Below are positions 1 to 64,000 of a stretch of 64,000 nt of DNA, one piece after another. The translations under genes and the position numbers were made by a program. The stretch comes from Selenomonadaceae bacterium (GTDB lineage: Bacteria > Bacillota > Negativicutes > Selenomonadales > Selenomonadaceae): positions 1 through 64,000 of the forward strand of contig JAQYBD010000098.1 in assembly GCA_029338835.1 (NCBI GenBank), read 5' to 3'. The notes beneath the pieces were generated by a model. It ran no database searches. It was not told where the DNA came from and saw only the letters and a program-made list of their open reading frames with translations. Positions within the stretch are counted from its first letter, which is position 1; each line of letters begins with the position of its first letter.

Positions 1-754
1 ATCCCCGCGTATGCGGGGCTCACCTCTTATGGGATACCAGACAAGTCCGCGAAAAGGGATCATCCCCGCGTATGCGGGGCTCACCGCCTAAATGAGCGGG
101 CTTAAAAATCAGAATATGGATCATCCCCGCGTATGCGGGGCTCACGCCAATCCTTGCGGCTCCCTTAAATGCTTCCAGGGATCATCCCCGCGTATGCGGG
201 GCTCACTTAATATAAGAAAGGAAGTATAACCATGTTTGAGGATCATCCCCGCGTATGCGGGGCTCACTTCCAATGAGTTTTTGTACCATCTTTGCAGCTG
301 GGATCATCCCCGCGTATGCGGGGCTCACTCAGCATGATAATCAAGTTTTTCGGAACAATGGGGATCATCCCCGCGTATGCGGGGCTCACGTTTGCGATTC
401 TTGAGCCAGAATATCTGTGCCGGGATCATCCCCGCGTATGCGGGGCTCACTCTTTGCTCTCAAGCTGTAGCTTTCCGCGCCGAGGATCATCCCCGCGTAT
501 GCGGGGCTCACCCAAACTTCGCCATATGCTCATCATGCAGACCGGGATCATCCCCGCGTATGCGGGGCTCACTTTCTAGACTGAATCACGAGATGCGGGG
601 TCATGGGATCATCCCCGCGTATGCGGGGCTCACTAGGCCACCTTATGCGCCCTGCCCTTCACCTGGGATCATCCCCGCGTATGCGGGGCTCACGGGCCTG
701 CCAGCTTATAGATGGGCAAAGACGCGGGATCATCCCCGCGTATGCGGGGCTCAC
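1..754 (-). CRISPR. Type I-E CRISPR array, 13 repeats, truncated at the left edge
   Basis: Thirteen copies of a 28-base repeat are present, the first cut by the window edge (its last 23 bases are at 1-23). Full repeats start at 57, 118, 179, 240, 301, 362, 423, 484, 545, 606, 666 and 727. The twelve spacers are 33 bases, except one of 32 at 634-665. All complete repeats are identical. The repeat contains the palindrome CCCCGC-GTAT-GCGGGG, the hairpin a type I-E Cas6e recognises. The cas genes lie to the right on the minus strand, so the array is read right to left, the repeat begins GTGAGCCCC in crRNA sense, and the newest spacers should be near 754. The base next to the repeat is G on the plus strand in 9 of 12 cases, so the unit can also be read as 29 bases plus a 32-base spacer. 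More repeats may lie beyond position 1. Confidence 0.98.
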
Positions 755-835
755 ACTAAAAAATCCCAATAATGACGCCGTTTCTTTCCCAGCCTGTACC
801 CAAACTTATTTAGTTTTAGATGTTATCACATACTA
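755..835 (-). promoter_or_regulatory. CRISPR leader
   Basis: An AT-rich stretch of 81 bases separates the cas2 stop codon from the first repeat. It is the only space available for the leader, which should hold the array promoter and the site where Cas1-Cas2 integrates new spacers. The repeat-proximal end reads GGGATTTTTTAGT in the transcribed sense. I see no convincing -35/-10 pair, so array transcription may partly come from the cas operon. Confidence 0.65.
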
Positions 836-1762
836 TTACTTCTTCCTTAATACTTCATATGCCTCTTGCACAGTTCGACAATCTTGCAAAGCTCGATGTG
901 ACGGCTCTTCGGAAAGATTCAGAGCTTTCGCCATATCGGTTAAACTAATCCGTCTTTTTACACCACATATTTCTTTATACAAATCCATTGTATCATAGTA
1001 CGGATTATCAATAAGATTTTTACCGTTCTTTTTCATAGTATGATTTAAAAATCTTAAATCAAACGTAATATTATGTCCGACCAGACAGCTTTTGCCAATG
1101 AACGACTCCACCTGTGGCAATACGTCCTCAAGTTCTTTGCCAGATGTGGATAACATCTCATTCGTTATCCCCGTCAGCTTCTCAATTGGACGCAGAATCA
1201 GCTTTTTTGTATGCAACAGAGACTGATAAGACGCCACCACCTTTCCCCCTACGACCTTCAACATGCCAATCTCAATAATTTCATCTAGTTTCTCGCGCAA
1301 ACCAGAGGTTTCAATATCCAGCACAACATAATCAGCAGGATATTGTGTCAATTTCGCACCAACGGGTACATCATCTTCATGATTCTTATTTGGCGTCTGC
1401 TTCCCATGTGTTTGTTTTTTTCTTGCAATGCGAAACTGTGCTGCGTTACTGAAATTCCTGCGTCTCTTCTCCAAATGGCGCACACGACTCACACTTGGCT
1501 TCATCACGAGCTTCAACCCATCAAAATCAATAATCTGATTTTCACTGTGGTGAAGTCGAAAGTCCATTCGCTGTTCATTATTTGTCGTGTAGACCAGCGT
1601 GGCGCGCCCATTCTTGACTGAATCTTTGACGCGTTTCCAGAGATTGTCCCGCACACGAGCACTGACCTTTCCAACAAAGACCCCTGTATTGATTTCTAAG
1701 AGCCATTTGGATAAATCGCCGCGCAAAGACTTAGGGCAATCCGTCAATGTTATCACTATCAT
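836..1762 (-). CDS. cas2: Cas2e fused to a DEDDh (DnaQ-like) exonuclease
   Basis: The 308-residue protein joins two domains. Residues 1-90 are a type I-E Cas2 (starts MIVITLTDCPKSLRGDLSKW, with GVFVGKVSARVRD), the structural core of the spacer integrase. A basic linker (about 91-140) leads to a DnaQ-family 3'-5' exonuclease. Its motif I is LDIETSG (D149, E151), motif II is HNITFDLRFL (D235), and motif III is SHRALQD (H289, D294), so all DEDDh residues are present. Family knowledge: such fusions trim prespacer 3' overhangs before integration; related proteins have been studied in Streptococcus thermophilus and a Megasphaera system. The gene overlaps cas1 by 32 bases. GAGG lies 6 bases before the ATG. 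Confidence 0.95.
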   Translation of the reverse strand: MIVITLTDCPKSLRGDLSKWLLEINTGVFVGKVSARVRDNLWKRVKDSVKNGRATLVYTTNNEQRMDFRLHHSENQIIDFDGLKLVMKPSVSRVRHLEKRRRNFSNAAQFRIARKKQTHGKQTPNKNHEDDVPVGAKLTQYPADYVVLDIETSGLREKLDEIIEIGMLKVVGGKVVASYQSLLHTKKLILRPIEKLTGITNEMLSTSGKELEDVLPQVESFIGKSCLVGHNITFDLRFLNHTMKKNGKNLIDNPYYDTMDLYKEICGVKRRISLTDMAKALNLSEEPSHRALQDCRTVQEAYEVLRKK

Positions 1763-2738
1763 CGCTATCCTCGATTATCGTGCCATACCCGGTTTCCAGT
1801 TCCATTTCTTTGCCGTAGGAAATACCATTCTGTACGGTTCCTCTTTTTTCATCCCAAAGGTTCACGATGTCCGCGTAAGACACTTCCACATCATCCTTGC
1901 CAAGCAGCAAGTAGCGGATATCTTTTACCATCCGTTCCAGCAAATGTCCCTCTACGATCTTATCTCGTAAAGTCCGTCGCATATCACCACCTATATCATC
2001 AGATGGATCTGCCGCCAACTGGAACGCCAACGGAATGACATACTCTGCTTTGTACAAATCAGCCACATCATATACAAAGGATTTCTCATGACCAGTATGG
2101 ACAAAGCCAAGTCCCGGTGATGCCCCCAGAGCCACGATGACACTATGTGCCAGACCGTACAAACATGCGGTTCCGGCTGATAAGGCTTGATTGACCGCAC
2201 TCCCTCCTTCAAAGTCATCTGGGTCGTAGGCACGTCCATCCCACTCCACATCATTTTCCTGCGCACATTTGCGATAGATGTTTCGCACCCTGGCTCCTTC
2301 TCTACCACGAAGCTGTTGCATAGTCATATGTGAAACATCCTCTCCCGCAAAGCGCATCTGATACATCTTACGTGCAACTTCAAGACGACTCCTCGTGTTC
2401 GTCACCAATTTCGCTTGCAGGATCAATAAGGCTGCTGAATGTGTCAAGGGCTTTCCCGATGCATAATATCGCACACCATGTTCACCGATCCACAATATGC
2501 TTGTTCCCGCATCGCCAATCAACTCCATCGCACGATGTGTAATCGTTGTCCCAGGCCCCAACATCAATACACTCAAGGATGCGGCAGGGACTTGGACGGT
2601 GCCTCGCTCATCTGTAATACTGATAGAACTATCTTGTCGATTGATCAAGCAGCGTTCAAGATACAAGAAGGACAATCTTTCCTTGATTTGCGGCAATTCC
2701 TGCAGCTCTGTTTTTTGCGCACCAGGTAAATTTTTCAT
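1731..2738 (-). CDS. cas1: Cas1e CRISPR integrase
   Basis: A 335-residue Cas1 of the type I-E family, the catalytic subunit that inserts new spacers at the leader end together with Cas2. The metal-binding residues can be seen by comparison with E. coli Cas1: E147 (in LRGREGARVR), H214 (GFVHTGHEKS), D224 and D227 (FVYDVADLYK). The C-terminal tail is acidic and probably disordered (EDSDDSDNIDGLP). I chose the ATG at 2738 because GAGGG lies 6 bases before it; an ATG two codons upstream overlaps that site. The gene follows cas6e by 39 bases and overlaps cas2. Confidence 0.95.
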   Translation of the reverse strand: MKNLPGAQKTELQELPQIKERLSFLYLERCLINRQDSSISITDERGTVQVPAASLSVLMLGPGTTITHRAMELIGDAGTSILWIGEHGVRYYASGKPLTHSAALLILQAKLVTNTRSRLEVARKMYQMRFAGEDVSHMTMQQLRGREGARVRNIYRKCAQENDVEWDGRAYDPDDFEGGSAVNQALSAGTACLYGLAHSVIVALGASPGLGFVHTGHEKSFVYDVADLYKAEYVIPLAFQLAADPSDDIGGDMRRTLRDKIVEGHLLERMVKDIRYLLLGKDDVEVSYADIVNLWDEKRGTVQNGISYGKEMELETGYGTIIEDSDDSDNIDGLP

Positions 2739-2777
2739 AGTCATCCCTCATGATATCATAGCAAGTCTGTGGCTGCT

Positions 2778-3395
2778 TCACAAACGGCCTAAGGTAAGCA
2801 AGCCACAGCCGTATGATTTTGCCCTGCCGATTCCTGCACAAAGTGTCTGACGGAATCGGTCTGCATCCGTAATCTGCAAGATTCCCTCAAAGACAGCTGT
2901 ATGCAATGTGACGAGTTTGCCATTACGCGCGAATTTCTTGATATCACGCTGCACTACTGCAAATGATTCCGACAAGAATCCCATATCTTTACTTTTTTTG
3001 CGAAACCAATCCTCTTGCTGCGGTACCGTCACATGTGGAACAACTTTTCCGCGCTCATATTTTCCATCTTTTATGCTATGGACTGGATTGCCGCAAAAGC
3101 GAAACCTATAGCGTTGTCCATTTGCTAATATTTGAAACAATTTCTGGCAATCACGGATTTCACCAGCATCACCAGCATAACCGAATTGCTCTACCAGATG
3201 GGAAAAATCTGGCTCCTTCTGGCTGAACACCAACAAATAAGGCTGTCCATGAAGATAATCCAAACGCCAAAGTTTCCTGGAGGCATCGCCTGCCTCGAAG
3301 CAGCCTTCTACCGTAGCATGCATGACCTGTAACGATCCCAGGAATTTCATTGATGTACGGATATTTTTATTGATCCTGACTCTTGATAGATACAT
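2778..3395 (-). CDS. cas6e: Cas6e (CasE/Cse3) pre-crRNA endoribonuclease
   Basis: A 205-residue Cas6e, which cuts the repeat hairpin of the array transcript and stays bound to the crRNA 3' end in Cascade. It begins MYLSRVRINK like E. coli CasE (MYLSKV) and ends with the family's glycine-rich signature, AGIGRAKSYGCGLLTLGRL. H26 (in LQVMHATVEG) aligns with the catalytic histidine. The frame is open further upstream, but that part overlaps cas5e in another frame. The ATG at 3395 has GGAGG 6 bases before it and matches family length. The first 29 bases overlap the end of cas5e. Confidence 0.93.
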   Translation of the reverse strand: MYLSRVRINKNIRTSMKFLGSLQVMHATVEGCFEAGDASRKLWRLDYLHGQPYLLVFSQKEPDFSHLVEQFGYAGDAGEIRDCQKLFQILANGQRYRFRFCGNPVHSIKDGKYERGKVVPHVTVPQQEDWFRKKSKDMGFLSESFAVVQRDIKKFARNGKLVTLHTAVFEGILQITDADRFRQTLCAGIGRAKSYGCGLLTLGRL

Positions 3396-4122
3396 CGTCA
3401 TCCTCCAATAACTCCATCGGATCATGCTCCGTAGAGACTCCTTGTTCATTCTCCGTATTCTCACTGCCGACAATCTGGCCCAAAGACACTTGCTCACGAA
3501 CGGCATTCCGAAAATGATAAAGACGTCTCTTCTGACTAAAGCTCTCTGGGAAATCACGAACAGCATAACCGTTCTCATCTGGTTCTGCATCGCGGACAAT
3601 CTCCAGGAACGATATATGCTGCCGCCTGGCTTTCCTCTGATACCAAGGGGATGCTTGCCATATTTCTTGTCGCAGTGCTGTCAAGAGATCTTCATCCCGG
3701 ATGCCAAGAGTCAACGGCTCTGCTGGCGGGCATGACCGCCGCCCCAGTGCCAGAGGATATACTGGATGTCTCAAGGCCAATTCCAGCTTCGCCAAGAACT
3801 CAGGAGTTCCCTCCAGTCCTGCAAGAAAAACAGCATCTTCGAGATAATAGCGATATGTCACCCATGCCGTCGATTTACTGCCATTCTCACGATGTGCCAT
3901 ATGGAAATCCTGTTTCATTATGCCCGGCTGGTCAATCCGTACCCCGAACTTCAGCGTTTTAAAGACATCGAGAGAAGCCTCACGCGGCAGCCCCAGAGCA
4001 GCAGCGAGCATACCAATCACGCCACTGCGAGTCGGCTCCATCTGGGTCGTGCGACGGTCGAATTTACTGCTTATCCCCCAAGACTGCATGGGAGCGGCTA
4101 ATCTTAAAAGCAGTGTACTCAT
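3367..4122 (-). CDS. cas5e: Cas5e (CasD) Cascade subunit
   Basis: A 251-residue Cas5e, which binds the 5' handle of the crRNA and links the Cas7 backbone to Cse1. The N-terminus MSTLLLRLAAPMQSWG and the segment RTTQMEPTRSGVIGMLAAALG are typical of the family. The last 30 or so residues are an acidic, low-complexity tail (ENEQGVSTEHDPMELLEDDD) that looks like an extension beyond the conserved fold. AAGGAGTG precedes the ATG by 5 bases. The gene sits four bases after cas7e and overlaps cas6e. Confidence 0.93.
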   Translation of the reverse strand: MSTLLLRLAAPMQSWGISSKFDRRTTQMEPTRSGVIGMLAAALGLPREASLDVFKTLKFGVRIDQPGIMKQDFHMAHRENGSKSTAWVTYRYYLEDAVFLAGLEGTPEFLAKLELALRHPVYPLALGRRSCPPAEPLTLGIRDEDLLTALRQEIWQASPWYQRKARRQHISFLEIVRDAEPDENGYAVRDFPESFSQKRRLYHFRNAVREQVSLGQIVGSENTENEQGVSTEHDPMELLEDDDVSIKSQDQ

Positions 4123-4126
4123 GCCA

Positions 4127-5236
4127 TCACTCCTTCACAAAACTCTCCATATCCTGAATCAATGTATCTTGCAATCCCTGCAACAAATCCTTCAAGTTGA
4201 CGGATTCAGCCTGACCGTCCATGCCGATTGCCCATGCTTTCTCTGGCACATCCACATACTGATCGTAAACCTGCTCTGCATACTCCTCCAGCCTTGCAAT
4301 AGAAGGATTCACATACCCACCTTCTACAGTGCGAACAGGCTCTTCAAATGCTCCAACAAGATTGATTGGCTGATCGCGGCGAATCGTGACAAGTACGGCA
4401 TCTGGCAAAGTTCGATTGGCAAAAGTATTCTGCTTTCCTGTCGGCATCGACTGGATAAAAGCCTTGGCAAATTCGCCAACAGCAGTCGCAGTAGCTTCCT
4501 TCTCGCCGCCCAATTCCTCAACCAGATTATGTACGGCCACCGTCGCATAGCGATACATCGTCGAGGAGTTATACTCGACAACACCAATCATACCTGCCCC
4601 AGCATTGTCATCCGGTGCAAGATCATCAATTGCTGTGAAATAATCATACTCATTGTCTACACGATGTGTAGAGATGCTATGGGCAACCTGTGCAGAAGCA
4701 TCTGCGTTCAAGGATGGATCATCTGCAACCATGCGACCAAAAAGAGCAATATCTATGCTGTGATTCTGGTTGAGCAGTCTCTTTGCTTCTTTCTTGATAT
4801 CTTTATCTGCAGCATCCTGATTTGCTAAAATATAGTCAGCCAAGCTGTGTGCTTGAGTCCTGCTGATGAAGAAAAGTGCTTTTGTTTTTTCTTCATCCTC
4901 ATTTTTCTTTTTTTCTGTTGATATCCCAGATGCTTTCACGACCTTCTCTGCCATATTCTGCGCATCTTTTACCGGCATGTCCGTCTTGATCTTCAATAAT
5001 TCTTCTTTTACTAATCCGATAACTCGTTTCGTACGGATGCCCAAATCCTTTTCATCAAGGTCTTCACAGAACATCTCGCGCATTGCACGCTTCCAACTCT
5101 GCGAAGATACTCTAGCACGCCGTACACCTCCGTACAATGCGGTCTTGGGCGAACCTGTATCATCACGATTGACACAGCTTGGCGGTACCGTCTGGATAAC
5201 ATGGAAATCTACATAGATCCTATCGAGATGTTTCAT
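4127..5236 (-). CDS. cas7e: Cas7e (CasC) Cascade backbone subunit
   Basis: A 369-residue Cas7e, present in several copies along the crRNA in Cascade. The N-terminal segments DFHVIQTVPPSCVNRDDTG and GGVRRARVSSQSWKRAMR match the family, as does GKQNTFANRTLPDAVLV in the C-terminal part. AAGGGAG lies 7 bases before the ATG. The start overlaps the cse2 stop by four bases (ATGA), suggesting coupled translation. Confidence 0.95.
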   Translation of the reverse strand: MKHLDRIYVDFHVIQTVPPSCVNRDDTGSPKTALYGGVRRARVSSQSWKRAMREMFCEDLDEKDLGIRTKRVIGLVKEELLKIKTDMPVKDAQNMAEKVVKASGISTEKKKNEDEEKTKALFFISRTQAHSLADYILANQDAADKDIKKEAKRLLNQNHSIDIALFGRMVADDPSLNADASAQVAHSISTHRVDNEYDYFTAIDDLAPDDNAGAGMIGVVEYNSSTMYRYATVAVHNLVEELGGEKEATATAVGEFAKAFIQSMPTGKQNTFANRTLPDAVLVTIRRDQPINLVGAFEEPVRTVEGGYVNPSIARLEEYAEQVYDQYVDVPEKAWAIGMDGQAESVNLKDLLQGLQDTLIQDMESFVKE

Positions 5237-5820
5237 TTGTTTTCTCCCTTTCTGCTTTTTGCATCTTTCATATAATAATCTTTACCCCAATCCAGGATAA
5301 TCGTCCTATGCCAATCCAACTGTTGGAAACGATAAAGGTCCAAAGCAAATTGAGGGTAATCCATCCTTATGTCGTGCTGTTTCATTAAGCCGACGATTCC
5401 TCTGGCATGTACGGATAATTCAGTCAAACCTTTTGCTGTAAGAACTTGATTGAATCGCCTCTGTACCCCTGCTTTATTTGCAGAAGCCTGATATAGTTTA
5501 CCGGCAGCATATCCAAAGGAATTCCTATGGCTTACAGCCGCATCCTCCTCCGTCAAGCCATCACTCATACAGCACTCCATCCCTTGCTGATGAAAAGCAT
5601 ATAATGTCAGTGATGTATAAATCGCTTTTTCAATCTGTCCTTCTTGATGGAGATAACTACTGATCTCATATTCTGGCAACACAAAGCCCAACAAATCCGG
5701 CATTATACCGATTTCTTTGCCAATCCCCCGACGTAAGCGCGCTAAAGCTGCTTTTGAAGAATAGATGCGAGGAATGCGTCCTCGCATAAATCGAAGAATA
5801 TCCATCTCCTCTTGATTCAT
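5233..5820 (-). CDS. cse2: Cse2 (CasB) Cascade small subunit
   Basis: A 195-residue Cse2, the small alpha-helical subunit present as a dimer in Cascade that stabilises the R-loop. It is recognised from its position between cse1 and cas7e, its size, and the pattern LRFMRGRIPRIYSSKAALARLRRG near the start, typical of CasB. I chose the ATG at 5820 (AGGTG 6 bases upstream) over an in-frame GTG three codons earlier that overlaps the ribosome site. It lies 10 bases after cse1 and overlaps cas7e by four bases. Confidence 0.9.
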   Translation of the reverse strand: MNQEEMDILRFMRGRIPRIYSSKAALARLRRGIGKEIGIMPDLLGFVLPEYEISSYLHQEGQIEKAIYTSLTLYAFHQQGMECCMSDGLTEEDAAVSHRNSFGYAAGKLYQASANKAGVQRRFNQVLTAKGLTELSVHARGIVGLMKQHDIRMDYPQFALDLYRFQQLDWHRTIILDWGKDYYMKDAKSRKGENK

Positions 5821-5830
5821 TCTAATCACC

Positions 5831-7474
5831 TCATCCTAAAGCCTTCTTGATATGATGTTGGAATTCTTGGAATGCCTTTATTGCATTCTGTTCGCCCCCC
5901 TCTTTTATGCGGCCTACCAGAGCTGTCTCCGAACACTGATTGAGCTGTTCCTGTGCCAATCTCAGCAGCGTTTTCTTTGCAATGAGGAGCCATTCCGCTG
6001 TCCTTGTTTCCAATTCATCCTTATCCGGATTAACGCCAAGCAACCAGCTCTGAAAGGCTTGATCCAGATGGTGATACCCCTCTTCTTGGGCAAGTTTTAC
6101 GATTTCTCTCCTCTTCGTCGAAGGACTCCCTTGCAAACTATCACCAGACACTTCGTCAATATCAGCAGCAAAGTATCCAAGCCTTCTGACAGCTTCCTTT
6201 GTCCTTTCAAGCACGCCCACAATCTCCTGTACCCACATTTCATTCATCTTAGCCAGCAAAGACGCATTGATGGTAAGATCATCCTGTATATAGTCGACGA
6301 TTTGCCAACCCGCACCTTTCAAACTATATGACGCACCTGTAACACAAATATGGAATAAATTTACATCAAACCTTATTTTCTCCGTTGTATCTTCCAACAT
6401 CTGTAACCAATGTATAATCCCTGGTTGTCTGGCATTATCGTCATTTTTTATCTTCATACCAAGCAATGAAGATAAATCTCGCCATATCTGAGCTTCCAAT
6501 TGATGCCTTTTGGGAGCAAATCCTCTTGTATCATCACTTTTCCATACTGTCATCACTTCATTAAGTAAACTAGCATCCTTCGCAAAGTAATCTCCCATCG
6601 TCAGTAGATATCCGGTCACCATTCCCTGTTCTCTATGGAGGAGGATCCGTCTGGATTGCATGGTCAGTAAATCTTTCTGCGCTCTTGGCTGTGAGATTTC
6701 ACGTTCAATCGTCTCGCAAATCGGCTTTTCCCAATAAGCTTTACTGTCTTCTTCATTATCTGCAAAGACTTCATCACGATCATCTACTAAGACAAAATTG
6801 AGCATCAACGTCTCAAATAAATTCCTGCCCTTAGCGTAGAGAATGCCCAGCTGCCCTAGATACCCAACACCTTTAGGCGTCGGCATCTTAGCAGAGTCAT
6901 CATCAAATCCATTCAAATGCAACAACCATCTTGCAGCCTCTGCATACGTCAGGCGATTCTGTGCTTCTCTGGTACGTGCGGGGAACAATCTAGGTGCATG
7001 ATCACTTTGAAACAAGTCTCCGACCAGCCTAGCGACCGTCTTCCACTTGATTTCCGCTGAAACTTTCTTTCCTTTCGCAGCCTTGTATGCATCCATATTC
7101 TTCTTGATATGTGCAGATTGATAGAACGGTTGTGTGGGGTGAAAGAGCCAGAAGCGATCATGATATGGCTCTAGATAAGCCTTTATATTATCATAAGGAA
7201 ATTGCTTCTGCTCCCATAAATCTGTCCACAAATTTATGGCGTCATCTGAATCTGCAATATCATCCGTCACAAAGGCACCGTGCATGATAGCCAATAGCAG
7301 TCGCATGATGGCAACATCTTGTGTAGGCAGCTCCCCTGCCAAATCCTGTGCTTCATGTGCATGTTCAAAGAGTTCCAGGATAGACCAGGTTTTCGTTTCA
7401 TTTGCTTTTGTCTTGACGACAATCCACGGCTCGTCCAACAGGTTGAATTCCATTTCCGGTTCTTTTCCGTCCAA
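5831..7474 (-). CDS. cse1: Cse1 (CasA) large Cascade subunit, PAM recognition
   Basis: A 547-residue Cse1, which reads the PAM, destabilises target DNA and recruits Cas3. The N-terminal MEFNLLDEPWIVV and the segment DVAIMRLLLAIMHGAF are typical of CasA, and WLLHLNGFDDDSAK matches the family's middle region. The start is taken as TTG at 7474 because a strong AAGGAGG lies 8 bases upstream; the ATG seven codons later (at 7453) begins the conserved domain and is the alternative. Three bases separate it from the cas3 stop. Confidence 0.93.
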   Translation of the reverse strand: MDGKEPEMEFNLLDEPWIVVKTKANETKTWSILELFEHAHEAQDLAGELPTQDVAIMRLLLAIMHGAFVTDDIADSDDAINLWTDLWEQKQFPYDNIKAYLEPYHDRFWLFHPTQPFYQSAHIKKNMDAYKAAKGKKVSAEIKWKTVARLVGDLFQSDHAPRLFPARTREAQNRLTYAEAARWLLHLNGFDDDSAKMPTPKGVGYLGQLGILYAKGRNLFETLMLNFVLVDDRDEVFADNEEDSKAYWEKPICETIEREISQPRAQKDLLTMQSRRILLHREQGMVTGYLLTMGDYFAKDASLLNEVMTVWKSDDTRGFAPKRHQLEAQIWRDLSSLLGMKIKNDDNARQPGIIHWLQMLEDTTEKIRFDVNLFHICVTGASYSLKGAGWQIVDYIQDDLTINASLLAKMNEMWVQEIVGVLERTKEAVRRLGYFAADIDEVSGDSLQGSPSTKRREIVKLAQEEGYHHLDQAFQSWLLGVNPDKDELETRTAEWLLIAKKTLLRLAQEQLNQCSETALVGRIKEGGEQNAIKAFQEFQHHIKKALG

Positions 7475-7477
7475 AGC

Positions 7478-10264
7478 TCATTCCTCCTTGTAACTCCAAA
7501 GTCCATTCTTCTCATCATAAACAAGGATTCGATCCAGTAAATGCATTTCATGATCTTCGTTGAGAACCAAAAACAATTCCCCCTTCAGCCAATGTGATAC
7601 ATACCAAGAATCCAGATGATTGTCCAACACAACTTCTTCCAGCTCATCAATCACCTTGTCAATCTGCCAATCTTGCACAAAATAAGACGGCAAATTGATA
7701 GAGCAGCTTGCAATTGCTTTGGCAAGTGCATCATCTGGCACATCATCAATCCGCGCATCACCATGCCCGGGAAGCCATGGCAATGTATAAAGACAGCCGT
7801 CTTCCTTTTTGCAGATAACCAGTACGGTAAGCGAATTTCCGCTATCACGTACCGTAGCTTCACCTCGTTTTCCAGACGCATCTTCTATTTGAGGAGCATT
7901 CAACCAACCAAGCAAATTCTTGCGTTGTGCCTTCACTGTCTTGATCTGGAAAGTTTTTGCTTTATTTTTCTTCTCCTCGATGTGCTTCGTATATTGATCA
8001 GCTGCTATATCATATTGTTTTTCTGCACTAGATGCATCGACTTCCTTTGCGAGGTGATTGATGATCTCATCATCATATCCATCCTCATATACCTGCTGGA
8101 CCAAGCGAGGTATATCATCCGGTAAGACCAGGCACTGCTTTAAAAAAGCCCGTGTTTTCATCAGCAGATACTCGCCGTAGACGGCAGTACTTCCTTCATC
8201 GAATGTCAACGCATCCTGGATGCCCATGACATAGCAAGTTGCTTCCTGCAAGCGGCTTGGACGCGCTTTTTCCCTGTTGTGGCGATGCAGTCTCCCCACA
8301 CGCTGTAGGAGCAGATCCATGGGACATATCTCTGTGAAAAGTACATCAAAATCTACATCTAGCGACTGTTCCATGACCTGTGTCCCGACCACGATGAGTT
8401 TATCTGGACGGTGGTCTTCCTGCGGTCCCAGCAAATCGCAAAGTTCCTGCTCCTTCCGCACCCGGTCAAAACTCAAGAAACAGGAATGAAGCAAACGGAC
8501 ACAATCTTCTCCAAAATACATTTCCATGCATTGTGCAACATATTGTGCTTTTTTGACGGTATTACAGATGATGCCTGCACAACCGCCCTCAGACAGCAAC
8601 TCGCTCAAGACATCGCCCAGATTATCTTCATCAAGCTGCTGCAGATGAACAGTCCTCTTTCGTCCAGAAGGTTCTGGCAAATCCTGATGGACGTTTTCGC
8701 CCTCGGTATAGCTAATCAAGGGATATGGACTGATGCTATCCGCGACAATGCATTTTGTCTTTTTCTTGCCTTGATAGGCAGCCAGGAGTTCCTGACGACG
8801 ATGCAGCGGCAGAGTCGCCGATAGGACGATAACGGGAACACCGTACGCACCCAGCCAGGATAGGACAAGATCCAGATATTGATTCATATAAGCGTCATAA
8901 GCATGGCACTCATCAAGGATGACAACTTTATTCACCAAGCCCAGATGACGCAAAGCCAGGTGTTTCATCTTGAGGCCGCCCATCAGGACATGGTCGATTG
9001 TCCCCACGACAAAATCAGCAAGCAAACCTTTCTTTCTGCCCTGTGTCCAATCGTTGACAACCACATCGGCATGTTTTGCATCTTCTTCATCGTAGAGATG
9101 TGACTGTAATTTTATCCCAGTATACGCTTTATTGAACCCGGCTTTTCCATGTGCCAGGAAAATCGATCGGCTCACGCCTGCATGAAGATGCTCAATCCAG
9201 CTTTCGATGCGGGGAAATATACCATCGCTCGTGGCCTGTGTCGGCAGGGCAAAATAAATGCCTCCCAGTCCAAAGCGACGAGCAAAGGCTTCTGCTGCTG
9301 CTAATGCAGCCTCTGTCTTGCCCTCTCCCATCGGCGCTTCAATCACCATCAAGCCGGGATGCTCCATCTGAACGGCCACCTGCAAAGCATGAACCTGCAC
9401 TGGCCTTGGCTGGCGCCCAAATCGCTCTTCATAGAGCTGCGACCAGGGACAAGCCGATGCAAACTGTTGGTACTTCGGGAGGCGTAAGTTGAACCATGCC
9501 TGCTCTGCACGATCCTGCGCCGATCCCGCTTGTATGATGCCGTAATCGCGTGAAATCAGCGGAAATTGATTCTCGTCACTCGCCAGCCAATCCGCCATGA
9601 TCAGCAGACCGTTCAGGATGACCTGGGCTGTTACGTTCAATGACACTTCTGAAATCGCTGAGAGCCCTGCCAGATGCAGTGCATACTTTACCAGTTCCTT
9701 CTGAACATTTCTCCACGCTTCATCTTTCATGCCTGTGATAGACGGATATTCTGGAGCGGCCTCAAGATCCTGTTTGCAAGCCACTGGTTTGCCATGATGC
9801 GCTCCCACAATATCGGCTAAGCTGCGATCCACTCCCTGGTGTTCCAGGATGGATTCTCCTACCAATGCATGCGGGAATCTCTTTGCCAGCACCTGATTCT
9901 GCACTTCAACAGACAACCCTTTACTGGTGATTTCATCGACAATATCACCAAAACCAACTTTTTCCGCCTTCATCACAAAACCGGGGGATGCCTTACCGCA
10001 ATCATGCGCAGCAGCCAAAAAGCGAACGATTTTCCTGGCGAGATTCTCACGTTCTGCCAAGGTAGCGGAGCCTGGAAGATCGATTCCCTGAACAATCTGT
10101 TCTTTCGTATGTGGCGGCAACCAGTTCGACCATAATAAATCTGCCATTTCCGCCGTATCGGCTAAATGCATCCATAACGGAAGCCAGAGGTGCGCACCAG
10201 TCAATGATAACTTTCCCCACAAAGATCTTGCTGAAGAAGACAATTCCAACATGTCATGATTCAC
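7478..10264 (-). CDS. cas3: Cas3 HD nuclease-helicase
   Basis: A 928-residue Cas3 with an N-terminal HD nuclease and C-terminal superfamily 2 helicase; it is recruited to Cascade-bound DNA and degrades it. HD-domain residues include H33 (MHLADTAE), H87-D88 (FLAAAHDCGKASPGF), H142 and H156-H157 (DIVGAHHGKP). The helicase shows Walker A EAPMGEGKTE (near 309-318), the DECH box at 451-454, motif III LSATLP, and motif VI LLQRVGRLHRH. The start codon is GTG, with GAGG 8 bases before it. This is the first gene of the cas operon. I see no dedicated regulator gene next to it. Confidence 0.97.
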   Translation of the reverse strand: MNHDMLELSSSARSLWGKLSLTGAHLWLPLWMHLADTAEMADLLWSNWLPPHTKEQIVQGIDLPGSATLAERENLARKIVRFLAAAHDCGKASPGFVMKAEKVGFGDIVDEITSKGLSVEVQNQVLAKRFPHALVGESILEHQGVDRSLADIVGAHHGKPVACKQDLEAAPEYPSITGMKDEAWRNVQKELVKYALHLAGLSAISEVSLNVTAQVILNGLLIMADWLASDENQFPLISRDYGIIQAGSAQDRAEQAWFNLRLPKYQQFASACPWSQLYEERFGRQPRPVQVHALQVAVQMEHPGLMVIEAPMGEGKTEAALAAAEAFARRFGLGGIYFALPTQATSDGIFPRIESWIEHLHAGVSRSIFLAHGKAGFNKAYTGIKLQSHLYDEEDAKHADVVVNDWTQGRKKGLLADFVVGTIDHVLMGGLKMKHLALRHLGLVNKVVILDECHAYDAYMNQYLDLVLSWLGAYGVPVIVLSATLPLHRRQELLAAYQGKKKTKCIVADSISPYPLISYTEGENVHQDLPEPSGRKRTVHLQQLDEDNLGDVLSELLSEGGCAGIICNTVKKAQYVAQCMEMYFGEDCVRLLHSCFLSFDRVRKEQELCDLLGPQEDHRPDKLIVVGTQVMEQSLDVDFDVLFTEICPMDLLLQRVGRLHRHNREKARPSRLQEATCYVMGIQDALTFDEGSTAVYGEYLLMKTRAFLKQCLVLPDDIPRLVQQVYEDGYDDEIINHLAKEVDASSAEKQYDIAADQYTKHIEEKKNKAKTFQIKTVKAQRKNLLGWLNAPQIEDASGKRGEATVRDSGNSLTVLVICKKEDGCLYTLPWLPGHGDARIDDVPDDALAKAIASCSINLPSYFVQDWQIDKVIDELEEVVLDNHLDSWYVSHWLKGELFLVLNEDHEMHLLDRILVYDEKNGLWSYKEE

Positions 10265-10340
10265 GATATGATCCTCGTTTATCTCATCTTATGCGATTCA
10301 AATCATTTGTTTCATTAATACATAATAAAAAGATTCGCGA

Positions 10341-10374
10341 ATAAAAAAGAAAATCCTGCTATTTCAACAGGATT
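10341..10374 (-). terminator. Rho-independent terminator, second of a tandem pair
   Basis: The stem AATCCTG/CAGGATT (10352-10358 with 10368-10374) is followed, in the minus-strand sense, by TTTTCTTTTTTATT. It lies between hlyD and cas3 and would stop transcripts that pass the first terminator at 10389-10426. Confidence 0.75.
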
Positions 10375-10388
10375 GCTCTTTCCTGCAT

Positions 10389-10426
10389 AAAAAAATCCCC
10401 ATCGATGACGATTTGCATCGATGGGG
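10389..10426 (-). terminator. Rho-independent terminator after the HlyD-family gene
   Basis: An 11-base stem CCCCATCGATG/CATCGATGGGG (10397-10407 with 10416-10426) is followed on the minus strand by a run of seven T. It lies about 37 bases beyond the stop codon of the membrane fusion gene. Confidence 0.85.
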
Positions 10427-10462
10427 AGCTATTATCGTGATGAAGTTGGTTCAGCAGGCGTC

Positions 10463-11719
10463 TCAGCCATTCAAGGCAAACTTGACGACGGCTTTCATGC
10501 CGGGTTTTAGGTCGAAGGAAATGCCGGTCGGGATGGAGATCTTGACGATCATGGTGTCGTCGTCGACACCGGCGTCTTCGGTGTCTGTAGTCGTCTTGGG
10601 GCTGGGATTGCCCTGTGTAGCGGTGCTGCTCTGAGCTGTACCGCTTTGAGCGTCAGCGCTCTGCGCATTGCTGTCGCCATTTGCCTGGTTGGCGTTGGCA
10701 TTGGCAGCATCGGGGCTGCTGGCATTCGCGTTGTCGTTGATGCCGAGGGCCTGGTCGGCGGCCTCTTGGGCGGCTTTATCGGCTGCGGCTTTGTCGGCGG
10801 CCGTTTCGATGTCCTGGATGGAACCCTGGAGCTTGTGGCCGTCGATCTCGTAGGAGGCAAACTGGCCAAGGCGGAGTTTCTGGCCCTGCTCGGTCTTGAC
10901 TTTGGCTTCGACCCAGATATCATCGGCATTGCCGACATTCGCGACGGTCTGTCCGGCTGTTACCACAGTGCCTTCGGCGATGTCAGAAGCATAGTAGACC
11001 GTACCGGCAACCGGGGCGACGATATCCGTCTGCTGCGCATCCTGCTTGGCGTTGTCGAGTGCAGCCTGGGCCTGGCGGAGCTGGAGTTCGGCGTTCTGCA
11101 CGGCTTTGGGATCCGCTGGCTGTGTCGTCGTCTGATACGTCACGGCCGGTGATGAAGCTGCCGGAGCGCTTGACGAGGCAGCGGCTTTGGCTGCCTGGTA
11201 GTCGGCTGCGGCCTGGTCGCGCTGTACGGCACTGATGGCGCCCATCTCAAAGAGTTCGTTCATGCGCTGCATGCGGGCAGCGGCGCTCGCGACACTCGCG
11301 GAAGAGCCGCCCGACGAGGAAGCGGCCGGAGCCGGTGCGGCACTTGGCACGGCGACGGTCACAGTCTGGCCTTTCTTGATCTCGTCGAGGTTGCGCTGCG
11401 AGAGCGCGACGTTCTGCTCGAGCTGCTGGAGCTGGTCATCCGTGATATTGCTCTCGATGTGCGCGATGACATCGCCAGCTTCGACGTGTTCGCCATCAGC
11501 CACGACGAGTTCGGTGATCGTGCCGTTCGTGCGGGCTTTGGAGGCGACGAGCGAGCTGGCGACCTGCGCGTCATAGACATTGAAATATTTATGCTGATGC
11601 TGGTAATAGTAAATGCCGCCGGCACAGAGTACCGCGATGATGATGAGGCCTGGCAGGCCGTATTTCATCAAGTATTGTACTTTTTTTGTGATATCAACTT
11701 CCAAGATTGATTCCTCCAT
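10463..11719 (-). CDS. HlyD-family membrane fusion protein (periplasmic adaptor)
   Basis: A 418-residue protein with a short cytoplasmic start, one membrane segment (about 20-39) and an HlyD/EmrA-like body: barrel-sandwich half NGTITELVVADGEHVEAGDVIAHIES (split here by family convention into a biotinyl-lipoyl fold), a coiled-coil hairpin rich in Ala/Gln, and the second half IVAPVAGTVYYASDIAEGT. It should link an inner-membrane exporter to an outer-membrane channel, consistent with a diderm cell, but no transporter gene is adjacent. Residues 306-389 are an Ala/Asn/Ser/Asp-rich low-complexity insert within the C-terminal barrel region. AGGGAGG precedes the ATG by 8 bases and lies inside a hairpin at 11726-11750. 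Confidence 0.85.
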   Translation of the reverse strand: MEESILEVDITKKVQYLMKYGLPGLIIIAVLCAGGIYYYQHQHKYFNVYDAQVASSLVASKARTNGTITELVVADGEHVEAGDVIAHIESNITDDQLQQLEQNVALSQRNLDEIKKGQTVTVAVPSAAPAPAASSSGGSSASVASAAARMQRMNELFEMGAISAVQRDQAAADYQAAKAAASSSAPAASSPAVTYQTTTQPADPKAVQNAELQLRQAQAALDNAKQDAQQTDIVAPVAGTVYYASDIAEGTVVTAGQTVANVGNADDIWVEAKVKTEQGQKLRLGQFASYEIDGHKLQGSIQDIETAADKAAADKAAQEAADQALGINDNANASSPDAANANANQANGDSNAQSADAQSGTAQSSTATQGNPSPKTTTDTEDAGVDDDTMIVKISIPTGISFDLKPGMKAVVKFALNG

Positions 11720-11725
11720 CTAGAA

Positions 11726-11750
11726 AACCTCCCTCTTAGCGAGGGAGGTT
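11726..11750 (-). terminator. alaS terminator hairpin overlapping the next gene's ribosome site
   Basis: A perfect 10-base stem AACCTCCCTC/GAGGGAGGTT with a 5-base loop lies 20 bases after the alaS stop and is followed by TTTTCTAG. The second arm contains GGGAGG, which is correctly spaced (8 bases) to act as the ribosome binding site of the downstream hlyD-like gene. Confidence 0.75.
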
Positions 11751-11769
11751 GCTGTTTCTATACGAAGAC

Positions 11770-14394
11770 TCAGCCGAGCTGTGCCTTGATGACTTCAAGG
11801 GCTTTGTCGAACGCTTTCGGCAGAGCCGCAGCATCCTTGCCGCCAGCCTGTGCCATATCCGGGCGTCCGCCGCCGCCGCCACCGACGACTGCAGCAGCTT
11901 CCTTGATGATCTTGCCGGCATGGATGCCTTTCTTGACCACGTCCTTGGAAGCTTTGACGACGAGGTTGACTTTATCGTCATTGACGCAAGCGAGTACGAC
12001 GACACCGCTCTCAAGCTTGCCGAGCGTGAGGTCAGCGACTTCACGCAGGCCGTCCATGTTCTCGACATTGGCCTTGCCTGCGATGACCGAGACACCGGCG
12101 ACTTCCTGGACACCGGCTACGAGCTGCTGGGCATCGGCTTTTTCCTGCATGGCAGCGACTTCGGCGAGCTTGACGGCCATATCCTTGTTCTCAGCCTGCA
12201 GTTTCTCGACGGCTGCCACGACGTCGTCTTCCTTCGTCTTGAGCTTGCCGGCAGTCTGGGAAAGGACTGCGAGCTTGCCGTTGACGTAGTCAAGAGCGGC
12301 CTGTCCCGTGATGGCTTCGATGCGGCGTACGCCCGAGGCGACACCCGTCTCGCTGATGATCTTGAACATGCCGATCTGACCGACGTTCTTGACGTGGGAA
12401 CCGGCGCAGAGTTCTTTGGAGAAGCCCGGTACGGAAACGACGCGCACGACGTCGCCGTATTTCTCGGAGAAGAGTGCCATCGCACCCGACTTCTTGGCTT
12501 CTTCGAGGCTCATATGCGTGATCTCGACATCCTGGCCCTTGAGGATGACCGTGTTGACGAGTTCCTCGACATCGGCGAGCTGCTGAGCCGTGACGGGCTC
12601 GAAGTTCGTGAAGTCGAAGCGCAGGCGTTCCGGCGTGACGAGGGAACCGGCCTGGTTGATCTGGTCGCCGACGACGCGCTTGAGCGCAGCCTGCAGCAGG
12701 TGCGTGGCCGTGTGGTTGCGAGCCGAAGCGAGTTTCTTGACCTGGTCGACTTCGATCTTGACCGTCTCGCCGACCTTGAGCTGGCCTTCCTCGACATAAG
12801 CGACATGGTAGACCGTGCCGTCCGGCAGCTTCTTGGCGTTGACGGCCTTGATGCGGCCGAATTCGCCGATGAGCATGCCCTCGTCGCCGACCTGTCCGCC
12901 GCCTTCGGCGTAGAACGGGGTCTTGTCGAGGATGATGCCGGCTTCTTCGCCGTCCGTGATCATATCGACGAGCTTGCCGTCCTTCCAGATGGCGACGACT
13001 TTGCCCTCTTTGGCTTCGGGGTCAACGGCGAGCTTCGAGACATCGATGCCCGAGAGATCCGGCACGGCGACGCGCTGGTTCTCAGCACGCGCACTGCGCG
13101 CACGTTCACGCTGCTCGTCCATGGCCTTGTCGAAGCCCTCTTTGTCGAGGTCGAGGCCATTCTCGTGCAAGATCTCTTCCGTGAGTTCCCACGGGAAGCC
13201 GAACGTATCGTAGAGGCGGAAGCCGATCTCGCCCGGCAGCTGCTCCTTGCCCTCCTTCTTGAGCGTGGCAATCTCCTCATCCAGGAGATCCATGCCCTGA
13301 TTGAGCGTGGCAGCGAAGCGGTCTTCTTCAATGCTGATGACTTTCTTGATGTAATCGTGCTTGGCGACGAGTTCGCCGAAGTCGCTGGCATCGCGATAGA
13401 TGTCGACGACGGCGTCAACGGCACCCTCGAGGAACTTGTCCTTGATGCCGAGCATGCGGCCATGGCGGACGGCACGGCGCAGGATGCGGCGCAGCACGTA
13501 GCCGCGGCCTTCGTTCGACGGCAGGATGCCATCCATGATCATGATGGCCATGGAGCGGGCGTGATCGGCGATGACCTTCAGGGAGATATCCGTCTTCTCG
13601 TCCTTGCCGTATTCAACACCGGCAACTTTGGCTGCGTACTCGATGATCGGATACAGGAGATCCGTCTCGAAGTTCGTCTTCTTGTTCTGGACGACGGAAG
13701 CCAGGCGCTCGAGACCGCAGCCCGTATCGATGTTCTTATGGGCGAGATTCTTGTAGGAGCCGTCTTCCTGGCGGTCATACTGCGTGAAGACGAGGTTCCA
13801 GATCTCGAGGTAACGATCACAGTCACAGCCGACGGCGCACGTCGGCGAGCCGCAGCCGCGCTCTTCGCCGAGGTCGATGTAGATCTCGGAGTCCGGGCCG
13901 CACGGGCCAGGGCCGATTTCCCAGAAGTTGTCATCCATCTTGACGATGTGATCCTGCGGGAAGCCCGGCTGGGATTTCCAGATCTCGATGGCTTCCGTGT
14001 CATCCGGGTATACCGTGACCCAGAGCTTGTCCTTCGGCAGCTCGATGACTTCCGTCAGGAACTCCCAGGCCCAGGGAATGGCTTCGCCCTTGAAATAATC
14101 GCCGAACGAGAAATTGCCGAGCATCTCGAAGAACGTCTGATGGCGCGCCGTGCGGCCGACGTTCTCGATGTCGCCCGTGCGGACGCAGCGCTGGCTCGTC
14201 GTCACGCGCGTGCGGGGCGGTTTCATCTTGCCCGTGAAGAACGGCTTCAGCGGTGCCATGCCAGCACCAATAAGAAGCAGCGTCGGATCATCTTTCGGGA
14301 TCAGCGAAAAGCTCGGCAGGCGCAGATGGCCTTTCTTTTCTGCAAAGAACTGCAGATAGGCTTCACGCAGATCGTTACCACTCATGTACTTCAA
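11770..14394 (-). CDS. alaS: Alanyl-tRNA synthetase
   Basis: An 874-residue alanyl-tRNA synthetase of normal length: class II aminoacylation domain (RTARHQTFFEMLGNFSFGDYF around 81-101), editing domain with the zinc site H561/H565 (NHTATHLLQ) and C663/H667 (ELCAGSHV), and a C-terminal domain with GGGGGGRPDMAQAGG. A Cys-rich insert (C181, C186, C190, C192) precedes DRYLEIWNLVF. The start is uncertain: TTG at 14394 has GGGGG 9 bases upstream, while the ATG at 14385 gives the usual MSGNDLREAYLQFF N-terminus but has the ribosome site 18 bases away. There is no T-box-like element in the 180 bases upstream. Confidence 0.97.
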   Translation of the reverse strand: MKYMSGNDLREAYLQFFAEKKGHLRLPSFSLIPKDDPTLLLIGAGMAPLKPFFTGKMKPPRTRVTTSQRCVRTGDIENVGRTARHQTFFEMLGNFSFGDYFKGEAIPWAWEFLTEVIELPKDKLWVTVYPDDTEAIEIWKSQPGFPQDHIVKMDDNFWEIGPGPCGPDSEIYIDLGEERGCGSPTCAVGCDCDRYLEIWNLVFTQYDRQEDGSYKNLAHKNIDTGCGLERLASVVQNKKTNFETDLLYPIIEYAAKVAGVEYGKDEKTDISLKVIADHARSMAIMIMDGILPSNEGRGYVLRRILRRAVRHGRMLGIKDKFLEGAVDAVVDIYRDASDFGELVAKHDYIKKVISIEEDRFAATLNQGMDLLDEEIATLKKEGKEQLPGEIGFRLYDTFGFPWELTEEILHENGLDLDKEGFDKAMDEQRERARSARAENQRVAVPDLSGIDVSKLAVDPEAKEGKVVAIWKDGKLVDMITDGEEAGIILDKTPFYAEGGGQVGDEGMLIGEFGRIKAVNAKKLPDGTVYHVAYVEEGQLKVGETVKIEVDQVKKLASARNHTATHLLQAALKRVVGDQINQAGSLVTPERLRFDFTNFEPVTAQQLADVEELVNTVILKGQDVEITHMSLEEAKKSGAMALFSEKYGDVVRVVSVPGFSKELCAGSHVKNVGQIGMFKIISETGVASGVRRIEAITGQAALDYVNGKLAVLSQTAGKLKTKEDDVVAAVEKLQAENKDMAVKLAEVAAMQEKADAQQLVAGVQEVAGVSVIAGKANVENMDGLREVADLTLGKLESGVVVLACVNDDKVNLVVKASKDVVKKGIHAGKIIKEAAAVVGGGGGGRPDMAQAGGKDAAALPKAFDKALEVIKAQLG

Positions 14395-14575
14395 AAAAAT
14401 CTACCCCCATACAAGCAGCCGGTTTACACTGACACACTTTGCCAGCATCCCGCATGCTCTGGTTTTTGTACGTTAACTAACCCTCAGTATACCACAACGC
14501 TCTGGTGCTTTTCCAGTAGTTCCCAAAAACTTCCCGAAAATTCATCCCGGAGCGCCGGTACGGCAGGATATCGTA

Positions 14576-17203
14576 TCAAGATTCCGCTTCGGCGGCGAGT
14601 GCAGCCTGGGCCTGCTCGGAATTCATGAGGATTTCGCGCGGCTTGCTGCCCATATTCGGGCCGACGATGTTGAGTTCCTCCATCTCGTCAATCAGGCGGG
14701 CCGCCCGCGTGTAGCCGACGCGGAAGCGGCGCTGGATAGAAGAGGCCGAAGCCTGCCCCGTCGACATGACGAGGTTGACGGCATCGGGCAGCAGCTCGTC
14801 GCGCTTCGGTGCGCGGCGCCCCTTGCCCTCTTCTTTCTCTTCGTCCTCTTTCATGGCATTCTCCGTAAAGGTGATGATTTCTTCATTGGCTTCCATTTCC
14901 TGTCCCTGAGCGCGGATGAAGTCGAGGAGATGCTCGACCTCATCATCGCTGATGAAAGCGCCCTGCACGCGCAGCGGCTTGGCGGCGCCGACCGGGTAAA
15001 AGAGCATGTCGCCTTTGCCCAAAAGCTTCTCTGCCCCGCTGCGGTCAAGGATCGTGCGCGAATCGATCTGGCTCGAGACGGCAAACGAGATGCGCGAGGG
15101 GATGTTGGCCTTGATGATGCCCGTGATGACGTCGACGGACGGACGCTGCGTCGCGAGTACCATGTGGATGCCGGCAGCACGGGCTTTCTGTGCCAGGCGG
15201 CAGATGGCATCCTCGACATCGTGCGGCGCGACCATCATGAGGTCGGCCAGCTCGTCGATGATGATGACGATGGCTGGCATCTTGTCGTCGGGGAACTTAT
15301 TGTTGTAGGTCTCCATATTGCGGACGTTGTGTTCCGCAAATTTCGCATAACGCTTCTCCATTTCCTGCACAGACCAGTTGAGTACGGAGGCCGCTTTCTT
15401 GGCTTCGGTGACGACTGGCACCATGAGATGCGGGATGCCGTTGTAATTCGAGAGTTCAACCATCTTCGGGTCGACGAGGATGAATTTGACTTCTTCCGGC
15501 TTGGCCTTGAAGAGGATGCTCGTGATCAGCGTATTGATGCAGACGGATTTACCGGAGCCCGTGGCACCGGCGACGAGCAGATGCGGCATCTTGGCAAGGT
15601 CTGCGAAGATGGCCTGGCCGCCGATGTCCATGCCGAGCCCCACCGTGAGCTTCGATTTTGCTGCGAGGAATTTCTCGTTCTCGAGTACTTCACGCAGCTG
15701 CACGCCCTCGAGTTCCGCGTTCGGCACTTCGATGCCGATGGCCGCCTTGCCGGGGATGGGCTCGATGCGCACGGAGGTCGCAGCGAGGCTCAAAGCCAGG
15801 TCATCGGCAAGGTTCGTGATCTTGCTGACCTTGACGCCGGGGGCCGGCTCGAGTTCGTAGCGCGTGACGGCTGGGCCGTGGCAGGCGTTGATGATCTTGG
15901 CCTTGACATGGAAATCCTCGAGCGTCTTCTGCAGGATGCGCGCCTTGTCTTCAATCTCGATTTCAAGTGCCGCATTGTGGCGTTTGACGTGCTTCGAAAG
16001 GATCTCGGTGACACGCGGCAGCACGTAGGGCCGCGGAGCCGGCTGCTCTGCCGCAGCTCCCCCGGTATGCGGTGCAGGGCCGTTGCCCGAGCCGTCGAGC
16101 AGGGCAGCGGCCGGCATGATTGGCGCAATCTCATCGTAGGACGGCACCGGCACCGGGTTCTTCTTCATGGGATTTGGCGAAGGCGGCACGACAGGCTGTG
16201 TATGCGGCACTTCAAGTGGCTGCACAGGCTCGCCAGGAGCTGTTTGTGACAGCCCGTTGCCTGCCGCGTGATCGTTGCGGCCGTATTCGATGGTGAAGTG
16301 CGGCGTTTCAGGTTCCGAATCTGCCAGGGGCTCCGTACCATATGCACCGCAACCTGGTTCCGGCGTGCGCTCGGGCATGAGTTCAGCCGCTTCCGCCCGA
16401 GCCTCGGCCATATCGTCAGATAGATGGGACGCGTCGGCCACAGGCTCCGGCCGAGACGCAAAATGCGGGTCTTCATCCTGATTGTAAAAGGATGAACGGC
16501 GCTGCATCTTCTCGCGCACCGTCTCGGAAAGCTGCTCTTCGACGCGACTGCCGACTTCAGCCACGCGCCCGCAGGTATTCGAGATGGCAGAGCCTGCGAC
16601 AATGGCTCCCTTCTTCGCCTGTTCCTTCGTCTTCAGGAGTCCCGTCGCGAGCGACCATGTCGTCGAGAGCAGGATTGCGCCGACAACGCCGGCTCCCAGG
16701 ATGATGATCGTGCCGTCAACGCCGAAGAACTTGCGCAAAAGCAGCAGCAGTCCGCCGCCCAGGAGTCCGCCGCCCTTCGGCAGGCTGTCGGGCAGGATCT
16801 CTGCACCGACGGGGATCACAAAGTGATGATAGATGGCAAGTATGCAGACGAAAAGAGCCAGCAGGCCAAAGAAGCGCGGCGTATAGCGCGGGCCGCTGTG
16901 CTTCGTGATGTACTGCCAGGCGATGAGCAGGATCAGGAAAGCGATGACAATGGCCCCCAGGCCAAAGAAATAACGCAGGAATTTGGCAAAATAAAGTCCC
17001 ACAAAACCGACGTTGAGCCCCAGGATGCCGCAGATGGAAAGAAGTCCTGCTGCCAGCAAAGCCAGTCCCAGGAGTTCATAGCGCCGGCCGGTGCCTGCCG
17101 CCTTCCCGGCCCTGGACTTGCCGGATGGACCGCCCTTGGCGCGTGTGCGCGTCCCTTTCGCGGTCCTGGCCGTCTTGCGCCGGCTGGTCGTTTTCTTATT
17201 CAA
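14576..17203 (-). CDS. ftsK: DNA translocase FtsK/SpoIIIE
   Basis: An 875-residue membrane-anchored DNA pump that moves chromosomal DNA through the closing septum. The very basic N-terminus is followed by about four hydrophobic segments (residues ~43-190), a Pro/Glu/Ala-rich linker, and the motor domain with Walker [15 protein letters not shown], Walker B-like [12 protein letters not shown] and [17 protein letters not shown]. The C-terminal winged-helix gamma domain ([20 protein letters not shown] to the end) should read oriented chromosome signals. The gene stands alone between mtaD and alaS. Confidence 0.96.
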
Positions 17204-17250
17204 GGAATCACCTCATTTGCTGATGTGGCTGCAAAAAACAAACTGCAGAC

Positions 17251-17302
17251 GGAGAAAGCCCGCCCTTCGTCCTTCCCTGCACGGGAGACGAGCGGCGGGC
17301 TT
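17251..17302 (-). terminator. Terminator-like hairpin after mtaD
   Basis: The stem AAGCCCGCC/GGCGGGCTT (17256-17264 with 17294-17302) lies about 30 bases after the mtaD stop and is followed on the minus strand by TTTCTCC. The T tract is short. Confidence 0.6.
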
Positions 17303-17332
17303 CCCTATAGGATTAATCTTATCGTAGCCGGC

Positions 17333-18613
17333 TTATCTTGTCAAACGCTCGGCGCAGCGCTGCGCTTCAAAGAAGATGCGTTCCTTGTCGAGCGTCGTGA
17401 GTTCACGGTTCTCCATGAGGACCTTGCCGTCGACGAGTACCGTGTCCACGCTGTCAGCATGCGCGGCGTACGTCAAGAGCGACACGAGGTCGTGACGCGG
17501 ATACCAGACGGCGCTTTCCATGCTGAAGAGCGTGATGTCAGCCTTGCAGCCAGCCTCGAGCTTGCCTGTATCCTGGAGACCGATGGCTTCGGCACCATAC
17601 TCTGTCCCCATCTTGACGGCCGTGCGTGCAGGAACGGCCAACGGGTCAAGCGTATGGACCTTGTGGAGCATCGCTGCCAGATTGACTTCTTCCAGCATAT
17701 CGAGATTGTTGTTGGAAGAAGCACCATCCGTACCGAGTGCCACGCAGACACCTTCCTTGAGGAGACGCGGCACCGGTGCCGTGCCGCTCGCGAGCTTCAT
17801 GTTGCTGCCTGGGTTGTGTGCCACGCGGATGTGATGCTTCTTGATGATCTCGATGTCGTTATCGTCAAGATGGACGCAATGAGCGGCCAGCGTGCCCTTG
17901 CCGTCAAAGAGGCCCGTCTCCTCCACCCAGGCAAACGGGCGCTTGCCGTATTCCTTGAGCGAACCCTCGATCTCGGCCTGCGTCTCATGCATGTGGATGT
18001 GGATCTCGGCACCGAGTGACTGCGCGGCAGCCGCCACTTTCTTGAGGAATGCCGGCGGGCACGTATACGGCGCGTGCGGGCCGAACATGACGGTGATGCG
18101 TCCATCTGCAGCCCCATGGAAATCTTTGTAAAGGGCAACGTTCTCCTCGAGCTTCTGCTCGCCGTCCGGAGCCACGCCGATGATGCCGCGGCTGAGTACG
18201 CCGCGCAGGCCGGAATCAGCGACGACCTCGGCAACCTTATCCATATACGGCCCGTACATATCGGCAAATGACGTCGTGCCACCCTCGATCATCTCGACGG
18301 CCGCGAGCATGGCTCCCCAGTAAATGTCATCTTCATTCATCTTGGCTTCTACCGGCCAGACCTTATTGTTGAGCCAGTCCATGAGGTTCATGTCATCGGC
18401 GTAGCTGCGCAAAAGCGTCATCGAGGCATGCGTATGCGCATTGACAAAGCCCGGCACGGCCAGATGGTTGCGCCCGTCGATGACCTTGGCAGGGCGGAAG
18501 TCCTCGGGTACGTCCCCGATGGCCTGGATCTTGTCGCCAGCAATCAGGATGTTCGTGCGCGGCGTCGTGCCGTCTGGCAGCAGTACATAAGCGTCTTTGA
18601 TGAGTGTTTTCAC
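17333..18613 (-). CDS. mtaD: 5-methylthioadenosine/S-adenosylhomocysteine deaminase
   Basis: A 426-residue amidohydrolase of the MTA/SAH deaminase family, which deaminates S-adenosylhomocysteine and methylthioadenosine to inosyl products. Metal ligands are visible as VNAHTHASMT (HxH), HIHMHETQAE and AHCVHLDD; GTDGASSNNNLDM carries the catalytic aspartate and the family's substrate loop. It follows ahcY by 141 bases in the same direction, with a terminator between, so the two SAH-handling genes are neighbours but probably not strictly one transcript. Confidence 0.93.
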   Translation of the reverse strand: MKTLIKDAYVLLPDGTTPRTNILIAGDKIQAIGDVPEDFRPAKVIDGRNHLAVPGFVNAHTHASMTLLRSYADDMNLMDWLNNKVWPVEAKMNEDDIYWGAMLAAVEMIEGGTTSFADMYGPYMDKVAEVVADSGLRGVLSRGIIGVAPDGEQKLEENVALYKDFHGAADGRITVMFGPHAPYTCPPAFLKKVAAAAQSLGAEIHIHMHETQAEIEGSLKEYGKRPFAWVEETGLFDGKGTLAAHCVHLDDNDIEIIKKHHIRVAHNPGSNMKLASGTAPVPRLLKEGVCVALGTDGASSNNNLDMLEEVNLAAMLHKVHTLDPLAVPARTAVKMGTEYGAEAIGLQDTGKLEAGCKADITLFSMESAVWYPRHDLVSLLTYAAHADSVDTVLVDGKVLMENRELTTLDKERIFFEAQRCAERLTR

Positions 18614-18670
18614 GAGATGAGTCCTCCTTGTTCATGATTTTCTGTCATTTCACTGTCTTTATCGTAACAC

Positions 18671-18718
18671 GAAGAAACCGGCAGGAAAAGGCCATACGTC
18701 AGATTCCCGCCGGTTTTC
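18671..18718 (-). terminator. Terminator between ahcY and mtaD
   Basis: The stem GAAACCGGC-x-GG/CC-x-GCCGGTTTTC spans 18674-18718 with a long loop and one mismatch. On the minus strand it is followed by TTCTTCG, and on the plus strand by TTTTCTCC, so it could act in either direction. It lies 37 bases past the ahcY stop. Confidence 0.6.
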
Positions 18719-18754
18719 TCCTGTTTTATTCTGGGTCAACAGGAAATCAAGCCA

Positions 18755-19996
18755 TCAAGCCATATTGAGATACGCGCGCTGCTCCGGAGTCAGCGCATCG
18801 ATGGCAATCCCCATGGATTTGAGCTTGAGTTCCGCGATCTTCGTGTTGATTTCCTCGGGCATCAGATGCACGCCCTTCGCCATCTCCTTGCCGTGCTTCA
18901 AGAGGTGCAGGGCCGAGAAGAACTGGACACCGAACGAGAGATCCATGATCTCAGCCGGATGACCATCGCCGGCAGCAAGGTTGACAAGGCGTCCTTCTGC
19001 GAGCAGATAAAGCTTGCGGCCATCATGCAGCTTGAATTCCTCGATGTTCTTGCGGACCGTGCGGCGTGAAACGGACAGTGATTCAAGTTCGGGGATGTTG
19101 ATCTCGACATCGAAATGGCCGGAATTGGCGAGGATGGCGCCGTTCTTCATGACCTCAAAATGCTGTTTGCGGATGATATCCTTATCGCCCGTCAGCGTCA
19201 GGAAGATATCGCCGATCTTCGCTGCTTCATCCATCGGCATGACGCGGAAACCGTCAAAAACGGCCTCGACGGCTTTGATCGGGTCAACTTCCGTGATGAT
19301 GACATTAGCACCGAGGCCGCGCGCACGCATCGCACCGCCTTTGCCGCACCAGCCATAGCCGGCGATGACGACGTTCTTGCCGGCGATGACGACATTCGTC
19401 GTGCGCATGATGCCATCCCAGGTCGACTGCCCCGTGCCGTAACGGTTGTCGAAGAGGTACTTGCAGTACGCATCATTGGCCGCGATCATCGGGAATTCCA
19501 GCTTGCCCTCATTGGCCAGTGCGCGCAGGCGGTGTACGCCCGTCGTTGTTTCCTCCGACCCGCCGACAATGCCAGAGAGCAGCTCGCGGCGTTTCGTATG
19601 CAGCATGTGTACGAGGTCGCCGCCATCATCGATGACGAAATCCGGATGGATATCGAGGGCCTTGTTGATGAAGGTATCGTATTCCTCCGGCGTGCAGCCG
19701 TGCCAGGCAAAGACGTGCAGGCCATCCTCGACGAGTGCCGCGGCCACATCGTCCTGCGTCGACAGCGGATTGCTGCCCGTGATGGCGACCTCGGCGCCGG
19801 CATGCTGGAAGATCTCCGCCATGTAAGCCGTCTTGGCCTCAAGATGGAGCGTAATGACCATCTTCTTGCCCGCAAAGGGCTTCGATACCGAGAATTCCTT
19901 ATCGACGGCCGCCATGACCGGCATGAAGTTCTTCACCCAATTGATTTTATCGTGGCCCGAAGGAGCCAGCTTGATATCACGGATCATCGATTCCAT
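18755..19996 (-). CDS. ahcY: Adenosylhomocysteinase (SAH hydrolase)
   Basis: A 413-residue S-adenosylhomocysteine hydrolase, which splits SAH into adenosine and homocysteine and keeps methyltransferases active. The NAD-binding motif is VVIAGYGWCGKGGAMRARGLG; substrate-site segments TLHLEAKTAY, DDGGDLVHMLH and NRYGTGQSTWDGI are typical. The length matches the shorter form found in Firmicutes and archaea, without the insert of eukaryotic enzymes. AGGAGG lies 10 bases before the ATG at 19996; another ATG three codons later is possible. No SAH riboswitch was recognised upstream. Confidence 0.95.
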   Translation of the reverse strand: MESMIRDIKLAPSGHDKINWVKNFMPVMAAVDKEFSVSKPFAGKKMVITLHLEAKTAYMAEIFQHAGAEVAITGSNPLSTQDDVAAALVEDGLHVFAWHGCTPEEYDTFINKALDIHPDFVIDDGGDLVHMLHTKRRELLSGIVGGSEETTTGVHRLRALANEGKLEFPMIAANDAYCKYLFDNRYGTGQSTWDGIMRTTNVVIAGKNVVIAGYGWCGKGGAMRARGLGANVIITEVDPIKAVEAVFDGFRVMPMDEAAKIGDIFLTLTGDKDIIRKQHFEVMKNGAILANSGHFDVEINIPELESLSVSRRTVRKNIEEFKLHDGRKLYLLAEGRLVNLAAGDGHPAEIMDLSFGVQFFSALHLLKHGKEMAKGVHLMPEEINTKIAELKLKSMGIAIDALTPEQRAYLNMA

Positions 19997-20103
19997 ATGC
20001 CAAAAACCTCCTGAAATAATGCTATCTTTATTGTAATGTCCGTCAAAGCGGCTGTCAAATACCGTTCTTTGCCTGAAATGCCATCCCGCCAGCCATCAGG
20101 CCG

Positions 20104-20544
20104 TCATTTGAGATACGGCAGGCAGACTTTGAGGACCGACGCAGCGAGCGAACCCGATTCCACCGTGTTCCACTGTCCGTCAGCATGGATCTTCCAGACC
20201 ATCTCGCCCTCGTCGTACATGTATTTGTAGATATACGGCTGTCCCTTGTCCGTATCGGAATGGAACGTGTAGACGACGCAGTTGAAATGATCCTTGTCGG
20301 GATTGTAGATGCTGTTCGTGTCGACGACATCCTTCTCGTAGACGATGTTCTGGTAAGCCGTGACGTAAGCGGCCTGCGTAACAGATGGTGCCGCTGCAAA
20401 GAACGCGAGTCCTGCCAGGAGCGGCACGCAGAGCGACGCGGACTTCTTGCCAAGAGCCTTTGACCATATGCGTCCGGCAGTCTTCCCTGCCCGTGCAAAC
20501 GATCTTACTGATACCATGTTCACCATGCTCATGAAACTTTTCAT
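20104..20544 (-). CDS. Small secreted protein of unknown function
   Basis: A 146-residue protein I do not recognise. It has a long basic N-terminal region (about 36 residues), a hydrophobic core (LCVPLLAGLAFFAAA) and a likely signal peptidase site after TQA at residue 58. The mature part is about 88 residues, rich in Tyr and Asp, with one or two cysteines (FNCVVYTF; KVCLPYLK). GAGG precedes the ATG by 9 bases, and a promoter is visible at 20609-20637, so it appears to be its own transcription unit between pckA and ahcY. The product is probably exported and periplasmic. Confidence 0.75.
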   Translation of the reverse strand: MKSFMSMVNMVSVRSFARAGKTAGRIWSKALGKKSASLCVPLLAGLAFFAAAPSVTQAAYVTAYQNIVYEKDVVDTNSIYNPDKDHFNCVVYTFHSDTDKGQPYIYKYMYDEGEMVWKIHADGQWNTVESGSLAASVLKVCLPYLK

Positions 20545-20608
20545 GCCTTATGACCTCTATTCTGTAATTTAATGGCGCGCACGGATTTTCCCGGACACGC
20601 TCGCATTA

Positions 20609-20637
20609 AGTATAGGTGAAATGCCCACGCAAGACAA
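20609..20637 (-). promoter_or_regulatory. Sigma-A type promoter for the small secreted protein
   Basis: On the minus strand, TTGTCT and TATACT are separated by 17 bases and lie about 65 bases before the start codon at 20544. Confidence 0.55.
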
Positions 20638-20702
20638 GCCCCTTTCTGCACAATGGCGGGGACTTTCCTACGGGGAGCTACAGGGCGTCCAAGCCTGGCA
20701 TC

Positions 20703-20731
20703 AAAAAAGAGCCTCAAGCGAGGCTCTTTTC
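20703..20731 (-). terminator. pckA terminator
   Basis: The stem AAGAGCCTC/GAGGCTCTT with loop AAGC is flanked by an A run and a T run on the two sides, so it could stop transcription from either strand. On the minus strand it lies 38 bases past the pckA stop and ends in TTTTTT. Confidence 0.9.
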
Positions 20732-20767
20732 ATATACAGGGGTTTCGATGCAGACGTCTGACAGGAA

Positions 20768-22417
20768 TCAGAGCTGCGGGCCAGCAGCAACGAGTGCCTT
20801 GCCTTCATCATCGAACGTGTACTTCTTGCTGAAGTTGTCGATGAACATCTGAGCGAGCTTCTTAGCTCTCGTATCCCACTCGGACTCATCCGTGTAATCC
20901 CATGTGGATTTGGACGGATCTTTGTAGGTATCCTTTGGATCGAGGACTTCCGTAGCAACGCCTTCTAGCTTCGTATGGATCTCGAGGCCGAAGTACGGGA
21001 TTTTCTTCGTCGGAGCTTCGTTGATGGCACCGCTGTGGATGGCGTCGATGATGCCGCGCGTATCCTTGATGGAGATACGTTTGCCATAGCCGTTCCAGCC
21101 CGTGTTGACGAGATATGCTTTCGTGCCGTTGGCCTTGACGCGCTTTACGAGTTCATGCGCATACTTCGTCGGCGGCAGTTCGAGGAAAGCCTGGCCGAAG
21201 CAAGCGGAGAACGTCGGAGTCGGCTCCGTGATGCCGCGCTCCGTACCAGCAAGCTTGGACGTGAAGCCGGAGAGGAAGTAATACTGCATCTGTTCCGGCG
21301 TCAGGATGGAAACCGGCGGCAGGACACCAAAGGCATCTGCTGCGAGGAAGATGACACTCTTGGCAGCCGGTGCTGCGCTGCGGTCATTGACAAAGCCCTT
21401 AACAGTACTCTTGATGTGATCGAGCGGATACGATACACGCGTATTCTCCGTGATGCTCTTGTCAGCAAAATCAATCTTGCCGTTCTCGTCGAGGACGACG
21501 TTCTCGAGCAGGGCGTTGCGCTTGATGGCACCGAAGATATCCGGCTCTGCATCCTGGTCGAGGTTGATGACCTTGGCATAGCAGCCACCTTCGAAGTTGA
21601 AGATACCATCATCATCCCAACCGTGCTCATCATCGCCGATCAGCAGGCGCTTCGGATCCGTCGACAGCGTCGTCTTGCCCGTGCCGGAGAGACCGAAGAA
21701 GATAGCCGTGTTCTTGCCCTGCTTATCCGTGTTGGCGGAGCAGTGCATGGCAGCGATGCCCTTGAGCGGCAGGAAGTAGTTCATCATGGAGAACATGCCC
21801 TTCTTCATCTCACCGCCATACCAGGTGTTGATGATGACCTGCTGGCGCTCCGTGAGGTTGAAGACAACAGCCGTATCGGAATGCAAGCCGAGTTCCTTGT
21901 AGTTCTCGACCTTTGCCTTGGAAGCGTTGAAGACGACGAAGTCCGGCTTGAAGTTTGCTTCCTCTTCCGGCGTCGGTTTGATGAACATGTTGCGAACGAA
22001 ATGAGCTTGCCAAGCAACTTCCACGATGAAACGGACAGCCATACGCGTATCCTTGTTGGCACCGCAGAAGCCATCGACGACAAACAGGCGCTTGTTGGAA
22101 AGCTCTTTCTTGGCAATTTCCTTTACTGCTTTCCATGCTTCTTTGGAAGCTCTGTGGTTATCGTTGTGATATTCTTCCGAATCCCACCATACCGTGTCAT
22201 GGGAGGTCTCATCATCAACAATGAATTTATCTTTTGGAGAACGGCCCGTAAAAATACCGGTCTTAACATCAACGGCGCCCAGCTCAGAAACCTGGCCTTT
22301 TTCATAGCCCGTGAGGCCTTCTTTGGTCTCTTCCTCGAACAACGTCTTGTAAGAAGGATTGTAGAGGATTTCCGTTACACCCGTGATTCCATACTGACTA
22401 AGATCGATGTTTGCCAT
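20768..22417 (-). CDS. pckA: Phosphoenolpyruvate carboxykinase (ATP)
   Basis: A 549-residue ATP-type PEP carboxykinase that interconverts oxaloacetate and PEP. The kinase P-loop is [11 protein letters not shown] (242-252). The substrate segment [14 protein letters not shown] (57-70), the metal-site region [10 protein letters not shown] and the [18 protein letters not shown] motif are all present. In succinate- and propionate-forming anaerobes the enzyme often works in the CO2-fixing direction, which fits the methylmalonyl-CoA mutase operon at 34145; that direction is an inference. It has its own consensus promoter at 22512-22540 and a strong terminator. Confidence 0.97.
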
Positions 22418-22511
22418 TTGTTGTCAACCTCTTTCATCAAAATCTGGTTTTTCAACCTATTGAGAGATATTTCACATGCTTTTGCTCGTGCAACCCCTCA
22501 ATTCAAGTATT

Positions 22512-22540
22512 ATATTAACTTATCCATTCATAAATGTCAA
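22512..22540 (-). promoter_or_regulatory. Strong sigma-A promoter for pckA
   Basis: On the minus strand a perfect -35 TTGACA (22535-22540) is followed after exactly 17 bases by -10 TAATAT (22512-22517). The expected leader is about 85 bases long. Confidence 0.85.
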
Positions 22541-22823
22541 ATATTTATTTCCTCTGCTTTTTAATTTTTATTTATTGTTATTATTTTGCTTTACTTACAG
22601 GCTTTTGATAGGAAGAGCGACAGAATGCGAAATCCATGAAGCAGAGACTTCCCTTGAAAGAACCTCACAATCTTTACGCTCGTTTACATCAAATACATCA
22701 AATCCCATACAGCAAGGCCCGCAGGCACCCCTTCAATTGGCTGTGCCGCCAGCTTCCTAAAGGGGTCGCCGACCTCAGCTGCCGCCTGTGGCAGTCTCTT
22801 CTCCGTGCGCGGGGATCTGCTAT
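22541..22823. other. Intergenic region between thrC and pckA with a structured hairpin
   Basis: No gene is apparent here. The stem GGCACCCCTT/AAGGGGTxGCC (22724-22733 with 22760-22770) encloses a second small hairpin (GCTG/CAGC around 22740-22753). It lacks a T tract on either strand, so it is not a standard terminator. A smaller CTGCC/GGCAG hairpin lies between it and the thrC stop. The region nearest the pckA promoter is AT-rich. Confidence 0.5.
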
Positions 22824-24320
22824 TCAGCTGTTCTTCTGTTCGGCAAAGTGCAGTACGGACTGCTCCATCGTCTCCGGCGTGCAGGCGCCATCATGGCGGA
22901 TTTCCTTGTTGCGCAGGGACGCGAGACCTTCGGGGATCTTCGTGCCGCTCACGGCAGCGAGGCGGTCAAGCAACGCAAATTCGTCAAGTCCCTCGGTCTT
23001 CTCACCCAGGGCCTCAAGGACACTGCCATTGAACTTGTACGGGCTGGCAGTCGAAACGACGACCATGTGATGCGTATCGCCCGTCTCCTTCTGATAATGC
23101 TCGGCCACACGCCAGGCCACGGCCGTATGCGGATCAGCGACATAATGCGCATCGGCAAAGACTTCGCCGATGCAGGCTTTCGTATCTTCATCCGAAGTCC
23201 AGTCCGCCCAGAAGACCTGCTGGATTTTCGCGAGGAGATTGGCATCGATGGCATAACGCCCCGTTTCGCGCAGCTGCTGCATCCAGCCGGCGACTTTCCC
23301 AGCGTCATCCGTCATATGGTAGAGCAGGCGCTCGAGATTGCTCGAGATCAGGATGTCCATCGACGGCGAAATCGTCTTGTAGAAATCGCGGTTGCGGTCA
23401 TAAACGCCTGTACGCAGGAAATCCGTCAGCACATTATTCGTATTGGAGGCACAGACGAGCTTGTGGACAGGCAGCCCCATGCATTTGGCGTAGAAACCGG
23501 CGAGGATATCGCCGAAATTGCCCGTCGGCACCGTAAAATCGATTTCCTCGCCAGCCTTGATGCGGCCATCTTCCAGAAGGTCGGCATAGGCACTGAAATA
23601 GTAGACAATCTGCGGCACGAGGCGGCCCCAGTTGATGGAATTGGCCGAAGAGAGACGGATCCCCGCTCCGGCAAGCTCCTCATTGAACGGGCGGTCGCCA
23701 AAGATCTGCTTGACACCGCTCTGTGCATCGTCGAAGTTGCCGCGGACAGCCGTGACATTGACATTCCCGCCTTCCTGCGTCAGCATCTGCAGGCGCTGGA
23801 TGCGGCTGACACCGCCCTCCGGATAGAATACCATGATCTTGATCTGCGGGACATCGCGGAAGCCTTCGAGTGCCGCTTTGCCCGTATCGCCTGAAGTCGC
23901 CACGAGGATCAGCACCTCATCCTGCATCCCCGTCTTCTTGAGTGACGTACTCATGAGCTGCGGCAAGAGCTGCAGGGCCATGTCCTTGAAGGCGCTCGTC
24001 GGGCCGTGCCACAGTTCTAGCACACTCATATCGCCGCAGGCCGTCACAGGGGCGCGCTTTGCCGTATCAAAGCGGCCGTTGTTGTAAGCACGCTGCACGC
24101 AGCCTTCGATCTCTTCTGCCGTGTAATCCGTAAGGAACAGCGAGAGGACGGCCTTGGCACGCTCCTCGTAGGAAAGGGGCTGCAAGCCGCGGATGAAATC
24201 CAGCGTGACCGTGGGAATGGTTTCCGGCACGAACAGGCCGCCATCTTCTGCCAGTCCATGGATGATGGCCTGTGCTGAAGTGAGTGATGCTGCATTTCCT
24301 CTGGTACTCTTGTAATTCAA
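22824..24320 (-). CDS. thrC: Threonine synthase
   Basis: A 498-residue pyridoxal-phosphate enzyme that converts O-phosphohomoserine to threonine. The N-terminus MNYKSTRGNAASLTSAQAI and the PLP-lysine segment HGPTSAFKDMALQLLPQ are diagnostic, as is ATSGDTGKAALEGF. The start is TTG at 24320 with a strong AGGAGGAG 7 bases upstream; the frame is open 12 codons further, but without a ribosome site. Length matches the longer (bacterial/fungal-like) thrC form. The gene is divergent from nadE. I saw no other threonine-pathway gene nearby. Confidence 0.95.
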   Translation of the reverse strand: MNYKSTRGNAASLTSAQAIIHGLAEDGGLFVPETIPTVTLDFIRGLQPLSYEERAKAVLSLFLTDYTAEEIEGCVQRAYNNGRFDTAKRAPVTACGDMSVLELWHGPTSAFKDMALQLLPQLMSTSLKKTGMQDEVLILVATSGDTGKAALEGFRDVPQIKIMVFYPEGGVSRIQRLQMLTQEGGNVNVTAVRGNFDDAQSGVKQIFGDRPFNEELAGAGIRLSSANSINWGRLVPQIVYYFSAYADLLEDGRIKAGEEIDFTVPTGNFGDILAGFYAKCMGLPVHKLVCASNTNNVLTDFLRTGVYDRNRDFYKTISPSMDILISSNLERLLYHMTDDAGKVAGWMQQLRETGRYAIDANLLAKIQQVFWADWTSDEDTKACIGEVFADAHYVADPHTAVAWRVAEHYQKETGDTHHMVVVSTASPYKFNGSVLEALGEKTEGLDEFALLDRLAAVSGTKIPEGLASLRNKEIRHDGACTPETMEQSVLHFAEQKNS

Positions 24321-24428
24321 GACAAATCTCCTCCTGCCAGCGCCCCGAGGGGCCACTTTGATATTTGATAATAAAACGAACTATGTTAAAATGGAAAAAG
24401 GTTCCCCACTCGTCATCTCGTTTTTGAC

Positions 24429-24437
24429 ATTATACCA
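24429..24437 (-). promoter_or_regulatory. Extended -10 promoter for thrC
   Basis: On the minus strand TGGTATAAT forms an extended -10 element about 110 bases before the thrC start codon. No good -35 is visible. The rest of 24336-24580 is AT-rich and must also carry the nadE promoter, which I could not place confidently. Confidence 0.4.
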
Positions 24438-24580
24438 TAGATTCCAGGCGAAGCCTATAGGAATTACTAAAATGTCATCACGGAAAATACGGTTCTTTAA
24501 TTTTTGTTACATAAATAGCTGTATATTTCATTATACAATACACTTTTGTAATCATTGTGGACACGGAAAGGGTGTTGAAT

Positions 24581-26470
24581 TTGCTGAACATTGCCATGGC
24601 ACAGATGGAGGTCATTCCTGGCCATCCCGACAAGAACACGGAGCGCATCCTCGCCTTCATCAGCGAGGCTCGCGAAAACCACGCCGATATCGTCATCTTC
24701 CCCGAGATGGCCGTCCCCGGTTATTTCCTGGGAGATACCTGGGAACAGCCTGCTTTCCTGCGCGACTGCGAGAGCTATGGAAAGGACATCATCGCTGCCT
24801 CGCATGGCATCACCGTCATGTTCGGCAACGTGGCAATCGACTGGCAGAAGAAGAACAACGACGGCCGCGTGCGCAAATACAATGCTTTCTTCATCGCGCA
24901 GGACGGCAAGCTTGTGCAGCCGGACAATATGCCGTATCCCTATACGATCAAGACACTGATGCCGAATTACCGCGAATTTGACGATACACGCCATTTCTTC
25001 AGCCTGCAGAAGCTCGCGCGCGAACTCGGCACGACACCACAGAAACTGCTCTCGCCAGTCAGCCTGAAAATCCGCGGCCAGCGCTTCAACGTGGGCTGCC
25101 TGCTCTGTGAAGACGGCTGGAGCGACGACTATGAACTCGCGCCGCTCAAGATCCTCGAGCAGGACGCCATCGACTTCTATGTCAATATCTCGGCTTCACC
25201 GTATACGCTCGGCAAGAACGACAAGCGCAACCGCGTCTTCGGTCGTCAGGCCAGAGAAGCCGGCGTCCCGCTCTTTTACGTCAACTGCATCGGATTGCAG
25301 AACAACGGCAAGACGGTCTACACGTTCGACGGATCGAGTACAGCCTATGCCGGAAGCGGCGACGTCGTCTATACGGCACCGGAATACGAAGAGAATCTCA
25401 AAGTACTGCCGCTTACAGGCCTCAAGGATATGCCTCCCGCCCCGGTTCCCGAGGAACCGGATATCGCCCATATCTACCGGGCACTGCATTACGGCATCCG
25501 TCACTTCCTCGCCAACATCCATATGAAGAAAGTCGTCATCGGCATCTCGGGCGGCATCGATTCTGCTGTGGCCGCTGCACTCTACGCCAAGGTGATAGGG
25601 CCTGAGAATCTGCTGCTCGTCAATATGCCGAGTGTCTACAATTCCGCAACGACGAAAGGGCTTTCGCAGAAACTCGCCGAAAACATCGGCTGCCAGTACA
25701 TGATCCTGCCGATCCAGGAAGCCGTCGACCATACAATCCATCAGCTCGAGGAGACGCCGATGGTCCTGCTCAAGGACGGCAGCGAGTCGCATCTCACGGT
25801 CTCCTCCTTTGTCGCTGAGAACATCCAGGCGCGCGACCGCAGTGCGCGCGTACTCGCCGGTGCGGCCGCGGCCTTTGGTGCCGGTTTCACCTGCAACGCC
25901 AACAAAGCCGAGACGACCGTCGGCTATTCCACGCTCTACGGCGACCAGTCAGGCTTTCTCGCCGCCCTCGCCGACCTCTGGAAGCACCAGGTCTACGCTC
26001 TTGCCCATTACCTCAACGACACCATCTATGGCCGCGAAGTCGTGCCGCAGGGCATCATCGATATCGTGCCTTCCGCCGAACTCTCCTCGGCGCAAAACGT
26101 CGATGAGGGCAAGGGCGACCCCATCAAGTACCCTTATCACGATTATCTCTTCCGCTCTTTCATCGAACGCTGGCAGAAAGCCACGCCGGAAGATCTCCTG
26201 ACCTGGTACGAGGAGGGTACGGTCGAGAAGAATCTCGGCTGCGAAGAAGGACTTGTGGTCAAATACTTCCCGACGGCCGCCGACTTCATAAAAGATCTGG
26301 AACGCTGGTGGAACCTGTTCTGCGGCATGGCCGTCGCCAAGCGCATCCAGGCACCGCCAGTCCTCGCCGTAAGCCGCCGCGCCTATGGCTTCGACCATCG
26401 CGAAGCACAGAATGGCGCCTATTACACGCGCCGTTACCGCGAGCTCAAGGCCAAGCTGCTCCAAAAGTGA
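24581..26470 (+). CDS. nadE: Glutamine-dependent NAD+ synthetase
   Basis: A two-domain NAD synthetase of about 629 residues. The N-terminal nitrilase-type glutaminase has the triad E42 (IVIFPEMAVPG), K124 (TIKTLMPNYREFDD) and C176 (VGCLLCEDGW). The C-terminal synthetase has the pyrophosphatase P-loop GISGGIDSA (near 321-329). It makes NAD+ from deamido-NAD+, ATP and glutamine. The frame is open to a GTG at 24557, but the TTG at 24581 has GAAAGG 8-9 bases upstream and gives the N-terminus LNIAMAQMEV expected for the glutaminase domain, so I prefer it. Confidence 0.95.
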   Translation: MLNIAMAQMEVIPGHPDKNTERILAFISEARENHADIVIFPEMAVPGYFLGDTWEQPAFLRDCESYGKDIIAASHGITVMFGNVAIDWQKKNNDGRVRKYNAFFIAQDGKLVQPDNMPYPYTIKTLMPNYREFDDTRHFFSLQKLARELGTTPQKLLSPVSLKIRGQRFNVGCLLCEDGWSDDYELAPLKILEQDAIDFYVNISASPYTLGKNDKRNRVFGRQAREAGVPLFYVNCIGLQNNGKTVYTFDGSSTAYAGSGDVVYTAPEYEENLKVLPLTGLKDMPPAPVPEEPDIAHIYRALHYGIRHFLANIHMKKVVIGISGGIDSAVAAALYAKVIGPENLLLVNMPSVYNSATTKGLSQKLAENIGCQYMILPIQEAVDHTIHQLEETPMVLLKDGSESHLTVSSFVAENIQARDRSARVLAGAAAAFGAGFTCNANKAETTVGYSTLYGDQSGFLAALADLWKHQVYALAHYLNDTIYGREVVPQGIIDIVPSAELSSAQNVDEGKGDPIKYPYHDYLFRSFIERWQKATPEDLLTWYEEGTVEKNLGCEEGLVVKYFPTAADFIKDLERWWNLFCGMAVAKRIQAPPVLAVSRRAYGFDHREAQNGAYYTRRYRELKAKLLQK

Positions 26471-26547
26471 TCCCTGGGACGCAGCGCGCTGTTTCCTCGT
26501 CAAAAGAATATCGGCTTGCCGGCCTGCCGGCAGAAAAGTGGACGTCC

Positions 26548-27837
26548 TCAGCCGAGGGCGTCCATTGTCGTCAAGAGAGGCAAAATGACGCTCAGCACGA
26601 AAAAGAAGATCATGCCGCCGATCAGGAGCGTGAGGACAGGTTCCACGAGGACCTCCAGGCGACGCAGCCTCTCTTCATAAGAAAATCGCGCCAGGTCTGC
26701 CCCGCGTGCCATCATTTCCTCGAGTTTCCCGGCTGCCTCGCCCGCTGCGACAAGGGCCGCCAGAAAAGGCGGCAGCATTGCGTCCCCCAGCGCAGCCATC
26801 AGCGAGGAGCCGCCCTGCAAGCGCAGCTGTGCCTGCCGCAGCCGGTTGCGCAGGAAGCGATTGCCCGGCACCTCTGCGCCCAAAGCCAACGCGCGATCCA
26901 GTGGCACGCCATGCTGCAGCAGGATGCCCAGCAGAGAAAAAACCGTCTGCCATTCGCCATACGCGAGCAGCGGGCCAAAGAAGGGCAGGCGCAGCAGGAT
27001 GGAATCGAGCTTGCCGCGCGGCCCCGGCCGGGAAAAGAACCAGCTGCTACCAAGCAGGATTGCACCTGTGCCGAGAAGCAAGATGAGCCCGTGCGACTGC
27101 AGGAACCCCGAACATGCCAGCAGCATGCGCGTCGGCCAGGGCAGTTCAGCTGACAGGCTGGCCAGCAAGGCCGCAAAAGCAGGCAGGATAAAGAGTGTCA
27201 TAAGCACACCTGCCACCAGGGCAGTCACGAACAGCAGCAAAGGATATGCCATGGCCGCCCGAAGCTTGGCGCGTGTCCTCATGGCCAGCTCCATATGGTC
27301 CGCCAGTTCCGGCAGGATGGAATCCAGAGATCCGCTTTCCTCCCCCATCCGCACCAGCTGGCAGACACTTGCGGGAAAGACATCCGGCCGCTCTGCCAGT
27401 GCAGCAGAAAGCGGCTCACCGCGAAGTACCTGTGCGCGGAGACAGCCCGCCATCTCCGCATAAGCGCTGTGATTCCCTGATTGTATCCCCTTGCCGGGCG
27501 CTGTCGATGGCGCCACTTCGCCAGGACCTGCCAGCACGCCGAGCGCCTCGTGAAGCGGCAGCCCTGCCGCCGTGAGCAGGGAGAGCTGACGCAAAAAGAG
27601 TACACAGGCCCGCCGGCCATCGAGACTGCGTGCAGAAAGGCGCAGCCAGTGCGGACGCTCCCGTACCCGTGCCAGCAGCCCCGTCTCCTTCCCCTCTTCT
27701 CCCTGCAGCCGCAAGGCTGCCACCCAGAGGCCGCGCTGACGGATCTTCTGCGCAGCCTCGCGGCGTGAAGCCGCTTCCACGCTGCCTTCGAAGCGGTCTC
27801 CTGTGCGGTTCCTGGCCTCATACGAAAACAGCAGCAT
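26548..27837 (-). CDS. pilC: PilC/GspF-type inner-membrane platform protein
   Basis: A 429-residue integral membrane protein of the type II secretion/type IV pilus assembly family. It has an N-terminal FSYEARNRTGDRFEGSVEA segment, two GspF repeats, and three hydrophobic segments (two around YPLLLFVTALVAGVLMTLFI and LILLLGTGAILLGSS, the last at the C-terminus, GGMIFFFVLSVILPLL). It should anchor the assembly ATPase. The ATG at 27837 has AAAGGAGG 7 bases upstream and overlaps pilT by 20 bases. It is the last gene of the three-gene pil unit and converges on nadE. Confidence 0.88.
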   Translation of the reverse strand: MLLFSYEARNRTGDRFEGSVEAASRREAAQKIRQRGLWVAALRLQGEEGKETGLLARVRERPHWLRLSARSLDGRRACVLFLRQLSLLTAAGLPLHEALGVLAGPGEVAPSTAPGKGIQSGNHSAYAEMAGCLRAQVLRGEPLSAALAERPDVFPASVCQLVRMGEESGSLDSILPELADHMELAMRTRAKLRAAMAYPLLLFVTALVAGVLMTLFILPAFAALLASLSAELPWPTRMLLACSGFLQSHGLILLLGTGAILLGSSWFFSRPGPRGKLDSILLRLPFFGPLLAYGEWQTVFSLLGILLQHGVPLDRALALGAEVPGNRFLRNRLRQAQLRLQGGSSLMAALGDAMLPPFLAALVAAGEAAGKLEEMMARGADLARFSYEERLRRLEVLVEPVLTLLIGGMIFFFVLSVILPLLTTMDALG

Positions 27838-28885
27838 CTGCCTGCCTCCTTTCCTTTGCATACGGCTCCCGCATCTTTGCTGCGATGCGGCCCTGCTGGC
27901 GCAGCGAGGCCAGCGCCCGTTCCATCGTCTGCATCCCTTGCTGCTGGCAGCGCATCATCACCGAATCGAGCTGCTCATATTTGCCCTGCCGGATCAAACT
28001 GCAGACGGATACCTCACGCAACAACACTTCGACAGCTGCCACGCGCCCGCCGCCGCAGGCTGGCAGCAGCTGCTGGGCCAGCACGGCCTGCAGGACCCTT
28101 GCCACCTGCTCCCGCACGGCTTCACGCTTGTCATGCGGATAGAAGGACTCGATGCGGGCAGGAGCTTCGGCTGCCCGCCGCGTGTGCAGCGTCCCGAAGA
28201 CCAGCATGCCGCTCTCTGCGGCCATCAGCGAGGTCTCCAGCGTGGCACGGTCGCGCAGCTCCCCCACGAGCAACACATCCGGCATCTCGCGCAGAGCGCT
28301 GTGCAGAGCCTCAGGGAACGAGCGGAAATCCCGCCCGAGTTCCCGCTGATTGATGAGGGAATCCGACGTCGGGAACAGGTATTCAATAGGATCTTCCAGC
28401 GTCAGGATATGGCAGGCTGCCCTCCGGCTCAAGGCATCGAGACAGGCTGCCAGCGTCGTGGTCTTGCCGGATCCCGTAGGGCCGCAGACAAGCACCAGTC
28501 CGCTCGTCAGCGACAAGATGCGCGTCAGTGCCTTCCCGGCAGGGAGCTGCAACTCCTCCAGGCTGGGAACCCCAGGCGGCAGGAAACGCAGGACGGCCGC
28601 CAGGCTGCCCCGCTGCCAGAAAGCGTTGCCCCGCAAACGCCAGGAGCCATGAGCAAACGCGAAGTCCACTTCTTCCCGTGCCTGCAGCCGCTGCCATAGC
28701 GCGGTGCCAAGATGTTCGCGCAGCCAGGCTGCCAGCGTCTCCGGCTCCACCGGGGCAGATCCCAGTGGCTGCATCATGCCATCACAGCGCAGCCAGATGC
28801 GCTGCCCCGCCGTCAAGTAGAGGTCTGATGCCCTGCGGCGGCAGCCCTCTCCGACCGCTTCACGAAACAAATCCGCCATCGCCAT
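27818..28885 (-). CDS. pilT: PilT-type retraction ATPase
   Basis: A 355-residue hexameric ATPase of the PilT family, which would power pilus retraction. Visible motifs are RRASDLYLTAGQRIWLRCDG (N-terminal PAS-like domain), Walker A CGPTGSGKTTTL, the Asp box LEDPIEYLF, Walker B DVLLVGELRD and the His box TLHTRRAAEAPARI. GGAGG lies 7 bases before the ATG. It overlaps pilB upstream and pilC downstream, indicating one operon. Confidence 0.9.
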   Translation of the reverse strand: MAMADLFREAVGEGCRRRASDLYLTAGQRIWLRCDGMMQPLGSAPVEPETLAAWLREHLGTALWQRLQAREEVDFAFAHGSWRLRGNAFWQRGSLAAVLRFLPPGVPSLEELQLPAGKALTRILSLTSGLVLVCGPTGSGKTTTLAACLDALSRRAACHILTLEDPIEYLFPTSDSLINQRELGRDFRSFPEALHSALREMPDVLLVGELRDRATLETSLMAAESGMLVFGTLHTRRAAEAPARIESFYPHDKREAVREQVARVLQAVLAQQLLPACGGGRVAAVEVLLREVSVCSLIRQGKYEQLDSVMMRCQQQGMQTMERALASLRQQGRIAAKMREPYAKERRQADAAVFV

Positions 28886-30128
28886 AGAGTACCCTCCTGA
28901 CCTCAGAAAGAGATGTCACACCGGCCATCGCCTTTTCACAGCCATCCTGCCAAAGGCTCGTCATCCCCTGGGCGATGGCTCTTTGCTTCAGCTTCGCACG
29001 CGGCCACTGCTGCAGGATGCCCTCGCGCAGGGTTTCATCGATGAGCAGCACTTCACTGAGGACGGTGCGCCCCTGATAGCCGGTACCGCCACAAGCCGCA
29101 CAGCCCTGCCCCTCTGCCAGCCGCGCACCGGGGTGCCAGGCCTCCTGCAAGAGAGCCGCTTCTTTGGAGCCGCAAGGTACCTCCCGCCAGACCCGGCAGC
29201 CAGGACAGATGCGCCGCACCAGCCGCTGTGCCACGACCCCGCTCAGCGTCGCTGCCAGCAGATAAGCTGGGACGCCCATCTCGAGGAAGCGGTAAATGGC
29301 TGAAACCGTATCTTCCGTATGCAGGGTCGTCATGAGCAAATGCCCCGTCAAGGCGATGCGCACGGCCATGGCAGCCGTCTCTTCATCGCGGATTTCACCG
29401 AGCAGGATACCGGTGACATCCTGCCGCAGGATTGCTTTGAGCCCGGACAGGAAAGTCAGTCCAGCCTTCTCATGGAGTTCCACCTGATTGATGCCCGGCA
29501 ACAGCCGTTCAATGGGGTCTTCAAGCGTCACGAGATTGCGCTCAACTGCATTGAGTTCGCCAAGCGCTGCGTACAGCGTAGAAGTCTTGCCCGAATTGAC
29601 CGGGCCACAGAGTACCACGAGACCGGACGGACGGTGGATGAGCTTCTGGACCAACTGCAGATGCGCGTCCGAGAACCCCAGATGCGCAAGTTCCAGTCCT
29701 TCCTGGCGGTCAAGGAGCAAACGCAGCACCAGGACCTCCCCCCGCGCCGTCGGCAGAGAAGAAACGCGCAGATCCACGCCGTGCCGGTAATGGATATGAC
29801 CATCCTGCGGGCGCTGCTGCTGTGCAATATCCATGCCGGCCATCACCTTGAAGCGTGAAAGCAGCGGCGGCACCAGGGAAAGCGGCAGCCGGCCGATCTC
29901 CTCCAGCATCCCGTCACGACGATAACGCAGCCGCAGGCAATCTTCCTGCGGTTCAAGATGCATATCGCTCGCCCCGCAGGCGATGGCTTCTTCGATCAGG
30001 AAATCCGCCAGCCGCACCACGCCGCGTCTTTCCTGCGGCTCCCGCCTTGCAGGCAATGCCTCCCGCCGCTGCTCGCGTATCACCTGGCCGACCAGGATAC
30101 GCAAGGCTTCCATGCGCCGCTGCTCCAT
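28860..30128 (-). CDS. pilB: PilB/GspE-type assembly ATPase, short form
   Basis: A 422-residue secretion/pilus assembly ATPase. It has the N2-type domain (LIEEAIACGASDMHLEPQED), Walker A CGPVNSGKTSTLY, LEDPIERLLPGINQVEL, Walker B GILLGEIRDEETA and a His box TTLHTEDT. The zinc-binding insert is present as CPGC and CAACGGTGYQGR. It lacks the N1 domain of the usual ~560-residue proteins, as in short competence-type ATPases. GAGGAGG lies 7 bases before the ATG. No pilin, prepilin peptidase or secretin gene is in the window. Confidence 0.88.
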   Translation of the reverse strand: MEQRRMEALRILVGQVIREQRREALPARREPQERRGVVRLADFLIEEAIACGASDMHLEPQEDCLRLRYRRDGMLEEIGRLPLSLVPPLLSRFKVMAGMDIAQQQRPQDGHIHYRHGVDLRVSSLPTARGEVLVLRLLLDRQEGLELAHLGFSDAHLQLVQKLIHRPSGLVVLCGPVNSGKTSTLYAALGELNAVERNLVTLEDPIERLLPGINQVELHEKAGLTFLSGLKAILRQDVTGILLGEIRDEETAAMAVRIALTGHLLMTTLHTEDTVSAIYRFLEMGVPAYLLAATLSGVVAQRLVRRICPGCRVWREVPCGSKEAALLQEAWHPGARLAEGQGCAACGGTGYQGRTVLSEVLLIDETLREGILQQWPRAKLKQRAIAQGMTSLWQDGCEKAMAGVTSLSEVRRVLYGDGGFVS

Positions 30129-30249
30129 AAGACATCCTCCTCATCTCATTCATTTCATTCATTGATATGTTTCTGGTACAAGAACAATGCCATATGATAT
30201 CCCTTCGACACGTACACAAGCTTCTCCTTCCTGGCCGGCAGCATAAAAA

Positions 30250-30296
30250 CAGGCAATAAAAACAGGGTGTCACCCATTCCTGGATGAAACACCCTG
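30250..30296 (-). terminator. Terminator after the response regulator
   Basis: The stem CAGGGTGT/ACACCCTG (30263-30270 with 30289-30296) is followed on the minus strand by TTTTTATT. It lies about 60 bases past the response regulator stop and separates that unit from pilB. Confidence 0.8.
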
Positions 30297-30356
30297 AAAA
30301 AAAATCATGCAACAACGCTCAAACCATGCACCAGGTCAACGGAGATGCCCAGCGAT

Positions 30357-31055
30357 TCAGGCAGCGCTTACCGGCCGGCGGAAGCGATACCCTACGCCGC
30401 GCACGGTCTCGATGGCATCGCCGAGCCGGGCATCGTAAGGAGACATCTTGGCGCGCAGATGGCGGATATGGACATCGACCGTACGCGTATCGCCATAGTA
30501 TTCATAGCCCCAGATGCGCTCGAGCAACTCATCGCGCGAAAAGGCGCGGCCGGGATTCGTGACGAGAAGCTTCAAGAGTTCGTATTCCTTTGGCGTGAGC
30601 GACAAGAGATGATCATGAACCCAGGCCTGATACGAAGAAAAGTCCATGCGCAGGCCGCCACTTTTCAAGACGTCTTCCCTAACCGGTTCCTCATGACTGG
30701 TACGGCGCAGGACCGCCTTGATGCGGGCCATGAGTTCGCGCATCGAAAATGGCTTGACAACATAGTCGTCGGCACCAAGCTCCAAGCCGAGGACCCGGTC
30801 GATCTCTTCCGCCTTGGCCGTCAGCATGATGATGGGGATGCCGGAAGTATCCGCATCGGCCTTGAGATGCCGGCAGACCGTCAGGCCGTCGACTTCCGGC
30901 AGCATGAGATCCAGCAGGATGAGATCCATGCCGGCAGCCAGCTGCAGGGCCTGCTGCCCATCGGCAGCTGTGACGACGTCATAACCGTTTTTCTTCAAAT
31001 TGAATTCCAAAAGCTCACGGATGGAAGACTCATCGTCCACCACGAGAATCCGCAT
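30357..31055 (-). CDS. OmpR/PhoB-family response regulator
   Basis: A 232-residue two-component response regulator. The receiver domain has the acidic pair D7-D8, the phosphoacceptor D49 (LILLDLMLP) and the conserved lysine in DYVVKPFSM. The C-terminal winged helix (LTPKEYELLKLLVTNPGRAFSRDELLE and DVHIRHLRAKM) binds DNA. It most resembles PhoB/PhoP/WalR-type regulators, but I cannot name its regulon. No histidine kinase gene is adjacent. The ATG at 31055 has GGGAG 6 bases upstream. A 9-base-stem hairpin at 31091-31117 lies between it and the secreted protein gene upstream. Confidence 0.92.
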   Translation of the reverse strand: MRILVVDDESSIRELLEFNLKKNGYDVVTAADGQQALQLAAGMDLILLDLMLPEVDGLTVCRHLKADADTSGIPIIMLTAKAEEIDRVLGLELGADDYVVKPFSMRELMARIKAVLRRTSHEEPVREDVLKSGGLRMDFSSYQAWVHDHLLSLTPKEYELLKLLVTNPGRAFSRDELLERIWGYEYYGDTRTVDVHIRHLRAKMSPYDARLGDAIETVRGVGYRFRRPVSAA

Positions 31056-31119
31056 ATTATCTCCCACCTTCCTGACGGCCCGCTGCAAGGACCGTCTCCA
31101 AGATCACCGGAGACGGTGG

Positions 31120-31833
31120 TCAGTCGTAATAATGTTCGCTGAGATCGATGAGATTATCCCGCAGCTGGCGCAGGAAATCCCAGCGGTTGAGCTGGTCGGC
31201 ACCGACGGAAAACGCATAGCCGCCCTGCGTCCAGTATGCCACGAAGGAATCGCTGCCGAGTTCGGCGATCTGCACCTGCGTATGACCAAGCTGCTGGAGC
31301 TTCCAGTCTGCACCGTAGACGCCACTGAGCGTTTCGGCATTCATGCCGTCGCTGAGGAGCGTGGTGCGCACCACAAAGCGGGCGCGCTTTTCCTCCTGGC
31401 CATAACGCGATGTATAGCAGATTTCCGCCGTCGTCCCGCCGATGATATAGCGCTCCGTCAATTCAAGGCCAGAACTCAGCGGGAAGTAAAGCGGATGGAA
31501 TGACAGGGCAGAAACCATGGATGCATAGGAATCATACGGCACCATGGGATTCGGTATCGCCTGCGCTGCAGCCTGGTCTTCCTGCGCTGCGGCCTGGCCT
31601 TCCTGCACAGCAGCCTGGCTTTCCTGCATAGCAGCCTGGCCTGCTGCCTCGCTCTCAGCAGGAGCAGTCATCGCTGCCTCACCCTCAGCAGGATCAGTCA
31701 TCGCTGCCTCATCCTCAGCAGGCGCGGCCATCGCCGCTGCTTCCATGTCCGCACTAGCAGCCCATGCCTGCCCGGATCCCAAGGCCAGGCAGCCTGCAGC
31801 CGCCAGGACCAGCCATTTCTGTTTCCAAATCAT
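31120..31833 (-). CDS. Secreted protein with an Ala/Glu/Gln-rich repeat region
   Basis: A 237-residue exported protein. A signal peptide (WLVLAAAGCLALGSGQAWA) is followed by two sets of imperfect repeats: about three of the type APAExEAAM and four of the type QAAxQExQ, reaching roughly residue 92. The C-terminal ~140 residues form a globular domain (LTERYIIGGTTAEICYTSRYG; GSDSFVAYWTQGGYAFSV) reminiscent of DUF4367-like domains seen in anti-sigma and sporulation-related proteins; that resemblance is weak. The ATG at 31833 has GGGGGA 7 bases before it. It lies between the SGNH hydrolase and the response regulator, possibly in one operon. Function unknown. Confidence 0.75.
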   Translation of the reverse strand: MIWKQKWLVLAAAGCLALGSGQAWAASADMEAAAMAAPAEDEAAMTDPAEGEAAMTAPAESEAAGQAAMQESQAAVQEGQAAAQEDQAAAQAIPNPMVPYDSYASMVSALSFHPLYFPLSSGLELTERYIIGGTTAEICYTSRYGQEEKRARFVVRTTLLSDGMNAETLSGVYGADWKLQQLGHTQVQIAELGSDSFVAYWTQGGYAFSVGADQLNRWDFLRQLRDNLIDLSEHYYD

Positions 31834-31905
31834 GAGTGAATCCCCCTGTCCAAATATCCTGTGATACATACAATTATATTACAAAGCCATGACCGAGACA
31901 ATGCC

Positions 31906-33333
31906 TTACTCCGCGCTCTCCGCAGCCTCCTTGAGTTCCGCGTCGGCCTGCGCCTTGACGACCTGCCAGACGCTGTTGACATAAGCACCCATGAGTGCCT
32001 TGCCGTTGGCATCCGGGTGCAGGCCATCCAGTGCATACTCCGTCGGCAAAACGCCGTCCGGCGCTTCGATGGCCAGCGCCATATCAATATGGACCTGCGT
32101 GCGGATATACGCATTGACCACAGCAAAGCGATCCTGCCAGTCCTCCGCAGTCGGCTCGTCAAACACATGCTGGATATTGTCAGGATGGATGGGCGGCAAT
32201 GTCAGGAGAATGGGCCGGATCCCATTCTGCAGGCATTTCTGGCGCATCATCTCAAGGTCAGAGATCACCGCGTCCGGATCCTCGCCGGCCCGCAGGCTGT
32301 TGCTGCCTGTCATGATCAGGAGGTACTGCGGGTGAAACGGCAGAACATCGCGGTCAAAGCGCGCCAGCGTCATGCCGCTCGTATCGCCGCTTTCCGACAG
32401 GTTGATCGTATCAAAGTCCAGATAATGCAGCCAGCTGAAATGAAAATCAGCCGGGCTGTACGAAAAATGGCCGCCGCCGTGACTGACGCTGTCCCCGAGT
32501 ACAGCCACCTGCCAGTCATCGGCAGGTGCCGTCCGGAACGAACTGACCGCAGACCAGCCGCCAAGCGGCTCCCCCGCCGCATCAAAGGAGCGGACCCGCC
32601 AGTAAAAAGGCGTATCGCTGTAATGCGGCTCCGGATCATAAATTTCTGCCATGGTCGAAGAAAGCAGTTCCACAGGCTCTGCCTCCGGATTTTCTTCCGG
32701 ATTTTCCTGATAAATAGCCACTTCATAGCTTGCTGCATCATACTGCCCGACCCAGCTGTAAACGGGGTAAAGCAGCGTTTCGCCGCGCCGCCCGCCATAA
32801 TTTGCCGTCAGGACCGGTGCATTCATGACCGGCAGGTCCGGCGACGTATAAAGCACAGCCAGCTCGCTGAACGGCGTATACGGCGTGCCGTTAAAATCGA
32901 TGGCACGCACACGCCAATATAAAGGCGCCCTGCCCAGCTGATCTGCGGCAATGCTCATGAGCGGCGGGTTGAAGCGGTTCTGGTAAATGCTGCGCGTGCG
33001 GAAGATGGCAGCCGAAGACTCCTTGGCATTGGACAGATGTTCCGGCGGACAAGCAAAAATTTCCATTTCGTAGCTCACAGCCTCTTCATCCGTATTCCAG
33101 GTCAGGATCGGCGAAAAAGAGAGCGGCGTATCTGCCGTGGTCGTGCTGAGACCATCAGGCGGCGGCGTCAGCAGGCGCGATGATGCCTCCTGCCGCGGCC
33201 AGAGCAGCAGGGCACCCATTGCCACGAAAATGACGAAAAAAAACAGGGCCAGAACATGTGTCCAGAAGTTCTGCTTTTGCAGACGGGCATGTCTGCCCCT
33301 GCTGTGTATAAAATGTGTCAGACGATGTTTCAT
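31906..33333 (-). CDS. Membrane-anchored SGNH/GDSL hydrolase with two fibronectin-like domains
   Basis: A 475-residue protein with a short basic cytoplasmic start, one membrane segment (about 25-45), two fibronectin type III-like domains (around 52-165 and 170-268; each ends in PLYWRVRAID / PFYWRVRSFD) and a C-terminal SGNH hydrolase. Catalytic blocks are GDSVSHGG (S282), TGSNSLRAG (N345) and DGLHPDANG (D436, H439). It is probably an extracytoplasmic esterase acting on a cell-surface polymer such as an acetylated glycan; the substrate is not known. AGAGG lies 8 bases before the ATG at 33333. Confidence 0.85.
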   Translation of the reverse strand: MKHRLTHFIHSRGRHARLQKQNFWTHVLALFFFVIFVAMGALLLWPRQEASSRLLTPPPDGLSTTTADTPLSFSPILTWNTDEEAVSYEMEIFACPPEHLSNAKESSAAIFRTRSIYQNRFNPPLMSIAADQLGRAPLYWRVRAIDFNGTPYTPFSELAVLYTSPDLPVMNAPVLTANYGGRRGETLLYPVYSWVGQYDAASYEVAIYQENPEENPEAEPVELLSSTMAEIYDPEPHYSDTPFYWRVRSFDAAGEPLGGWSAVSSFRTAPADDWQVAVLGDSVSHGGGHFSYSPADFHFSWLHYLDFDTINLSESGDTSGMTLARFDRDVLPFHPQYLLIMTGSNSLRAGEDPDAVISDLEMMRQKCLQNGIRPILLTLPPIHPDNIQHVFDEPTAEDWQDRFAVVNAYIRTQVHIDMALAIEAPDGVLPTEYALDGLHPDANGKALMGAYVNSVWQVVKAQADAELKEAAESAE

Positions 33334-33396
33334 AGTAGGATCCTCTTTGTATCTCTGTATCCGGAATGAAACAGAAAATTCATTCCCATTATAGGA

Positions 33397-33426
33397 ATTA
33401 TACCATAGATTCATAGCAGTCAACAA
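33397..33426 (-). promoter_or_regulatory. Sigma-A promoter for the SGNH hydrolase unit
   Basis: On the minus strand an extended -10 (TGGTATAAT, TATAAT at 33397-33402) has candidate -35 elements TTGTTG (18-base spacing) and TTGACT (15-base spacing). It lies about 65 bases before the start codon. Confidence 0.65.
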
Positions 33427-33515
33427 TTTTTTCCTTCTGTTCCCTACTAAATATTATTCCTGCCCCAAAAGGGATGCATGTGCCCATATTTTTTCCAATA
33501 ATGTGCCGGGAAGAA

Positions 33516-33544
33516 TTGACAAGCATACCCCGACTTGTTATAAT
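33516..33544 (+). promoter_or_regulatory. Perfect consensus promoter of the methylmalonyl-CoA mutase operon
   Basis: TTGACA (33516-33521) and TATAAT (33539-33544) are both exact consensus and separated by exactly 17 bases. The transcript would start near 33551, just before the cobalamin riboswitch. With so strong a promoter, expression should be set mainly by the leader. Confidence 0.9.
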
Positions 33545-33576
33545 TGCTTATGGTAAAATAAAAATTACATATAGAG

Positions 33577-33736
33577 GATCAGGTGTCGCAAGACTTAATA
33601 GGGAAGCCGGTGAAGTCCGGCGCGGTCCCGCCACTGTATCAGCGAGTCACGCTGCATAAATGTCACTGAATAAGGAGAAGCTTATTTGGGAAGGCGCAGC
33701 ATGATGATGAACTGGAGCCAGGAGAACTGCCTGATC
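33577..33736 (+). ncRNA. Cobalamin (adenosylcobalamin) riboswitch aptamer
   Basis: The conserved cobalamin riboswitch core is present: GGGAAGCCGGTGAAGTCCGG, CGGTCCCGCCACTGT, and the B12 box GAGCCAGGAGAACTGCCTG near 33715-33733. The closing P1 helix is seen as GATCAG (33577-33582) with CTGATC (33731-33736). The riboswitch lies upstream of a cobalamin-dependent enzyme rather than a cobalamin synthesis or uptake gene, which is unusual. Whether it turns expression on or off cannot be told from sequence. Confidence 0.95.
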
Positions 33737-33794
33737 AACGATTACCGTTTGACCTGCGAGCGATGGGAAGGCAATCCAGACCCTTCATAAGAAG

Positions 33795-33837
33795 ACTGCA
33801 TGTAGTATAGATATAGATAGATACGATACATAGCAGT
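33795..33837 (+). other. Leader hairpin downstream of the cobalamin aptamer
   Basis: ACTGC-ATGTA-GTAT pairs with ATAC-TACAT-GCAGT (with a GA and an A bulge) around an A/T-rich loop, giving about 14 base pairs between the aptamer and the first terminator. It has no T tract and may be part of the riboswitch expression platform. Confidence 0.5.
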
Positions 33838-33858
33838 ATTGGAACTGAATGGATTTTG

Positions 33859-33897
33859 GATGGCTCTTTCCACGCGGAAAGAGCCATCAGCGTTTTT
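33859..33897 (+). terminator. First terminator in the mutA leader
   Basis: A perfect 13-base stem GATGGCTCTTTCC/GGAAAGAGCCATC with loop ACGC is followed by AGCGTTTTTATG. It is strong and lies about 120 bases after the aptamer, so it is the likely switch point for the riboswitch. It is enclosed by a 12-base inverted repeat (33842-33853 with 33969-33980). Confidence 0.85.
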
Positions 33898-33995
33898 ATG
33901 GCTCGAAATATGTCAAAACCTTTTTCCCCTGTCTTTTGCTCATGACAGAGGAAGAAATCCTAATATACTCCATTCAGTTCTATGTTTTCTTTTTC

Positions 33996-34031
33996 ACCCT
34001 GCCCCGCTGAATGAGACAGGGTTCCTTTTTT
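33996..34031 (+). terminator. Second terminator-like hairpin in the mutA leader
   Basis: ACCCTG (33996-34001) pairs with CAGGGT (34017-34022), followed by TCCTTTTTT. The stem is short but the T tract is good. Confidence 0.55.
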
Positions 34032-34037
34032 CAAACC

Positions 34038-34098
34038 GGCTGCCAGGAGATATGTTGAAGAATTTTTCGGATACGGCTTTTGGCGGCCTTTCTTTTTA
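34038..34098 (+). terminator. Third terminator-like hairpin in the mutA leader
   Basis: GGCTGCCA (34038-34045) pairs with TGGCGGCC (34081-34088) with one G-U pair and a 35-base loop, followed by TTTCTTTTT. It lies 47 bases before the mutA start codon. Confidence 0.4.
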
Positions 34099-34144
34099 CC
34101 ATGTTACATCCTATCATCCACTTTCAAAAAGAGGAGGAAAAAGT

Positions 34145-36340
34145 ATGAGCAAAAAAGAATCAGCCGGCGCAGATGCCGAACTTGATCTTCAAGCCATCTT
34201 GAAGAAAGCGGAAGCACAGACGGATTTCCCCGATGTGCCTTTCGACGAGTTCACACCGCCAACGTATGAGGAATGGAAGGAAAACTGTATTGCTCTCTTA
34301 AAAGGTGCGCCTTTTGACAAAAAGATGTACACCAAGACATATGAGGGCATCACATTTGACCCGATGTATTTCCGCAAGACAACGGAAGACATCCTGCCGC
34401 GTACGTCCTTCCCTGGCCTTACCGACTTCATGCGCGGTGCAAGGCCGAATGGCTACATCGATCTTCCCTGGGGCATCGCCCAGGCCTGCGATGAAACAAT
34501 GCCGGCAGAAAACAATGCCCTGCTGAAGCACGAAGTGAAAAACGGCTCGACGATCTATAATGTAAAGGTCGATGATGCCACGCTGCTCTGCGAGGATGTC
34601 CGCGAAGCCAAACACCCTGGAAAGAAGGGTGTAAGCCTCACGACACTTGCTGATATGCATACGCTTCTTGACGGGCTCAAGCTCGACAAATATCCGCTGT
34701 ACCTCTACGGCGGCAAAACGGCCTTGCCCCTGCTCGCCATGACAGCAGCCGCGTATAAGGCCTCTGGCGGCCATGTAGAAAAACTGCAGGGCTTTATCGG
34801 TGCCGATCCGATCGGCGAACTTGCCAGCCGCGGCACATCAGGCGTCGCGCTTGATGCCCTGTGGGATGACATGGCAGCCTGTGCCAAATGGGCACAGAAA
34901 CATGCCCCGGGCCTGCGCACCGTGATGGTAAAAAGCGATGTATACAGCAACGGCGGCGCCAATGATGTACAGGAAATGGCTTATACGCTGGCCACGGCCA
35001 CGACGTATCTGCGCGTCCTGATGGAACGCGGCCTGACCATTGACGAAGCTGCCTCCACGATCATGTTCACTTATTCCATGGGTGCAAACTTCTTCCTGCA
35101 GATTGCCAAGCTGCGTGCGGTCCGCCCGCTCTGGGCCCAGATCGTCAAGGCTTTCGGCGGCAGCACGGATGCACAGGTCATGCATATTCATGCCCGTCCG
35201 GCACTCTTCTTCAAGACGGTATACGATCCTTACGTCAACATGCTCCGCAATACGACGGAAATCTTCTCCGGCGTTGTCGGCGGCCTCGATTCCTTCGAGA
35301 ATGCAACATTCGATGAACCGATCCGCAAGGGCGATGAATTCTCCCGCCGCATTGCACGCAACGTGCAGATCATCCTGCAGGAAGAATTCGGCATGCTGCA
35401 GCCAATTGACCCGGCCGGCGGCTCCTGGGCAGTTGAAACGCTGACCAAGCAGATGAAAGAAAAGATCTGGAAGGCCTTCCAGGATGTCGAGGCACAGGGC
35501 GGCATTCTGCCTGCACTCCGTCAGGGAGAACCGCAGGCGGCGATCACGGCCATTCTGGAGAGCCGGTTCAAAAATTCCGAATTGCGCCGCGACCGCATTG
35601 TCGGCAACAACATGTATCCGAACATGACGGAAAAACGCCTGGATCCGCGTCCGGAAGATGAGGCCGCCATCCGCAAAGACCGCACGGCTGAAGTTCAGGA
35701 ATACCTCAGCGATATCGACACCGAGCATAAAGATAAATGTCTGGATGATCTCCAGCAGGCTTCGGTGGATGACCGCGTAGAAAAGGCCATTGCTGCCGCT
35801 TCTGCCGGCGCCACGCTGACAGAACTCGCCGCCAGCTCCAAAGCCGGCCAGCCCGAGACTGTCGCTCCCATCACGGCACATCGCTGGAGCGAGCGCTTTG
35901 AAAAATTGCGCCGCCGCACGGAGGATTACAAGGAAGCCCATCAGGACAATGTCAAGATTTTCCTTGCTAACATGGGCCCGATTCCGCAGCATAAGGCACG
36001 TGCCGACTTCACGACTGGTTTCCTGCAGGTCGGTGCCTTCGAGGTACTTGGCAACGACGGCTTTAAAACGCCGGAGGAAGCAGCAAAAGCAGCAGCAGAA
36101 TCTCATGCCGATGCCGTTGTCATCTGCTCGACGGATGCCACGTATCCGGAAATCGTGCCGCAGCTCGCACCGCTTCTCCACAAGGCACTGCCTGAAGCCC
36201 GCGTTTTCCTCGCCGGTGCAGCACCGAAAGATCTGCTTGAGACCTACAAAGAGGCCGGAATTGATGACTATATTTCGGTGCGGGCAAATTGTTACAATAT
36301 TCTCCTCTCCTTGCAGAAAAAGAAAGGAATGATGGAATAA
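34145..36340 (+). CDS. mutA: Methylmalonyl-CoA mutase, small (non-catalytic) subunit
   Basis: A 731-residue mutase subunit that pairs with MutB to interconvert succinyl-CoA and (R)-methylmalonyl-CoA in propionate formation. It has the TIM-barrel mutase domain and a C-terminal cobalamin-domain fold, but the cobalamin motif DxHxxG is replaced ([18 protein letters not shown]), as in other small subunits. The start ATG at 34145 has GAGGAGG shortly upstream. The frame is by chance open back to 33839 through the terminator hairpins, but this part has no coding character. The stop overlaps the mutB start (TAATG). Confidence 0.95.
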
Positions 36341-38538
36341 TGGCTGCAGAATATCCTGATTTCGCCCATATGCCGCTTGCCTCCCAGCCGGAACACACAG
36401 AAGCGGAATGGAAAGCCCTGCTGGAAAAAACCGTGGGCAAACATTACGATGAACTGACTCAGCGCACGATGGAACACATTCCCATCAAGCCCTTCTATAA
36501 TCACGACGAATACGACCACATGAATCATCTGGATTTCGCCAGCGGCATTCCGCCCTGCCTGCGCGGACCGTATTCAACCATGTACGTCTTCCGTCCCTGG
36601 ACGGTACGTCAGTACGCCGGCTTCTCCACAGCCGAAGAATCCAACGCTTTCTACCGCCGCAACCTGGCTGCCGGCCAGAAAGGTCTTTCGATCGCATTCG
36701 ACCTGCCGACGCATCGCGGTTACGATGCCGATAACCCGCGTGTACTCGGCGACGTCGGCAAGGCTGGCGTTTCGGTCTGCTCCATGCTCGACATGAACAT
36801 CCTGTTCTCCGGCATTCCGCTCGACCAGATGTCCGTCTCCATGACCATGAACGGCGCCGTTCTGCCGATTCTCGCATTCTTCATCCAGTCCGGTGTTGAA
36901 CAGGGCGTCGATAAGAAGATCCTTTCCGGTACGATCCAGAATGATATCCTCAAGGAATTCATGGTCCGCAACACGTACATTTATCCGCCAGATATGTCGA
37001 TGCGCATCATCGGTGATATCTTCGAATACACGACGAAATACATGCCGAAATTCAACAGCATCTCGATTTCCGGCTATCATATGCAGGAAGCCGGTGCTAC
37101 GGCAGATATCGAACTCGGCTACACGCTGGCTGACGGCCTTGAGTACCTGCGCACCGGTATCAAAGCCGGACTGGAAGTCGATGCCTTCGCTAAGCGCCTT
37201 TCCTTCTTCTGGGCCATCGGCAAGAACTACTTCATGGAAGTCGCCAAAATGCGTGCCGCACGTGTACTCTGGGCCAAGATCGTCAAATCCTTCGGCGCCA
37301 AGAACCCGAAATCCATGGCACTGCGCACGCACTGCCAGACGTCCGGCTGGTCGCTTACAGCTCAGGATCCTTTTAACAACATCGCCCGCACCTGTATGGA
37401 AGCCATGGGCGCAGCACTCGGCCATACGCAGAGCCTGCATACGAACGCACTCGATGAAGCCATCGCCCTGCCGACCGATTTCTCGGCCCGCATCGCCCGC
37501 AATACGCAGCTCTACATTCAGGATGAGACGCGCGTCTGCAAGATCATCGATCCATGGGGCGGCTCCTACTACGTCGAAGCCCTCACGAACGAGATCATCC
37601 GCCGTGCCTGGGCTCATATCCAGGAAGTCGAATCCCTCGGCGGCATGGCCAAAGCTATTCCGACCGGCCTGCCGAAAATGCGTATCGAAGAAGCCGCTGC
37701 ACGCCGTCAGGCAAGAATCGACTCCGGCAACGAGACGATCGTCGGCCTCAACAAATACCGTCTGGAGAAGGAAGATCCTCTGGAAATTCTCTCCATCGAT
37801 AACACGGCCGTCCGCAATGCACAGATTGCCCGCCTCGAAAAACTGCGCCGCGAACGCAATGACGATGATGTACGCCGTGCCCTCGAGGCAATCACCAAGG
37901 CAGCTGAAAGCCGCGAAAACGGCAACCTGCTCGAATGTGCTGTAGAAGCCGCCCGCGTCCGCTGCTCGCTCGGTGAAATTTCCGATGCAGTTGAAAAGGT
38001 ATCGGGGCGTTATCAGGCTGTCATTCACACGATTTCCGGCGTCTACTCCTCCGAATTCACGGATAAGACCGAGCTTGAAAAAGCCCGTGCCCGCGCCGAT
38101 CAGTTCGAGGAACTCACCGGCCGCCGCCCGCGTATCTTTGTCGCCAAGATGGGCCAGGATGGACACGACCGCGGCCAGAAAGTCATCGCCTCCTCCTTCG
38201 CCGATATGGGCTGGGACGTCGATGTCGGACCACTGTTCCAGACGCCGGAAGAAACGGCTCAGGATGCTGTGGATAACGATGTCCATATCGTCGGTTTCAG
38301 TTCGCTCGCAGCCGGCCACAAGACGCTGCTGCCTCAGCTGGTCGAAGACCTCAAGAAACTCGGACGCGAGGATATCATGGTCTGCATCGGCGGCGTCATT
38401 CCGGTACAGGATTACGACTTCCTGTACAAACACGGTGCTGTCGCCATCTTTGCACCTGGCACGAATATTCCGGAAGCAGGCATCAAACTGCTTGACCTCC
38501 TGATCGATAAAGCAAAACAGGAGATCGCTGCTTCTTAA
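36340..38538 (+). CDS. mutB: Methylmalonyl-CoA mutase, large catalytic subunit
   Basis: A 732-residue catalytic subunit. The substrate barrel includes [20 protein letters not shown] and [19 protein letters not shown], and the C-terminal cobalamin domain has the axial-ligand motif DGHDRG (H609) and [16 protein letters not shown]. It carries out the adenosylcobalamin-dependent carbon-skeleton rearrangement, heterodimerising with MutA. The start ATG shares its first base with the mutA stop, so translation is coupled. In this organism it probably runs from succinyl-CoA towards propionate. Confidence 0.97.
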
Positions 38539-38599
38539 GACAAGAAATGCATCAGATCGATTACCGGACTTTATATGCTGGCAGAAAGGAGGCATAAAC

Positions 38600-39808
38600 T
38601 TGGCTGAGAAATATACGGTTTCGCGCCCCAGCTGGGCACCGGATCCTGATGATCACCACCATCACTACGATCCCAATTTTGCCTGCGGTGTCATGAGCGG
38701 CATTGACAATGTCAAAGACGCAGCCGGCGGCAATCTGAATCCCGGCCTGAAAGACGGGACCATGCACCTCAAACGGCGTCTGGTTCCGACTGAAGATGAC
38801 TATGTGAAAGGTGTTCTTGCCGGCGACAGGATGATGCTCTCCCGGGCTATCACCCTGATTGAAAGCAACAGTCCGCGCCATTTTCCCCTGGCTCAGCGCG
38901 TCCTCCAGCGCCTGCTCCCCTATACGGGGCATGCACTGCGCATCGGCATCACTGGCGTACCGGGTGCCGGCAAAAGTACCATGATCGAGGCGCTCGGCAA
39001 TATGCTCTGTGATGACGGGCACCGCGTTGCCATCCTGACCGTAGATCCCACGAGTACGGTTACGAGAGGATCCATACTGGGTGATAAAACCCGCATGGGA
39101 ACCCTTTCCCGCCGCAAGGAAGCCTATATAAGGCCTTCGCCTGCCGGCGGCACACTGGGTGGCGTGGCGCGCAAAAGCCGTGAAACCATGCTGCTCTGCG
39201 AGGCAGCCGGTTATGACACGCTGCTCATTGAAACCGTGGGTGTCGGACAGAGTGAAACCACGGTGCGCTCCATGGTTGACTTTTTCATGCTGGTCGTACT
39301 GACCGGTGCCGGCGATGAACTGCAGGGCATCAAGAAAGGCATCATGGAACTTGCTGATGCTATTGTCGTCAACAAGGCCGACGGTGACAATCTCCTGCGC
39401 GCCAAAGTGGCCCGCGGAGAATTTGAACGCATGCTGGAATTCATCCAGCCGGCAACACCGGGCTGGGCCACGCATGCCTACATGGTTTCCGCGGTCAAGC
39501 ATACCGGTCTCAAAGAACTCTGGCAGGTCATCCAGGCGTTTGCCCAGAAGACAAAAAAAGACGGCGTTTTTGACAAGCGCCGTCATGGCCAGCTCATCGA
39601 CTGGATGCAGAGCATGATCGACGAACATCTGCATAATCTCTTTTTTGACGATCCCGTCATCAAGGGACGCATGCCAGAGGTTCGCGATGCCATCCTGCAG
39701 GGCGCTATTTCACCGACGCAGGCCGTGGCAGAACTCATCAGCATCTTCGATGTCCAGCGTGCCGCACAGCGGCAGGTTGATTTGTTACACCCCAGAAAGG
39801 AAGATTGA
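38600..39808 (+). CDS. meaB: MeaB/ArgK-family GTPase, mutase chaperone
   Basis: A 402-residue G3E P-loop GTPase that loads and protects adenosylcobalamin on methylmalonyl-CoA mutase. Walker A is GVPGAGKST (119-127); TVDPTSTVTRGSILGDKTRM, ETVGVGQSE and VVNKADGDN are the other nucleotide-binding motifs. The start is TTG with AAAGGAGG 7 bases upstream. About 65 residues precede the usual start of the family and include a His/Asp cluster (DDHHHHYD, residues 17-24), an unusual feature. It follows mutB by 61 bases in the same operon. Confidence 0.94.
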   Translation: MAEKYTVSRPSWAPDPDDHHHHYDPNFACGVMSGIDNVKDAAGGNLNPGLKDGTMHLKRRLVPTEDDYVKGVLAGDRMMLSRAITLIESNSPRHFPLAQRVLQRLLPYTGHALRIGITGVPGAGKSTMIEALGNMLCDDGHRVAILTVDPTSTVTRGSILGDKTRMGTLSRRKEAYIRPSPAGGTLGGVARKSRETMLLCEAAGYDTLLIETVGVGQSETTVRSMVDFFMLVVLTGAGDELQGIKKGIMELADAIVVNKADGDNLLRAKVARGEFERMLEFIQPATPGWATHAYMVSAVKHTGLKELWQVIQAFAQKTKKDGVFDKRRHGQLIDWMQSMIDEHLHNLFFDDPVIKGRMPEVRDAILQGAISPTQAVAELISIFDVQRAAQRQVDLLHPRKED

Positions 39809-39810
39809 TA

Positions 39811-40344
39811 ATGTTCCTGAAAAAAATCAGTGTCTCAGGCGGAGATCCCCGCGAATTACAGGCCGTTTTTTCTGACGTTCCCGGCATTGTGGATTCCTTT
39901 GTCGGCACGATACAGACCGATGAGGAGTGCGTCCAGGGCCTCGCCCTGCATTTCGACCCCAAGCGGATTGATCTCTCCATGATCCTCGATCTCTTATTCG
40001 CTGTCGTCGATCCTCACCTGCCCGATGGACAGGGCGACTGGCGCGGTCCGGCATACCGGGCTGGCGTCTGGTATGAAGATGAGGAAGATCTGCCGCAGCT
40101 GGAACTTTATATGAACTTCCTGCGCAATCGGGGAAAAAGCCCTGCTGCAACGAATGCCAAGCTCACGATCAATGATCCGAACACGACTAAAAAAGTGCAG
40201 CATTGCTATGCCGGCATTCACCGGCAGAACAGCTTTACAGCAGCGCCGCCTATGGATCAGCATTATTACAAAACCCACGATACATCTGATGCTTATATTG
40301 ATTTCGATAAGCTTCGTGCTTATGTGAAATACAGCTGGGAATAA
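39811..40344 (+). CDS. MsrA-fold protein lacking the catalytic cysteine
   Basis: A 177-residue protein that aligns along its length with peptide-methionine (S)-S-oxide reductase MsrA. Examples are LQAVFSDVPGIVDSFVGT, LALHFDPKRIDLSMILDLLFAVVDPH and DGQGDWRGPAYRAGV, which keeps the family QGxDxGxxYR pattern. The catalytic GCFWG is replaced by GDPRE, with aspartate (D12) at the cysteine position and Arg at the Trp; the GYAGG motif is lost too. It therefore should not reduce methionine sulfoxide by the known mechanism. It is the last gene of the mutase operon (ATG three bases after the meaB stop), where an epimerase might be expected. I infer a structural or accessory role; function unknown. Confidence 0.8.
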   Translation: MFLKKISVSGGDPRELQAVFSDVPGIVDSFVGTIQTDEECVQGLALHFDPKRIDLSMILDLLFAVVDPHLPDGQGDWRGPAYRAGVWYEDEEDLPQLELYMNFLRNRGKSPAATNAKLTINDPNTTKKVQHCYAGIHRQNSFTAAPPMDQHYYKTHDTSDAYIDFDKLRAYVKYSWE

Positions 40345-40380
40345 TATCCGGCACACTCTCCAATAAAACAACACAACAGG

Positions 40381-40414
40381 AAAAGACCTCCGATCATCGT
40401 CGGAGGTCTTTTTC
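40381..40414. terminator. Bidirectional terminator ending the mutase operon
   Basis: A perfect 9-base stem GACCTCCGA/TCGGAGGTC (40385-40393 with 40400-40408) is preceded by AAAA and followed by TTTTT. It lies 40 bases past the MsrA-like gene and could also stop transcripts from the opposite direction. Confidence 0.88.
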
Positions 40415-40461
40415 TGTTCCTTCCTGATTCAAGATACGATATTGCCAGATTGGCGGAATCT

Positions 40462-40498
40462 GCAATAACCTGCTGCTCTGGAAGCAGCAGGTTATTGC
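40462..40498. other. Perfect 16-base-pair hairpin of unknown role
   Basis: GCAATAACCTGCTGCT (40462-40477) and its exact complement (40483-40498) enclose the loop CTGGA; GGAAT and ATTCC flanks extend the pairing. It lies between two convergent genes, has no T tract on either side, and sits about 55 bases beyond the terminator at 40381-40414. It could be a transcript end, a small RNA or a mobile-element remnant. Confidence 0.6.
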
Positions 40499-40627
40499 GC
40501 AAAATTCCGGCACAGATGACAAAATCTGCCCTTTCCTTTCTGCCAGAAGGCGTCATCAGACTTCTTCCTGAAAATTCCTGACACGAGACAAAGCTCATGC
40601 CAGGGGGTATAAAAGAATCCGTGATTT

Positions 40628-41920
40628 TTATTTTCGCAGGCTGCGCCAGAGCCAGATGAAAAGCGCAGCTGCCAGCAGCAAAGCCAGCACATGCCAGAAA
40701 CCGCCGTAAATCGGCAGGACCAGGAAGGCCATGGCACCAATTACAACAAGCCAGGTTTCCCGGCGCAGCGAAGCATGACGTGCCTGTACCACATCTTTAG
40801 CCGCGCGCATGACTTGCGCCTTCTGGCGGCTGATAAAGACACCGATGCCTGTCACGACTGCACCAACGGAGATCAGGATCAGGACCACCCAGAGGATTTT
40901 TTCAATCATGAGATCGTGACTGTGAATGTGCAGGTTGATCCAGAACGGAATGAACTGCATCCAGGCAGGTGCCGGATAATAGGCGACCGATGAAGCACCG
41001 TCTTTTGCCAGAAAGGCTTTTTCGCCGAGCATGAAGTTCGTCGGCTGCGCCGGAACATCTGCCACCGAGAAGGTATAGGCCGGAAGGTCTTTATTTGGCA
41101 TATCCATGCTGATAACCAGACGATCTGGGAAAAATGCCTGAGCTTTTTCAAGCGCCGCCATCGGGGAAATTGCCGCCTGAGAATCCTGCAGGACAAGGGC
41201 TGCCTTTGCCTGTGCGGCTGCCGTCTTATCATACTGCATGCTGCCGCGCGCATAGAGATCGATCGCAATGCCGCTCATGCAGAGCGCGAACAGCCAGGCT
41301 GCTGCAACGAGAGAAAGTATTTTATGCCAGTCTGACCACCACAGGCGCTTTGTCCGCCGCCGTACCGTACCGAAAGCAAAAGCTTTCATCATCGGGAAAT
41401 AAAGATACAGGCCGCTGAAAAGCGAAACGATCGAAAGGAAGCACATGAGGATCAGGATATTGCGTCCTGTGGAGCCCGTGCCGAGAGAGACATGCAGATT
41501 GTGCATGGTATGCAGGAAAGCTTCAACAGCAGGATAGCGGTAGACGCGCGTCGTCCGGTCAAATAAGGTGTGTTCACGCACATCGTACATGATCTGCTCG
41601 CCGCCCATGCGCATATGTGCGCGGGCTGCCCGCTCATTCTTATTTTTCACGCGGAAATAGAGTGTGCCGTCCGACGGATCCGGCGTCACGCTCAGAAGTT
41701 CCTTGTCCGGGTAATTGTGCTGCAGCGCGTCAAGGCCTTCGTCCAGCGATGACCAGATCTCATTTACGGCCATCGGTGCCGAAGGTGCCGGCAGATTAAT
41801 CGTATTCCATGAGCGGATTTCCTGCCGGAACATGAGCGGCAGTCCGGTCAGGATCAGCAGCAGCAAGAATACGGTGCAGATCACGCTGGTCCAGCGATGC
41901 AGACGGATCATAATTTTCAT
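40628..41920 (-). CDS. PepSY-associated transmembrane protein
   Basis: A 430-residue membrane protein of the PepSY_TM family. The first membrane segment follows MKIMIRLHRWTSVICTVFLLLLIL, with further segments at ILILMCFLSIVSLFSGLYLYF, ILSLVAAAWLFALCMSGIAI, KILWVVLILISVGAVV and WLVVIGAMAFLVLPIYGGF. Large extracytoplasmic loops lie between them. Relatives include iron-uptake-associated reductase-like proteins (YcjX/PiuB type), often regulated by iron, but no Fur site was recognised. The ATG at 41920 has GGAGGG 10 bases upstream. The gene is divergent from the recombinase. Confidence 0.82.
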   Translation of the reverse strand: MKIMIRLHRWTSVICTVFLLLLILTGLPLMFRQEIRSWNTINLPAPSAPMAVNEIWSSLDEGLDALQHNYPDKELLSVTPDPSDGTLYFRVKNKNERAARAHMRMGGEQIMYDVREHTLFDRTTRVYRYPAVEAFLHTMHNLHVSLGTGSTGRNILILMCFLSIVSLFSGLYLYFPMMKAFAFGTVRRRTKRLWWSDWHKILSLVAAAWLFALCMSGIAIDLYARGSMQYDKTAAAQAKAALVLQDSQAAISPMAALEKAQAFFPDRLVISMDMPNKDLPAYTFSVADVPAQPTNFMLGEKAFLAKDGASSVAYYPAPAWMQFIPFWINLHIHSHDLMIEKILWVVLILISVGAVVTGIGVFISRQKAQVMRAAKDVVQARHASLRRETWLVVIGAMAFLVLPIYGGFWHVLALLLAAALFIWLWRSLRK

Positions 41921-41980
41921 GGAGCAATTTCCCTCCTGTACAATAAAATAATGGGTATCGGCACAGCCATGGCCCATAAG

Positions 41981-42010
41981 TTGCCTCAGCTGTTACAGAT
42001 GATCTATAAT
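41981..42010 (+). promoter_or_regulatory. Promoter of the tyrosine recombinase gene
   Basis: TTGCCT (41981-41986) and TATAAT (42005-42010) are separated by 18 bases and lie about 25 bases before the GTG start codon. Confidence 0.65.
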
Positions 42011-42033
42011 GAAGATATGACGAAAAGGAACGG

Positions 42034-43026
42034 GTGAATGACATGCATACAGACGATCATTTTATGCTGATTCGCAATCAGCGCATCGAGAGCAACGAAC
42101 GCCTCTCAGAAAAAGCCAAGCAGCGCCTCAGCAAATCGAAAGCCGACAATACACTCAAGGCCTATCGAGCCGACTGGCGCGATTTTGCCGAGTGGTGTGC
42201 CTACCATGATGAGCGGGATCTGCCGGCTGCGCCTGAGACAATTGTCAACTATCTCAACGATCTGGCGGATGCGGCCAAAGCCAACACGGTGGCGCGGCGC
42301 GTCACGGCCATCTCGGAAAACCATGTGGCCGCAGGCTACCAGGGGGAACGCAATCCCGCCAAGAGCAGCCTCGTCCGTGCAGCAATGGAAGCCATCCGCC
42401 GCGAAAAAGGAACGTTCCAGCAGGGCAAGACGCCAATCCTGCTCGAGACACTCCATGTCCTTGCAGCCTGTTTTGACGATGACATCGTCTCGCTGCGCGA
42501 CCGTGCGCTGATTTTCCTGGGGTTTGCCGGAGCTTTCCGACGCTCCGAACTCGTGGCCATCCAGATCGAGCATTTGACGCTCACGACCGAAGGACTCATG
42601 ATCCTCGTACCGCAGTCCAAGAGCGATCAGCTTGGCCGCGGTTCAACGATTGCCGTCCCCTATGCTCCTGACCCCTCCATCTGTGCCGTACGCGCCGTAC
42701 AGGAATGGCTCGCGGCCGCCAATATCCACCGCGGGCCACTCTTCCGCCCGTTCACGCGCGCCCATACGCTGCGCGACAGCCAGCTTTCCGATAAATCCGT
42801 CGCGCTCATCATCAAGAAGTACGCAAAGCTCGCGGGCTTCAATCCTGATACTTTCGCCGGCCACAGCCTGCGCCGCGGCTTTGCCACGAGTGCAGCCCAG
42901 CACGATGTCGACGCACTGACCATCATGCGCCAGACGCGTCACCATTCGGAAAAAATGGTCCACCGTTACATCGAGCAGGGCAACATCTTCAAAGAGAACC
43001 CCCTCAACAAAATGTACAAGAAATAA
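42034..43026 (+). CDS. Tyrosine recombinase/integrase, stand-alone
   Basis: A 330-residue site-specific tyrosine recombinase. The N-terminal SAM-like DNA-binding domain (NTLKAYRADWRDFAEWC) is followed by a catalytic domain with the arginine in GFAGAFRRSELVA, GHSLRRGFAT (HxxR), TRHHSEKMV and the nucleophile in VHRYIEQG. It resembles Xer/phage-integrase relatives but is not clearly XerC or XerD. The start may be GTG at 42034 or ATG at 42043; an AAGGA site is too close to one and too far from the other. No att site, direct repeat or phage genes were seen around it. Confidence 0.85.
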   Translation: MNDMHTDDHFMLIRNQRIESNERLSEKAKQRLSKSKADNTLKAYRADWRDFAEWCAYHDERDLPAAPETIVNYLNDLADAAKANTVARRVTAISENHVAAGYQGERNPAKSSLVRAAMEAIRREKGTFQQGKTPILLETLHVLAACFDDDIVSLRDRALIFLGFAGAFRRSELVAIQIEHLTLTTEGLMILVPQSKSDQLGRGSTIAVPYAPDPSICAVRAVQEWLAAANIHRGPLFRPFTRAHTLRDSQLSDKSVALIIKKYAKLAGFNPDTFAGHSLRRGFATSAAQHDVDALTIMRQTRHHSEKMVHRYIEQGNIFKENPLNKMYKK

Positions 43027-43083
43027 TGGTGTGCCGACTGCATTGTCATCTGCGAGGACATCTTCCCCAGAGGGAAGGATGAA

Positions 43084-43122
43084 AACGGGGCTGCCGCATC
43101 GATTGATGCGGACAGCCCCGTT
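43084..43122. terminator. Terminator between the recombinase and pnp
   Basis: The stem AACGGGGCTG/CAGCCCCGTT is extended inward by CCGCATC/GATGCGG with one bulged base. On the minus strand it is followed by TTTTCATCC, 38 bases after the pnp stop. It may also end the recombinase transcript, though the plus-strand T tract is poor. Confidence 0.75.
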
Positions 43123-43160
43123 CTTGATGCCAGCGACGGCCATGCGTACCGACGCGTTTT

Positions 43161-45230
43161 TTACAGTACAGCCTTGTGGCTCAGATTGATGCGGCCCTTG
43201 TCGTCAATCTCGACGACCTTGACCTGCAGCTGGTCACCGACCTGTACCACATCCTCGACCTTCTCAACACGATGCTTGGCAAGCTGAGAAATGTGGCAGA
43301 GCCCTTCCTTGCCCGGCAGGATCTCGACAAAGGCACCGAACTTCATGAGACGCGTGACGCGGCCCGTATAGACTTCGCCGACCTCGACCTCGCGCACGAT
43401 GTCCTCGATCATCTGCTTGGCTTTCTTCATGCCTTCGGCATCGACCGACGAAATGAATACATTGCCGTCCTCATGGATGTCAATCTCCACGCCCGTCTCA
43501 TCGATGATCTTCTTGACGACCTTGCCGCCCGTGCCAATGACATCGCGGATCTTCTCCTTCTTGATCTTGATGGTCTCCACGCGCGGAGCATACGGCGAAA
43601 GATCAGCCGCCGGTTTGTCGATGCACTCAAGCATCTTGCCCAGGATAAAGGCGCGGCCGCGCTTTGCCTGCTGCAGGGCTGCCGAGAGGATTTCACGCGA
43701 AAGCCCGTCAACCTTGATATCCATCTGGATGGCCGTAATGCCTTCTGTCGTGCCGGCTACCTTGAAGTCCATATCCCCCAGTGCATCTTCCATGCCCTGG
43801 ATATCCGTGAGGATCGTGTATTTATCCCCTTCCTTGACGAGACCCATGGCCACGCCGGAAACCGGGCGCTTGATCGGCACGCCGGCATTCATCAGCGAGA
43901 GCGTACTGCCGCAGACCGAACCCATCGAACTCGAACCATTCGATTCAAGTACCTCCGAAACGAGGCGGATGGTATACGGGAACTCCTCAATGGACGGGAC
44001 CACGGGGATAAGAGCCCGCTCGGCGAGTGCGCCATGACCGATCTCGCGGCGGCCCGGGCTGCGCATCGGGCGAGCTTCGCCGACACTGTAACCCGGGAAG
44101 TTATAGTGATGGATATAATGCTTCGTCGTCTCAGGTCCAAGGCCGTCGATGATCTGCTCATCGCCGAGCGAGCCGAGCGTCGTCACCGTGAGGATCTGCG
44201 TCTGGCCGCGCGTGAAGAGACCGGATCCATGCGTACGCGGCAGGAGGCCGACCTCACACGAAACCGGGCGGACCTCCTCGACTTCACGGCCATCCGGGCG
44301 AATCTTCTCATGCGTGATCATATGGCGGACAACGGATTTCTCGAGATCGTGGATGGCAATGGCGATCTCCTTGTCCATTTCCGGATAGAGTTCGAGGAAA
44401 TGTTCCATCGTATCCGTCGTGATATCAGCAATATGCGCATCACGGTCGAGCTTGTCCGAATTGCGGACGGCCGCATCGAGCCGGTCCTTCGCATAATCGC
44501 GAATGGCCTCTTCCATTTCCTGCGGTACGAGGAAGAGCTTCGGCTCGCTCTTTTCCTTGCCGCAGGCGGCCTGGATTTCCTGCTGGAATTCAACGAGGCG
44601 CTTGATTTCCTCATGACCGAACAGGATGGCATCGAGGATGACATCCTCCGGCAGTTCATTGGCACCAGCCTCCACCATCATGACGGCATCATGCGAGCCT
44701 GCCACCGTGAGGTTGAGGGTCGATACTTTACGCTGTTCTTCCGTCGGGTTGATGACGAACGCGTCATCGACGCGGCCGACGCGCACGCCGGCAATCGGAC
44801 CCATGAACGGGATATCCGAGACCGTCAGCGCACAGGAAGCACCGATCATCGCAGCGAGTTCCGGTGCATTGTCCTGTTCGACCGAAAGCACGGTGGCCAC
44901 GATCTGGACATCGTTGCGGAATCCTTTGGGGAACAACGGGCGGATGGGGCGGTCGATGAGGCGGGCGCAGAGAATGGCATCACTAGACGGACGGCCCTCA
45001 CGCTTGATGAAACCGCCCGGGATCTTGCCGGCAGCGTACATCTTCTCCTCATAATCAACGGTCAGTGGGAAGAAATCGACGCCTTCCCTCGGTTCTGATG
45101 ACGCCGTGGCCGTGACGAGTACGACCGTGTCGCCGTAGCGTACCAGTACAGCGCCATTGGCCTGTTTGGCGAGCTGACCGTTCTCGATGACCAGCTTGCG
45201 GCCGCCGAGCTCTGTTTCAAAACGATGCAT
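43161..45230 (-). CDS. pnp: Polyribonucleotide nucleotidyltransferase (PNPase)
   Basis: A 689-residue phosphorolytic 3'-5' exoribonuclease. Two RNase PH domains (the second with [20 protein letters not shown] and [28 protein letters not shown]) are followed by a KH domain ([25 protein letters not shown]) and an S1 domain at the C-terminus ([28 protein letters not shown]). It degrades mRNA in the cytoplasm. It lies after rpsO, the standard order, with the rpsO terminator in between. Confidence 0.97.
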
Positions 45231-45340
45231 ACGAACAATACCTCCTCAAATATCTTCTCTATCTTCTATGGAAAAACATCTCTTTATCACATCTTGGATG
45301 ACCCCAGGTAGCAAATGTTTCTGCCCCGTCATTTCAGCAG

Positions 45341-45367
45341 AAAAAAAAGCGGGATTGCTCCCGCTTT
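45341..45367 (-). terminator. rpsO terminator
   Basis: The stem AAAGCGGG/CCCGCTTT (45346-45353 with 45360-45367) is followed by a run of eight T on the minus strand, 25 bases past the rpsO stop. Read-through past it would feed pnp. Confidence 0.88.
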
Positions 45368-45392
45368 CCGCTTCAGGATCGCTTGCCAGCAA

Positions 45393-45671
45393 TCAACGCT
45401 CAACCGTGGAACGCAGACCGAGCTTGGCGATGATCGAACGATAACGCTCAATGTCCGTCTTGTAGAGATAGCTGAGCAGACGACGGCGATGGCCGACCAT
45501 CTTCAGCAGACCACGACGGGAATGATGATCCTTCTTGTGCTCTTTCAGATGCTCCGTCAGATACTGGATGCGAGCCGTGAGAACAGCAATCTGTACTTCC
45601 GGCGAACCCGTGTCACCCTCGTGAACGGCATACTTCTGCATGATTTCCTGTTTTGCTTCCTGAGTCAGCAT
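45393..45671 (-). CDS. rpsO: 30S ribosomal protein S15
   Basis: A 92-residue S15 with the family signature [26 protein letters not shown]. It binds 16S rRNA at the platform of the 30S subunit. AGGAGG lies 7 bases before the ATG. It has its own promoter (45775-45804) and a structured leader that may allow autoregulation. Confidence 0.98.
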
Positions 45672-45694
45672 GTTTTTTCCTCCTAGTCTTCCTT

Positions 45695-45749
45695 AAAAAA
45701 TCTCCATCAGCCAAGAAAACGTCGGAGTTCTTCGCTATCTGGGCTGAGG
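45695..45749 (-). promoter_or_regulatory. Structured rpsO leader, possible attenuator
   Basis: In the minus-strand transcript CCTCAGCC pairs with GGCTGATGG (45742-45749 with 45704-45712, one bulge) and is followed by AGATTTTTT. A second small hairpin GTGTC-GCGGA-GACAC lies just upstream. S15 is known to autoregulate through diverse leader structures; that this one does so is an inference. Confidence 0.45.
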
Positions 45750-45774
45750 AACGTGTCTCCGCGACACTTCTGAT

Positions 45775-45804
45775 AGTATATCATACCCGTCAAGGCCTTG
45801 TAAA
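45775..45804 (-). promoter_or_regulatory. rpsO promoter
   Basis: On the minus strand TTTACA and TATACT are separated by 18 bases, about 105 bases before the rpsO start codon and just past the ribF stop. Confidence 0.6.
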
Positions 45805-45812
45805 GCAAAAGG

Positions 45813-46739
45813 TCATTGCCGCTGCCATATTTTTCGTGCAGCAGCGCGATCCTTGTGCATCTGATGTACGAGAGCCTCGACGGATGCGAATTTCTCTTCT
45901 TCGCGGATCTTCTGCAGGAACTGGACCTCAAGGAGACGGTCGTAGATATCCTGCGAAAAATCTTCAATATGGACTTCCAGCCGACGGTTGCAGCCTTCGA
46001 AGGTCGGGTTGTTGCCGATGTTGGCCAGGCCAAGATATGTTTTGCCTTCATAACATACACGTGTCGCATAGACGCCGTTCGGCAGCATGACCTGCGCATC
46101 CGTGATGGCAAGATTGGCCGTAGGAAAGCCCAGCGTCCTGCCGCGCCGCTCCCCGTGGATGACGCGGTCGAGTACGGTGAAGGGACGCCCCAGGCAGGCG
46201 GCGGCCTCTTCCAGTTTTCCCTGCTGCAGCAGCGCCCGGATGCGCGTGCTGCTGACCGTGCGCCCGTCAAGCATGACTGCCGGACAGACCTCTGCGTCAA
46301 AGCCGAACGCTGCTGCATCGCGCAGCAGCATGCGATGCGTCCCCTTGCCGCGACTGCCGAATGTATAATTGGGGCCTGTCACCACGCAGCACGGCGCAAA
46401 GGAATCACGCAGCATCGCCAAGAAAGCTTCAGGCGTGCGCTGCGCCAGCTGTTTCGTGAAAGGGACTGCCATCAGGACATCGACGCCGAGCTGCGCGATG
46501 AGCCGGCTGCGCAGCTGGCTGCTGCCAATCTGCGGCGGCATGTTCTCCGGCGCCAGGACCGAAAGCGGATGATTGCTGAACGTGAAGACCATGGACTTGC
46601 CACCGCGCGCCTGCGCGATCTCCACCGCCCGGCGGATGATGCTCTGATGGCCGATATGAACGCCATCAAACATCCCCAGGGCAATGACCAGCTGCGGATA
46701 TTCTGCCCGGAGGTCGGTAAGCCGCGAATAGATTTGCAT
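45813..46739 (-). CDS. ribF: Bifunctional riboflavin kinase/FAD synthetase
   Basis: A 308-residue enzyme that makes FMN and FAD from riboflavin. The N-terminal nucleotidyltransferase has GMFDGVHIGHQSIIRRAV and VSSTRIRALLQQGKLEEAA; the C-terminal kinase has GRTLGFPTANL and NGVYATRV. AGGAGG precedes the ATG by 5 bases. It follows truB in the conserved order. Confidence 0.95.
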   Translation of the reverse strand: MQIYSRLTDLRAEYPQLVIALGMFDGVHIGHQSIIRRAVEIAQARGGKSMVFTFSNHPLSVLAPENMPPQIGSSQLRSRLIAQLGVDVLMAVPFTKQLAQRTPEAFLAMLRDSFAPCCVVTGPNYTFGSRGKGTHRMLLRDAAAFGFDAEVCPAVMLDGRTVSSTRIRALLQQGKLEEAAACLGRPFTVLDRVIHGERRGRTLGFPTANLAITDAQVMLPNGVYATRVCYEGKTYLGLANIGNNPTFEGCNRRLEVHIEDFSQDIYDRLLEVQFLQKIREEEKFASVEALVHQMHKDRAAARKIWQRQ

Positions 46740-46790
46740 AAAAACCTCCTACTACTCTGCTACGATTCGAACCGAGAGCCAGCAAAGCAC

Positions 46791-47669
46791 TCAGCGATTC
46801 ATGACCTTGGCGGGCACGATTTCCTGCCGCGTCCTGTCATAACGGCCAATACCAAGGAAACGGCCGTCACTGTAGACGCGCAGGGTATCCGTCTGAGGCA
46901 CCCGGCGGCGCTCGCCCGTACCAAGACCGTTACAGAACGCTTTCTCCCGCGCAGGCGCAAGGTCGTAACGCGGAAGATGATCCAGGTATGCCTCCGGCGC
47001 CAGCAGGGCCTTTTCTTTCAGCACAGCCAGTTCCTCGAGCGTCTGCGCTTCGGCAAGCGCGAAGTCACCGACACGGCTGCGCACCAGGAAGGTCATGGTC
47101 GCTGGCAAATTGAGTGCCGTACCGATATCGGCGCAGAGACTGCGGATATACGTGCCCTTCGAACACTGCACATCAATCAGGATGCGCTTCCTCTCCGGTT
47201 CATAAGCCAGGAGCTGCAGGCTGTGGATCGTGACCTCGCGTGCCGGCACCTCTACTTCTTTGCCCTGCCGCAAAAGGTCACAGGCACGCCTGCCGTTGAT
47301 CTTGATGGCAGAATGTGCCGGCGGCACCTGGCGGATGCGGCCCGTGAACGCACGAAGCACCTGGTCGATGGCTTCGCGCGTCGGCATCGCAAAATCCGGG
47401 ATCTCCTCGATGATGTTTCCCGTATCATCGCCGCTGTCCGTCGCAAAACCAAACGTCAATTCAGCCCGGTATGTCTTATCGGCAAGTTCCAGATACTCGA
47501 TGAGCCGGGCGGCCTGACCGGCCGCGATTGGCAGTACACCAGCGGCTGCGGGATCGAGCGTGCCGGCATGACCGACGCGCTTGATGTGCAGGACCTTGCG
47601 CACCGCACTGATGACATCATGCGAGGACATGCCCGGTGGTTTCAGGATATTCAAGAAGCCATCCATCAC
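46791..47669 (-). CDS. truB: tRNA pseudouridine(55) synthase
   Basis: A 292-residue TruB, which converts U55 of tRNAs to pseudouridine. The segment FLNILKPPGMSSHDVISAVR and the catalytic aspartate motif GHAGTLDPAAAGVLPI are diagnostic. The C-terminal region shows the small PUA-like end common in this family. It overlaps nrnA by four bases. Confidence 0.96.
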   Translation of the reverse strand: MMDGFLNILKPPGMSSHDVISAVRKVLHIKRVGHAGTLDPAAAGVLPIAAGQAARLIEYLELADKTYRAELTFGFATDSGDDTGNIIEEIPDFAMPTREAIDQVLRAFTGRIRQVPPAHSAIKINGRRACDLLRQGKEVEVPAREVTIHSLQLLAYEPERKRILIDVQCSKGTYIRSLCADIGTALNLPATMTFLVRSRVGDFALAEAQTLEELAVLKEKALLAPEAYLDHLPRYDLAPAREKAFCNGLGTGERRRVPQTDTLRVYSDGRFLGIGRYDRTRQEIVPAKVMNR

Positions 47670-48658
47670 GCATCCTCCTCCGCCTTACCAGTAGACCGCT
47701 TGACGGGCAGTGCGCGGATGGCCTGCTCGATGGCGCTGCAGATGGCCTGCTTTGCCTCAGCAAAGGGCATGGCCAGCGTGCAGCCAGCCGCGCGGATATG
47801 GCCGCCGCCGCCAAAGGAAAGAGCGATCTCACTCACGTCCACACCTTTTGAGCGCATGCTGACGCGGCAGAGTCTCTCCTCCTTGGCCTTGAGGACAACA
47901 GCCACATCTACCCCTTCAACGACGCGAATGGCACCGATGAAGCCCTCAGTGGACTCCATGCGTGCCGTGGTTGCCTGGTCGAGGAAGATGCCGATGGCAT
48001 GGCCGTCGGCAAAGCGTTCCGCCATATTGACCGCCTCGGCTGTATCCTTGACGACCTGATAGGGCTTCTGTTCAAGAGCTTCGGAAATCTCGTTGGCCGT
48101 GACGCCGCATTCCAGCATCTCGGCAGCAGCCCGCATCGTATGCGGCGTCGTGTTGGAAAACCGGAAGAATCCGGAATCCGTAGCCAGCCCCGTATAGATG
48201 CACATGGCCGCTTCACGCGAGAACGGCACGCCAAGCTCTTTTACGAGGTCAAAAATGATTTCGGCCGTCGCCGCCCGCGTGTCATCCACGTAGGTGTATG
48301 CGGCCACGCCGCTGTTCGTGCGATGATGATCGATGTTGAGGACCGCCTGCACATCCGTGACGTCCGGCACGCGGCCGATGCGGTCCGGAGCAGTATCGAG
48401 GATGACCAGGAGATCCGCGGGAACAGTCTCCTGTCCCTCTGCCGGTTTCCCAATAACATCATATCCCGGCAACACCTTGAAGATGGCCGGGATATCATCA
48501 TCGAGCAGAACAACAGCCTCTTTTCCCATGCCGCGCAGGACGTGCATAAGCCCCAGCGAGGACCCGATGGCATCGCCATCGGGGTTCTCATGGGCAGTAA
48601 TGACAATCCGCCGGGCACGCGTCAGCATCTCTGCTGTTTCACTCAATGTCAGTTTCAT
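47666..48658 (-). CDS. nrnA: DHH-family oligoribonuclease/pAp phosphatase (NrnA)
   Basis: A 330-residue DHH/DHHA1 phosphoesterase that degrades short RNA oligonucleotides and 3'-phosphoadenosine 5'-phosphate. Metal-site motifs are AHENPDGDAIGSS, LVILDTAPDR and NIDHHRTN; the DHHA1 glycine motif is LSFGGGGHIRAAGC. Its place between rbfA and truB is typical of Firmicutes. It overlaps truB by four bases and starts one base after the rbfA stop. Confidence 0.93.
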   Translation of the reverse strand: MKLTLSETAEMLTRARRIVITAHENPDGDAIGSSLGLMHVLRGMGKEAVVLLDDDIPAIFKVLPGYDVIGKPAEGQETVPADLLVILDTAPDRIGRVPDVTDVQAVLNIDHHRTNSGVAAYTYVDDTRAATAEIIFDLVKELGVPFSREAAMCIYTGLATDSGFFRFSNTTPHTMRAAAEMLECGVTANEISEALEQKPYQVVKDTAEAVNMAERFADGHAIGIFLDQATTARMESTEGFIGAIRVVEGVDVAVVLKAKEERLCRVSMRSKGVDVSEIALSFGGGGHIRAAGCTLAMPFAEAKQAICSAIEQAIRALPVKRSTGKAEEDA

Positions 48659-48659
48659 A

Positions 48660-49055
48660 TCAATTGTCTTCCTTTGACGGTGATTCCTGCACAGCCGTTT
48701 CTTTCTGCTGCTCTTCTTTCTGGATCTTCAGCAGGAGTTCCTGGATGTGCGCGCTGTAATCCAGCGACTTATCCAGGGCAAAAGAGAGTTCCGGCGTGAA
48801 CCGCAGGCGGATGCGCCGGCCGATTTCCCTGCGGATGAATCCGAGGGAACTCTGCAGCCCGACCCAGCAATCCTTGACCTGTTTCTCACTCCCCATAAGG
48901 CTCACGTAAATCTTCGCCTCACGAAGGTCACCCGTGCATTCAACGGATGTCACTGTCACAAACCCGATGCGCGGGTCTTTGAGTTCTCGCAGGATGATCT
49001 CAGAAATCTCCTGCTTCATAAGCTCCTGGACTTTCTCTACCCGAAGCTGGCTCAT
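48660..49055 (-). CDS. rbfA: Ribosome-binding factor A
   Basis: A 131-residue RbfA, a KH-fold 30S maturation factor that acts on the 16S rRNA 5' region. The motif ILRELKDPRIGFVTVT and GFIRREIGRRIRLRFTPEL are typical. I chose the ATG at 49055, which has AGGAGG 9 bases upstream, over in-frame codons upstream that overlap that site. The C-terminal tail is Gln/Glu-rich. Confidence 0.95.
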   Translation of the reverse strand: MSQLRVEKVQELMKQEISEIILRELKDPRIGFVTVTSVECTGDLREAKIYVSLMGSEKQVKDCWVGLQSSLGFIRREIGRRIRLRFTPELSFALDKSLDYSAHIQELLLKIQKEEQQKETAVQESPSKEDN

Positions 49056-49101
49056 CAGCATACGCCTCCTCTGCATATGATTTTCAGTATGTCAGGAATG
49101 A

Positions 49102-51555
49102 TCAATCCTTATCCGCTTTCGCCTTGGCCTTGGCTTCTTCTTCGCGCTTCTTGGCGGCAGCCTTGTTGGCCTCAGCAATCGTCGTAGCGATTTCTTCCAT
49201 CGTGTAAGCTTCGATGATGTCGCCTTCCTTGAAGTCGCGGAAATCGACAATCGAGATGCCACACTCATAGCCGGCATTGACTTCCTTGACTTCATCCTTG
49301 AAGCGGCGCAGCGAATCGATCTCGCCATCAAAGATCTCAATATTGTCGCGGATGATGCGGATCTTGGAATTGTTGCAGATCTTGCCTTCCAGGACATAGG
49401 AGCCGGCGACGAGCGCCTTCGAGAACTTCATGACCTGACGGATCTCGACGCGGCCCTGGATGACTTCCTTGTATTTCGGCTTGAGCATGCCGCTCATGGC
49501 ATCCTTGACATCGTTGATGGCATCATAGATGACGCGGTACGTGCGGATATCGATGTTCTCGGTATCGGCCAGCTTGCGTGCATTGGCATCCGGACGGACA
49601 TTGAACGCGATGATGAGGGCATTCGAAGCCGAGGCCAGCATGACATCCGATTCGTTGACGGCACCGACGCCCGAGTGAACGATGGAAACGCGGACCTCAT
49701 CGTTCTTGTTGAGCTTGAGCAGGGAACTCGACAGAGCTTCGACAGAACCCTGCACATCCGCCTTGATGACGATGTTGAGGTCTTTGATGTCGCCTTCCTG
49801 GATCTGATGGAAGAGATCATCGAGCGAGACTTTCTTGCTCTTGATGAGGTTGTTGCGCTTGCGCTCGATGCGTGCTTCCGCAATGGAACGCGCCTGCTTC
49901 TCCTCGAGTGCGGCGAGGATATCGCCGGCTTCCGGCACGTCATTGAGACCGAGGATCTCGACCGGTACCGATGGGCCAGCCTTCTTGACGTTCTCGCCAC
50001 GGTCATTGATCATGGCGCGGACCTTGCCGTACGTCGTACCGCAGACGACCGAATCGCCAATGCGCAGCGTGCCGTTCTGGACGAGAACCGTTGCGACTGG
50101 ACCGCGGCCCTTGTCGAGCTTGGCCTCGACGATGACACCGCGGGCATCACGGTTCGGGTTGGCCTTGAGTTCCTTGACTTCAGCGACGAGCAGGACCATT
50201 TCCAGGAGGTCATCGATGCCCATCTGTTTCTTAGCAGAAACTGGCACCATGATCGTGTCTCCGCCGTATTCCTCCGGCACGAGGCCCTGTTCCATGAGTT
50301 CCTGCTTGACGCGATCCGGATTGGCACCCGGCTTGTCGATCTTGTTGATGGCCACGATGATCGGCACATCTGCGGATTTCGCATGATGGATGGCCTCGAT
50401 GGTCTGCGGCATGACACCATCATCTGCCGCGACGACCAGGATGGCGATATCCGTGATCTGTGCGCCGCGGGCACGCATGGCCGTGAAAGCTTCATGACCC
50501 GGCGTATCGAGGAAAACAATCTTCTTGCCTTTGCAGTTGACTTGATAAGCACCGATGTGCTGCGTGATGCCGCCGGCCTCGTGCGTCTGCACGTGCGTGT
50601 TGCGGATGCAGTCAAGCAGCGACGTCTTGCCGTGGTCGACATGCCCCATGACCGTGACGACAGGCGGGCGGAGCTTCAGGGATTTTGGATCATCCTCGAT
50701 CTCCGGGATTTCCGTCGGATCGACATCGGGCGGCAGTTCTTCGCACGTCACACCGAATTCCGAAGCCACGAGCGCAGCCGTATCAAAATCGATTTCCTGA
50801 TTGATCGTTGCCATGACGCCCATCATGAAGAGCTTCTTGACGACTTCTGCCGCCGTATAGCTCATCTTGGAAGCAAGATCCTTGACGGCGATCGTCTCCG
50901 GCAGCTTGATGTGCTTCGGACGAGCGATCTCGACCTTCGGTGCCTGCTGGACATTGCCGCGCTTGTTGTTGCGGCCGCGGCCATTGCGGCGGTCATTGCG
51001 GCCGTTGCGATTGTTGCGGTCATTGCGGCCATTGCGCTCATTCTGACGGCCGTTGCGGCGGTCATTGCGATTGCTGCCGTTGCCAGAAGCGTTGCGGCCA
51101 TTGTTGCTGTTGCGTCCGCCGTTGTTGCTGTTGCGTCCGCCGTTGTTGCCGCGGCTGTTGTTATTGCCGTTATTGCCGTTCCCTCCGGCATTGCCGTTGT
51201 TGCGGCTGCCGTTATTGCCGGCCGCCGGCTTTGCTGCACTGCGTTCATGGCGCGGTGCCTCGCGATGATTGCTGGCAGCAGGTACTGCAGCCTTTTCCTT
51301 ATGATGTGGTTGTCCCTGGCTATTCTGCACGTTTTTAGCCTCCGGCTCATGCTTTGGCGCCGCTGGTGCCTTCTCTGCATTCTTGCCCGTCGTATGTTTG
51401 GCGGCAAAAGCATTCTTCACCGCATTGCGCTCTTCTTCGCCGACACTGGAAAAATTGTTGGCAGCCTTGAATTTGTTGCGCTTTAAAATATCCAGTATCA
51501 CTTTGCTGTCTGTATGGAATTCTTTTGCCAATTCATAAACCCTGTATTTGGACAT
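49102..51555 (-). CDS. infB: Translation initiation factor IF-2
   Basis: An 817-residue IF-2 that brings fMet-tRNA to the 30S subunit. A small N-terminal domain ([21 protein letters not shown]) is followed by a linker whose residues 112-200 are almost only Asn, Gly and Arg with some Asp/Ser, then the conserved part: [17 protein letters not shown] (G1), DTPGHEAF (G3), NKIDKPGA (G4), and the C-terminal fMet-tRNA domains. The Asn/Gly/Arg-rich linker is unusual; many IF-2 proteins have Ala/Pro/Glu-rich linkers. It lies 14 bases past ylxQ. Confidence 0.97.
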
Positions 51556-51569
51556 TAATCCACCCCCGA

Positions 51570-51902
51570 TTATTGTTTCATGATTCCTCCATCAGAGAGC
51601 AGCGTACAGAGTTTCTTCGCAAACCCTTCATCAAGCAGGGCTGCAACTGCACGGTACTCTTTGCCGAGGCACGAGCCGAGAACGTCTCGCGTGAGTGCCT
51701 CCTGACAAGGAATCGCATATCGATCTGCAAGGATCTGATAATTTTGTTTTGTTTCTTCTGATGCATCCGTCGCGATGAGGAGCAGGCGAGCCTTGCGCTC
51801 CTTGACGGCCTTTTCTGTGGCAAAGGCGCCGGAAACGATGCGTCCGGCTCGCTGAGCCATGCTCAAAAGGTTCGTGATGCGCGTTGTCGTATCCATCGCC
51901 AT
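51570..51902 (-). CDS. ylxQ: L7Ae-family RNA-binding protein YlxQ
   Basis: A 110-residue protein of the L7Ae/L30e family ([40 protein letters not shown]), commonly found between nusA and infB. It probably binds kink-turn RNA. The ATG at 51902 has GAGGG 5 bases upstream; the frame is open further, but that part overlaps ylxR. The start lies two bases before the end of ylxR. Confidence 0.88.
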
Positions 51903-51903
51903 A

Positions 51904-52182
51904 TCAACCCTCATTCTCATGCGCCTGGAATTCCTGTTCCAGGAGTGCATAAACCGAAGCATCGACCGGCGATTTGAACGAGCGCTCCAGGCCATGATTC
52001 TTCTTCACCTTGGCCAGGCACTCCGGATTGTTGCAGATATAGGCCCCGCGTCCCGGTTTCTTGCCCGTGAAATCCACGGAAAACTCCCCTTCCGGACTGC
52101 GCACGATGCGCACGAGTTCCTTCTTGGGACGGCTCGCCTGACAGCCGAGGCACATTCTCTGCGGGATCTTCTTCACTTTCAT
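51904..52182 (-). CDS. ylxR: YlxR family RNA-binding protein
   Basis: A 92-residue YlxR (DUF448) protein with the signature PQRMCLGCQASRPKKELVRIVR and GRGAYICNNPECLAKV. Related YlxR proteins have been linked to rRNA processing and to nucleoid-associated regulation. It overlaps the nusA stop by four bases (ATGA). Confidence 0.92.
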   Translation of the reverse strand: MKVKKIPQRMCLGCQASRPKKELVRIVRSPEGEFSVDFTGKKPGRGAYICNNPECLAKVKKNHGLERSFKSPVDASVYALLEQEFQAHENEG

Positions 52183-53318
52183 GATTCAACCTCAGATGTG
52201 AAGGCTTCCTCGCCCGTGACCTCGACCTCATTCATGTTCGCATCGAGTACTTCATCCGCGGCCTGGGACTCGCTCTTGATATCGATCTTCCAGCCCGTGA
52301 GCTTGGCGGCGAGGCGCGCATTCTGGCCTTCCTTGCCAATGGCCAGCGACAGCTGGTAATCTGGAACCACGACGCGGGAAACCTTCTCAGCTTCATTGAT
52401 GGCCACGGAAACGACCTTGGCCGGACTCAGTGCATTGGCGATGAACTTGGCCGGGTCAGCATTCCACTTGACGATATCGATTTTCTCGCTGCCGAGTTCC
52501 TCGACGATGCCCTGTACGCGCATGCCGCGATGACCGACGCAGGAGCCGACTGGATCGACCGATGGTTCACTGGAATAAACGGCGATCTTCGAGCGGTTGC
52601 CCGGCTCGCGAGCCACGGATTTGATCTCGACGATGCCCTCATGGATTTCCGGTACTTCAAGCTCAAAGAGACGCTTGAGGAGACCCGGATGCGTGCGCGA
52701 TACGACAATCTGCGGTCCCTTGTTCGTCTTCTTGACTTCGACCACATACGCCTTGATGCGGTCGTTATAGTTATACGTCTCACCCGGGATCTGCTCTGCC
52801 GGCGTCAGCACGGCTTCCGTCTTGCCGAGATCGATATAAACATTGTGATTCTCGACACGCTGGACAAGACCCGTCAGGATATCGCCCTCCCGGCTCATGA
52901 ATTCTTCATAGATGATGCCGCGCTCAGCTTCACGGATACGCTGGACAACGACCTGCTTGGCCGTCTGTGCAGCGATGCGGCCGAAATTGGCCGGCGTCAC
53001 TTCGATCTCGATGACATCGCCCACTTCGTAATCCGGCTTGATGGTGCGAGCCTGTGCGAGCGAGATCTCCGTGACCTCATCCTCAGGATCCTCCACTACC
53101 GTCTTGATTGCATAGACATGGTAATGACCCGTCTCGCGGGAAAGGGTAACGCGAACATTCTGCGCCGAGCCGAAATTGCGTTTGTACGCGGAAATCAGCG
53201 CCGCTTCAATGGCCTCGAACAGGACTTCTTCATCGATGCCTTTCTCCTTGCCAAGCTCCCGCAGCGTTGTCAGGAATTCCTGACCATTGTCTTTTACCTT
53301 TGTCGTCTTTCTTGCCAA
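52179..53318 (-). CDS. nusA: Transcription termination/antitermination protein NusA
   Basis: A 379-residue NusA that binds RNA polymerase and modulates pausing and termination. The N-terminal domain (EVLFEAIEAALISAYKRN), S1 domain (GDILTGLVQRVENHNVYIDLGKTEAVL) and KH domains (SSEPSVDPVGSCVGHRGMRV; LSLAIGKEGQNARLAAKLTGW) are in the usual order. The start is TTG with GGAGG 9 bases upstream, since no ATG is in frame nearby. The C-terminal tail is acidic. Confidence 0.96.
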   Translation of the reverse strand: MARKTTKVKDNGQEFLTTLRELGKEKGIDEEVLFEAIEAALISAYKRNFGSAQNVRVTLSRETGHYHVYAIKTVVEDPEDEVTEISLAQARTIKPDYEVGDVIEIEVTPANFGRIAAQTAKQVVVQRIREAERGIIYEEFMSREGDILTGLVQRVENHNVYIDLGKTEAVLTPAEQIPGETYNYNDRIKAYVVEVKKTNKGPQIVVSRTHPGLLKRLFELEVPEIHEGIVEIKSVAREPGNRSKIAVYSSEPSVDPVGSCVGHRGMRVQGIVEELGSEKIDIVKWNADPAKFIANALSPAKVVSVAINEAEKVSRVVVPDYQLSLAIGKEGQNARLAAKLTGWKIDIKSESQAADEVLDANMNEVEVTGEEAFTSEVES

Positions 53319-53361
53319 AATACATATCCTCCCAATAAAACGGGGCTAAGCCCCCATATGA

Positions 53362-53814
53362 TCAAAAATCAATGTGCAGGCGCACCTGTGCTGCATCCTT
53401 GAGCGGCAGCTTCTCGCTGCCGTCGAGTTCGATGTTCTCGCCGTCAAACCCCGTGAGGACACCGGTGAGGCGCTTCTTGCCAGCACGCGGTGCAAAGAGC
53501 GTGATATCGACAGCCTTGCCCTGCTCACGCACGAAGTCGCGCGGCTTGCGGAGTACGCGGTCGATGCCTGGCGAAGAAACCTCCAGGATATAACTGTCGG
53601 CAATGACATTCTTGTCGTCGAGTTCAGCCTCCAGCTTTTCGCTGAGTTCTTGGCAATCCTCGATATCAATGCCGCCCTCTTTATCAATATATACGCGCAG
53701 ATACCAGTCGTGTTCCTTGACGTATTCCACGTCTACGAGTTCAATGACATCCTGGCCGGCCAGGAGTCCCTGTGCGATCGCCTCTACGGCTTCTTCAATC
53801 TGCTGTTTTGCCAT
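53362..53814 (-). CDS. rimP: Ribosome maturation factor RimP
   Basis: A 150-residue RimP involved in 30S assembly. Segments VDVEYVKEHDWYLRVYIDKEGGIDIEDCQ and SYILEVSSPGIDRVLRKPRDF are diagnostic. The ATG at 53814 has a GGGGGTGG site just upstream. It is the first gene of the long operon to pnp; its promoter is at 53938-53966. Confidence 0.95.
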   Translation of the reverse strand: MAKQQIEEAVEAIAQGLLAGQDVIELVDVEYVKEHDWYLRVYIDKEGGIDIEDCQELSEKLEAELDDKNVIADSYILEVSSPGIDRVLRKPRDFVREQGKAVDITLFAPRAGKKRLTGVLTGFDGENIELDGSEKLPLKDAAQVRLHIDF

Positions 53815-53885
53815 ACATCCACCCCCAAGTGATTCGCTTGTTCCTTCTCCTGCACCGCGCCAGCTGACATCAGCACATAAGATTA

Positions 53886-53909
53886 AAGAGTGGGTTCGCA
53901 CCCACTCTT
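53886..53909 (-). terminator. Hairpin in the rimP-nusA operon leader
   Basis: A perfect 10-base stem AAGAGTGGGT/ACCCACTCTT with loop of four bases is followed on the minus strand by TTTAATCTTATG. It lies 20-45 bases after the predicted start of the operon transcript, so it may act as an attenuator, and also as the polC terminator. Confidence 0.6.
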
Positions 53910-53937
53910 CATAAAACAACCTTAAATTAACTATTCC

Positions 53938-53966
53938 ATTGTACCATGTGCGATAACAGATGTAAA
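53938..53966 (-). promoter_or_regulatory. Promoter of the rimP-nusA-infB operon
   Basis: On the minus strand TTTACA (-35) and TACAAT (-10) are separated by 17 bases, about 120 bases before the rimP start codon. Confidence 0.7.
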
Positions 53967-54027
53967 TAGCCCTGCCATAAAAATTAAGATGTCTTTGCCA
54001 GGCAAGGTCAGGGATTCTCGCTTCATT

Positions 54028-57000
54028 TCAGACAAAAAGCTCAATCTGGTCGCTTTCGCTCATGCCGTCAAGGCAGCCATGCTGACGCAGGATCTCGATG
54101 TTCGTCTTCGAGATACCCGAACGGCGGCGCAGATCCTCAATGGACGTGAACATGCCGTCCTTGCGGGCTTCGACAATGCTCTGAGCAGCCTTCGTCCCCA
54201 TGCCGGAAAGCGAAGCAAGCGGCGGCAGCAGAGAATTTTCGAGAATGATGAATTTCTCGGCATCGGAGCGGTAAAGATCCACATACTCGCAGCCAAAACC
54301 GCGCAAATAAAGCTCCCAGGCCAGCTGCAGGACGATGAGCGTCGCATTCTGCTTAGCATCGAGCTTCTTTTCCTTCGCGATGGTCTCGAGTTCCTGGATC
54401 TGCTGTCCGACATAATCCTGGCCGCGCGCCACGACGTTGGCATCAAATTCAGCGGCACGGATGGAAAAATACGCCGCATAGTACGCAAGCGGGTAATGCA
54501 CCTTGCAGAAGGCGATGCGGTACGCCATCATGACATACGCGGTCGCATGAGCGCGCGGGAAAAGATACTTGATCTTCTGGCACGACTCGATAAACCATTC
54601 GGGAATGTTGCCCTTGCGCAGCTTCTCAACGACCTCAGGGGCAATGCCCTTGCCCTTGCGGACCTTTTCCATCGTCTTGAAGGAAAGCAGCGGATCGATG
54701 CCCTGATGGATGAGATACATCATGATATCATCACGAGCCGAGATGGCATTCTTGATCGTACACTGACCGCTGCGGATGAGATCCTGCGCATTGCCGAGCC
54801 ATACGTCCGTGCCATGAGAAAAGCCGGAGATGCGCACGAGATCCGAAAAAACGTCAGGATGCGTGTCATCGATCATCTGGCGCGTAAAAGGCGTGCGGAA
54901 CTCAGGAATGCCGAAGGTCCCGCTGGTCGCGCCCAGTTCCTCAGGCGTGACGCCGAGAGCCGTCGTCGAATTGAAGATGGACATCGTGGCTGGATCATCG
55001 AAAGGGATGGTCTTCGGGTCGCGATGCGTGAGGTCTTCGAGCATCTTGATGACCGTCGGATCATCGTGTCCGAGGATATCGAGCTTGACGAGACGGCTGC
55101 TGATGGAATGATAATCGAAATGGGTCGTGATCGTGCCGCAGTTCATGTCATTGGCCGGATGCTGGATGGGCGTGAAGAAATGCACATCCATATCGCGCGG
55201 CACGACCATGATGCCGGCCGGATGCTGGCCCGTCGTCGATTTCACGCCCATGCAGCCGTGTGCGAGCTTGTCAATGTAAGAAATGTGCTTCTTGACGCCC
55301 TTTTCCTCAAAGAATTTCTTGACATAACCAAAGGCTGTCTTATCCGCAACCGTTTGGATGGAGCCCGCCCGGTAGACATTATCTTTGCCGAAGAGGACTT
55401 CCGTATACTTATGCGCGACCGGCTGGTACGTGCCGGAGAAGTTCAGGTCGATATCCGGGACCTTGTCGCCGTCAAATCCCAGGAAGACAGCAAACGGGAT
55501 ATCGTGGCCATCTTTGATGAGCGGCGTACCGCAAACGGGGCAGGTCTTATCCGGCAAGTCATAGCCACAGCCATACGAGCCGTCCGTGATGAACTTGCTG
55601 TACTGGCAATGCGGGCAGCGCCAGTGCGGTGGCAGCGGGTTGACCTCCGTGATGCCAGTCATCGTCGCAATGAAGGAGGAGCCGACGGATCCACGCGAGC
55701 CGACGAGGTAGCCATCGTCGTTTGATTTCTTTACCAGGCGCTGTGCGATGAGATAGAGGACAGAGAAGCCATGGCCGATGATAGGCTTGAGTTCCTGCTG
55801 CAAACGGTCTTCGACGATTTTTGGCAGATTCTCGCCGTAAAGCTCACGTGCCTTGCGGTACGACATCGAGCGGATCTCCTCATCCGCCCCCGGGATCTGC
55901 GGCGAATAAAGGTCATCCGGGATGGGCTTGAAACGCTCAATCTGATCCGCAATCCTGCGCGGATTCGTGACAACGGCTTCATAGGCCGCCTCTTCACCAA
56001 GATATGAGAATTCCGCGAGCATCTCCTCGGTCGTGCGCAGGTAAAGCGGCGGCTGCTGCTCGGCATCGTCAAACCCTTTGCCTTTCATGAGGATGGCTCG
56101 GTAAATCCTGTCCTCCGGATTGAGGAAATGCACGTCGCAGGTGGCGACAAGCGGCTTGCCGAGCTTCTTGGCGAGTTCGGCAATCTTGAGGTTGATCTTG
56201 ACGAGGTCATCATCCGTCTGGATGTCAGGATATTTGTCGCTGCGCTTGAGGAAGTCGTTGTTGTGGATGGGCTGGATCTCAAGATAATCGTAGAAATCCG
56301 CAATCTTCAAGAGTTCTTCATCCGTCTGGCGTTCCTCGATGGCACGGATGAGTTCACCAGCCTCGCAAGCAGAACCGATGAGCAGGCCATCACGATATTC
56401 TTCCACGATGCGCTTCGGCAGGCGCGGCTGGCGATGGAAATACTTGAGGTGTGCGAGCGACACCATCTGATAGAGATTGCGCAGGCCATTGGGATTCTTC
56501 GCCAGGAAAATGATATGGTTCGCACGCTTCTGGTCGCTGTTCTCCTGCACGAGATATCCTTCCATGCCGTAGATAACCTTGATGTCCGTCTTGCAATCCT
56601 TGAGCGCTTTGGCAGCATCCGGGAAAGCCTGCACGACACCGTGATCCGTGACGGCCACAGCCGGCCAGCCCCAGCGGTCAGCTGTCCGGATGAGATCCTT
56701 GACGGAAACGACGGCATCCATGCTGCTCATCGTCGTATGCGCATGGAGTTCCACGCGCTTGACTTCGGCGTGGTCTTCGCGCAATTTCGCTTCTTTCTTG
56801 GCCAGGCTGTCAACAAAGAGTACGTATTCATTCATGTACGTGTCGAAGCGGATGGATCCCCGCACGCGCACGCGCATACCTTCTTTGAGTTGTGCCATGA
56901 TGGCATCATAATCTTCCGGTTCGGCATTCTTGCCGCGCTTGGTCTTGAAGAATTTCTTGCAGGCAATGCCGTTCGTATCATCAGCGAGGCAGAACGTCAG

Positions 57001-57879
57001 GAGCTTCGTACCCGTCTTGAACTCGATGGTCTTGAGTCCCGAACCAGGGCCTTCGCCAATCGTCCCTTCGAGAATGATATTCTTCATCTCGCCTTCGATC
57101 TCATCGATCTTGCGAACCTCTCCCGCAATGCCACGACCAAAGATCAGGTTGCCCGTAGCAGGGATGACGACGGCCCCCGTTGTTGCCGGACGATGCGGTC
57201 TTGCTTTTTTCTTCGGAGCAGGTGCGGCAGTATGCGGATCAGGCTCAGCCTGCTTTTCCTCCGCATGGTGCTGGCGTTCTTTGCGCACGGCAGCGCGATA
57301 CTCCTGCGTATTGAAGCAGTCATCCACTTCAAGGTTCTGCAGGACTTCCTCACTCGCATTGCACTCGATGCGGCAGCGGTAGCCGAGCATCCGCTCCACG
57401 ATTTGCCCCATGACATGCGTCACGGCATGAGCGCGCATGATCTCGCCGCCTAGCTCGCCAGGTACATCGATGAGGACGTGGCTGCCATCCACCGTATATT
57501 TCGAGCGTTTCAAAAGCTCGTACACCGTCGGATTCCCCTCCGCCGTCTCGTAGACCAGCTTGGGCCAGATCTTGTTGATGGCATCTTCTACGTTGACGAC
57601 ATCCTGATAAAAGATGACCTTTGCCAGCTGGCATTTCTTCTCGATCTGACGAGCCGCCTCCTGCAAAAGAGCATCTGGGATGAGGAGCTGTGAGGTAAGA
57701 GCGATTTCCCATGTACTCGTATGCGGCGAAACCTCCACGTGACGGATGGTACAAGCCTTCAAGAGTTCCTTCTGCCCATCGGTAAGCCTCATGCCCTGGA
57801 CGAGCTGCCAGAACATATTATCCTGGCTGGGAACAATCCGATACTTCTGCATGAACATCTGCCATCCTTTCCGAGTCAT
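54028..57879 (-). CDS. polC: DNA polymerase III PolC-type alpha subunit lacking the exonuclease domain
   Basis: A replicative polymerase of about 1283 residues. The N-terminal domain, OB domain (FGRGIAGEVRKIDEIEGEMKNIILEG), PHP domain (VELHAHTTMSSMDAV), palm (GSRGSVGSSFIATMTGITEVNPL; DIDLNFSG) and the C-terminal regions are all present and in PolC order. The ~180-residue DEDDh exonuclease that is normally inserted in the PHP domain is missing: IKVIYGMEGYLVQ leads straight into HIIFLAKNPNGLRNLYQMVS. This accounts for the short length against ~1430 residues in Bacillus. ATG at 57879 is chosen (AGAGGA 10 bases upstream); ATG at 57858 is possible. Zinc-binding cysteines CPHCQ and CPVCG are present. 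Confidence 0.96.
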   Translation of the reverse strand: MTRKGWQMFMQKYRIVPSQDNMFWQLVQGMRLTDGQKELLKACTIRHVEVSPHTSTWEIALTSQLLIPDALLQEAARQIEKKCQLAKVIFYQDVVNVEDAINKIWPKLVYETAEGNPTVYELLKRSKYTVDGSHVLIDVPGELGGEIMRAHAVTHVMGQIVERMLGYRCRIECNASEEVLQNLEVDDCFNTQEYRAAVRKERQHHAEEKQAEPDPHTAAPAPKKKARPHRPATTGAVVIPATGNLIFGRGIAGEVRKIDEIEGEMKNIILEGTIGEGPGSGLKTIEFKTGTKLLTFCLADDTNGIACKKFFKTKRGKNAEPEDYDAIMAQLKEGMRVRVRGSIRFDTYMNEYVLFVDSLAKKEAKLREDHAEVKRVELHAHTTMSSMDAVVSVKDLIRTADRWGWPAVAVTDHGVVQAFPDAAKALKDCKTDIKVIYGMEGYLVQENSDQKRANHIIFLAKNPNGLRNLYQMVSLAHLKYFHRQPRLPKRIVEEYRDGLLIGSACEAGELIRAIEERQTDEELLKIADFYDYLEIQPIHNNDFLKRSDKYPDIQTDDDLVKINLKIAELAKKLGKPLVATCDVHFLNPEDRIYRAILMKGKGFDDAEQQPPLYLRTTEEMLAEFSYLGEEAAYEAVVTNPRRIADQIERFKPIPDDLYSPQIPGADEEIRSMSYRKARELYGENLPKIVEDRLQQELKPIIGHGFSVLYLIAQRLVKKSNDDGYLVGSRGSVGSSFIATMTGITEVNPLPPHWRCPHCQYSKFITDGSYGCGYDLPDKTCPVCGTPLIKDGHDIPFAVFLGFDGDKVPDIDLNFSGTYQPVAHKYTEVLFGKDNVYRAGSIQTVADKTAFGYVKKFFEEKGVKKHISYIDKLAHGCMGVKSTTGQHPAGIMVVPRDMDVHFFTPIQHPANDMNCGTITTHFDYHSISSRLVKLDILGHDDPTVIKMLEDLTHRDPKTIPFDDPATMSIFNSTTALGVTPEELGATSGTFGIPEFRTPFTRQMIDDTHPDVFSDLVRISGFSHGTDVWLGNAQDLIRSGQCTIKNAISARDDIMMYLIHQGIDPLLSFKTMEKVRKGKGIAPEVVEKLRKGNIPEWFIESCQKIKYLFPRAHATAYVMMAYRIAFCKVHYPLAYYAAYFSIRAAEFDANVVARGQDYVGQQIQELETIAKEKKLDAKQNATLIVLQLAWELYLRGFGCEYVDLYRSDAEKFIILENSLLPPLASLSGMGTKAAQSIVEARKDGMFTSIEDLRRRSGISKTNIEILRQHGCLDGMSESDQIELFV

Positions 57880-57927
57880 TTCAAACTGTTCCTCTATTAT
57901 ATGGCATTCCGCCAAAAATAGAAAGAA

Positions 57928-57955
57928 GAAGACGAGCGGATATTCCGTCGTCTTC
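57928..57955 (-). terminator. Terminator after the transglycosylase gene
   Basis: GAAGACGA/TCGTCTTC (57928-57935 with 57948-57955) plus an inner CGGA/TCCG pair, followed on the minus strand by TTCTTTCTATTTTT. It separates the polA-mutM-coaE-slt unit from polC. Confidence 0.8.
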
Positions 57956-57960
57956 AGCGA

Positions 57961-58560
57961 TTAGGGGTATAGTTCCCGATATTTTCTTTCATTCATGAGG
58001 ACGCGCTTGACATATTCGCGCGTCTCCTGATACGGGATGGCATCGACATCATGGAAATCCCGCGGCCAGCCGTATTCTAAGATCCAGTCCTGCACATTGC
58101 CGCGCCCCGCATTGTACGCTGCCAGAGCCAGGATATCATTGCCATCAAACTCCTGCTGCAGGGAATGGAGGTACCAGATGCCATAACGGATGTTGCGTTC
58201 CGGTTCGTGCAGAGCATCTTCAGAATAAGACGCATCATCGAGCTGTCCAGCAATCCAGGCTGCCGTATCCGGCATCAACTGCATGAGACCGACAGCGCCG
58301 CGATGCGAATGCACCTCATTCTTGAATTTGCTCTCCGTCTTGATGACGGCCGCCGCCAGATGAGGATCCACCTGGTAGCGTACGGCATACGTATCGACCA
58401 TGTCCCGGTATGGGAACGGATAAAGATAATTGCGTTGAAAAGGTTCTGAGAAAAAGGCGATGCAGGCAGCGAAAATCAAAGCCAGCACCAAGCCGCCTCC
58501 CCAGAAGATACAACTGTGGTGCCGGTGTCCTGCCCCCTGCTCTTGTTCAAGTGGCATCAA
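57961..58560 (-). CDS. Membrane-anchored lytic transglycosylase
   Basis: A 199-residue protein with one N-terminal membrane segment (about 20-37) and an SLT domain that cleaves peptidoglycan glycan strands. The catalytic glutamate is E76 in AVIKTESKFKNEVHSHRGAVGLMQLMP; AAYNAGRGNVQDW is the second signature. It is the short, Slt-only form. The start overlaps the end of coaE by up to 14 bases. Confidence 0.92.
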   Translation of the reverse strand: MMPLEQEQGAGHRHHSCIFWGGGLVLALIFAACIAFFSEPFQRNYLYPFPYRDMVDTYAVRYQVDPHLAAAVIKTESKFKNEVHSHRGAVGLMQLMPDTAAWIAGQLDDASYSEDALHEPERNIRYGIWYLHSLQQEFDGNDILALAAYNAGRGNVQDWILEYGWPRDFHDVDAIPYQETREYVKRVLMNERKYRELYP

Positions 58561-59146
58561 TGCGTTCCCTCCATAAGCGGCGCAAAGCCGCTTTTAAATC
58601 TTCTTCCGTACCGCTGTTGTCGACGACGACCGTAGCGCGCCGCCGCTTCTCCGCCAGCGGCATCTGCGCGGCAATGCGCGCTTCCGCCTCCATACGGCTG
58701 TAGCCATTGCGCACCATCAGTCGCTGCACCTGGACTTCGTGCGGCAGAGCAATGAGCCACGTCTCATCGGCCAGCCTGTCCCAGCCGGCTTCCAGGAGCA
58801 AGGGCACATCGAGCAGCACGGCAGGCGGATGCGCGGCCCTGGCCTCCGCGAGCCTGGCCTTGACAGCAGCCAGGATGACGGGATGCGTAAAATCATCGAG
58901 CCAGCGGCGTTCCTTTTCATCAGAAAAGACGATGCGCCCGATGGCCGGCCGGTCAAGACTGCCATCTGCCCGCAGGATACCGCTCCCGAAATGGCGCACT
59001 AAGCCTTCGTAAAGAGCCTGGCCTGGCTGCTGCAGCCCATGCGCAATGGCATCGGCATCGATATGGAAAGCGCCAAGGCTCCTGAGGATGGCCGCTGCCG
59101 TACTCTTGCCGCAGGCGATGCCGCCCGTCAGTCCAATGATCTTCAT
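58547..59146 (-). CDS. coaE: Dephospho-CoA kinase
   Basis: A 199-residue kinase for the last step of coenzyme A synthesis. Walker A is GLTGGIACGKSTAA at the N-terminus; HIDADAIAHGLQQPG and LLDVPLLLEAGWDRL are the substrate-site motifs. It overlaps mutM by four bases (ATGA), so the two are translationally coupled, a common pairing. Confidence 0.95.
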   Translation of the reverse strand: MKIIGLTGGIACGKSTAAAILRSLGAFHIDADAIAHGLQQPGQALYEGLVRHFGSGILRADGSLDRPAIGRIVFSDEKERRWLDDFTHPVILAAVKARLAEARAAHPPAVLLDVPLLLEAGWDRLADETWLIALPHEVQVQRLMVRNGYSRMEAEARIAAQMPLAEKRRRATVVVDNSGTEEDLKAALRRLWRERIDAT

Positions 59147-59979
59147 GGCATGACCTCCCCTTGGCAGTGCGGGCAGAAATGCGTGCCACGGCCACCCACC
59201 ACGATTTTCTGTATGGGCGTACCACAGCGCCTGCAGGGCTGCCCCTCCCGGTCATAGACCCAGAGGTGTTCCTGATGATGTCCCTGCCCGCCGGAGCCAT
59301 TGCGATAATCGCGAAAAGTCGTACCGCCATCGGCAAGGCCCGCGCGCAAGACCACTTCTATGGCCTCCTTGAGGCCTTGCCATTCCTCAATCCGCAGGGA
59401 AGAAGCCCGGCGCTGCGGGTGCAGTCCCGCCACAAAGAGTGCTTCATCCACATAGATATTGCCCAATCCCGCCACACGCTTCTGGTCAAGCAGGAACGGC
59501 TTGATCGCTATCGTTGTCCGCTTGGCCTGCTCCATCAGGGCTTCTGCTGTAAAAGATGGCGTCAAAGGCTCCGGACCGAGCTTGGCAAGGCCTTTGGCTT
59601 CAGCAAGCTCATGCGGATAAAGCGCATAGAGCCGCCCGAACGTCCGCGTATCGCGAAAAACCAGTGCATTGCCGGAAGAAAGCAGGAAGATGACCCGCGT
59701 ATGTGCGTCCGGCTCAAAGGCCTCCTGCTCATAGACGAGGCTGCCCGTCATGCGCAGATGCACGATGAGCGTAAGATCCGCAGACAAGCCGAGGAGCAGG
59801 TATTTGCCGCGCCGACGGACATGGAGGATTGTCGCGTCCTGCAGGCGTGCAGTAAACTCCTCCGTCGCAGGATACGCGATTTGCCGCGGCAGCAGCACCT
59901 GCGTCTTCACGATGCGCTGCCCAGCCAGCACAGGCGCAAGATACCTTCGTATCGTTTCCACTTCCGGCAGTTCCGGCAT
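59143..59979 (-). CDS. mutM: Formamidopyrimidine-DNA glycosylase
   Basis: A 278-residue MutM that removes 8-oxoguanine. The mature N-terminus PELPEVETIRRYL carries the catalytic P1 and E2; the H2TH region (LGNIYVDEALF) and the C-terminal zinc finger (CRRCGTPIQ..HFCPHC) are intact. The ATG at 59979 is set by this requirement, although an in-frame start three codons upstream exists. A promoter is visible at 60020-60048. Confidence 0.96.
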   Translation of the reverse strand: MPELPEVETIRRYLAPVLAGQRIVKTQVLLPRQIAYPATEEFTARLQDATILHVRRRGKYLLLGLSADLTLIVHLRMTGSLVYEQEAFEPDAHTRVIFLLSSGNALVFRDTRTFGRLYALYPHELAEAKGLAKLGPEPLTPSFTAEALMEQAKRTTIAIKPFLLDQKRVAGLGNIYVDEALFVAGLHPQRRASSLRIEEWQGLKEAIEVVLRAGLADGGTTFRDYRNGSGGQGHHQEHLWVYDREGQPCRRCGTPIQKIVVGGRGTHFCPHCQGEVMP

Positions 59980-60019
59980 ATCACTCACTCCTCTCGCCTG
60001 CTTGAGAAATCACTCATCT

Positions 60020-60048
60020 ATTATATAAAGTCAGCACACATCCCGCAA
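60020..60048 (-). promoter_or_regulatory. Possible promoter of mutM-coaE-slt
   Basis: On the minus strand TATAAT (60020-60025) has a weak -35 TTGCGG at 17-base spacing. The -35 overlaps the hairpin CCCGC/GCGGG after polA, so transcription from polA and this start may interfere. Confidence 0.45.
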
Positions 60049-60145
60049 CGCTTTTCGCGGGAATGTATGGAGATCATCCATCTGCCTCATCCGCCTCGCC
60101 GACCCGGCATCTTCAAAAGTTCTTGAGGAAGGCTGTGCTGTCCCG

Positions 60146-62797
60146 TTATTTTGCCGCGGCCCAATCCTTGCCCCAATGCACATCGACGAGCAGCGGCACC
60201 CGGAGATCTGCCACATGCTCCATCGTCTCGTGCAGGATAGCTTCCACCGCTGCGCGCTCATCCTCAGTGATCTCAAGCACCAGTTCATCGTGTACCTGCA
60301 GCAGGATACGGCTCTTGAGGCCTTCTTCCTTCAGCCTGCGGTACGCGGCAACCATCGCCAATTTGATGATATCCGCTGCACTGCCCTGGATGGGGGTATT
60401 CATCGCCATGCGCTCCGCCAGCATCCGCTGATTGAAATTGCGGCTCTTGATGGCCGGCAAATCGCGCCGACGGCCAAACATGGTCGTCACATAGCCTTTG
60501 GCATGGGCATCTGCCACCATCTGATCCATGAAGCGGCGCACCCCCGGGTACCGCTCAAAATAACGCGTGATGTACGCGCCCGCCTCCTTGCGCGGGATGC
60601 GGAGGTCACGTGCCAGGCCATAATCGCTGATGCCATAGACAATGCCGAAATTGACTGCCTTGGCCCGGCGGCGGAACTCCGGCGTCACTTCAGCGAGCGG
60701 CAGGCCGAAGACCTCGGCCGCCGTGCGGGCATGGATATCCTGATTGCGGCAGAACGCATCGATGAGATTCTCATCTCCCGACATATGCGCCAGCAAGCGC
60801 AGCTCGATCTGTGAATAGTCCGCCGAAAGGAGTGCCTCATACCCGGGGCCCGGCTCAAAGAGAGCGCGGATCGTGCGGCCTTCTTCCGTGCGCACGGGGA
60901 TATTCTGCAGATTCGGGTCGGAACTCGAGAGACGACCCGTCGCTGTCACCGTCTGGTTGAAACTCGTATGGACGCGTCCGGTATCCGCACGGATGAGTTC
61001 GCCGATGCCATCGAGATACGTCGACTTGAGCTTGCTCCAGAGCCGGTACGAAAGCACCTGCTCGACGACAGGGTGTTCGCCGCGCAGTTCAGACAGCACC
61101 TCTGCATTCGTCGAATACCCCGTCTTCGTTTTCTTGATGGCCGGCAGGCCCAGTTCCTCAAACAGGATGACACCGAGCTGCTTGGGCGAATTGATATTGA
61201 ACTCCAGCCCCGTCGTACGATAGATATCCGCCTGGATGACAGCCAGCTTCTCGCCGACTTCCGCCGTCTTGGCCGCCAGATGGCTGCGGTTGACGAAAAC
61301 ACCGTTCTGTTCCATCGCAGCCAGGACTTCCACCAGCGGCAGCTCTATCGTCTCCAGCAACGGACGCATCCCCTCCTCCTCGAGGCGTGCCCAGAGGACA
61401 GGATAAAGGCGTGCCAGCATCTCAGCTTCCCAGATGACCTGCTCGCGCGCATCGGCAAACGTCTCAGGCAGCACCTGCCCCGGCAGATATTTCTGCACGA
61501 GTTCCGGCAGCGCATACTGCGAACGCTCCGGATCCAGGAGATACGCGGCCAGCTCGACATCAGCAAAGCCCTTGCCCGGCTGTACCCCGGCATGATAGTA
61601 CCGCTTGAGCTGATACAGGCATGTGACGGGCGATGACGCAGACAGCTGCTCAAGCAGGAGCGGGAAAGCGGACGAATCCGCCGGCACGAAGCCATGTCCG
61701 CCCGCAGGCGAAGCCACGGCTATCCCCGTCAGCCGCTCAAACGGGGCCTTGCCCTCAAAGAGACCGGCGACAGCGACGTACTCCGCTTGCTCAAAGGCAT
61801 GGCCTACCTCCCTGGCCGACCAGGTGGTATAGGCAAGGTCCAGCGGACTCATAGCAGCCGCCGGTACTGATGCTTGTGCTGCAGGAGTGCTGCCGAAAAG
61901 CCGCTGGACATTCGTCCAGACCCCCTTGAGGTTATGACGGTCACAAAACGCCTGCATCTTCGCCAGGTCAGGCTGCATGCGATACGCTTCCGGCGCAAAA
62001 GAAAGTCCCGGCACGTGGAGTTCAATCGTCGCAAGTTCCTTGGAAAGACGTGCCTGCTCGCCGTACGTCAGCAGGCGTTCCTTGAGCTTCTTGCCCGAGA
62101 CATCTGCTGCATGTGCGAGTACTTCTTCCAGAGAGCCATAGGCAAGCAAAAGCTTCGTCGCTGTCTTAGGACCCACACCGGGAATGCCCGGGATATTGTC
62201 AGAAGTATCCCCCATAAGCCCTTTGAGATCGATGAGTCCTGGCGGTGGAAAGCCGTATTCTTCCGTAAAAGCTGCCGTATCGTAAGCCTTGAGTTCAGAG
62301 ATGCCCTTTTTCGTGAGCATCACGCGCAAATTCGGGCGCACGAGCTGCAATGCATCGCGGTCTCCCGTGATGACCATGACATCATAGTCCTGCTCTGCTG
62401 CCTGCACCGCCAGCGTGCCGATGATATCGTCGGCCTCGTAGCGGTCTTTCTCCAGGAACGGGATCCCCATCCCTGCAGCAAACTCACGCAGCAGCGGGAA
62501 CTGCGACAGGAGCTCCTCTGGCGTCTTGTCACGCGTACCCTTGTAATCTGCAAACCGCTCCGTGCGGAACGTGTGGCGGCTCTTGTCAAAAGCAAGCACC
62601 ATGAGATCCGGCTGCAAATCGGCAATGAGTTTCGTCAGCATGTTGGAGAAGCCGAAAATCGCATTCGTCGGCTGCCCCGCTGCATCGCTCAAGGGCGGCA
62701 GGGCATAAAACGCGCGGAAAATCAGGCTGCTGCCATCAAGCACCACAAAGCGTTCTTTTTTCGTCTGACCATCCTGCTTGTCCTGCATTGGCTCCAT
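60146..62797 (-). CDS. polA: DNA polymerase I
   Basis: An 883-residue polymerase I for Okazaki fragment maturation and repair. The N-terminal 5' nuclease domain is intact (FVVLDGSSLIFRAFYALP; FDKSRHTFRTERFADYKGTR; VMVITGDRDALQL), and the C-terminal polymerase has SADYSQIELRLLAHMSGD, RRAKAVNFGIVYG and QVHDELVLE. The central 3'-5' exonuclease region is degenerate: where DxE is expected it reads EYVAVAGLFEG, and I see no carboxylate set. That is common in Gram-positive PolA. The ATG at 62797 has AAGGA 11 bases upstream. Confidence 0.95.
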   Translation of the reverse strand: MEPMQDKQDGQTKKERFVVLDGSSLIFRAFYALPPLSDAAGQPTNAIFGFSNMLTKLIADLQPDLMVLAFDKSRHTFRTERFADYKGTRDKTPEELLSQFPLLREFAAGMGIPFLEKDRYEADDIIGTLAVQAAEQDYDVMVITGDRDALQLVRPNLRVMLTKKGISELKAYDTAAFTEEYGFPPPGLIDLKGLMGDTSDNIPGIPGVGPKTATKLLLAYGSLEEVLAHAADVSGKKLKERLLTYGEQARLSKELATIELHVPGLSFAPEAYRMQPDLAKMQAFCDRHNLKGVWTNVQRLFGSTPAAQASVPAAAMSPLDLAYTTWSAREVGHAFEQAEYVAVAGLFEGKAPFERLTGIAVASPAGGHGFVPADSSAFPLLLEQLSASSPVTCLYQLKRYYHAGVQPGKGFADVELAAYLLDPERSQYALPELVQKYLPGQVLPETFADAREQVIWEAEMLARLYPVLWARLEEEGMRPLLETIELPLVEVLAAMEQNGVFVNRSHLAAKTAEVGEKLAVIQADIYRTTGLEFNINSPKQLGVILFEELGLPAIKKTKTGYSTNAEVLSELRGEHPVVEQVLSYRLWSKLKSTYLDGIGELIRADTGRVHTSFNQTVTATGRLSSSDPNLQNIPVRTEEGRTIRALFEPGPGYEALLSADYSQIELRLLAHMSGDENLIDAFCRNQDIHARTAAEVFGLPLAEVTPEFRRRAKAVNFGIVYGISDYGLARDLRIPRKEAGAYITRYFERYPGVRRFMDQMVADAHAKGYVTTMFGRRRDLPAIKSRNFNQRMLAERMAMNTPIQGSAADIIKLAMVAAYRRLKEEGLKSRILLQVHDELVLEITEDERAAVEAILHETMEHVADLRVPLLVDVHWGKDWAAAK

Positions 62798-62841
62798 ATG
62801 ATCACACCGTTCCTTTCTTTTTCTGCCCATCTGATGTCAAA

Positions 62842-62887
62842 TTCTCCCGGCCCGGCCTGAACGCACGCCAGGCTGGAACCGGGAGAA
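62842..62887 (-). terminator. Terminator-like hairpin after the L,D-transpeptidase gene
   Basis: TTCTCCCGG (62842-62850) pairs with CCGGGAGAA (62879-62887), with further inner pairing. On the minus strand it is followed by TTTGACATC, so the T tract is short. Confidence 0.5.
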
Positions 62888-62903
62888 AAACGGTTTGTTC
62901 TCT

Positions 62904-64000
62904 TTATTTTGCCGCAGCTTTCTGTCCTGCCGTCTTGGCAGCCGTCTCAGCCTTTGCCTCGGCTTTCGTCTCAGCAGCCTTGACCGTTCCCTCTGCCTTT
63001 GTCTCGGCAACGGCCGCTTCCTTCACAGCCGTCTCCGTCTTTACGGCAGCAGCCTGGTTCTTCAAGACATACTTGCCTTCCTTGTCCAAACCGCCATCGA
63101 GATGGTAAAGCGTACCGATATCATCGGAATTGCAATAAAGCGTATCCTTCTTCTGATAACCGACAGCCTGGCCATACGTACTCAGCAGCACTTTTTCCTC
63201 CGGCTTCCAGCCCAGCGAGACCTTGGAAGCCTGTGCCAGTTCAACGGCCGGCAGATAGACGATATCGTCCTGGACGACAGCCTTGCCCTTGAGCTTCGTG
63301 CCATTGACGTAAAGCGGATAAACCTTGGCAACGTAGTTCGGCGTGCCATCAGAAGCCGCTACTTTCTGCTCGACATCCGCATCGTTGACGAAATCAGCGA
63401 CGCCATAACCGGCCAGCCATTTCTCGACATCGGCAGCCGTGACATTCTGCCAGCCATAGCCATCCGGGTAAACGTAATAAGCAATCTGGTTATCCGGCGT
63501 CTTCTCTACGACAATGCGATTGTACGTGATCTCGACCGGCGTGCCGACTTCTACCATATCAAAGACCTTCTCGACATCTTCCTCATGCATGCGGATGCAG
63601 CCGTTCGATACATAGTGGCCGACAGAATCCGGACGGTTCGTGCCGTGGATGCCGTAGTTGCCGCCGATGCCGATCCAGCGATAGCCGAGCGGATTCGAAG
63701 GGCCCGACGGGATGGAATTCGTAGGATCGCCAGGATCCGTCCAAATCGGATTGACTTCCTTCTCGATGACTTTGTAATATCCAGTCGGCGTCGGCGTCGA
63801 AGTCTTGCCCGGGCCAATCGGATACAGCGCCACCTTCTGATTGTTGCGCACAGCGGCCAGCGAGCGAGCCGCGAGATTGATGACGAGCTTATCGGCCAGT
63901 TCCACTTTCTGCGGGGCCTCTGCTGCAGCCGTCGTCGCAGCTGGCACAACAGCTGCAGTCGTCGTGGCTGCCTTCGGGGCCTCGGGCAGCGGCGCACCCG
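62904..64000 (-). CDS. L,D-transpeptidase (YkuD), 5' end outside the window
   Basis: A cell-wall enzyme that makes or alters peptidoglycan cross-links. The YkuD domain has HGTNRPDSVGHYVSNGCIRM with the catalytic cysteine and conserved histidine. It is followed by a copper-amine-oxidase-like domain (KLKGKAVVQDDIVYLPAVELA; SLGWKPEEKVLLSTYG) and an Ala/Lys/Glu-rich C-terminal tail of about 45 residues. The reading frame stays open to the right edge (GAPLPEAPKAATTTAA upstream of the conserved part), so the signal peptide and true start lie beyond 64000. Confidence 0.9.
   Translation of the reverse strand, partial: GAPLPEAPKAATTTAAVVPAATTAAAEAPQKVELADKLVINLAARSLAAVRNNQKVALYPIGPGKTSTPTPTGYYKVIEKEVNPIWTDPGDPTNSIPSGPSNPLGYRWIGIGGNYGIHGTNRPDSVGHYVSNGCIRMHEEDVEKVFDMVEVGTPVEITYNRIVVEKTPDNQIAYYVYPDGYGWQNVTAADVEKWLAGYGVADFVNDADVEQKVAASDGTPNYVAKVYPLYVNGTKLKGKAVVQDDIVYLPAVELAQASKVSLGWKPEEKVLLSTYGQAVGYQKKDTLYCNSDDIGTLYHLDGGLDKEGKYVLKNQAAAVKTETAVKEAAVAETKAEGTVKAAETKAEAKAETAAKTAGQKAAAK

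Follow-up and report, generated by a model that had tools for sequence, protein, structure and literature searches.

Methylmalonyl-CoA mutase and its chaperones (MeaB/MMAA and MMAB) have a central place in rumen propionate fermentation and in human methylmalonic aciduria. The P. shermanii mutase has a beta chain, MutA, which is a paralogue of the catalytic subunit MutB and a degenerate enzyme copy that is retained in the complex for a structural or regulatory role. A study of M. extorquens determined that MeaB gates, loads and protects the cofactor of the mutase (PMC10356863). The mutA operon of Veillonella parvula is preceded by a cobalamin riboswitch, and cobamides cause repression through it in a B. 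subtilis reporter (PMC9600662).

In this work, a mutase operon from a Selenomonadaceae bacterium is discussed in which the last gene encodes a relative of MsrA (PF01625, TIGR00401; PDB 5fa9, 3bqf, 1ff3) that no longer has the residues of a methionine sulfoxide reductase. The whole stretch of DNA that was analyzed is 64,000 nucleotides long and is called the window below. The protein, pseudo-MsrA, shares with MsrA its fold (Z up to 23.2), the GG turn, the GY/QYR surroundings and a common ancestry in the protein tree. Unlike MsrA, it lacks the nucleophilic and resolving cysteines and the active-site Trp, Glu and Asp, carries a C-terminal insertion with an NDPN motif, and is encoded in a mutase operon. 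It resembles MeaB/MMAA in its operon and in the task proposed for it here, which is help with the B12 cofactor of the mutase, but it has no P-loop or GTPase and an unrelated fold; because meaB is retained alongside it, pseudo-MsrA would be an additional partner and not a substitute for MeaB. The likeness to MutA would be that of a degenerate enzyme copy kept as part of the same complex, except that MutA derives from MutB and pseudo-MsrA from an unrelated enzyme family. The riboswitch is placed as in V. parvula, a member of the same bacterial class, ahead of a Negativicutes mutA operon; the mutase loci read in f35, presumed to be the Veillonella family, contain no MsrA-like gene. Nothing relevant on an MsrA-like protein together with methylmalonyl-CoA mutase or meaB was found in the open-licence papers searched, to which the role of a mutase-linked pseudo-MsrA is new; the fold itself is known. 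The features of the operon are listed in Table 1.

Table 1. Features of the mutase operon in the window, with positions counted from the first nucleotide of the window.
Feature	Position	Strand	Details
Sigma-70-type promoter-like site	33516-33544	+	TTGACA-17-TATAAT, 12/12, extended TG; consensus match only
Cobalamin riboswitch aptamer (RF00174)	33564-33748	+	96.5 bits; gathering threshold 31.5
13-bp hairpin, then TTTTT, between aptamer and mutA	33859-33888	+	Fold -23.7 kcal/mol
mutA, small non-catalytic subunit of methylmalonyl-CoA mutase	34145-36340	+	Start ATG 34145 behind AGGAGG
MutA Glu117 codon (GAA)	34493-34495	+	Residue 219 when the long ORF from 33839 is counted
mutB, catalytic subunit of methylmalonyl-CoA mutase	36340-38538	+	One-base overlap with the mutA stop
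meaB, mutase chaperone (G protein), N-terminally extended long form	38600-39808	+	TTG start, good ribosome-binding site
MsrA-like (pseudo-MsrA) gene, Cys-less product	39811-40344	+	ATG 39811, stop ends 40344; 177 aa
Intrinsic-terminator-like hairpin and T-run, operon end	40381-40412	+	Palindromic, detected on the - strand

The gene order is mutA-mutB-meaB followed by the MsrA-like gene, which the initial annotation had placed at the end of the operon, a position supported by the hairpin and T-run that follow it; the gap after meaB is two bases and not the three given there. MutB scores 1252.6 bits on the MCM model, its best PDB match is the P. shermanii MCM, and the motifs RQYAGFST and DGHDRG are intact as in that enzyme. 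The same genome has a second mutase locus (contig C106; L029:6410-12376) with a split mutase, a separate B12-binding subunit, a short MeaB and a standard epimerase, and the gamma subunit of methylmalonyl-CoA decarboxylase is encoded further downstream. A different substrate specificity was considered as the reason for two mutases in one genome and was rejected, given the MCM motifs and the MCM score of MutB.

From its layout, the hairpin between the aptamer and mutA is predicted to act as the expression platform in a riboswitch of the transcriptional OFF type. No cobalamin riboswitch was found at the second mutase locus in the 20-kb stretch L029, and the operon in the window is thus predicted to be the cobamide-repressed one of the two mutases of this genome. 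The riboswitch, which is absent from the initial annotation, precedes mutAB across the class, also where the MsrA-like gene is absent, and it precedes the operon in both of the gene orders that contain this gene (MsrA-like gene last or first). The genetic layout shows the MsrA-like gene to be co-regulated with the mutase genes where the operon is intact. The promoter, riboswitch and terminator hairpin (33516-33888) would make this a B12-dependent mutase that is repressed by B12.

The relationship of the protein to MsrA is visible only in part by profile matching. Pfam PMSR matches residues 38-119 (42.2 bits against a cut-off of 23.7), the NCBIfam msrA equivalog TIGR00401 scores 35.3 bits and stays below its cut-off of 108.1, and no NCBIfam model reached its own cut-off in the scan. 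An AF2 model was built from 54 sequences (pLDDT 87, pTM 0.81) and is poorly defined at about residues 107-133, which form the C-terminal insertion. The top match of this model in VIA is T. denticola MsrAB (Z 23.2, 2.1 A, 154 residues), a long run of MsrAs ranks first, and the best protein that is not an MsrA reaches Z 7.5. Foldseek agrees on MsrA, with a best E of 1.9e-12. The alignment with MsrA over the length of the protein that had been proposed holds at the level of the fold, since the model superposes over nearly the whole length. Heavy-metal domains and RRM were also returned by Foldseek and VIA (Z about 7, below the MsrAs) and were attributed to a general ferredoxin-like similarity.

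The active site was compared between the 45 members of the Cys-less clade in the tree set and 22 ordinary MsrAs of the same class. Each catalytic residue is present in all 22 ordinary MsrAs, whereas the nucleophilic Cys, the Trp, the Asp and the resolving Cys are found in 0/45 members of the clade; such a difference in the Cys column excludes chance as the cause. The catalytic Glu (GHxE) persists in 3/45, all from family f33, which appear to be intermediate. In the protein of the window, GGCFWG has become GGDPRE, so that the nucleophilic Cys is an Asp as had been reported, and the Trp, Glu, Asp and resolving-Cys columns read R, Q, W and A. The QGxDxGxxYR region that was said to be kept reads QGDWRGPAYR: its Tyr and Arg stand, and the Asp of QGxD has been replaced by Trp. 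The former Cys column varies freely in the clade (D, S, N, A, P, Y, E, K; Pro or Ser in f33), and no alternative conserved Cys exists across it. New positions are conserved instead, namely NPKKxD at 49-54 (P50-K51-K52-x-D54), E92-D93, F103, R107 and N121-D122, and the Tyr and Arg of the pocket motif QYR are still common. The model and the alignment together show an MsrA fold with complete loss of the catalytic residues.

Homologues were searched first among 40 relatives, which yielded close homologues in 15 other genomes of the family, each beside a long-form meaB (fragmentary at a contig end in G013). A scan of genome contigs with the single sequence returned no homologue, and a scan with a profile built from the 15-row alignment succeeded. 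The latter returned 80 named loci, all labelled as Selenomonadaceae or with parent-group names (Selenomonas ruminantium, Schwartzia, Anaerovibrio, Pectinatus, Mitsuokella, Megamonas and uncultured Veillonellaceae/Selenomonadales), and meaB lies immediately upstream on the same strand in 62 of the 72 loci with at least 1 kb of upstream sequence. The protein in the window is among the more divergent members of the clade, its closest relative being 53% identical. The family was extended by a wider search that covered 380 genomes from the class. In f33 the order is mutA-mutB-meaB-msrA-like, and in genus g59 of f15 it is msrA-like-mutA-mutB-meaB, with the riboswitch ahead of the MsrA-like gene (L191, L193). 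In genus g12 the genes for MutB, MeaB and the MsrA-like protein all persist on separate contigs or loci, and no riboswitch was found in these loci. All of the mutase-adjacent homologues are without the Cys, and homologues are not spread about without association with the mutase, so that the proposed link between a dead MsrA and mutase/MeaB is borne out. Acyl-CoA binding, which the initial annotation also proposed, may be possible and is neither favored nor disfavored by these results. At one locus (L075:1525-2294, genome G286) the end of mutB is seemingly fused to the MsrA-like gene and meaB is missing, which reflects a deletion or a misassembly.

The genes are also inherited together at the level of whole genomes. 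Among the 189 genomes of f1 (Selenomonadaceae), 146 have both the MsrA-like gene and a long MeaB and 24 have neither, while 8 have only the MsrA-like gene and 11 only the long MeaB (Fisher p 2e-15, phylogeny ignored). True MutB was detected in 6 of the 7 tested carriers in which a long MeaB was not detected, the seventh (G230) being 83% complete, but in only one of the 21 tested genomes with neither gene (G006, at a contig end); the others of these have no MutB or only a split-type mutase (45-50%). The two other species of the genus to which the window belongs lack the MsrA-like gene, MutB and long MeaB, and most members of the class outside the carrier clade never had the MsrA-like gene.

The Cys-less proteins group together in the protein tree as one clade (support 100/99) that spans three families of the class and splits into f1 and f33+f15. 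The nearest proteins on the MsrA side are from f34; these MsrAs retain GGCFWG and the resolving Cys, already possess the C-terminal insertion and are encoded without linkage to mutAB. Four Cys-bearing MsrAs that share the C-terminal insertion of pseudo-MsrA (L154, L156, L160 and L161 in G349, G348, G350 and G351) have GAAE in place of GHxE and look like surviving intermediate stages of its recruitment. In the MeaB tree, f34 is adjacent to one clade containing all carrier operons (100/96), and the MutA tree agrees with this order, with the f34/carrier fork open. The median dN/dS over 58 close pairs is 0.08 and the maximum 0.17, which demonstrates strong purifying selection; these ratios and the tree rule out a local pseudogene. 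Most simply, an MsrA that already bore the insertion would have been recruited a single time, then lost its active site and was afterwards co-inherited with the operon.

Two clades have kept mutAB-meaB without the MsrA-like gene, which is dispensable on this ground: Anaerovibrio genomes G131, G135, G138 and G141, and genus g62 of f15. MutA, MutB and MeaB were screened for columns that are conserved in carriers and changed in both loss clades. At MutA residue 117, all carriers (71/71) have Glu, and all rows of the loss clades (16/16; 6/6 and 10/10, including a few duplicate genomes) have Leu. The E117L change takes two base substitutions, and the codons differ between genomes. MutA has 256 carrier-conserved columns with 2 and 11 fixed changes in the two loss clades, which gives an expectation of 0.09 shared columns against the 2 that were observed; the other is K726R (828 in the long ORF), close to the C-terminus, where one g62 row keeps Lys. 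In MeaB no residue change is common to both loss clades, and MutB shows only a weak N-terminal one, R13G in long-ORF numbering, which falls on or ahead of its true start at 36340. The MutB counterpart of E117 is the Phe in YAGFST, three residues past Tyr89 (located through the Y-to-F change in 5req), and E117 thus lies in the vestigial active-site region of MutA. The Glu is unchanged in g12, where the genes are unlinked. The MsrA-like gene seems to be lost in six g12 genomes and in G242, but these are probably assembly gaps, as the Glu is kept in all five of these g12 genomes in which MutA was readable and in G242. The signal emerged from a post hoc search of about 980 conserved columns in the three proteins and relies on two independent losses, and Glu is also present in 6/12 outgroup rows that never had the MsrA-like gene; for these reasons the change could reflect another cause shared by the two lineages.

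On balance, we favor the interpretation that pseudo-MsrA is a non-catalytic accessory protein of the MutAB-type mutase and MeaB, an old MsrA fold that would have shed its redox chemistry on the way to this function. Several other explanations have to be considered. The gene might be a decaying or neutral passenger that trails meaB, and some lineages have indeed dropped it and kept the operon. Such a passenger is hard to reconcile with a dN/dS of about 0.08, with a single old origin over three families, with the different gene order in f15, with the dispersed and yet retained copies of g12 and with a MutA residue that changes when the gene is lost, and we give this explanation hardly any weight. 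The initial annotation had suggested, as one alternative, that the protein supplies the missing epimerase step, and the mutase operon does hold no epimerase gene. The genome has a standard methylmalonyl-CoA epimerase beside its second mutase (TIGR03081, 154.7 bits against a cut-off of 114.95; C106:9746-10135), an epimerase was also found in each searched relative that carries the MsrA-like gene, and the protein itself has no TIGR03081 match and a model with the MsrA and not the VOC fold. These results make the epimerase role extremely improbable.

It is also conceivable that the protein still handles methionine sulfoxide, by binding, by sensing or with another Cys, and guards the methionines of the mutase from oxidation. 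Its descent from MsrA is consistent with this function, as is the finding that the MsrA-like gene is the sole PMSR match in the 2.24-Mb genome (completeness estimate 100), for which reason the organism probably has no working MsrA, judging from its gene content. We regard this explanation as quite improbable, as all of the catalytic residues are gone, no Cys has been conserved elsewhere and several carriers have an additional normal MsrA. A new enzyme, whose remodeled MsrA pocket would serve another reaction or ligand connected with the mutase (housekeeping of the acyl-CoA hydrolase or decarboxylase type, or removal of damaged cofactor, for example), would account for the polar residues conserved in the clade (NPKKxD, E92-D93, R107 and N121-D122) and for the pocket Tyr and Arg. 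Against it, the former Cys column is variable, the old site holds no uniform new set of catalytic residues, the strongest of the new conservation falls outside that site and the f15 members are strongly diverged; in our judgment this explanation is unlikely.

If pseudo-MsrA is an accessory protein, then it would bind the mutase, and the position of E117 suggests that the face of MutA with the vestigial active site, near this residue, is the most likely place of binding. A mutase made under cobamide scarcity could need help with loading, or the stabilization of empty or inactivated enzyme, and pseudo-MsrA together with MeaB might aid the low-cobamide mutase by loading, holding or protecting its B12 cofactor. 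This would be a third kind of helper for B12-dependent mutases, a chemistry-free MsrA that docks on the vestigial site of MutA and acts with MeaB in cofactor loading or protection of the cobamide-repressed isoform used at low B12; we put this more specific proposal forward tentatively, as a possibility that is rather less probable than its opposite. It would add a conserved former redox-repair protein to the mutase machinery of many rumen and gut Negativicutes and would offer a possible function, as a docking surface, for the non-catalytic MutA subunit. Since the protein passes the Pfam PMSR cut-off, it is easily mis-annotated as a methionine sulfoxide reductase, and organisms like the one studied here may be credited with an antioxidant activity that they lack.

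Additionally, several members of the class without the MsrA-like gene have a small protein of about 80-130 aa encoded after meaB (L217:7807-8199, L218:6895-7191, L219:8957-9247 and L227:6589-6933). It has a motif like GxIDLIEKKYxLxVLDxHYxLVDxxFxRYNxMI, the copies scanned have no Pfam match, and the protein might assist the same mutase as an accessory unrelated to pseudo-MsrA.
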